NCBI GenBank assembly: GCA_014859735.1
Contig: JACUTR010000007.1
Coordinates: forward strand, 1-33,798
Length of the DNA stretch: 33,798 nt
Reading direction: 5' to 3'
Origin: Candidatus Methanophagales archaeon
GTDB taxonomy: Archaea; Halobacteriota; Syntropharchaeia; Alkanophagales; Methanospirareceae
Part shown: positions 1 through 33,798 of the stretch, piece after piece
Layout: every line of letters starts with the position of its first letter
Numbering within the stretch: position 1 is the first letter of the stretch
Notes under the pieces: model-generated
Told to the model about the DNA's origin: nothing
The model's input: the letters and a program-made list of their open reading frames with translations, nothing else
Database searches by the model: none
Translations under genes and position numbers: made by a program

Positions 1-40
1 ATTTTAAGCTTAAAAGTTTCAAATGTCATATAACTCCGGT

Positions 41-62
41 ATATCTGCAGTACTGCATATAT
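41..62. repeat. 22-bp palindromic element, copy 1: ATATC-TGCAGTACTGCA-TATAT
   Basis: Perfect 12-bp palindrome TGCAGTACTGCA flanked by ATATC/TATAT; same layout as the copy at 80-101. Confidence 0.8.
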
Positions 63-79
63 CACTCCAATTTGGTATT

Positions 80-101
80 ATATCCGCAATATTGCGTATA
101 T
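80..101. repeat. 22-bp palindromic element, copy 2: ATATC-CGCAATATTGCG-TATAT
   Basis: Perfect 12-bp palindrome CGCAATATTGCG with the same flanks as copy 1, 39 bp start-to-start. Confidence 0.8.
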
Positions 102-150
102 ACATCCCTCTGGATGAACCTTCTATCTCCTGAATTCTCCTTCCATTCTC

Positions 151-1189
151 CTACACCTCTCCACTCTCTTTCTCAAACAACCTATCTAATGGACTTTTTA
201 TTTTCCCTATATCCTTATTACTCACATGGGTATATATCTCTGTCGTTTTGCTACTTTTATGCCCCAACAGTTCTTGAATATACCTCAAATCAACACCACT
301 CTCTAACAAATGTGTTGCGAAACTATGCCTCAACGAATGGACAGAAACCCCTTTTGAGATCCCTGCCTTTCCACAGGCTTGCTCAAAAATAGCTTGGACT
401 GTTCTCGTAGATACGTGCATTCCAGGTTCCATTCCAATAAACAACCATTTCTCTGGTTTATATTTCTCTTGGTATTCTCTTAAAGCTTCCAATGCCACAT
501 CCGAAAGCATCGTATATCGGTCCTTTCTCCCCTTCGCTCCTTTTATGTGAATTAGCTTCCTCTCAGCATCAATATCTTCCAGCTTCAACTTCACTACCTC
601 GCTTACTCTTAATCCAGCAGAATATGTAAGCATTAATATTGCTTTGTGTTTTATGTTGTTCACTGCTGAAAATATTTGAAAAACCTCCTCCTGACTCAAA
701 ACAACCGGAAGCTTCTTATCCTTCTTCGGTCTCTTTATCTCATAAACAAATCTCCGCTTCAAAACCTCGCCATAGTAAAACTTCAGTGCATTGATTGCAA
801 TGTTCAAAGTAGATGTAGAAGCTTCCCTATCATTCGCCAAATAGTATAGATAATCCCTTATATTCTCATTGGTGACCTCGTAAGGATTCTTCTTGGAAAA
901 TTCCTGAAACTCCCGGTTATGATACAAATACAGCTTTATCGTTCTCTGACTGTATTTTCTTAGTATAAGCTCCTTTTTCAGCTCGTCTAAGTATATAGAA
1001 GGGTCTATTACCAGATTTCCCCCGTCAAAAACAGACAAAAGTGTTTCAAGCTCAGAAAAGGGAAAACTCCAATATTTCTCCTCATGATGCCACCTGTATC
1101 CTTCAAATAGTTTTAACTTTCGCTATGTAATTCGGGTTATAGGGAAAGGCAACAGCAATTCGTTCATCTTCTTCCCTAATCCTTATCAT
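151..1189 (-). CDS. Tyrosine recombinase/integrase (XerC/D-like); ORF 151..1038 (open to about 1119) plus an N-terminal segment (1189..1106) in another frame, joined by +1 shift at about 1105
   Basis: C-terminal catalytic motifs SAGLRVSEV, HSLRHSFATHLLESG, LGHKSSKTTEIYTH; upstream peptide MIRIREEDERIAVAFPYNPNYIAKVKTI continues as EGYRWHHEEKYWSFPFSELETLLSVFDGG after a +1 shift. Confidence 0.85.
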
Positions 1190-1283
1190 TTCTTCTCAAC
1201 CCTTACGAACTTCTAGATTAAGGTAGATGAATTTCTTCCTTCTGAATGAAGCTTCTACCCTTCTAAAATACCTCCAAAAACTT

Positions 1284-2180
1284 CTATCTCCCGCTTAGCA
1301 TCCCCAACCCGTCCAGCACCTTCTTTAACTTCGCCACGTTCGCTTCGCTCAACGCACCGAGCGGCAGCCTGACATGCCCCGATGGCAGCCCCATCAGCTC
1401 CGCGGCTTTCTTCACCGGTATGGGGTTCGTCTCCAAGAACATCGCATCGAAGAGTGGAAACAGCCTGATATTAAGCTCCTGCGCCTTCTCCAGCTCTCGT
1501 TTCGACATCGCATCGTACATCGCGCACATATCCTTCGGTGCGATGTTCGCCGCTACGGAGATCACACCCTTACCGCCCAAGCTCATTATGGGCAGCGTGA
1601 GGAAATCATCACCTGCGAGAACCGTGAAGTCCAAACCCTGCTCCGCGGCTAACCGAATAATCGCTCCGACCTGCTTCAAATCGCCCGAAGCCTCCTTCAC
1701 CCCTTTGATATTCTGCACTTCTGCCGCAAGCTCCACCGTGGTTTCGGCACTCACATTCTGGCCCGTTCTCGACGGTATGTTATAGACGATCAAGGGTATA
1801 TCCACCGCATCGCCAATCTTCGCGAAATGCTCCTTCAAACCTTTCACATTCGGTTTGTTGTAATAGGGCGTAATCAGAAGGCACGCATCAGCGCCCGCAT
1901 CTTCCGCATATCTCGTGAGCTCTATCGCCTCCTTTGTGTTATTCGAGCCCGTCCCCGCGATCACCGGCACGGTGGAATACTCCACAACCGCACGTATCAC
2001 CTCCTTATGCTCCTCATGAGAAAGTGTTGCGGATTCGCCCGTCGTGCCACAGGGGACTATCCCCGCTACACCGCCCTCGATCACATACTCCACGAGCCGC
2101 CTCAAGCCGTCCTTATCTACTTCGTCGTCCTTCGTGAACGGCGTTATAAGCGCGGGATAAACACCTTCTATCTTGAACAT
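1284..2180 (-). CDS. dapA: 4-hydroxy-tetrahydrodipicolinate synthase
   Basis: GVYPALITPF, PCGTTGESATL, YNIPSRTG, GVKEASGD motifs. Confidence 0.95.
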   Translation of the reverse strand: MFKIEGVYPALITPFTKDDEVDKDGLRRLVEYVIEGGVAGIVPCGTTGESATLSHEEHKEVIRAVVEYSTVPVIAGTGSNNTKEAIELTRYAEDAGADACLLITPYYNKPNVKGLKEHFAKIGDAVDIPLIVYNIPSRTGQNVSAETTVELAAEVQNIKGVKEASGDLKQVGAIIRLAAEQGLDFTVLAGDDFLTLPIMSLGGKGVISVAANIAPKDMCAMYDAMSKRELEKAQELNIRLFPLFDAMFLETNPIPVKKAAELMGLPSGHVRLPLGALSEANVAKLKKVLDGLGMLSGR

Positions 2181-2181
2181 C

Positions 2182-2373
2182 TCATTTCTTACCTTCCCTT
2201 CTCTTTTTATGTGCTATATAGCCCGCTACTCTATTTCTTACCGCCTTACTCTCTATATTCGTATACTTCTCTACCATCTTCTTATCCACATCAAAATCAT
2301 CGGTGAAGTCGGGCACTTCCTTCAGCAATTGCTTTGCCAGACTCTTTATATACGTTGGTTTAATCGCGCCCAC
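2182..2373 (-). CDS. rps17e: 30S ribosomal protein S17e
   Basis: 63 aa, MGAIKPTYIKSLAKQLL...VRNRVAGYI typical of S17e; adjacent to dapA. Confidence 0.9.
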   Translation of the reverse strand: MGAIKPTYIKSLAKQLLKEVPDFTDDFDVDKKMVEKYTNIESKAVRNRVAGYIAHKKRREGKK

Positions 2374-2383
2374 TAATAATCAC

Positions 2384-2623
2384 TCACTCCTCTTTGCTTT
2401 CACTCTCCGCCTCGCTCTCTTCCATCTCCGCACCCCTCTCTCTCATGGTACTCACCCCAATCATCAAGAACATCACACCGACTAACAACACAATGAGGGG
2501 AATAACCCCTAATATTACCGTTAACACTGCTTCCCGGAAAAAAGATATTTGTGGAATAACTAGCAAGCCTATTCCCACTAATGCTAGTACAAGTCCAACC
2601 AATAATTCTTTATATCCCGTCAT
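2384..2623 (-). CDS. Small membrane protein, two predicted TM helices, acidic C-terminus
   Basis: Hydrophobic segments LLVGLVLALVGIGLLVIP and AVLTVILGVIPLIVLLVGVMFLMIG; sits between S15 and S17e on the same strand. Confidence 0.6.
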   Translation of the reverse strand: MTGYKELLVGLVLALVGIGLLVIPQISFFREAVLTVILGVIPLIVLLVGVMFLMIGVSTMRERGAEMEESEAESESKEE

Positions 2624-2631
2624 TTTTTATC

Positions 2632-3120
2632 TCAATCTCCTCCCCTTATGCCTCTCCTCAACATGACCTCGGCAATTTCAGGCTTGTATTTCCAATCCTT
2701 GGGTAAGACCTTATTCCTTCTATAATACTTCACGAGCCTTCTTATCTTTGATTCGGTTAATTGGAGCACTCTTTTATTATGGACATCTTTCTTATTCTCT
2801 TCTATATGCTTTCTCATTCTCAGCGCTTTGCGCATCAAATTCTGGAGGTCTTCAGGTATCACACCCACGTTGTTCTTCTCCTTTAATATCTTTGTTATCC
2901 TTTTCCCGGTGACCAGGGCAACGCTTGGCACACCGTAGCTGTCCCTCATGGTTATCCCCATTCTACTCGTCGAAAGCCCCTGATTAGAAAGGTCCTCCAC
3001 TTTCTCCTCCACCTCTTCTGCTGTCATCTCCACCCATTCAGGTACCGTCTTCCTGAGCCGTAAGCTAAAAGGTCTCTTAGAGCTCGATTTCCCTCTCTTC
3101 CTCGCATGCATCCGTGCCAT
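2632..3120 (-). CDS. rpsO: 30S ribosomal protein S15 (archaeal S15/S13e)
   Basis: [17 protein letters not shown]...[17 protein letters not shown]...[20 protein letters not shown]. Confidence 0.95.
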
Positions 3121-3162
3121 TTTCCCACTCCAAAGCCCTCTATTTGCCGCTGCCTGAATACC

Positions 3163-4422
3163 TTATCTTTGCTTCGTATATAAATACTTTAGGATATCTC
3201 GCGCCATCAATCTGATGAGGCGAGGATTCTTTACAAGCTCACGAAGTGCACCAGCGGGATAGTCCATATCTCCCACCCTTCTTATCTGGTGCAATAGGTC
3301 CCCCCGTGACAGCGTATGGAGAAGCGTATCGAAGTCCTTGTCGCTCATCACACACCGTAACTTATGAACCTTCAGCCCAAACGCTATCTCCTTCCCTATC
3401 TCCTTCCACCACCGTCTTTCATATTCCCCCAGCAGCTCCATTTCTCCCGTCAAACACGCTTTTGCTGCTATCTCGCCTGCTATCTTGCCACATATCATGC
3501 CGTAATACACACCACCACCGGTGATTGGCTTGACTTGAGCTGCTGCATCCCCGACCAGCATTATTCCTCCCTCTTTATCTGCCTTTACCGTATTATGCCC
3601 TCGCCAGCCTGTACCTACCGGGATAGGTATTCTCCCCGCAGTAAATTTTGAGCTGGTGCCTTTGTACCTCTTCGCTATAATCGGATGCTCCACTAAGTTC
3701 CTTTTTAAAAAGAGCAGCGGGTTGGGCTGTGATGAACACCTTTTGTCTATGCAGAGACCAACTCGAGCACGGTTTTCAGCGCCAAGAGGAATAGCCCAGG
3801 CGAAGAAGCCCGGAGCAATGCTTTTACCCAGGAAAATCTCGGCAAACGCCTCCTCAGTCTCATATTCGCCTTCTATCTGCGCGCAGTTCAGGGTGCTCTT
3901 TGTGGCACGTAATCCCGCCATTTTAGCCACAATGCTCTTCACACCATCAGCGCCAATAACGACCCGTGCTCTTATTTCCTCCTCGCCATTCGCCGCGGCA
4001 GTAGTAACCGTTAGCCTCTTATCCTCATCTCTCTTCTGTACACGTTTGACTTTACGCTCCAGAATTATCGCTGCACCTTCCTTCTCTGCACCTTTCGCCA
4101 ACTCCTTATCAAATGCATCCCTCTTTATGGCAAAAGCCCTCTGATCCGGAGATTCGAGCATTAACTCGCAGGAAGGCGAATGCACAAGAGCGCCCTTTAT
4201 TTCGCAGTTTATGAAGGATTTACTGGTCCTTATTTCGCTCTCCTCAAGTGCTCTTTTGCTTATAAGCCCCGCGCAGTGGACGGGCTCGCCTATCTCCGCA
4301 TCCTCCTCGACAATCAGCGTCGAAGCTCCCCCCATCGCCGCATATTTCGCAGCCATGCAGCCTGCGGGACCGCCACCCACCACGACGACGTCATACTCGA
4401 GCATAACCATACAGATCTCCAA
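3163..4422 (-). CDS. Geranylgeranyl reductase-family FAD protein (digeranylgeranylglycerophospholipid reductase-like)
   Basis: VVVVGGGPAGCMAAKYAA dinucleotide-binding motif, GADGVKSIVAK, GGIMLVGDAAAQVKPITGGGVYYG. Confidence 0.85.
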   Translation of the reverse strand: MEICMVMLEYDVVVVGGGPAGCMAAKYAAMGGASTLIVEEDAEIGEPVHCAGLISKRALEESEIRTSKSFINCEIKGALVHSPSCELMLESPDQRAFAIKRDAFDKELAKGAEKEGAAIILERKVKRVQKRDEDKRLTVTTAAANGEEEIRARVVIGADGVKSIVAKMAGLRATKSTLNCAQIEGEYETEEAFAEIFLGKSIAPGFFAWAIPLGAENRARVGLCIDKRCSSQPNPLLFLKRNLVEHPIIAKRYKGTSSKFTAGRIPIPVGTGWRGHNTVKADKEGGIMLVGDAAAQVKPITGGGVYYGMICGKIAGEIAAKACLTGEMELLGEYERRWWKEIGKEIAFGLKVHKLRCVMSDKDFDTLLHTLSRGDLLHQIRRVGDMDYPAGALRELVKNPRLIRLMARDILKYLYTKQR

Positions 4423-4501
4423 TCCTTTTATAGTTGAAATTGTTAGTAATCGGAGAGGATAAGATTGTCAATGTCGAGGTATACGTGAGGGGTAGTACTA
4501 A

Positions 4502-4867
4502 ATGAGAAAATTATCCGGGAGGTCTGAGCAACCGAGAAAACAGAGGAAAGCGAGATATAATGCACCGTTACACATCCGACACCAGTTCATGAGCGCACCT
4601 CTTTCCGAAGAACTCCGCGGTAAATTTGGGAAAAGAAGTTTCCCGCTGAGAAAAGGTGATACGGTAAAGGTGATGAGGGGCGATGATAAAGGTAAAGAAG
4701 GGAAAGTAAGGTCAGTAGATCTGAAGAATGAAGAGATAACGGTGGAAGGCGTGGTGGTTGCACGGTCTGATTTATCCGAGGTGCCGCGATCCATCCATCC
4801 CTCGAATGTCATGATAACAAAGTTAGAATTAAAGGATAAGCTACGGGAAAGCGCATTGAGGAGATGA
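4502..4867 (+). CDS. rpl24p: 50S ribosomal protein L24
   Basis: [38 protein letters not shown] (KOW motif), archaeal L24 length. Confidence 0.93.
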
Positions 4868-5001
4868 AAAAGTTCCGCGAAGGAACGCTTTACCAGTAGC
4901 GCATAAACTCATGGTATCTATCACCGTTCTTGCTCCTCACCAGGAGGGATTGAATTGTACCGCCTTTTGCATTTTATTTTGCACGTTGCACTCTCTTCGA
5001 T

Positions 5002-5517
5002 TCACCCTATTACTTCCTTATGGAGCGCGCTCAGTCGCTTGAGAGAGGGATGAGATTCGCCTAATTTATCCTTTAAATTCACTATCGCATCTTCTATGCT
5101 CGTTCTTCTCGACCCGTCAATCAAATTATCCGCGTGCGCTACTATTTTCTCCTCCCATCTCTCTGGCATGAGATCTATGGACGGTAATCCCACTTCCTTT
5201 GCCTCCTCTGCGGTTATTCCTGCACCGACATGCCTTTGAATGATGCGCACCACCTTCTCATCCAGCCTTAACTCCCGCGCCAATTCGCCACCCACAAACC
5301 CATGGTCAACACCGTGTGAACGCGATCTGCCGATATCATGGAGCAATGCCCCCCTAAACACCAGTTCTTCATCTACACTGTCATGATGACGACGAGCAAT
5401 CTCCAAGGCGAGTTCAGCAACCGCAATACAATGTTCGATCACCGCTTCGTCACAGCCAACCTCGCGCAGTAAGCCTATGCACTCGGTTAGTATCCCTCTC
5501 TTAACTTCTTCTTCCAC
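5002..5517 (-). CDS. HD-domain phosphohydrolase family protein
   Basis: HCIAVAELALEIARR...GALLHDIGRSRSHGVDHGFVGGELARE HD motif. Confidence 0.85.
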   Translation of the reverse strand: MEEEVKRGILTECIGLLREVGCDEAVIEHCIAVAELALEIARRHHDSVDEELVFRGALLHDIGRSRSHGVDHGFVGGELARELRLDEKVVRIIQRHVGAGITAEEAKEVGLPSIDLMPERWEEKIVAHADNLIDGSRRTSIEDAIVNLKDKLGESHPSLKRLSALHKEVIG

Positions 5518-5999
5518 TTCTCTAACTCGGTTATCTTCCCCTCTAACTCTTTTATTAAATCGCCATTATCAAAATATTCAAAATTAGATTCGCATTCATC
5601 ACACCAGAAGGCTTTTTCTACCGCATCTTCAAATGATATCCGCTGACAGCTACACTGGTAAAATACCCCTCTCTTTTCGTATTCAAGTTTGTTTCTTAAC
5701 CCACCTAACTCTCCATTCGCCTCTTCCTCCATTAGCTTCTTCACTTTGTCACGCTTGAAGCTCCACCAATAGGTAATCCAGCCGCTAATATCATCACGTT
5801 CAGTCCTATACTCGGCTATCCGGTTCTCATACAACGTGTATAAAATCTTTCTTACAAACGTGAGTTTGGTATCGGTGAGCCCTGCAATTTCCTCATCGGT
5901 TATCTCCCGCTCGGGGAGATTCTCCATTATCTTCAATCCCTCTTCTCCGATCATCTTTCTGAAATATTCCTTCACTAAGGGATTATCTGACATCAGCAT
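5487..5999 (-). CDS. tfe: Transcription initiation factor E alpha subunit (TFE)
   Basis: Winged-helix N-terminus NPLVKEYFRKMIGEEGLKI and C-terminal zinc ribbon CSCQRISFEDAVEKAFWCDECES; start chosen near MLMSDNPL within ORF 5487..6068. Confidence 0.88.
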   Translation of the reverse strand: MLMSDNPLVKEYFRKMIGEEGLKIMENLPEREITDEEIAGLTDTKLTFVRKILYTLYENRIAEYRTERDDISGWITYWWSFKRDKVKKLMEEEANGELGGLRNKLEYEKRGVFYQCSCQRISFEDAVEKAFWCDECESNFEYFDNGDLIKELEGKITELEKWKKKLREGY

Positions 6000-6187
6000 C
6001 TCCGACCGCTCTCCGCTATTAATAACTATACCTTGGATGAAATTAAACCTTACGCATTTCTCACTCAACGCACACGAAAAGCGATAGAGTGGGAAGCCTC
6101 AATGATTGTAAGTTGTTCGTAACCCCTCTCGTAATACATTCGGGGTATGGTCACCGATACTCCACTAGTTAGTTAGTTAGTTATTTA

Positions 6188-6967
6188 TTATGTCACTAAA
6201 TACTTTTCCCTTATTTCCCCTGCCTTTTCTATTCCTATCTTCACCATCTCGGCTATCTCTTCTTCCTTCAGCCCTCCACTCCCGCTCTTCTGCATTCCGG
6301 ATAACGTGCCATCCGCATTAGAAATCACCGTTAACTTGCTTGTAGCTGCGGTTTCCTCATACAAATTCGGGTCTGCGAGGATATTCCCTCCGATTTCTAC
6401 CGTCGTGACCGCCACCGGTGTATCCCGAATCGGCAAGGTATCTTCACCACTCAACCCATATTTCTCGTTTGGTATCTGGGCATTCAAAAGAGACGCAATA
6501 GCACCTAATGCCGCGGCATCGACGAGGTTACCATCATTGTCCAGGACATGGATATCGATAAACACCATCCATACTTTCTCTCCTGCTTCTATACACAACT
6601 TCTCTAAGTCAATCGTCCTGGAGCCTCGAATCCCTCTATCCACCACTCTTGCCAGTTCGACGCTGTTCTCATCTGGTGGTCCGGGCTCGAAATCCGGTGA
6701 TGCCATCGGAACGAGCTCCGCATTGGTCATTATCACCCCTTCATTCGGAGCATCAGAAAAAGGTTCACCGGGTTCAAGCTTTACACCCACTAATACTACC
6801 GTCTCTCCTATCTTCACCAATGCAGAACCCTCTGCCTTCTTTATTACATCCCGCTCCACATTGATCTCCCGATATTCACGAAATCCTCTGCCATCTACCC
6901 TCTTCCCACTTTCTATCAAGTCATACACATAATCTTTCCGTATATCTTCCATAATCTCAAAACCCAT
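6188..6967 (-). CDS. rrp42: Exosome complex component Rrp42
   Basis: RNase PH fold, GKRVDGRGFREYREI, degenerate active site, adjacent to Rrp41. Confidence 0.93.
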   Translation of the reverse strand: MGFEIMEDIRKDYVYDLIESGKRVDGRGFREYREINVERDVIKKAEGSALVKIGETVVLVGVKLEPGEPFSDAPNEGVIMTNAELVPMASPDFEPGPPDENSVELARVVDRGIRGSRTIDLEKLCIEAGEKVWMVFIDIHVLDNDGNLVDAAALGAIASLLNAQIPNEKYGLSGEDTLPIRDTPVAVTTVEIGGNILADPNLYEETAATSKLTVISNADGTLSGMQKSGSGGLKEEEIAEMVKIGIEKAGEIREKYLVT

Positions 6968-6969
6968 CT

Positions 6970-7704
6970 CTATGCCTCACCTTCACCTACACTCTCACTA
7001 TATCGCTCGAGTAACGCGGTTCTTTGCAGCTCGTATATCGTACGGCATGCACTCACCGCAAGCTTCAGCCCGCGTTCGAATTCTTCATGGCTAAAACGAC
7101 CGTCCAGTTGCAACATGGTAATTGTATTTGTTCTCGCAACCATCGCCACGGGCATATCTCCCTCACCGTGATTGTCCTCCGCAGCATTCAAGTCCAGTAC
7201 CACTTCGCCATCTATCTTACCGACGGCAACTGAAGAAACGAGATCCTTCATCGGAATCCCCGCAGCCGCAAGAGCGACGGAAGCTGCATTGATACCCGCT
7301 GTTCTCGTCCCCGCATCAGACTGGAGTACCTCTACATAGACGTCAATCGCGGTCTTCGGATAATATTCTTTTAGAATTACGGGGTCCAACGCTTCTCTAC
7401 TCACCTTTGAGATCTCCACGCTCCTTCTGTCTGGTCCTGGTCGCTTTCGATCATCCACCGAAAAAGGCGCCATGTTATACCGGTATTTAATCACTGCCAT
7501 CTTTGCATCCTGAAAATGCCGCGGATGCATCTCCCGTGGTCCATATACCGCGGCAATCACCTTATTATTTCCCAACTCGAAGTAACATGACCCATCTGCT
7601 CTTTTTAACACACCAACCTCTATCTTTATGGGTCTGAGCTCTTCAAACCCTCTTCCATCTAATCTCTTCCCCTCTTTTATAAGCTGTATCTCTTCTTTCA
7701 TCAT
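6970..7704 (-). CDS. rrp41: Exosome complex exonuclease Rrp41
   Basis: GKRLDGRGFEELRPIKIEVGVL, MAPFSVDDRKRPGPDRRSVEISKV, DLNAAEDNHGEGDMPVA. Confidence 0.95.
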   Translation of the reverse strand: MMKEEIQLIKEGKRLDGRGFEELRPIKIEVGVLKRADGSCYFELGNNKVIAAVYGPREMHPRHFQDAKMAVIKYRYNMAPFSVDDRKRPGPDRRSVEISKVSREALDPVILKEYYPKTAIDVYVEVLQSDAGTRTAGINAASVALAAAGIPMKDLVSSVAVGKIDGEVVLDLNAAEDNHGEGDMPVAMVARTNTITMLQLDGRFSHEEFERGLKLAVSACRTIYELQRTALLERYSESVGEGEA

Positions 7705-7713
7705 TCTTTTTCC

Positions 7714-8385
7714 TCATCCTCTTCTCTTTTTAAAAGAGTCTAAAAAATCCGCCACTCGGTCGGTCAACCCCGAGGTATGAGCCTCACTCGCAATCATGAG
7801 CACCACTTGAAATGCAAGGTTCATCTCATCATCACTTCCTTTTATCCAGATACGACCATTCTTTGCGATAAATATAAAGCAATTGCATTTCTCCTTGAGC
7901 ATCTTTATCATCGAACCGCTCCTCCCTATGACGCGTGGCACCTTGGTATGGGATATTTCTATCAATCTCCCCCGGCCTCCTATCTTGAATTCGTCCTTCA
8001 GTGTGAGATCTACTCGCATCATTGCATCCACATTCAGTACCTTCGCCACAATCAAATCGCCTAAATCAAGATATCTATTCATGCTGCCAAATTCTATTCT
8101 CCGCTCCTCACCCTTTGTAAGTTCTGACGTGTGTAATCGGGCTTCGTACGGAGAAGCGATATCAACAATCCAATAAGGAAACGAGATTTCAACTATTTTA
8201 CCGATCACGATGTCTCCCTTCAATGGCACATACTTCCCTGCAAGCCCTACCACTTTGATCTCCTCTTTATCATCCATTATACCATATTTCATCGCGTAAA
8301 CCTTGCCATCATCAACGTACGTCCCCTCTCCTGCACGATTCGCCTCTTCGGAAAGAAAATCACCGGGCACCACAACTTTATACAT
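7714..8385 (-). CDS. rrp4: Exosome complex RNA-binding protein Rrp4 (S1 and KH domains)
   Basis: VVPGDFL...GTYVDDGKVYA...KVPRVIGRSGSMIKMLKEKCNCFIFIAKNGRIWIKG. Confidence 0.95.
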   Translation of the reverse strand: MYKVVVPGDFLSEEANRAGEGTYVDDGKVYAMKYGIMDDKEEIKVVGLAGKYVPLKGDIVIGKIVEISFPYWIVDIASPYEARLHTSELTKGEERRIEFGSMNRYLDLGDLIVAKVLNVDAMMRVDLTLKDEFKIGGRGRLIEISHTKVPRVIGRSGSMIKMLKEKCNCFIFIAKNGRIWIKGSDDEMNLAFQVVLMIASEAHTSGLTDRVADFLDSFKKRRG

Positions 8386-8396
8386 GGTATCTCACT

Positions 8397-9089
8397 TCAC
8401 CTCACCACCTTCGTTTGAGCCTCTCCCTTTGTTATGCGGTTCAAAAAAGAGAAGAGCTCATCTCTCATCCCCGCCGGTACTTTCACCACCGCTATGAATG
8501 AGCCATCTCCTTGCCACTCCTCCTTCACCAGCTCGAAATTCCTCTTGAGCTCATATACCCGCCCCGTATACGCCGCCGGGATTTTTATCGCTATCGCTAT
8601 CTCCACTATCTTTATCGGAATTATCGCCCGTATCGCCTTCACCGTCTCATTTACCAACTCGTCAACACTCTTAAACGGATCAATGTGTACCTTAGCCTCA
8701 TTCATCGCAATCTCTATTCGTGTCGGTGGATGAGGAGTATTTGTCTGAGGGTTGATAGAGATGCGCGCAATCCGGTCTACCACCATCATCTTCTTCTCCT
8801 CGACTTTTCTCCTCCTCTGCTCTGCGGTAAGCTGCAACTCCCCTTCTTTTACTATCACCCTTGCTATTTCCCCGACCTCGGTGGTAGAGAAAACCGCCAT
8901 CAAATCCTCTTCCGTTGCTTTTTCGCCTTTTGAGGCATCTACAAATATCTCATCCACTGCTAATACCTCTTCTATCTCCTCTTGAGCACCACTTCTGATG
9001 AGGTACGCCTCCTCAGGATCTACGAGAATTTCAAAAATCCGCTTACCGTGCTTATACCGTGCGACTACTGCTTTGTCCAAACTTACCAT
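8397..9089 (-). CDS. Ribosome maturation protein SBDS/SDO1 homolog
   Basis: MVSLDKAVVARYKHGKRIFEILVDPEEAYLIRSG; NPQTNTPHPPTRIEIAM; adjacent to rrp4 and psmA. Confidence 0.95.
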   Translation of the reverse strand: MVSLDKAVVARYKHGKRIFEILVDPEEAYLIRSGAQEEIEEVLAVDEIFVDASKGEKATEEDLMAVFSTTEVGEIARVIVKEGELQLTAEQRRRKVEEKKMMVVDRIARISINPQTNTPHPPTRIEIAMNEAKVHIDPFKSVDELVNETVKAIRAIIPIKIVEIAIAIKIPAAYTGRVYELKRNFELVKEEWQGDGSFIAVVKVPAGMRDELFSFLNRITKGEAQTKVVR

Positions 9090-9097
9090 TTTCTTAT

Positions 9098-9844
9098 CTA
9101 TCCTTCGCTCTCGCTCTCAGCCTTCTCCATCACTTTCTTTATATAGGGCTCCAGCTCCTCAGCCTTTAATATCCTGAACCGCTTCTTTTCCACTTCCGCA
9201 AGACCTGCATCCACCGTTGTTATGTCAAGCTTCCCTTCTGTTACTTTGTGCAATGCTTCCAGTGCAAGCACGATGGCATCCTCAAGCACGATATCCTCCT
9301 GATACCGCTGCTCGAGTAGCTCGGTTACCACGCTCCTTCCAGAACCTATCGCCGTTGCCTTATATTCAAGTAATGCACCGCTTGGATCGGTCTCAAAGAG
9401 ATAATTATTACCATTATACACGCCTCCAATCAACAAGGCAGTGCCAAAAGGTCTAAGTCCACCAAGTTGTGTGTATGCTTGCTTAAAATCACAGATCTTC
9501 TTCGCTAATGTCTCCACATCTATTGGCTCGTCATATACAATTTTATTTATTTGCGCCTCTATCCTGCCCCGGTCGATCAGTATCCGGGCATCTGCGACCA
9601 GCCCTGAAGTTGCTGCACCTATATGATCGTCTATTTGAAAAATCTTTTCCACAGAACCACCCTCCAAGAGCCGGGAGGTCAACCTCTTGTCCACCAACAG
9701 CGCAACGCCATTCCGTGCTTTGATTCCCACGGCGGTCGTTCCCCTTTTTACCGCTTCTCTTGCATATTCTACCTGAAACAATCTTCCATCAGGGCTGAAA
9801 ACCGTGATTGCCCTATCATAACCCATTTGTGGCATCATGTGCAT
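9098..9844 (-). CDS. psmA: Proteasome alpha subunit
   Basis: MGYDRAITVFSPDGRLFQVEYAREAVKRGTTAVGIK. Confidence 0.97.
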   Translation of the reverse strand: MHMMPQMGYDRAITVFSPDGRLFQVEYAREAVKRGTTAVGIKARNGVALLVDKRLTSRLLEGGSVEKIFQIDDHIGAATSGLVADARILIDRGRIEAQINKIVYDEPIDVETLAKKICDFKQAYTQLGGLRPFGTALLIGGVYNGNNYLFETDPSGALLEYKATAIGSGRSVVTELLEQRYQEDIVLEDAIVLALEALHKVTEGKLDITTVDAGLAEVEKKRFRILKAEELEPYIKKVMEKAESESEG

Positions 9845-9880
9845 TCACATCACCTAGTTCTTTCTTTCTCCTCCTTCCCA

Positions 9881-9952
9881 TGGACTCGACGGGATTTGAA
9901 CCCGTGGCTTCCTCCTCGCGAAGGAGGCACTCTTCCACTGAGCTACGAGCCC
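9881..9952 (-). tRNA. tRNA-Ala (anticodon CGC), no encoded CCA
   Basis: Minus strand GGGCTCGTAGCTCAGTGGAAGAGTGCCTCCTTCGCGAGGAGGAAGCCACGGGTTCAAATCCCGTCGAGTCCA; 7-bp acceptor with G3:U70, anticodon loop TTCGCGA, T-arm GGTTCAAATCC. Confidence 0.95.
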
Positions 9953-10036
9953 CGTCTTCCTCGCTCCACACTAATTAATAACAAGAGAGTAATAAATAAG
10001 TAGTTACTTTTGCAGGCGTAAGGAGCTTGAGTATCA

Positions 10037-10726
10037 ATGGAACTCATATCGTCACCTTTTCTCCTTGGTGCATCTCTTGTAGGAATGGGATTTCTGATAG
10101 GGCTGAGCGGAGCGTCGATACCCGGGCCTATGCTTGCTTACGTCATTTCCGATACCCTGAAGAAAGGAGCTTTAGCAGGACCTCTTACTGTACTTGGGCA
10201 CATCTCCGTTGAATTTTTACTCATCATCGCACTTGTTCTGGGACTTGGCTTGACAAGCCTTTTCTTTCAGTTCAAATCGCTGATCTATGTAATAGGCGGT
10301 ATTGCTCTCATGTTAATGTCTTTATTGGTTATTAAAGAGGTGGGAAGGGTGAAATCAAGGTCACCCACGGAGGAACTCAATGAGGAAATGAGCATGCGAG
10401 GCGCGAAGTATGCGTATAACAGTTCAATTTTTGGCGGTGTTCTCTTCACTGCTTTTAATCCCTCTTTTATTCCCTGGTGGGTGACATTGGGATATCCGCT
10501 CCTGTTACAGGGATTTGAATGGCTCGCGCTGACCGGACTAGTTTTAGTTACCGTGGGGCATTTCCTTTCCGATTTAGCCTGGTATTCTTTTATCTCCTAC
10601 TCCTTCTCACGAGGGAAGAATCTCTTCGTTGGCAAGCGGTATGAAGTAATGATGCTCCTCTTAGCACTCTTTGTCATCGCTTTCGGAACCTTCTTCTTTA
10701 TTAACGGTATCACGGGATTTTTTTGA
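10037..10726 (+). CDS. LysE-family translocator/exporter
   Basis: GLSGASIPGPMLAYVISDTLKKGALAGPLTVLGHISVE N-terminal LysE signature; multiple TM helices. Confidence 0.85.
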   Translation: MELISSPFLLGASLVGMGFLIGLSGASIPGPMLAYVISDTLKKGALAGPLTVLGHISVEFLLIIALVLGLGLTSLFFQFKSLIYVIGGIALMLMSLLVIKEVGRVKSRSPTEELNEEMSMRGAKYAYNSSIFGGVLFTAFNPSFIPWWVTLGYPLLLQGFEWLALTGLVLVTVGHFLSDLAWYSFISYSFSRGKNLFVGKRYEVMMLLLALFVIAFGTFFFINGITGFF

Positions 10727-10758
10727 ATAGAAATTACCCTTGACTTACTTACCGCAAC

Positions 10759-12465
10759 ATGAGAGCAAAAGACTTAGTTGACATCGCGTTAGGCAAAGAG
10801 AAAGCGGATGTGGTGCTGACAAATACAAATCTCGTGAATGTGTGCAGTGGCGAGCTCTACGAAACCGATATTGCGATTGCTCGTGGTTTTATCGTGGGAT
10901 TAGGGAGATACAAAGGGAGAGAAGAGGTAGACGCCCAGAATACCTATGCCGTTCCCGGGTTAGTGGACGGGCATACGCACATAGAAATGAGCATGCTCTC
11001 GGTGGCCGAGTTTGCAACGGCGGTAGTGCCTCGTGGGACGACTGCGGTGGTCGAGGACCCACATGAGATAGCCAATGTCCTGGGTGTCGAAGGAATACGC
11101 GCGATTTTAGCTGAAGCCAAGACAACACCGCTCAAAGTATTTTGCATGGCTCCTTCCTGCGTTCCTTCTACCGACCCTGCACGTGGACTCGAGACCTCTG
11201 GTGCGAAGATCGGGCATGAAGCGCTCAAGGAACTGCTGCAGCTGGAAGGTGTCATAGGCTTAGCAGAAGTCATGAATTTCAGTGGTGTTATAACAAAAGA
11301 GGATGCGGTATGGAAGAAAATAGAGGTTGCAAAGGAGTTCAAATCAACAATCGATGGACATGCTCCTTTACTCAGTGGGAACGAGCTCAACGCTTATGTC
11401 TTAAGTGGTGTAGGCTCAGACCACGAGAGTGTCTCGTCTGAGGAAGCGCGGGAGAAGCTCCGAGTGGGTATGCGCGTGATGGTGCGGGAAGGTTCTGCGG
11501 CAAAGAACTTGAAAGCTCTCGCTCCTTTGTTGAAATCGGTGGATACACGGAACTGCATGCTCGTTACCGATGGCGACCGAACGCTGCGTGATTTAAAGGA
11601 AGAGGGGTATTTAGACCACGTTGTGAGGAGAGCCATTGAGGAGGGCATAGACCCGGTAAGAGCAGTGCAGATGTGCACCATAAATCCCGCACGATGGTTC
11701 AAACTCGACGATTATATAGGCAGCATCTCACCCGGTAAATGTGCGGACATCGTGCTGTTAAAAAACTTAGAGAAATTCGAGGTTGAGACCGTAGTAGTGA
11801 ATGGAAAGACTGATTTTGCCCCACCCGGTGAATATACCTATACCTATCCACACTACGGGGAAAGTGTACGAATAAAGCGAGTAAACCCTGCTGATTTTGA
11901 GATTGAACTGGAACGAGCGAGAAAAGCGAGAATAATCGGGTTAATAGAGGGTGAACTCCTGACTGAGGAGATTGTAGAGGAGATAAGTGGTATAGACACC
12001 ACTCGTGATATACTAACGATTGGCGTGGTCGAACGGCATCAGTACTCTGGTAATATCGGCGTGGGCTTCGTTAAAGGATTTTGCTTGAAAACAGGTGCTG
12101 TCGCTTCATCTATTGCTCATGACTCACATAATATCATTGTTATCGGCACAAACGAAGAGGATATGGCTCTCGCGTGTAACCGGTTACAAGAGATCGGTGG
12201 CGGGATCGTGCTCTGCACTGGAAGTGAAGTGATGAGCGAGTTGGCATTGCCCATCGCAGGACTCATGAGCGATAAAGCGCTGGATTATGTCGCACACAAA
12301 CAGAGAGAACTGGAAGAGAGCATATCAGAGCTGGGCTGTAAACTGAAAGCGCCTTTTATTACGCTGTCGTTCCTCGCGTTACCCGTGATACCGAAGCTGA
12401 AGATAACGGATAAAGGGCTGGTCGATGTGGAGAAACGGGAAATAGTAAGTACTTTTTGTGATTAA
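10759..12465 (+). CDS. ade: Adenine deaminase
   Basis: VDGHTHIEMSML, VVEDPHEIANVLG, DGHAPLLSG, GSDHESVS; 568 aa. Confidence 0.94.
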   Translation: MRAKDLVDIALGKEKADVVLTNTNLVNVCSGELYETDIAIARGFIVGLGRYKGREEVDAQNTYAVPGLVDGHTHIEMSMLSVAEFATAVVPRGTTAVVEDPHEIANVLGVEGIRAILAEAKTTPLKVFCMAPSCVPSTDPARGLETSGAKIGHEALKELLQLEGVIGLAEVMNFSGVITKEDAVWKKIEVAKEFKSTIDGHAPLLSGNELNAYVLSGVGSDHESVSSEEAREKLRVGMRVMVREGSAAKNLKALAPLLKSVDTRNCMLVTDGDRTLRDLKEEGYLDHVVRRAIEEGIDPVRAVQMCTINPARWFKLDDYIGSISPGKCADIVLLKNLEKFEVETVVVNGKTDFAPPGEYTYTYPHYGESVRIKRVNPADFEIELERARKARIIGLIEGELLTEEIVEEISGIDTTRDILTIGVVERHQYSGNIGVGFVKGFCLKTGAVASSIAHDSHNIIVIGTNEEDMALACNRLQEIGGGIVLCTGSEVMSELALPIAGLMSDKALDYVAHKQRELEESISELGCKLKAPFITLSFLALPVIPKLKITDKGLVDVEKREIVSTFCD

Positions 12466-12563
12466 AATTGTACAACACCTAACCCTCGGAGTGCACGGTG
12501 TAGATCTTTTGTTCACTTGAATAATTTAGCTTCAGAGTCACATGATGCATTCATTATAAGAAA

Positions 12564-13001
12564 TCAGAACACAAACGCTCGGATAATCTCTTTTAACTCC
12601 TCGAGATCGTTATATGCCCTGCATACCACGCCTGTTTTGCCGCGAATGTACGCTGACATAACGTCTTCATATTCCCTTTTATATACGCCTAATACGGGAA
12701 TGCCGAGAGTGACCGCATCGGCAATCTCTGCGCCGACACCGAGGCTCGGATTGGTTATTTCTGCTATGACAAGGTCCGCCTCTTTCAGCCATCGGTAATC
12801 CCGATCGTGAATCTCCTTATCGGTGAGTTGCGACTCGTTCTCCATAAAGTTTTCGCTGGTTTGATGCCTGCTGATCACTTCCATCCCCAACGCTTCGATT
12901 ATGTCTGGAATCTTCCGTAATTCTTCCTGAGCGACTCTCCCATACCCGCCTCGCATCGAGCACGAGAAGAAAACTCGTTTTGGTCTGTTCATAACAAGCA
13001 T
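12564..13001 (-). CDS. Nucleoside 2-deoxyribosyltransferase-fold protein, DNPH1/Rcl-like
   Basis: KRVFFSCSMRGGYG, ADLVIAEITNPSLGVGAEIADAV. Confidence 0.75.
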   Translation of the reverse strand: MLVMNRPKRVFFSCSMRGGYGRVAQEELRKIPDIIEALGMEVISRHQTSENFMENESQLTDKEIHDRDYRWLKEADLVIAEITNPSLGVGAEIADAVTLGIPVLGVYKREYEDVMSAYIRGKTGVVCRAYNDLEELKEIIRAFVF

Positions 13002-13119
13002 AAGATATGCCCTCCCGAATCTAAAATTGCTGCTTTTTCCCTTTTTCCATTCTCTCTCTTATACCGTCCTACATACCTTATTCATACTAATTAATCAATC
13101 ACCAGAAAACTGGAGCCGC

Positions 13120-15054
13120 ATGGCAACCAAAGTGGAGATTCTCTCACCCGTTGGAGGTCCTCAGTCGCTCAGACCGGCAGTTGAAAATGGCGCGGATGCC
13201 GTTTATTTTGGCGTGGGCACGTTCAACGCTCGAAGGCGCGCCGAGAATTTCACCCTGATGGAGCTGCGAGAGGCGGTCGAATACGCCCATGATAACGGCG
13301 TAAAGGTTTACAATACCTTCAATATCCTGATAAAAAATCACGAGCTCCCTGAGTTCTTCGATAGCATATCAGATGCGTATGCCAGCGGTATAGACGGAAT
13401 AATGATTCAGCACGTCTCGTTTGCTCGGCTCCTTAACGATACATTCCCCGATCTCAGAATCCATATATCCACGCAGGCTGCGGTAACAAATACGTACTAT
13501 GCCGACTTACTTTCCGGTGTGGACCGGGTCACCCTTCCCCGGGAGTTCTCGCTCGATCAGGTACGTGAGTTCATCGAAAAGGTAGGGACACGGCTGGAGA
13601 CCGAGGTATTTGTTCACGGTGCGCTCTGCTTCAGCTCCAGTGGCCAGTGCCTCTTCTCCAGTTTCCTGGGTGGACGAAGTGGCAATCGCGGGTTATGCGC
13701 ACAGCCATGCAGGAAAAAATACAACGGGAGTTACCTGTTGAGTACCAGGGACTTATGCCTTGTTCATAGAATTCCTGAACTGATAATCGCAGGTATAGCA
13801 TCGCTCAAAATAGAGGGCAGGCTCAGGAGCCCACAGTATACCGCGCTCGCTACAAGGGTTTACCGACTCGCTGTGGATTCATATCATGCCGGGCATTTCA
13901 GGCTGCCGGAAAACGAACTCAAAGAGCTCGCACTTGAATTCAACCGTGAATTTACCGAGGGGCATCTGTTTGAGGAGAGTGAAATTATAGCACCTGAAAG
14001 CCCGAAAAACCGTGGCCTCTTTCTCGGCGTGGTTGGAGCGGATACAACGCTCACACTGCACGAACCCCTATCGGTTGGCGATGGGATCGGCATCTGGACC
14101 AGGGACGGGATTGATGGTGCAGTCATAAAGAAGATCGAAAAAGACGGGAATGCGGTCTCTTCGGCACACGCTGGGGAAACCGTAAAGCTCTTCATCCGTG
14201 CAACCGAGGGTGATCGGATCTACAAAACATCCTCGAGAAAGAGAACGCGCTATGCGCCCGTAAACCCAAAACCAAAGATCGAGACACCCATGAGAGCAAA
14301 GCTCCAGGTACCAATTCCGAAGATCGAAGCGGCCGAATCAGACGGTATGGAGATTCTGGTAAAGGTGTACTCCAAAGAGGATGCAGAAGGCGCGTTGAAA
14401 GCAGGTGCAACGACTGTTTTCTATTCTGTCTTCGCACACGATTTCCCCGAAAGCCAGGTAGCACCCTACATCCCGCGGATGCTCTCTGATTCCGACGCGG
14501 CGAACGCGATAAGTAAGGTACATGAAGATGATTCGGGTGCTATCCTCCTCGGAGACCTCGGGCTGATCACTCACCTATCAAAACCAGGATCACGAAGGGT
14601 CTATCTCGACTATTCCGCGAACATCTTCAACGACATAGACCGGGCGTTTATAAAACGATATGGCGCTGTTCCGGTAGTATCACCCGAACTCAATCGAGCC
14701 GAACTTTCCGCATTTAAAAACAAGAAATTCGCCGTGCTCGTTCACGGCAGACCGGTCCTCATGAACACCACCTATCAACTGAAAGAAGGGTCGTTGAAGG
14801 ACGAAAGGGGGTTTGTTTTCCCGGTACGAGAGGAATTCAAGTACACCCAGATACTCAACAGCGTACCCATCGGTCTCTTCAACGAGCTATCAAAACTCTG
14901 CGACGCAGGCATAACCAAATTCTTCTTTGACCTTACAGATGGCGATGCGGAAAAGATAATCCGCCTGTACAAGGACATCCTTAATGGTAGACCAGTTAAG
15001 AAGTCACTGCGACGAAAGCACACGCGGGGCCATTTCAACCGTGGTGTTGAATAA
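13120..15054 (+). CDS. Peptidase U32 family protein
   Basis: EILSPVGGPQSLRPAVENGADAVYFG; FVHGALCFSSSGQCLFSSFLGGRSGNRGLCAQPCRKKY; LKIEGRLRSPQY; start placed at MATKVEIL (13120). Confidence 0.88.
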   Translation: MATKVEILSPVGGPQSLRPAVENGADAVYFGVGTFNARRRAENFTLMELREAVEYAHDNGVKVYNTFNILIKNHELPEFFDSISDAYASGIDGIMIQHVSFARLLNDTFPDLRIHISTQAAVTNTYYADLLSGVDRVTLPREFSLDQVREFIEKVGTRLETEVFVHGALCFSSSGQCLFSSFLGGRSGNRGLCAQPCRKKYNGSYLLSTRDLCLVHRIPELIIAGIASLKIEGRLRSPQYTALATRVYRLAVDSYHAGHFRLPENELKELALEFNREFTEGHLFEESEIIAPESPKNRGLFLGVVGADTTLTLHEPLSVGDGIGIWTRDGIDGAVIKKIEKDGNAVSSAHAGETVKLFIRATEGDRIYKTSSRKRTRYAPVNPKPKIETPMRAKLQVPIPKIEAAESDGMEILVKVYSKEDAEGALKAGATTVFYSVFAHDFPESQVAPYIPRMLSDSDAANAISKVHEDDSGAILLGDLGLITHLSKPGSRRVYLDYSANIFNDIDRAFIKRYGAVPVVSPELNRAELSAFKNKKFAVLVHGRPVLMNTTYQLKEGSLKDERGFVFPVREEFKYTQILNSVPIGLFNELSKLCDAGITKFFFDLTDGDAEKIIRLYKDILNGRPVKKSLRRKHTRGHFNRGVE

Positions 15055-15078
15055 AAAGAGAGGAGATGAGTGAAAAAT

Positions 15079-17256
15079 TCACTCTTTAGCCAGCTCTACT
15101 TCTCTTCTCTCAGCTTCGCCCTCTCCTGTTGCTGGTGCGGCTGCTTCAGCACCCCCGATCTCAACAAACTCAACCGGGACTGTCCGCTGCAACAATGCCT
15201 CTATCTGCGCATATACCTGTCTATCGCGGAAATGCTTCATTGTCGCTGCTCCGGAAGGACAAATCGCGTTACAACCACCGCACCCCTTGCACATAGCTTC
15301 GTTAACCGTCATCACTCTCCTTATCTCGTCAAGCGTGAGTGCACCATACGGACATATCTCGGCACAACTTCCGCATCCTATGCAAATCTCCTCGTTTATT
15401 TGTGATATTGCCGGCTCAATCCCCGCCCTACCCTGGACTAAATAAACCAGCGATCCCGATGCCGCTGCTTTTCCCTGTGCTATACTATCCGGGATATCCT
15501 TGGGACTCGCTGCACACCCTGCAATGAAGACGCCATCGGTTGCCGTATCAACCGGTCTCAGCTTCGGGTGCGCCTCTAATAAGAATGAGTCCGGAGATTG
15601 GGACAGTTTGAGCATACTTACGATGTCCCACACACCCTCATTCGGTTGCATTCCAACACCGAGAACCACAAGGTCTGCTTCGAGTTCATACGGCTCGCCG
15701 AGTAATGTATCTTCTGCTCGTACCACTACCCTGTCACTGCCCGGTTTCTGGTATATTTCAGCCGGAAGTCCTCGTCGATAGCTGACACCCTCTGATTTGA
15801 TATTCCCATAAAATTCCTCATCCCCTTTTCCAAATGCCCGTACATCTTGATAGCAGATCGTTACCTTCGCATCCGGCAGTTTCTCCTTTACCCTATGCGC
15901 CTGTTTTGCTAGATACATGCAGCAGACACGGGAGCAATATTCATGCCCCGTTTGCTTATTCCTCGAGCCAACACAGGAGATGAAAACCACATCCGTGGGC
16001 TCTTTGCCGTTTATTTCTATCTTACCACCCGTAGGACCGCTCGCTGCGGACAACCGTTCAAACTGTAATCCGGTAATAACATTTGGATACACGCCGTACT
16101 TGTATTCCGGCGACGTGCTCGGGTCAATGATGTCATACCCGGTCGCCACGATAATCGTTCCCACGTCTAAATCTTCTTTCACTTCCGTCATTCCGAAGTC
16201 TATAGCATCATATTCGCACGCGGCCATGCACGGTGGAACTGCTTTTCCTTCCTTAATCGTTTCAAGCGTTGCATCCCCACAGTTCCCCTCTTTGAAGAGC
16301 AAACAATTTTTGGGGTCAACGGTATAAAGGGGAGGAACGGCATTCGGGAACGGTAAGTAGATGGCCGTTCGGTTACTCAGCCACTCGTCAAACTCGCTTG
16401 GTATATCCTTCACCGGGCATGCCACTTCACATGCGCCACAGCCGGTGCACTTCTCATTCACATAACGCGGCTTACGCTTCACCGTTGCTTTGTAATTACC
16501 CACATAACCTTCGATATTTTCTACCTCGGAATACGTCATCAGATCGATGTTCGGATGTGCTCCGACATCTATCATCCGTGGTGTTAAAATCGAAGCCACG
16601 TTATCGAGGGTGGGATAAATTCTATCAAGTTGCGCGGCATGCCCTCCAATAGACGGTTTCTTCTCCACAAGATGCACCTTGTAGCCTGCATCCGCTATAG
16701 CCAATGCAGCATAGAGCCCGGTTACTCCACCACCTATTACTAACGTTTCAGGGACGACATCAACCTTCTTCTCCTCGATTAATTCTAATAATGCTGACCT
16801 TGCAACCGCACTTCTCAGCAGATCCTTCGCCTTCTGCGTCGCTTCTTTCTTGAAATCCCCGTGTGGCCAACTACAATGTTCGCGGATATTCGCCATCTCG
16901 AAGAAGAACGGATTAAGCCCTTCGCTGGCAATCGTTTTTCTGAATGTCGGCTCGTGCATCCGCGGCGAACAAGCAGCTACTATCACCCGGTTAACTCTAC
17001 CTGCTTTAATGTCCTCTTTTATGAGATTTTGCCCGGGGTCTGAACAGGTAAATATATAGTGTTGTGCAAGGGCCACGTTTGGCAACGTCGCGGCATACTT
17101 CACCAAATCCGGTACATCTAGCACCATCTTGATGTTTATCCCACAATGGCATATGTAAACGCCAATCCGTGGTGCGTCCTTCGGTGCGTTCGCAGCTACA
17201 CCCTCAACAGATCCCGTCATCGGGACTTTTGTATAATCATATTCTTCCTCTGCCAT
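15079..17256 (-). CDS. hdrA: HdrA-like protein, full-length (N-terminal Fe-S domain, FAD domain, inserted and C-terminal ferredoxin domains)
   Basis: PRIGVYICHCGINI, FTCSDPGQ, AACSPRMHEPTF, VIGGGVTGLYAAL, CVGSRNKQTGHEYCSRVCC, CIGCGSCAEICP, CKGCGGCNAICP. Confidence 0.93.
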   Translation of the reverse strand: MAEEEYDYTKVPMTGSVEGVAANAPKDAPRIGVYICHCGINIKMVLDVPDLVKYAATLPNVALAQHYIFTCSDPGQNLIKEDIKAGRVNRVIVAACSPRMHEPTFRKTIASEGLNPFFFEMANIREHCSWPHGDFKKEATQKAKDLLRSAVARSALLELIEEKKVDVVPETLVIGGGVTGLYAALAIADAGYKVHLVEKKPSIGGHAAQLDRIYPTLDNVASILTPRMIDVGAHPNIDLMTYSEVENIEGYVGNYKATVKRKPRYVNEKCTGCGACEVACPVKDIPSEFDEWLSNRTAIYLPFPNAVPPLYTVDPKNCLLFKEGNCGDATLETIKEGKAVPPCMAACEYDAIDFGMTEVKEDLDVGTIIVATGYDIIDPSTSPEYKYGVYPNVITGLQFERLSAASGPTGGKIEINGKEPTDVVFISCVGSRNKQTGHEYCSRVCCMYLAKQAHRVKEKLPDAKVTICYQDVRAFGKGDEEFYGNIKSEGVSYRRGLPAEIYQKPGSDRVVVRAEDTLLGEPYELEADLVVLGVGMQPNEGVWDIVSMLKLSQSPDSFLLEAHPKLRPVDTATDGVFIAGCAASPKDIPDSIAQGKAAASGSLVYLVQGRAGIEPAISQINEEICIGCGSCAEICPYGALTLDEIRRVMTVNEAMCKGCGGCNAICPSGAATMKHFRDRQVYAQIEALLQRTVPVEFVEIGGAEAAAPATGEGEAERREVELAKE

Positions 17257-17271
17257 CTTCTCTTTACCTCC

Positions 17272-18906
17272 TTATTTATGCCCTATTTTACCCGCCATAT
17301 CTCCTAATGACTTATACCCGACGCACAGCTCTTCGTCCATCTCTGCTACTGATGGTCTTATTTTCACTTTTCCACCGGCTAACAGAGAAAGAGAAGCCGC
17401 AGCAGCAGCTTTTCCCTGCGCCACACTGTCAGGAATATCCCGGGGAGCTTGCACACAGCCGGTAACAAAAATACCCCCTCTATCGGTATCAACCGGTCTG
17501 AGCTTTAGATGCGCCTCTTTTGCGAAATGATCTGTCGTTTCCCCGATACCTAACATCTTTAACAACTCGTCAGTGCCTGCACTTGGTTTCAATCCTACGC
17601 CAAGAACAACAATGTCTGCTTCGATCTCAAACGGCTCACCAAGCATTGTATCTTCACCCCGTACCACCACTCGGTCGCTCCCGGGCTTTTGATAGATCTC
17701 AGATGCAAGTCCCCGCCGGTAGTTAACACCCTCTCCTTTCACGCGATCATAAAATTCCTCAAAGCCCTTCCCAAATGCTCGTACATCCTGGTAGAGCACG
17801 GTTATCTTACAATCCGGAACCTTCTCACCCAGCAGATGTGCGTGTTTCGCTAAATACATACAGCAGACACGGGAACAGTATTCATACCCTGTTTGCTTAT
17901 TCCGCGATCCAACACAGGAGATAAATACGGCATCCTTCGGCAGCCTATCCACGCCCTTTACGATTACCTTACCAAAGGTGGGGCCGCTCGCACTAGAGTA
18001 GCGTTCGAATTCTAATCCCGTAATGACGTTGGGTAAAACCCCGTATTTGTACTCAGGCATCAAATTCGGATCTATAATGTCATAACCAGTAGCGACGATA
18101 ATCGTTCCCACATTCAGTTCAACGATCTCCTCCTTCATATCAAAATCTATACAGTTTGGTTCACAGATCAGAACACAGGGAGGAGCTTCATCTTTGGAAA
18201 CCTCTTCTCTTCTCTTCTTTTTTTCGAGTGCTTCCCTGGTAGATTCAAGAGTAGCTTTGCCACATTTTCCCTTCTTTATCATCTGGCAATACTCAGGGTC
18301 AACACAATAAACAGCCGGGATGGCCTGCGGAAACGGTCTATAGATCGAACTCTTTTTTCCTAGATTTTCATCAAATTCGTTTGGCCATTTGTATACAAAC
18401 CTGCATGCTTCTTCACATAACGCACATCCGGTGCACAGAGTTCCATATTCCCAATCCTTTTCATATACGTATCTTGGTTTTCTCTTTACCTTCACTTTGA
18501 AATTACCTACCGAGCCCTCCACGCCGACGATCTCTGAATAACTCATCAGGTTTATGTTTGGATGCTTTGAGACATCAACCATTCTCGGCGTTAGGATACA
18601 TGCGGAACAATCGAGCGTTGGGAATGTCTTATCAAGTTGTGCCATGTGCCCTCCGATCGTAGGTGTTCGCTCCACAAGATGCACCTTGAACCCTGCATCC
18701 GCGATATCCAACGCGGCATACATCCCTGCTATTCCACCGCCGATCACCAACGCTTCGGGAATAATGTCTACCTCCTTCTCCTCAATTTTCTCTAAACAGG
18801 AAGCTTCAACCCTGCTCTTTATGGAGCTCATTATCTCTCTCGTTGCTTCTTCCGTACCGATTTTCGTTTTCTCCTCCTCTCCTTTTACCTCAGCTTCGGT
18901 CGCCAT
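17272..18906 (-). CDS. Truncated HdrA-like protein (lacks N-terminal Fe-S domain and C-terminal ferredoxin)
   Basis: VIGGGIAGMYAALDIADAGF, CTGCALCEEACR, CVGSRNKQTGYEYCSRVCC; C-terminus MDEELCVGYKSLGDMAGKIGHK*; followed by GAGGT and the ATG of the next hdrA. Confidence 0.9.
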   Translation of the reverse strand: MATEAEVKGEEEKTKIGTEEATREIMSSIKSRVEASCLEKIEEKEVDIIPEALVIGGGIAGMYAALDIADAGFKVHLVERTPTIGGHMAQLDKTFPTLDCSACILTPRMVDVSKHPNINLMSYSEIVGVEGSVGNFKVKVKRKPRYVYEKDWEYGTLCTGCALCEEACRFVYKWPNEFDENLGKKSSIYRPFPQAIPAVYCVDPEYCQMIKKGKCGKATLESTREALEKKKRREEVSKDEAPPCVLICEPNCIDFDMKEEIVELNVGTIIVATGYDIIDPNLMPEYKYGVLPNVITGLEFERYSSASGPTFGKVIVKGVDRLPKDAVFISCVGSRNKQTGYEYCSRVCCMYLAKHAHLLGEKVPDCKITVLYQDVRAFGKGFEEFYDRVKGEGVNYRRGLASEIYQKPGSDRVVVRGEDTMLGEPFEIEADIVVLGVGLKPSAGTDELLKMLGIGETTDHFAKEAHLKLRPVDTDRGGIFVTGCVQAPRDIPDSVAQGKAAAAASLSLLAGGKVKIRPSVAEMDEELCVGYKSLGDMAGKIGHK

Positions 18907-18966
18907 AGCTTTTCACCATGTGTTTCTTCTTTATTACACCAATATATTTTTTGCGTTTTTTTCGCG

Positions 18967-20268
18967 TTACGGTGTTAACCTTCTCCTATCCCGCGGAAAA
19001 AGTACGACCTCTCTGACATTGTCTATCCCCAACATGCTCATCAGCAGCCGTTCAACGCCAAGCCCCCATCCCGCATGTGGCGGCATACCATACTGAAACG
19101 CGTTGAGATAAAACTCAAAACTAGCTGTGCCCAACCCTTTTGATTCTATGCTCTGCTTCAGCAACTCGTATGAATGAATCCGCTGCGAGCCGGAAGCAAG
19201 CTCTAATCGGGGATGCATCAGGTCGAACGCATTGCACGTATCCTTACCTTCAAGAGGTTGGGCGTAAAAAGGTTTGATCGCACAGGGCCACTCGGTGATG
19301 AAATAATGCTCGCCTATTCTCTCACCCAGGATATGTTCAGCCGAGGTGCTGAGGTCATCGCCCCATTCGATCTGCTCGCCTGCCTCTACAAGTAGTTCTA
19401 GTGCTTTCTCATAGGTTATACGCATGAATGGTATTTTTGGGACTTCCAATTGTAACTTCAAGCTATTTAAGTCGGGATATAACGCAAGGTTTGAATAGAC
19501 AAAGGTAATAAGCTCCTCTAATATCCTCATTACCTCCTCGGCAGATACAAATGCGACTTCTACATCCACCGAGGTTGCTTCGTTGAGATGTTTCGTGGTG
19601 TCATGCTCCTCAGCCCTGAATATAGGCGCAATTTCATACACGCGGTCAAATCCCGAAGCCATGAGCATTTGTTTGTACAGTTGGGGGCTCTGGTTTAAGA
19701 ACGCCTCCCGTTCAAAATACGAGATCGGAAAGAGCGCAGTGCCACCTTCCGTCGCCGCGCTCACTATTTTTGGCGTGTTTATCTCGATAAAGCCGCGGTC
19801 GCCGAGGAACTCCCTGATCACGTTAAGCACACGACTGCGAATAATAAATATGTGCTTTGTTCGCTCGGTTCTCAGGTCCATGAAGCGCGCATCCAACCTC
19901 GTATCCAGTTCTGCACCAACCTTTCCCGTGGTATCCAGTGGTAAAACGTGCGAGGCCGCACTGAGGACCTCCATTCGTTCGGGTAGTATCTCATATCCAC
20001 CGGGCGCTTTCTCCTCCCCCTTTACCACTCCTCCTATCGCTACCACTGATTCGCGAGGCACTTTTCTCGCTTGCTCAAACAGCTCCCGTTCAACTTCACC
20101 CTTGTGCAGGGTGACCTGAGCAAAGCCTTCACGGTCTCGCACGATGAGAAAAAAGACACCGCCTAAATCCCGCTTCTCATGTACCCAGCCCGCTATACTC
20201 ACCTCTTTTCCGTCATTCTTCGCGGTTATTTCATGTGAGTATCTTCTGTTCTCGATTGACAACTTCAT
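18967..20268 (-). CDS. aspS: Aspartyl-tRNA synthetase (archaeal type)
   Basis: GWVHEKRDLGGVFFLIVRDREG, FRAEEHDTTKHLNEATSVDVE, GWGLGVERLLMSMLGIDNVREVVLFPRDRRRLTP; start chosen at MKLSIENRRYSHE. Confidence 0.95.
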   Translation of the reverse strand: MKLSIENRRYSHEITAKNDGKEVSIAGWVHEKRDLGGVFFLIVRDREGFAQVTLHKGEVERELFEQARKVPRESVVAIGGVVKGEEKAPGGYEILPERMEVLSAASHVLPLDTTGKVGAELDTRLDARFMDLRTERTKHIFIIRSRVLNVIREFLGDRGFIEINTPKIVSAATEGGTALFPISYFEREAFLNQSPQLYKQMLMASGFDRVYEIAPIFRAEEHDTTKHLNEATSVDVEVAFVSAEEVMRILEELITFVYSNLALYPDLNSLKLQLEVPKIPFMRITYEKALELLVEAGEQIEWGDDLSTSAEHILGERIGEHYFITEWPCAIKPFYAQPLEGKDTCNAFDLMHPRLELASGSQRIHSYELLKQSIESKGLGTASFEFYLNAFQYGMPPHAGWGLGVERLLMSMLGIDNVREVVLFPRDRRRLTP

Positions 20269-20350
20269 ATTCACTACTTTACCATTGTGCTTAATATTAA
20301 CGCACTCTCGACAATCGCTCTTCGGGACAAGCCCTTCATTTGCTGGTGCT

Positions 20351-21832
20351 TCATTCAAAGAGCAACCGTGCAAGCATACTTTTCCTTACCTCCCTTACCT
20401 CCTCCCTGTCCGTTTCCACCTCAGCCTCTTTGCTCTCTTCACCCTCCCTTCCTGCAGCTCTCCCACCATGTTCACTTCTCCGCACGCGCACATCAACCAG
20501 TATCGGCATCTCTATGCTCGGACTCGAGAGTAATGCGACGCCCTGGGGTATTCTTTTGATCTCCTCTTCCGCTTCACTGCTCATGAACTCCAGACCCCTG
20601 CTTAAGGCCTTAATGTCGTTGGGATTCGTCACCTTCAGGATAATCTGCGTATTACACTGCGAGATAACGTTTTTATCCACCCGTGCGGGTCTTTGCGAGA
20701 TGACGAGCAGCCCAAGCCCAAATTTTCTGCCCTCCGAAGCGATGGTTCTCAGTATAGTGGAACTGACTGCCTGCCCGAACCCCCTTTCAGGACAGAAGTT
20801 GTGCGCCTCTTCAATAACCAGCATAAAAGGCGGGATCTTACCCATCTTCCTTCCTTCAAATACCTCTTTGCAGAGATGGTAAACAATAAATTCCTGCAAT
20901 TTCGGCTCAGTTCCTTTCATGTCGATTATAGACGCCCTTCCCGCTTTTACGAGCTCTTCTATGCGCGTCGGGCTATCGGATAATATACCAGTCTCTCGGA
21001 TCCTTTCCAGATAGTGAATGATTCTCCATTTAGCTCTGCTTTTACTCGCTGCCACTTCCTTAATGATGTTCTCGATCGTATAAAACTCCTTTTTAGCTTT
21101 TATTTCGTTTATAGCCTGGTATAAAACACCCAATTGAGGATCAGACAGGGGAAAGAAATCATATAATTCATTCACACTCAAATTTATCCCGTCTATGCGA
21201 AATAACTTATCTGCATCGGGATTTATGGACAGATTGGAGGGTGTATACACAACGACTTGCGAGGCATAGCCTTTGGGGGAGATGCCGAACTTTTCCATCT
21301 GGTTTCGCTCATCTTCATTCCTATTCTCGTGTTTCAGTGAGATATATTCGCCGTGCGGGTCAATTATAAGCAGGGGAACGTTCTTTTCGAGCAATTCCTC
21401 GATGAGCACGCCAGCCGTGTACGATTTCCCACTACCCGTCTTCGCTAATATGCTGCAGTGTTTCTGGATGAGTTCCTCTTTCCTCAGATACACCGGAATA
21501 GTGCGCCCGTCAATCAGCCCTAAGTAGATCCCCCCTGATTTGAGCCCGAGGGTGTCCATGATGAACGCCTGATCTGCCTTGAACACCTTCTCATCTCGAG
21601 CGAAGGTGTTCTTCGGCTGCATTAAAAACCCTCGTGTGTCTTTATACCCGATAATCTCTGCGGTAGCTATTTTTTTCTTCGCATCAACGATAGAGACAAC
21701 CCTTCCCAGTATCCAGCCATCTAATTCGTTCCATACCTTTACATACTCGTTCCTTCGTACCTCGCCCGCAACGACAAAATCAAATTTGTGCAGCCCCACT
21801 TCGCCCCAAATGGTGCCTACCAATTTATACAT
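20351..21832 (-). CDS. HerA-like ATPase (HAS-barrel plus P-loop)
   Basis: Walker A AKTGSGKSYTAGVLIEELL, LLIIDPHGEY, FMLVIEEAHNFCPE, GLGLLVISQRPARVDKNVISQCNTQIILKV. Confidence 0.88.
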   Translation of the reverse strand: MYKLVGTIWGEVGLHKFDFVVAGEVRRNEYVKVWNELDGWILGRVVSIVDAKKKIATAEIIGYKDTRGFLMQPKNTFARDEKVFKADQAFIMDTLGLKSGGIYLGLIDGRTIPVYLRKEELIQKHCSILAKTGSGKSYTAGVLIEELLEKNVPLLIIDPHGEYISLKHENRNEDERNQMEKFGISPKGYASQVVVYTPSNLSINPDADKLFRIDGINLSVNELYDFFPLSDPQLGVLYQAINEIKAKKEFYTIENIIKEVAASKSRAKWRIIHYLERIRETGILSDSPTRIEELVKAGRASIIDMKGTEPKLQEFIVYHLCKEVFEGRKMGKIPPFMLVIEEAHNFCPERGFGQAVSSTILRTIASEGRKFGLGLLVISQRPARVDKNVISQCNTQIILKVTNPNDIKALSRGLEFMSSEAEEEIKRIPQGVALLSSPSIEMPILVDVRVRRSEHGGRAAGREGEESKEAEVETDREEVREVRKSMLARLLFE

Positions 21833-21841
21833 TTTAAAAAA

Positions 21842-22216
21842 TCAAATTAACTTCGCATTCACAATTCCATCCTGACCCGGTCTGCTTGTTACGACCGCAT
21901 CGCCCATCTCAGTCTCGATCATCGCTCCTTTTGTGGTGATATTCCGGCGTGCGAAGAAGGGATTTGCCGGATTATTCTTCACGGTTATTATTTTAGCCAA
22001 TTTGGTAATTCCACTCTTTGGATCTGCAACATTCGCAAATTCGCATCTGAGCAATCGCATCTTCAGGTTGCCACCCCTCGTTCTGATTTTTCTTCTTCGT
22101 GTCTCTCCGATAGTCGTGTCTGCTGCGGGTCTTCCCGCCTCATGCCCCCGCTTCTTCCGGTGGCGATGAAGCTTCCCTCCCGTGTATTTCCGCCTTGATT
22201 TACCTTGCCCTCTCAT
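21842..22216 (-). CDS. rps8e: 30S ribosomal protein S8e
   Basis: GKSRRKYTGGKLHRHRKKRGHEAGRPAADTTIG; ITKGAMIETEMG-like C-terminus. Confidence 0.95.
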   Translation of the reverse strand: MRGQGKSRRKYTGGKLHRHRKKRGHEAGRPAADTTIGETRRRKIRTRGGNLKMRLLRCEFANVADPKSGITKLAKIITVKNNPANPFFARRNITTKGAMIETEMGDAVVTSRPGQDGIVNAKLI

Positions 22217-22223
22217 TTTTTAT

Positions 22224-22385
22224 TTACGGCCCTACAAAACCACATTCCGCACACTTGTATAAATTACTTTGCGTTCTGCACTTCGCACATCTACCTATCT
22301 CGATTTTTCCACAGTTCGGGCACGGGAAAACCGTGAAGCCCTTTCCCAACAGCTTTACTCCGCAGGACGTGCAATACTCTATCAT
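22224..22385 (-). CDS. Small archaeal zinc-finger protein (four CxxC; HVO_2753-like), 53 aa, absent from ORF track
   Basis: My translation: [53 protein letters not shown]; overlaps the 3' end of the Sua5 ORF. Confidence 0.85.
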
Positions 22386-22977
22386 AACCCGCTCCTCTTC
22401 TTTTTATCTCTATGTTTATATTTATATCTCTCTTATCTTCACTCGCTGTCGTCCTCGTCATATCGACTACGGTGGACGGCATACCATATTTACACCTACC
22501 ACCATTTATAATAATATCAGCTTTTATTTCTACTTCTTCTACAGAGGTTGGTGGAGTTCTACCTGACACATTCGCACTTGTTGAGGTTATAGGTCCCGTT
22601 TCGTTTATTATACGGGTTGCGATTTCATTATCCGGGAATCTCACGCCAACGACATTTGATGCAGCAGTTAAGACAGCGGGCACTGTATCTTTCTTCCTCA
22701 ACAATACCGTGACGGGCCCGGGTAGCAGTTCGGTCAGGATCTCTAATGATTCGGGATCTATAGATGCAACGCGGTGCACCATCTCAAAGGAGGAAACAGC
22801 GAGTGAGATAGGATGTGATAACTCCCTTCGTTTTATTTTATATACCTTCCGCACCGCTTCTTCCGAGAGCGCATCAGCTCCTAATCCGTATACCGTTTCG
22901 GTGGGATAAACGACCGTGCCTCCGCTTCTTATTATCTCGACCGCGGACTTTATCAGATCTTCTCGCTCTCCCTGCAT
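22291..22977 (-). CDS. Threonylcarbamoyl-AMP synthase (Sua5/YciO/YrdC family)
   Basis: [56 protein letters not shown]. Confidence 0.92.
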
Positions 22978-23110
22978 TTCCTCTTTATTTAATGAATGAG
23001 CTTTACACCGATAATCTTAATCCACGAGGAACTAATCGCTCTTTCTTTGTGAAAGATACACTTGAATTATGAGGGTGAGCAAATAAATAAAAAGGAGGAG
23101 AACGTGAAAA

Positions 23111-24766
23111 ATGGTTGCACTGACATTTTATGGCGGAGCGGGTGAAATTGGAGGCACCAAGATTCTCGTGGAACACCAGGGCACCCGCCTCATGCTGGAC
23201 TTCGGAACCCGAATGGGGTTTGTCTCGGAGTTCTTCTCGGAGTTTCTGGACGTTCGAGCAAACACGGAGTTGAAGGACAAGCTCACTATTGGTGCCCTTC
23301 CTGTAATCCCGGGAGTATATCGGAAGGATCTGATCTGTCCAAGTGGTGTGGCGACCCTCTCAAACGCGAGGTACAGAAGAGTAATCGCTCCCGATTCGGC
23401 GATGCTAAAAATTCCCGGGCTTGTAACTCATGAAGAGTATATTCAAAAGCATGGTCGGGGTTACGTCGATGGGATATTACTCAGCCACGCTCATCGGGAT
23501 CATTCAGGGGACATCGGATTTCTCCACGCGTCTATTCCACTCTACTGTTCCAGGACCACCCTTACCTTGGTCGAGGCCATTGACGATGTTACCACCTTCA
23601 AGTCAGAGGCGTTGAGGTCGAAAAGGTTCTGTGTTGCGTTCAGCGAGCGAGGTGCCATGCCGGGAAGCCCAAAGATAGAGCATAAGGAGATGCTGGTCCG
23701 AAAGTGCAGCGTCTTGGAGGACGGTGAAGGGACGGACATCGGATCGTTTCGAGCCACCATGATCGAGGTAGACCACTCCCTCCCTGGCGCGGCGAGCTAC
23801 CTCTTAGCGTGCGATGTCAATGGTGCGCCCTTTCGAATTCTTTACACCGGGGACATCCGGTTCCACGGGATTAAAGGTAGCACAATCGATGAGTACGTCA
23901 GGGCGATAGGGCGCAGTATAGACATTATGATCTGCGAAGGCACTCGGATCGATTCAGACTCGAAGCTTTCCGAGGAGACGGTTCGCTCTAAGATCGCGGA
24001 AGAGATTGCGGAAACAGATGGTCTGGTCTTCGTCGATTTCAGCTGGAAAGACACCACCCGGTATGAGACGATCAGTAAGGCGGCAGAATCATGTGACCGA
24101 ATATTCGTTATAAACGCTCGGCTCGCGTACATCTTGAACAAACTGGGGCTAACACCCTTGCCTGAATCCGTCAGGGTATTTCTCAAGCGTAAGGGGAGCT
24201 GCTTTTATTCTCCCGCTGACTACGCTCACTATAAGCACGAATACGGGTATTCCGTTGATCGGGACACGTGGACACAGGATTCCAGTCATTATGACAACGG
24301 GCTGGTGGCAGAAGAGATCAAGTCTAACCCGAGCACGTACGTTTTGATGCTCTCTTATTACGACTTAGGCCAGCTCTTCGACTTAGCGGATGAGACGGGC
24401 AAAATACGGGGTTCTCGATTCATAAGGGCACAATGTGAACCGTTCTCTGACGAGATGGAACTGGACGAGGAGCGATTCATTAATTGGTTAGATGCCTTTG
24501 GCATCAGGTACAGCCTGGGCGAAACACCACTTCCAGAAGGATGTTCCAATCCCACATGTTCCAAGCTCAAGAGGAGGATCGATCGTTCACATGCTTCCGG
24601 TCACGCCTCCCGACCGGAGTTGAAAGAACTCATCGGGAAAATTAACCCTCAGATATTGATTCCTGTCCATACCGAGAGACCAGAGGTCTTTGAAGAACTT
24701 GTTGAAGAGATCGGTGAGGATATTGACGTGCTCATCCCGGAATTGGGTAAGACGTATACCTTCTAA
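23111..24766 (+). CDS. MBL-fold beta-CASP metallo-hydrolase, RNase J-like
   Basis: FYGGAGEIGGTKIL, LSHAHRDHSGDIGFLH (HxHxDH), YTGDIRFHG, SHASGHAS and IPVHTERPEVF beta-CASP-type motifs. Confidence 0.85.
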   Translation: MVALTFYGGAGEIGGTKILVEHQGTRLMLDFGTRMGFVSEFFSEFLDVRANTELKDKLTIGALPVIPGVYRKDLICPSGVATLSNARYRRVIAPDSAMLKIPGLVTHEEYIQKHGRGYVDGILLSHAHRDHSGDIGFLHASIPLYCSRTTLTLVEAIDDVTTFKSEALRSKRFCVAFSERGAMPGSPKIEHKEMLVRKCSVLEDGEGTDIGSFRATMIEVDHSLPGAASYLLACDVNGAPFRILYTGDIRFHGIKGSTIDEYVRAIGRSIDIMICEGTRIDSDSKLSEETVRSKIAEEIAETDGLVFVDFSWKDTTRYETISKAAESCDRIFVINARLAYILNKLGLTPLPESVRVFLKRKGSCFYSPADYAHYKHEYGYSVDRDTWTQDSSHYDNGLVAEEIKSNPSTYVLMLSYYDLGQLFDLADETGKIRGSRFIRAQCEPFSDEMELDEERFINWLDAFGIRYSLGETPLPEGCSNPTCSKLKRRIDRSHASGHASRPELKELIGKINPQILIPVHTERPEVFEELVEEIGEDIDVLIPELGKTYTF

Positions 24767-24812
24767 AAGCAGGGTATGTGCGAGTTAGAGCCACGTATTC
24801 AATCAAGCCCTT

Positions 24813-25004
24813 TTAATCCTCAACTTCGTTTAATATCAGCGTCTGTTTACCTGCATCGAAGTATCCCTCATGATAATTCGTAAGCAAGTATAACGCTTCT
24901 CCGAGTGTTAGAGCAGAATACGGTATTTGTATTACGTTCTCCTCTTTTCTGCTTCGCTCCGTCACCAACATAACGTGTAGAGCATATACGGTCAATAGGG
25001 GCAT
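24813..25004 (-). CDS. Hypothetical small protein, paralogous to the micro-ORF at 29162
   Basis: ENVIQIPYSALTLGEALYLLTNYHEGYFDAGKQTLILNEVED; purine-rich AGAAAAGAGGAGAA upstream of the conserved part. Confidence 0.5.
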   Translation of the reverse strand: MPLLTVYALHVMLVTERSRKEENVIQIPYSALTLGEALYLLTNYHEGYFDAGKQTLILNEVED

Positions 25005-25145
25005 ATTAACCTTTCGGGTGCATTTCCACTGGAGAATGGTCTCAAGAACCAGTAAGAGGGTGGTTAAAAAGAAGGTGTTTTATATGAGTAGCTCCTTACT
25101 TTGAACGAGATTCCCGAGAGGGGATCTGCGAAAAGAGGTGAAAAA

Positions 25146-25304
25146 ATGTATGGAGATCGAGGGCGCAGGTTTGACAGGCAGCCACGAGAAATGCACACCG
25201 TAATTTGTTCTGATTGCGGAAAAGAGACCCAGGTTCCCTTTAAACCAGATGGCAGCAGACCTGTTTATTGCCCTGAATGCTACCAAAAGCATCGTAGAAA
25301 GTAA
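25146..25304 (+). CDS. Small zinc-ribbon protein (CxxC...CxxC)
   Basis: MYGDRGRRFDRQPREMHTVICSDCGKETQVPFKPDGSRPVYCPECYQKHRRK. Confidence 0.85.
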   Translation: MYGDRGRRFDRQPREMHTVICSDCGKETQVPFKPDGSRPVYCPECYQKHRRK

Positions 25305-25417
25305 TTTTGAGAGGACGATTTTAGTATTAATCGCGTACTCTCATTTTTTATTTTTTACGACTAACAGTGATACTATACGCAGCGCAGCCATCCAAATTAC
25401 TCGATCTTTACCCCGCT

Positions 25418-26149
25418 CTAAATTTCTTGAGGACTTACCGGTACCAATTTAACCTTCTTCGCTTCTTCGATATCGCGCGTATAGAGGTGTAACGAATCAC
25501 TGTAATCGATTATTCTTATTATCCGGCAGTTATTTGGCTTTATTACTTCACGATTGAGCATCTCGATGATGCAGACGATATTCGATTGCCACGCAGTAAA
25601 TAGATCGCGTGATCGCCAGGTAAGATGGACATCCACCTTATGATCAGGTATAGATCGAATTTGTATCCGTTGTAAGCAGGGAGGTGAACTCCGGGTTATA
25701 TCAGAGGGAACATACCAGGTACTTGCCTGTGCTCTATTTGAGGTTATATTCTGGTTAATTTGGTCAGCCAACGCGTTTTTTAATAACGCTATCTGATCAG
25801 AACGGTTAGAACTCGATGTGGGTTGATACTGTGCCAACCGTTCAAAATAGAGATAACTGAACCGCTCAGTTACGGGCTTCGATCTATACTCGTCTAAAAA
25901 CGCTCGGGTGAACTCAGTACAATATTCCTCGATTCGCCTGAATGGATATTGAGGGTGTAATTCTCGTGCTTCGATCTGGTTGATTGCATTACCGGTCATG
26001 CTGATCAGCATGCAGGAATCTTTTATCGGTTTTCGCTCATCACCACCCCCTATAACGAGATCGGCGCCCTTACTCAGTATCGTATGGATTGCTTTAGCCC
26101 ATGCATTATGGAAGTTTCGTTCCTCTATCAGGTGTACAAACAGTTTCAT
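25418..26149 (-). CDS. thyA: Archaeal/methanogen-type thymidylate synthase
   Basis: GGGDERKPIKDSCMLISMTGNAI, SSPPCLQRIQIRSI (catalytic Cys), VDVHLTWRSRDLFTAWQSNI, RIIDYSDSLHLY. Confidence 0.85.
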   Translation of the reverse strand: MKLFVHLIEERNFHNAWAKAIHTILSKGADLVIGGGDERKPIKDSCMLISMTGNAINQIEARELHPQYPFRRIEEYCTEFTRAFLDEYRSKPVTERFSYLYFERLAQYQPTSSSNRSDQIALLKNALADQINQNITSNRAQASTWYVPSDITRSSPPCLQRIQIRSIPDHKVDVHLTWRSRDLFTAWQSNIVCIIEMLNREVIKPNNCRIIRIIDYSDSLHLYTRDIEEAKKVKLVPVSPQEI

Positions 26150-26326
26150 GTGACCAACACTCTTTTTATCTCTCCCTCTTCAATTTAAGGGCCATCTATT
26201 CTATTCTATTCTATTGTTACCGTTGGCATTTGAGCATCCCTCTCTTTTTGAGCCGTTAAAAATAATGGTACCTACCAGATAAAAATCAGTCCAGCGGTAC
26301 CGATATCTTCTTTTATCCGGCTGAGA

Positions 26327-26620
26327 TTAAAGCCGCTCTCTAAGTTCTGAAGTTACTTCCTCTACTTTCCCGTTCACCCAGTATCTCTTTATCGCTTTTC
26401 CTCTTGACTTCGGATGGTCCGATATCTCATACTTACTGCTCACGAAACCATATTCCTCTAATGTACGCAGATGGTACGAAACGTGACGTCTGTCTTCTCC
26501 CAGCGCTTTGCTTAATTCATTGATATACCTCGGCTTCTCAGCAAGCAGCTCCACTATTCTGAACCGTATCGGATGAAAGAGCACGTGGGCGTCCATTACT
26601 AAACTATCTTTGATCTCCAT
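26327..26620 (-). CDS. ArsR-like winged-helix transcriptional regulator
   Basis: LFHPIRFRIVELLAEKPRYINELSKALGEDRRHVSYHLRTLEEYGFV. Confidence 0.8.
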   Translation of the reverse strand: MEIKDSLVMDAHVLFHPIRFRIVELLAEKPRYINELSKALGEDRRHVSYHLRTLEEYGFVSSKYEISDHPKSRGKAIKRYWVNGKVEEVTSELRERL

Positions 26621-26953
26621 GCCAGCCTTTTCCTTAAGGCGTGTGGTATTTAAAAGGTATCAAAATATTTATCCCATACAGGAAAAAGTATCCAAATTCC
26701 ATGCTGCTTTTGGTTAAGCAAGTCAAACTTATCTTTCTAAATCCGATGAAGTCAGGCTTTTTTTCAAACAATAACGAGGTCATGGAACGAGTAAAGGATG
26801 TCACGGTAAAGCTCGCAGCGATTTTGTAATTTCAATATGAGTGATACTAAAATTCTCTTAGCCGCCGTCACCACTTCTAAAAAATTGAGGTATACTTTAG
26901 AGTAATGTCGTGAAAGTATAAAAAGGATAAGGCTCTATTAGGCTACATACCCT

Positions 26954-27151
26954 ATGAGGCAGAAGAAACCGCACGAGCGGAAGGAGCATATCACGATATG
27001 GATAGAGAAAGCGGATTTGGATTATCTGGATGCGCTCATTGAGCGAGGGGTATTTGAAAATAGGAGTCAAGCGATAAGGCATGCGGTCAGGTCTTTTATA
27101 AAAATGGACAAAGGGTTGGTGAAATTCATAGATAGCGCCATCTCGGAATGA
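26954..27151 (+). CDS. Ribbon-helix-helix (CopG-type) DNA-binding protein
   Basis: HITIWIEKADLDYLDALIERGVFENRSQAIRHAVRSFIK. Confidence 0.8.
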   Translation: MRQKKPHERKEHITIWIEKADLDYLDALIERGVFENRSQAIRHAVRSFIKMDKGLVKFIDSAISE

Positions 27152-27168
27152 ACGTTACATCGAATTAT

Positions 27169-27663
27169 TTAGGTATACGGGAAAATTACATACGCCATAA
27201 AGAGTGCGCTCAGTATGGCTAAGACGATATAGATCCAGTAAATGATAGTCCGTATTCTGAATCGCTTTAAATTCATAATTCGTTTATTCACATAGTCCTG
27301 GGCTGAAGAGAATCGATCGCAGAGTAAATCATCAATTCCAAAAGTCTTTAATTCCTTCTTGTTAAGCGCACTCTGAACATCAAGTTTGTTACGAATGACC
27401 GAGATCGCATAAGTTGCTTGTAAAAAATAGCGGCTCCCTCTATATAAGACCATTATTCCAAATATGCTGAAGAGTAACGCTAAGAAGGGGAAGGTTACGA
27501 TGAGGATTTTTGGTGCTTTTGATCCTATGAGTATCACACTTAATCCTAAGAGGGCGGTAATTAAAGCTGAGAAGAAATGTACACTCCGCCAAATCGAGGT
27601 ATGGTATTCGTTCGCTAAGGATCTCTGCTCGGCAAGTAATGCTCGTAAATCATCTTCTTTCAT
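27169..27663 (-). CDS. Membrane protein of unknown function (about three TM helices, charged N-terminus)
   Basis: LLAEQRSLANEYHTSIWRSVHFFSALITALLGLSVILIG; second TM ILIVTFPFLALLFSIFGIMVL; C-terminal TM. Confidence 0.6.
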   Translation of the reverse strand: MKEDDLRALLAEQRSLANEYHTSIWRSVHFFSALITALLGLSVILIGSKAPKILIVTFPFLALLFSIFGIMVLYRGSRYFLQATYAISVIRNKLDVQSALNKKELKTFGIDDLLCDRFSSAQDYVNKRIMNLKRFRIRTIIYWIYIVLAILSALFMAYVIFPYT

Positions 27664-27789
27664 CTTCTCTCTCTCCTTCGGTCGTTACCACCCCGGGTCA
27701 CTTACCCCAAGCGTTTAGTAGTGAAGAGGGCATATATAAAGCAATCGAATATCGCAGCCCGATTTGTGCGAAATAAATGTTTATCGCAC

Positions 27790-28038
27790 TTAACGTGTTT
27801 CGATATCCTTTATCTTATCCCAGTCAGACTTTACGAGCACTGCAAGAGGTGGATATATCGTTGTTAACGTTTCATACATCCGGTGTGCAAATTTTACCCT
27901 CTTCTTCACCTGTGCGTCTATTACTCCCTCTTCCTCTTGAGACCATAGTACGAAACGGACTGCGGACCAAACGCAGGATTGCAGCAGGTATAACGCCTCT
28001 TCCGCTGTCAATTCTATATCCAACTTTATTTCTGTCAC
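27790..28038 (-). CDS. Hypothetical protein (82 aa)
   Basis: MTEIKLDIELTAEEALYLLQSCVWSAVRFVLWSQEEEG; TTTAAAAGAATATAAGG-type AT-rich stretch on the opposite side of the intergenic region; no family recognised. Confidence 0.4.
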   Translation of the reverse strand: MTEIKLDIELTAEEALYLLQSCVWSAVRFVLWSQEEEGVIDAQVKKRVKFAHRMYETLTTIYPPLAVLVKSDWDKIKDIETR

Positions 28039-28215
28039 GTTTCCAAACCCCCTTTATCCGTTTTATTATGGTGTTCTTTTTTAAAAGAATATAAGGTTGA
28101 CGAGACGTTCCCGTATTCGGACAACCGGCTTCGGGTTTCAGGTTCAGCGATTTTGACCTGGCACCCACCTCAACACTAGGTTCATATATGCAAATAATCT
28201 TAGATAAAAGAATGG

Positions 28216-29148
28216 GTGTGGATTGTGGAATTTGATACAATCTTTAAAATAGTCAAGCTCGGGCGGTTACACATGCTTACGATTGGACTTTTATTGTTTG
28301 TTATGGGTGCGTTATTTGCGGTTTTATCAGGTGCTGCGTTTCTTCTTAACAGATTTATCGTGGGTTACGCTATTCTACTTTCGGCACACCTCTCCGTGCA
28401 TTATAGTAATGATTACTTCGATACCGATGCGGATCGCTATAGTAAAACGACCCTCTTCACCGGTGGAACGAGGGTTCTCTTGGAGAATCCCGAGTTATGC
28501 AGATTCTCAAAATGGTTTGCGCTATTTTTGATGGGCGTATCCCTGATTCTTGCTCTTCTTTTTAGTATTCTCTTCTCGTTTTCGGTCTTGTTCCTGCTGT
28601 TTGTCCTCATTGGCAACCTGGTGGGGTGGTATTATGCTGCCCCGCCTGTTAGATTGGCTTATCGCGGACTCGGCGAAATCGCAACGATGGTAATATTTGG
28701 GCTGATGGTGCCTGGACTGGGCTATCTCGTTTTAATGGAGAGATTTACTCGTGGCTTCCTGATTTTTGTTTTTCCGTTCATGCTTTATGGTCTGGCGCTT
28801 ATAATTGCGGTTCAAATCCCGGACATGGAAAGTGACCACCTGGGCAACAAAAATACCGTAATCGTGCGCAAGGGACGTCGTTTTGGTTTTCTCGTAATCG
28901 GGTTTTTGCTCTCCCTGGCAACGCTCTCTTTTCTTCTCACCTCGCTCATAAATTGGTTACCGGCCGTCATTGATCTTCGGGTGATCGCACTCCTCTCATT
29001 ACTACCGCTCAGCCTCGGCATTCAGGGTTTGTTAACACAACCTACTGAGAGAGCTCCAGCTACAAAATTGGTTACGAGTGCTCTTTCATCCACTCTTCTC
29101 TTCATCTTTATGATTAATTGCTATTTTCTCCTTTTAGTGAATTACTAA
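28216..29148 (+). CDS. UbiA-family prenyltransferase
   Basis: HYSNDYFDTDADRYSKTTLFTGGTRVL (NDxxDxxxD), YYAAPPVRLAYRGLGE, QIPDMESDHLGNKNTVIVRKGR. Confidence 0.85.
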   Translation: MWIVEFDTIFKIVKLGRLHMLTIGLLLFVMGALFAVLSGAAFLLNRFIVGYAILLSAHLSVHYSNDYFDTDADRYSKTTLFTGGTRVLLENPELCRFSKWFALFLMGVSLILALLFSILFSFSVLFLLFVLIGNLVGWYYAAPPVRLAYRGLGEIATMVIFGLMVPGLGYLVLMERFTRGFLIFVFPFMLYGLALIIAVQIPDMESDHLGNKNTVIVRKGRRFGFLVIGFLLSLATLSFLLTSLINWLPAVIDLRVIALLSLLPLSLGIQGLLTQPTERAPATKLVTSALSSTLLFIFMINCYFLLLVNY

Positions 29149-29161
29149 GACCACAACAAAT

Positions 29162-29317
29162 TTAGAACTCATCAAGATACTTTTTCCAGTAGATCACTGC
29201 TTCCCTATCCGCATCAAAGTACCCTTCGTTCTCCTCGTTGCTCAAGAGTTCGATGGCTTCAGTATTGGTAATTTTTTCGTAGGGTATGATAACTATAGCT
29301 TGTATTTCTCCTCTTTT
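29162..29317 (-). pseudogene. Micro-ORF paralogous to 24813..25004, lacking an in-frame ATG; possible frameshifted gene or non-canonical start
   Basis: My translation: KRGEIQAIVIIPYEKITNTEAIELLSNEENEGYFDADREAVIYWKKYLDEF*; in-frame TAG at 29318-29320. Confidence 0.5.
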
Positions 29318-29438
29318 CTACCATTATCGTATTACACGGGTCCTAACCCCGTTTTATGGTACCATAAATCCCCAATCCTTTTTTATACCCCTCCAACTTG
29401 CCAATCCACGTGTATTTCGTATCCGCCTCGTGTTCATC

Positions 29439-29864
29439 TCATCCATCATCAATATTGAGCAACACGCGGAAGACAGAGGATTGATTACCGCCGTTCATCG
29501 TTAGCGAGCCCTCGCCTATCTTGACACCATCATGGTTCCTCGTGATTACCGAGATATTACCCACCTTCACCGAATCCGAGAGTTTAATAATATCAGCAGT
29601 GTAGTTACGAGTCTCTCCGTTTTCATACATGGCGATAATGCCAGCAAGTTTGTAATCGTTTTCGCCAAGCCGCAGAGACCCATGATACAAGCGATCCCCT
29701 TCCTGCTCTCTGATTCTCTCTCTTATCTCCGTTGTGCTGAAGTTCGCTCCGAGAAGACCTCGGCCGTAGAGTGGCTGAGAGTTTCCTACCATAACGATGT
29801 GTATCCGAAGCACATGGAACTTACTACCGTTCAAGGCGAAGCCATACGCTTTATGAATAATCAT
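29439..29864 (-). CDS. Hypothetical protein, possibly a degraded or partial gene
   Basis: Longest ORF here; GDRLYHGSLRLGENDYKLAGIIAMYENGETRNYTADIIKLSDSVKVGNISVITRNHDGVKIGEGSL reads like a beta-rich domain. Confidence 0.4.
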   Translation of the reverse strand: MIIHKAYGFALNGSKFHVLRIHIVMVGNSQPLYGRGLLGANFSTTEIRERIREQEGDRLYHGSLRLGENDYKLAGIIAMYENGETRNYTADIIKLSDSVKVGNISVITRNHDGVKIGEGSLTMNGGNQSSVFRVLLNIDDG

Positions 29865-30279
29865 TTGTTCCCTCTACACCCCGCTTCATCGTGGTACTTT
29901 TATTTTGTAGCGAGTATTATAGAAGCGGTTGAGCCTTTAAAAGCTTTTTCATAGCTTTAAATTTAATTTAAATTGATAATAAAGCACCAAATCTCAAAAT
30001 ATTTACTCATAATACTTTTTAACGATCTCTCCTCGTATTGAAATTTTTGTTTACCGTATATAAAACTATAATAAAAGAAATAGAAAAAAATTTTGTGCTC
30101 ACCGCGTCCTTCAGAGCTGCATCGGGTTTTCGGGCTCGGCGGTTTTTTAGAGCTCGCACCGAGAAGCACGATTTTTACGCCTCTTATCTTTTTATCCGCG
30201 GTGGTACGATCCGGGAGAAGTCCTCCCACCAGCAGATTTAATAGAAGATATAACCAATTTCTTTTTGGTGAGGTGAAAC

Positions 30280-31230
30280 ATGCCTGTCTCACGATCGAAA
30301 GTCGCGATAATAGGTACCGGAAATGTTGGCAGCACGTTTGCTTTTGCCTTAATGATAAGCGGGTTAGCCCGTGAGATCGTGCTTATTGGGAGAGATAAGA
30401 AACGAGCGGAAGGTGAATGCATGGATCTCAACCACGGCGCCAGTTTTGTTCCGCCGGTAACTATTTATGCTGCGGGATATGAGGGGTGCGCAGGTGCTGA
30501 TGTCGTGGTTATAACCGCAGGTGCCAGGCAACAACCAGGTGAATCACGGCTCGACTTAGCGCAACGAAACGCTGACATTTTTAAGGACATTATACCTCGA
30601 ATAGCCGAGCATGCGGAGAATGCGATCTTATTGGTTGTTTCAAATCCCATGGATGTTCTCACGTATCTCACGATAAAACTATCAGGGTTCTCACCCCAAA
30701 GCGTTATTGGCTCCGGAACGGTTTTGGATAGTTCACGGTTTCGATTTCTTATAAGCCAGCAGTGTCAGGTAGACCCGCGGAATGTTCATGCGTATATCAT
30801 CGGTGAGCATGGGGATACCGAACTCCCGGTGTTGAGTCATGCGAATATAGGCGGCATGTTATTCCCCCAGTACTGCGCTCGCTGTAACCGGCGTTGTGAT
30901 TATAAAGAGGAATTTGGGAGGATCTTTGAAGAGGTGAAGAATGCGGCGTATCAGGTTATCGAAGCAAAAGGGGCCACGTATTATGGTATAAGCGTGGCAT
31001 TGATACGGATTGTTGCCGCGATCTTACGGGACGAGAATTCGGTACTGCCGATTTCTACGCTGCTACATGATTATTATGGAATCGAGGATGTATGTTTGGG
31101 TATACCCGCGGTGGTGAATAGAAGTGGTGTAGAAAGGGTCTTACTGCTTGAGCTTTCTCCTACCGAACAAGAGCTGCTGAGACATTCTGCACGGACCTTA
31201 AAGGAGGTTATTAGAGGTATCAACTTGTAA
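30280..31230 (+). CDS. ldh: L-lactate dehydrogenase-type LDH/MDH-family protein
   Basis: KVAIIGTGNVGSTFAFALM, TAGARQQPGESRLDLAQRN, VVSNPMDVLTYL, IGSGTVLDSSRFRFLIS, IIGEHGDTELPVLSHANIGG. Confidence 0.88.
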   Translation: MPVSRSKVAIIGTGNVGSTFAFALMISGLAREIVLIGRDKKRAEGECMDLNHGASFVPPVTIYAAGYEGCAGADVVVITAGARQQPGESRLDLAQRNADIFKDIIPRIAEHAENAILLVVSNPMDVLTYLTIKLSGFSPQSVIGSGTVLDSSRFRFLISQQCQVDPRNVHAYIIGEHGDTELPVLSHANIGGMLFPQYCARCNRRCDYKEEFGRIFEEVKNAAYQVIEAKGATYYGISVALIRIVAAILRDENSVLPISTLLHDYYGIEDVCLGIPAVVNRSGVERVLLLELSPTEQELLRHSARTLKEVIRGINL

Positions 31231-31442
31231 GCTCGCTTTGAACTATTTATCCGATTAAACGAAGCATTGGTGAGCGAAACGTACTCCAAACATGCTGTTG
31301 CCTCTTCACCATACGCTCCCGAGGAAGAATACTAGTGCAACGATCGTCTTATCTTTATAAGGGGTCATATCTTTATTGGTACACTCAATCTTCTCGCGCC
31401 CGTCACGAGCGTTAATCCTGCCATAATAGCAAGCATCACCTT

Positions 31443-31853
31443 TCAGATGTCGGATTTCATGCAAACGAATGTAACAGAATTGTTTTTCTCTTCAATCAGA
31501 GCTCGTTCGTTAATCAAGCGTTTAATCTCACGACTCCCCACGTTTTTCAAAGCATCACCGGTGCTGGTTCGTACCTTCTCTTCATTGGCGTTTAGATACT
31601 TAGAGATCGGAATTATGACTCCCTGGTCCATTAACTCTCCTAACAGAAAGATAATCCACGCCTTGGCTTCTGGGTCTGCGGTATCCAAAGCGTCGATCAA
31701 AGGCTCAACAGCTATTTCCCCAAGCTGCAATATTTTCTCAATCGCTCTCGACTTGTCAGGATGAATCAATTCAAACTCCCGTTCTTTTAGACCCAAGTCC
31801 CGAATTAAAATTCCAAACTCTTCTGATGTAGGATTTTTATGCGAGCGACCCAT
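31443..31853 (-). CDS. HEAT-repeat-like hypothetical protein
   Basis: GEIAVEPLIDALDTADPEAKAWIIFLLGELMDQGVIIPISKYLNANEEKVRTSTGDALKNVG; start MGRSHKNPTS with upstream AGGAGGAATC. Confidence 0.65.
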   Translation of the reverse strand: MGRSHKNPTSEEFGILIRDLGLKEREFELIHPDKSRAIEKILQLGEIAVEPLIDALDTADPEAKAWIIFLLGELMDQGVIIPISKYLNANEEKVRTSTGDALKNVGSREIKRLINERALIEEKNNSVTFVCMKSDI

Positions 31854-32047
31854 GATTCCTCCTCCTCGTTGTGTGTGTGCCGCCGAGAGGCACCCCCTCA
31901 TCTGAAGATAGTATCAACGAACGCGGCTTATATAGTGACCGAATCGAAATTTTGCTCGAGTTAAGCAACTATCTCTTCCATTCGAAGTCCTTTTTATCGT
32001 TTAACCTACCCGATTTAACTAACCCTTTTCTCACCGTTTCTTTCATA

Positions 32048-32257
32048 TCAGCTTCGGGGTTCAGTTTTTTTTACTGCCAGTTCGATCCCCAGCACAAAAA
32101 TAGCCTGCTTGTGCTCTTCTTTACTGCGGTGTATCTGGAAGGGGCTGATTTCCAACTCTCGGTACCGCTTGAAATCGCTGTTTAAGCCATTCGCTTCAAA
32201 ATACTTCATCACCTGAGCCAGGAAGAGATGAATGTGTAGTAACTCTTCTTTTTTCAT
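32048..32257 (-). CDS. UPF0058-family protein
   Basis: MKKEELLHIHLFLAQVMKYFEANGLNSDFKRYRELEISPFQIHRSKEEHKQAIFVLGIELAV; start is internal to the longer track ORF. Confidence 0.8.
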   Translation of the reverse strand: MKKEELLHIHLFLAQVMKYFEANGLNSDFKRYRELEISPFQIHRSKEEHKQAIFVLGIELAVKKTEPRS

Positions 32258-32454
32258 TGCACCCAATTTCTGAGGGTAACAATTGGCCCGGTATATGACT
32301 TTCGGGCAGTTGAAGGAAAGTTTATAACCATGAAAGAAAACCAAAGAACCTTGAATCTTTTGTGCGAAACATGCTAAAGAAATTTTTGAGCTCACAACGA
32401 TCCCCGAGGGGAACAGCACAGAGCCTTGCAGGATACCTTCAACCCCTTTATTCG

Positions 32455-33528
32455 TTACCTTCCCCGGTGCTTCGCACCAATCTCTTGTAACTCTTTTATC
32501 CGCGGTATATCCGATACGCCTGAAAACAGAACGATCATCGAGACATGCTGCCCCTTTACCAGTGGGAAATCACCGCCCCGTACTTCTTTTCCTCTTATCA
32601 GCTCTTCGATTCGCATCTTTGACTTCTCTATACCCTTCCTACTTAACTCCGTGGGTGGTCCTGCGGCGATTATCAATGCCTTCTCCGCAGTTGAAACATC
32701 ACAGGGGATCGTTAATCTGCCTGCTGCTGCTCGCCTCACCAGAGAGGTAATTCTTGTAACGGTATCCAGATTCTCCATAGTTTCTTTTTTACCAAAGAGC
32801 TTCTTAAAAACCCCTTCTCGCTCTATTTCTTCGGATGCATAGCCAATCGTCGAGACCCGACCTCCTTTAAGTGTGTTGATCACCTCAGCCGCATCGACTA
32901 CCATCTGTCCCACCTCATTCGCTTCGCCCGCCGCAAACAATATCCAGAATCTCCTCACAATTTCCTCATTTATCTCCTCAAATGCTTCCTTTACACTCTC
33001 TCCACCCTTCTTCCACGCGTCATTGTCAAAGAGGAAGAGATTGTCCACCTCGTTCACAAAAGTCATCAGGCTTCTCGCGGCATTCAAAGCAGATAAGCCC
33101 CCCTCATCCTTCGCGGGAAGTATCCCAAGTCCATAAATCGGTTCCTCATACAACTTCTTCAGTCTTCTTGCTAATACCGGTGCCCCTCCAGACCCTGTTC
33201 CGCCTCCTAAACCTGCTATTATCAGGAAAGCATCAATCTGATGTGTCCCGCGTTTATCTATCTCGCTCTGTATCGTATAAATCTCATCAGCGGCAACCAG
33301 TCCTCCTAGTTCAGTATCAGCACCTGTTCCATGCCCCCTCGTTTTCGACTCTCCTACAAGTAACCTGTCCTCCAGTGGTATGTTCTTTAGTCCCATCAAA
33401 TCTGCCCGTGCGGTATTGATAACCAATGTGTGACCTATGAACTTCTGTCTGGTCTTCTTAGCAAAATCGAGAAACGTATCCGCAACTCTCCCTCCGGCCT
33501 GTCCAAAACCTATGACAAATACCCGCAT
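32455..33528 (-). CDS. CetZ-like tubulin/FtsZ-superfamily protein
   Basis: MRVFVIGFGQAGGRVADTFL, NTARADLMGL, tubulin signature AGLGGGTGSGGAPVLARRLK. Confidence 0.88.
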   Translation of the reverse strand: MRVFVIGFGQAGGRVADTFLDFAKKTRQKFIGHTLVINTARADLMGLKNIPLEDRLLVGESKTRGHGTGADTELGGLVAADEIYTIQSEIDKRGTHQIDAFLIIAGLGGGTGSGGAPVLARRLKKLYEEPIYGLGILPAKDEGGLSALNAARSLMTFVNEVDNLFLFDNDAWKKGGESVKEAFEEINEEIVRRFWILFAAGEANEVGQMVVDAAEVINTLKGGRVSTIGYASEEIEREGVFKKLFGKKETMENLDTVTRITSLVRRAAAGRLTIPCDVSTAEKALIIAAGPPTELSRKGIEKSKMRIEELIRGKEVRGGDFPLVKGQHVSMIVLFSGVSDIPRIKELQEIGAKHRGR

Positions 33529-33753
33529 TTATTTCATTTCTCTGTTGGAAAGAGAGTATAAAGCTCTTCAAGTAGAAAGAACACCTGTAAGAGACAGATA
33601 GAACTAACATGCGTTTAGCACACTATTTGAACCGAATGTGGCACCTCTTATTGTTTCGTTCTCGCATGCCCGGCAAGTAAAGCTTCTTCCAGAGCTGTTT
33701 CGGCTTTCAGGGTTGTCGAATTCGTTCCACGTGGGACGAAAGGGCGCGGCAAT

Positions 33754-33779
33754 GTTCAGAGCACCTGTTCAGAGCACCT
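33754..33779. repeat. Tandem duplication of 13-mer GTTCAGAGCACCT
   Basis: Two exact copies (33754-33766, 33767-33779) followed by GTTC. Confidence 0.85.
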
Positions 33780-33798
33780 GTTCCAAACAGGCGATGAT

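Follow-up and report, generated by a model that had tools for sequence, protein, structure and literature searches.

We found that two adjacent genes of an ANME-1 archaeon (Methanophagales) encode HdrA, the subunit at which heterodisulfide reductase splits electrons, in two versions of unequal length with complementary losses. From this reciprocal loss of domains and ligands we infer, with high confidence, that the short and the long protein would form an obligate heterodimer, because each subunit has lost a part that is supplied by the other. The best joint explanation, which we consider quite probable, is an obligate and unequal HdrA heterodimer that originated by duplication within ANME-1 and works with HdrC-HdrB and MvhD/FrhB-type partners.

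Domain content and complementarity of the HdrA pair

The pair is located in a stretch of 33,798 nucleotides, termed here the window, which is contig C121 of a 1.68-Mb assembly. The features used in this study are as follows:

15079..17256, minus strand: long HdrA, 725 aa, with the N-terminal Fe-S domain, TrxR/FAD core, inserted ferredoxin and C-terminal ferredoxin
15232..15405, minus strand: C-terminal 2x[4Fe-4S] ferredoxin of the long HdrA (Pfam Fer4)
16591..16602, minus strand: NVAS of the long HdrA, at the site of the lost Cys194 and Cys197
16807..17175, minus strand: N-terminal Fe-S domain of the long HdrA (Cys36, 38, 71 and 96)
17257..17271, minus strand: 15-bp intergenic gap with a GGAGGT ribosome-binding site
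17272..18906, minus strand: short HdrA, 544 aa, with the TrxR/FAD core and inserted ferredoxin, without the N-terminal Fe-S domain and the C-terminal ferredoxin
17302..17331, minus strand: CVGYKSL of the short HdrA, the degenerate remnant of the first C-terminal ferredoxin motif (column alignment)
18598..18609, minus strand: CSAC of the short HdrA, Cys100 and Cys103, the latter being the Cys197 equivalent (5odc_A alignment)
18967..20373, minus strand: aspS, aspartate--tRNA(Asn) ligase, a frequent upstream neighbour of the HdrA pair that lies outside the complex

The coordinates, the protein lengths, the shared strand, the 15-bp gap and the ribosome-binding site (GGAGGT) are all as given in the original prediction, and the short and long HdrA share 59% identity across 520 residues. 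Elsewhere the window encodes a CetZ-like protein of the tubulin/FtsZ family (32455-33528, minus strand) and a protein with a weak match to the beta-CASP RNase J family (23111-24766, plus strand).

Both proteins are HdrA according to curated models and solved relatives, with 5odc_A as the top PDB match of each (E 1.8e-222 for the long and 1.7e-152 for the short HdrA). The long HdrA scores 817.6, 599.5 and 533.8 bits against NF041778, NF041891 and NF040770, respectively, and the short HdrA scores lower; neither protein reaches the NCBIfam equivalog cut-offs of these models (1100, 1400 and 1300 bits). Both have a TrxR-like FAD domain, in which the C-x12-C-x3-CC cluster and the equivalents of E356 and K409 are present, and an inserted ferredoxin whose two [4Fe-4S] motifs retain 8/8 Cys in the long and in the short HdrA. 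Column alignment agreed with the original description of the short protein, which was said to keep the FAD domain, the inserted ferredoxin and the C-x12-C-x3-CC cluster and to lack the four-Cys domain at the N terminus as well as the ferredoxin at the C terminus. The first motif of the C-terminal ferredoxin reads CVGYKSL in the short HdrA instead of CIGCGSC, and this remnant indicates that the loss of the C-terminal ferredoxin is secondary. The AlphaFold2 monomer of the short HdrA is of moderate quality (pLDDT 71), with a fold like that of the 8rvu and 5odc HdrA and with the Cys197 loop (residues 89-103) mostly below 50 pLDDT; this predicted model only confirms the HdrA fold.

In solved HdrA homodimers, the Cys197 ligand of each N-terminal cluster is donated by the opposite subunit (Chadwick et al. 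2022, PMC9012536). Cys197 is the second Cys of DCSIC when counted along the 5odc_A alignment, and at this site the short HdrA reads DCSAC, with the Cys kept, whereas the long HdrA reads DNVAS, with the Cys lost. The combination of an N-terminal domain and Cys197 in one polypeptide, which characterises the canonical homodimer, is consequently found in neither protein, since the long HdrA is without Cys197 and the short HdrA is without the domain. The long partner had been predicted to carry every module that the short one lacks, which holds for the N-terminal domain and the C-terminal ferredoxin but does not extend to the Cys197 and Cys194 equivalents, both of which are missing.

The same complementarity was observed in the relatives: at readable sites, the short proteins have both Cys and no N-terminal domain, and the long proteins have the four N-terminal Cys and no Cys197. 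The reciprocal loss was found in 27/27 complete ANME-1 pairs counted, namely 25 by automatic count, L079 by eye (its N-terminal extension was misaligned) and the window pair; the automatic count returned 25 complementary complete pairs and 2 partial records with 0 exceptions. Among more distant matches, Cys197 is kept in 46/47 HdrAs with an N-terminal domain, and the sole exception is the 563-aa member of an Anaerolineae pair, which is itself half of such a pair.

Furthermore, the Cys197 loop shows little or no variation in the short proteins or in bacterial and archaeal single-copy HdrAs, and is variable in the long proteins. We defined 109 core positions as near-invariant in both the short proteins and the single-copy HdrAs, and counted a position as changed when it differed in at least 30% of the long proteins. 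Fourteen of the 109 are changed, 7/15 in the Cys197 loop compared with 7/94 elsewhere (Fisher p 4e-4, to be taken as a guide only because the sequences are related). The short HdrA departs at 3/90 comparable positions. The simplest reading is that the loop of the long subunit would no longer take up the N-terminal domain of its partner. Collectively, the asymmetric HdrA/HdrA' heterodimer proposed for these genes appears well supported, by the reciprocal loss in every complete pair and by a docking loop that seems to be released in the long subunit only.

Distribution and origin of the pair

The short and long genes are adjacent in all pairs and are kept together in nearly all Methanophagales relatives, so that the pairing, for which a synteny check had been suggested in the original prediction, is conserved. 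About 27 relatives have retained the short HdrA as an open frame, with 73-86% identity; no close match to its gene was found in G021 and G031. Relatives with one gene alone, named beforehand as the case against a heterodimer, were not encountered: the long-only G009 and the short-only G002 end at contig edges, and the genuine single-copy relatives are separate lineages that have both the N-terminal domain and Cys197.

In a 60-row HdrA tree built without trait columns, the phylogeny that had been suggested as a check places all short proteins in one clade (98/91) and all long proteins in another (100/99). These two clades are sisters within ANME-1, beside single-copy HdrAs having both features; in a smaller tree the long clade was not recovered whole. 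Most likely, a full-length HdrA was duplicated once within ANME-1 and the two copies then underwent reciprocal loss; gene conversion may have contributed to this history. A separate record, L075/L183 (DYFG01000018), carries a single-copy HdrA followed by a fragment of a short HdrA at the contig end; it is labelled Nitrosotalea and carries ANME-1 genes, and the bin is probably mislabelled.

Complementary HdrAs also occur outside this clade. The source genome carries two more complementary HdrA pairs of a different clade, on C132 (L161, 443 and 821 aa) and on C29 (L162, 421 and 571 aa). An Anaerolineales bacterium (L111, 4009-8175) encodes a short HdrA of 453 aa with Cys197, next to a partner of 563 aa that has the N-terminal domain, has lost Cys197 and has no inserted ferredoxin; this bacterial pair looks independent of the archaeal ones. 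The C132, C29 and L111 pairs and a fusion in G037 branch away from the window pair.

Candidate partners and the proposed division of roles

Family searches of the genome for hdrB, mvhD and frhB bore out their absence from the window, and hdrCB and mvhD are unlinked to the HdrA pair in the source genome. The pair follows aspS there and in many relatives. In L066, G015 and G023, which belong to one genus, the genes form a short-long-hdrC-hdrB operon that is divergent from an mvhD-frhB-hdrC-hdrB-hdrA905 operon, and the pair is also close to the latter operon in L053, L074 and L076 (in L074 and L076 this operon runs off the contig). Within the source genome, hdrC-hdrB orthologues (77%) are found on C38, and mvhD-frhB-hdrC-hdrB-hdrA905 on C99. 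The latter genes are preceded by a single-copy HdrA, of which the N-terminal part is encoded on C126 together with mvhA, mvhG and mvhD. The partners, originally described as unknown, are thereby narrowed to hdrC-hdrB and mvhD-frhB, with candidate genes on other contigs. In the complex, the CoM/CoB thiol-disulfide couple would most likely be handled by HdrC-HdrB and the mid-potential electrons by an MvhD/FrhB-type module, and the reaction may run as bifurcation or confurcation.

Two observations concern the neighbouring HdrAs. The stretches G000:C126 (502-3586) and C99 (1-8460), which are joined in G003:C121 (L163), contain a [NiFe]-hydrogenase-like cluster (mvhD-mvhG-mvhA); the single-copy HdrA encoded with it has Cys197 and is followed by mvhD-frhB-hdrC-hdrB-hdrA905. 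The hdrA905 gene (L053:3403-6117 and relatives), in an operon with mvhD, frhB, hdrC and hdrB, encodes a 905-aa double HdrA, in the second half of which the N-terminal domain is degenerate and the TrxR cluster is missing.

In the heterodimer, Cys103 of the short subunit would serve as the missing ligand of the N-terminal Fe-S cluster in the long subunit. In solved HdrA, the arm formed by the terminal domains of one subunit acts on the FAD' of the other HdrA, with high-potential electrons leaving via HA4' and low-potential electrons via the shuttle cluster to HA5' (PMC12350162). The label HA3 is used for different clusters, in the N-terminal domain (PMC9012536) or at the C terminus (legend of PMC12350162). 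As terminal domains serve the FAD of the other HdrA in solved structures, the short subunit would carry the arm-served bifurcating site and the long subunit the mobile arm. Under this hypothesis, to which we attach medium confidence, the long subunit would provide the sole arm, and the short one the FAD, TrxR cluster and inserted ferredoxin on which this arm would act.

The other complementary HdrAs agree with this assignment: in C132, C29, L111 and the G037 fusion, the partner bearing the N-terminal domain is without Cys197 and without the whole inserted ferredoxin, and the short partner has both. A stronger version describes a half-of-the-sites Hdr, in which the short subunit has the only arm-served bifurcating FAD and the low-potential exit, the long subunit donates the arm while its own core is unserved, and a similar split arose separately in other ANME pairs, fused HdrAs and Anaerolineae. 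We hold this combined version tentatively, at slightly below an even chance.

Counting against a strict division, the long HdrA keeps all Cys of the inserted ferredoxin and of the TrxR cluster as well as the E356/K409 equivalents, which weakens the assignment because its own FAD may still work. For the same reason, the single low-potential exit originally envisaged does not follow from Fe-S content alone, as the exit ferredoxin (8/8 Cys) is intact in both subunits. An alternative that we judge rather unlikely builds on these retained residues and proposes that the heterodimer is real and that both FADs are active, the core of the long subunit being served by another arm, e.g. that of the fused HdrA905, in a larger asymmetric assembly. 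HdrA905 is encoded beside the pair in several genomes and has a ferredoxin at its C terminus and a degenerate N-terminal domain; however, this domain is without two of its four Cys, and the docking loop of the long subunit is relaxed and its Cys197 gone.

We consider it improbable that the two proteins form independent homodimers serving different pathways, with the tandem layout a relic of duplication. Both proteins keep their FAD and Fe-S residues, and full-length single-copy HdrAs, expected to be homodimeric, occur in the same genomes, but a long/long dimer would be without the fourth ligand of its N-terminal cluster, a short/short dimer would have no arm and no cluster for its Cys197 to complete, and the two genes are kept together in nearly all relatives. 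That the short copy is a decaying pseudogene, as the loss of two terminal modules and the degenerate Fe-S remnant might suggest, is rejected as extremely improbable, given an open frame conserved in about 27 relatives and a core that departs less from conserved positions than that of the long protein.

Relation to known HdrA systems

The idea of a tandem HdrA heterodimer is already known: Chadwick et al. 2022 (PMC9012536) describe tandem ANME HdrAs (5/6 and 12/13), their Cys197 complementarity and a heterodimer proposal. The window pair does not differ in kind from these tandem HdrAs, being alike in adjacency and in the complementary N-terminal domain and Cys197, and it has orthologues in genomes from the same study (GB37 = L070, GB60 = L078, GoMg2 = L061). 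Judging from domain content, the window pair is probably HdrA5 (long) and HdrA6 (short) and not 12/13, since the 12-like partners on C132 and C29 are without the inserted ferredoxin that the long HdrA of the window has. The fused double HdrA (HdrA3/4, type II; PMC9012536 and G037) is likewise made up of two TrxR/FAD halves, which complement each other in the N-terminal domain and Cys197; it differs in being one polypeptide of another clade, and the arm-bearing half of the G037 fusion is without the inserted ferredoxin.

The 544-aa protein probably also belongs to HdrA6 as classified by Lyu et al. 2025 (PMC12054007), having neither the Fe-S domain at the N terminus nor the ferredoxin at the C terminus; this class of 171 sequences is based on domains, and pairing is outside its definition. 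The fold, FAD residues, inserted ferredoxin and TrxR cluster are shared with the HdrA of HdrABC-Mvh (5odc), Fdh-Hdr-Fmd (7bkb) and Elp-Hdr (8rvu). In contrast to the window pair, each of these is the product of one gene and forms a symmetric dimer with both features in each subunit.

In the Chadwick text (PMC9012536), we found neither a mobile arm nor service in trans mentioned. This study adds the pair counts, the partner operons and the proposed assignment of core and arm. A naturally asymmetric HdrA would make it possible to ask which of the FADs and exits are in use; symmetric homodimers give no clean answer to this.
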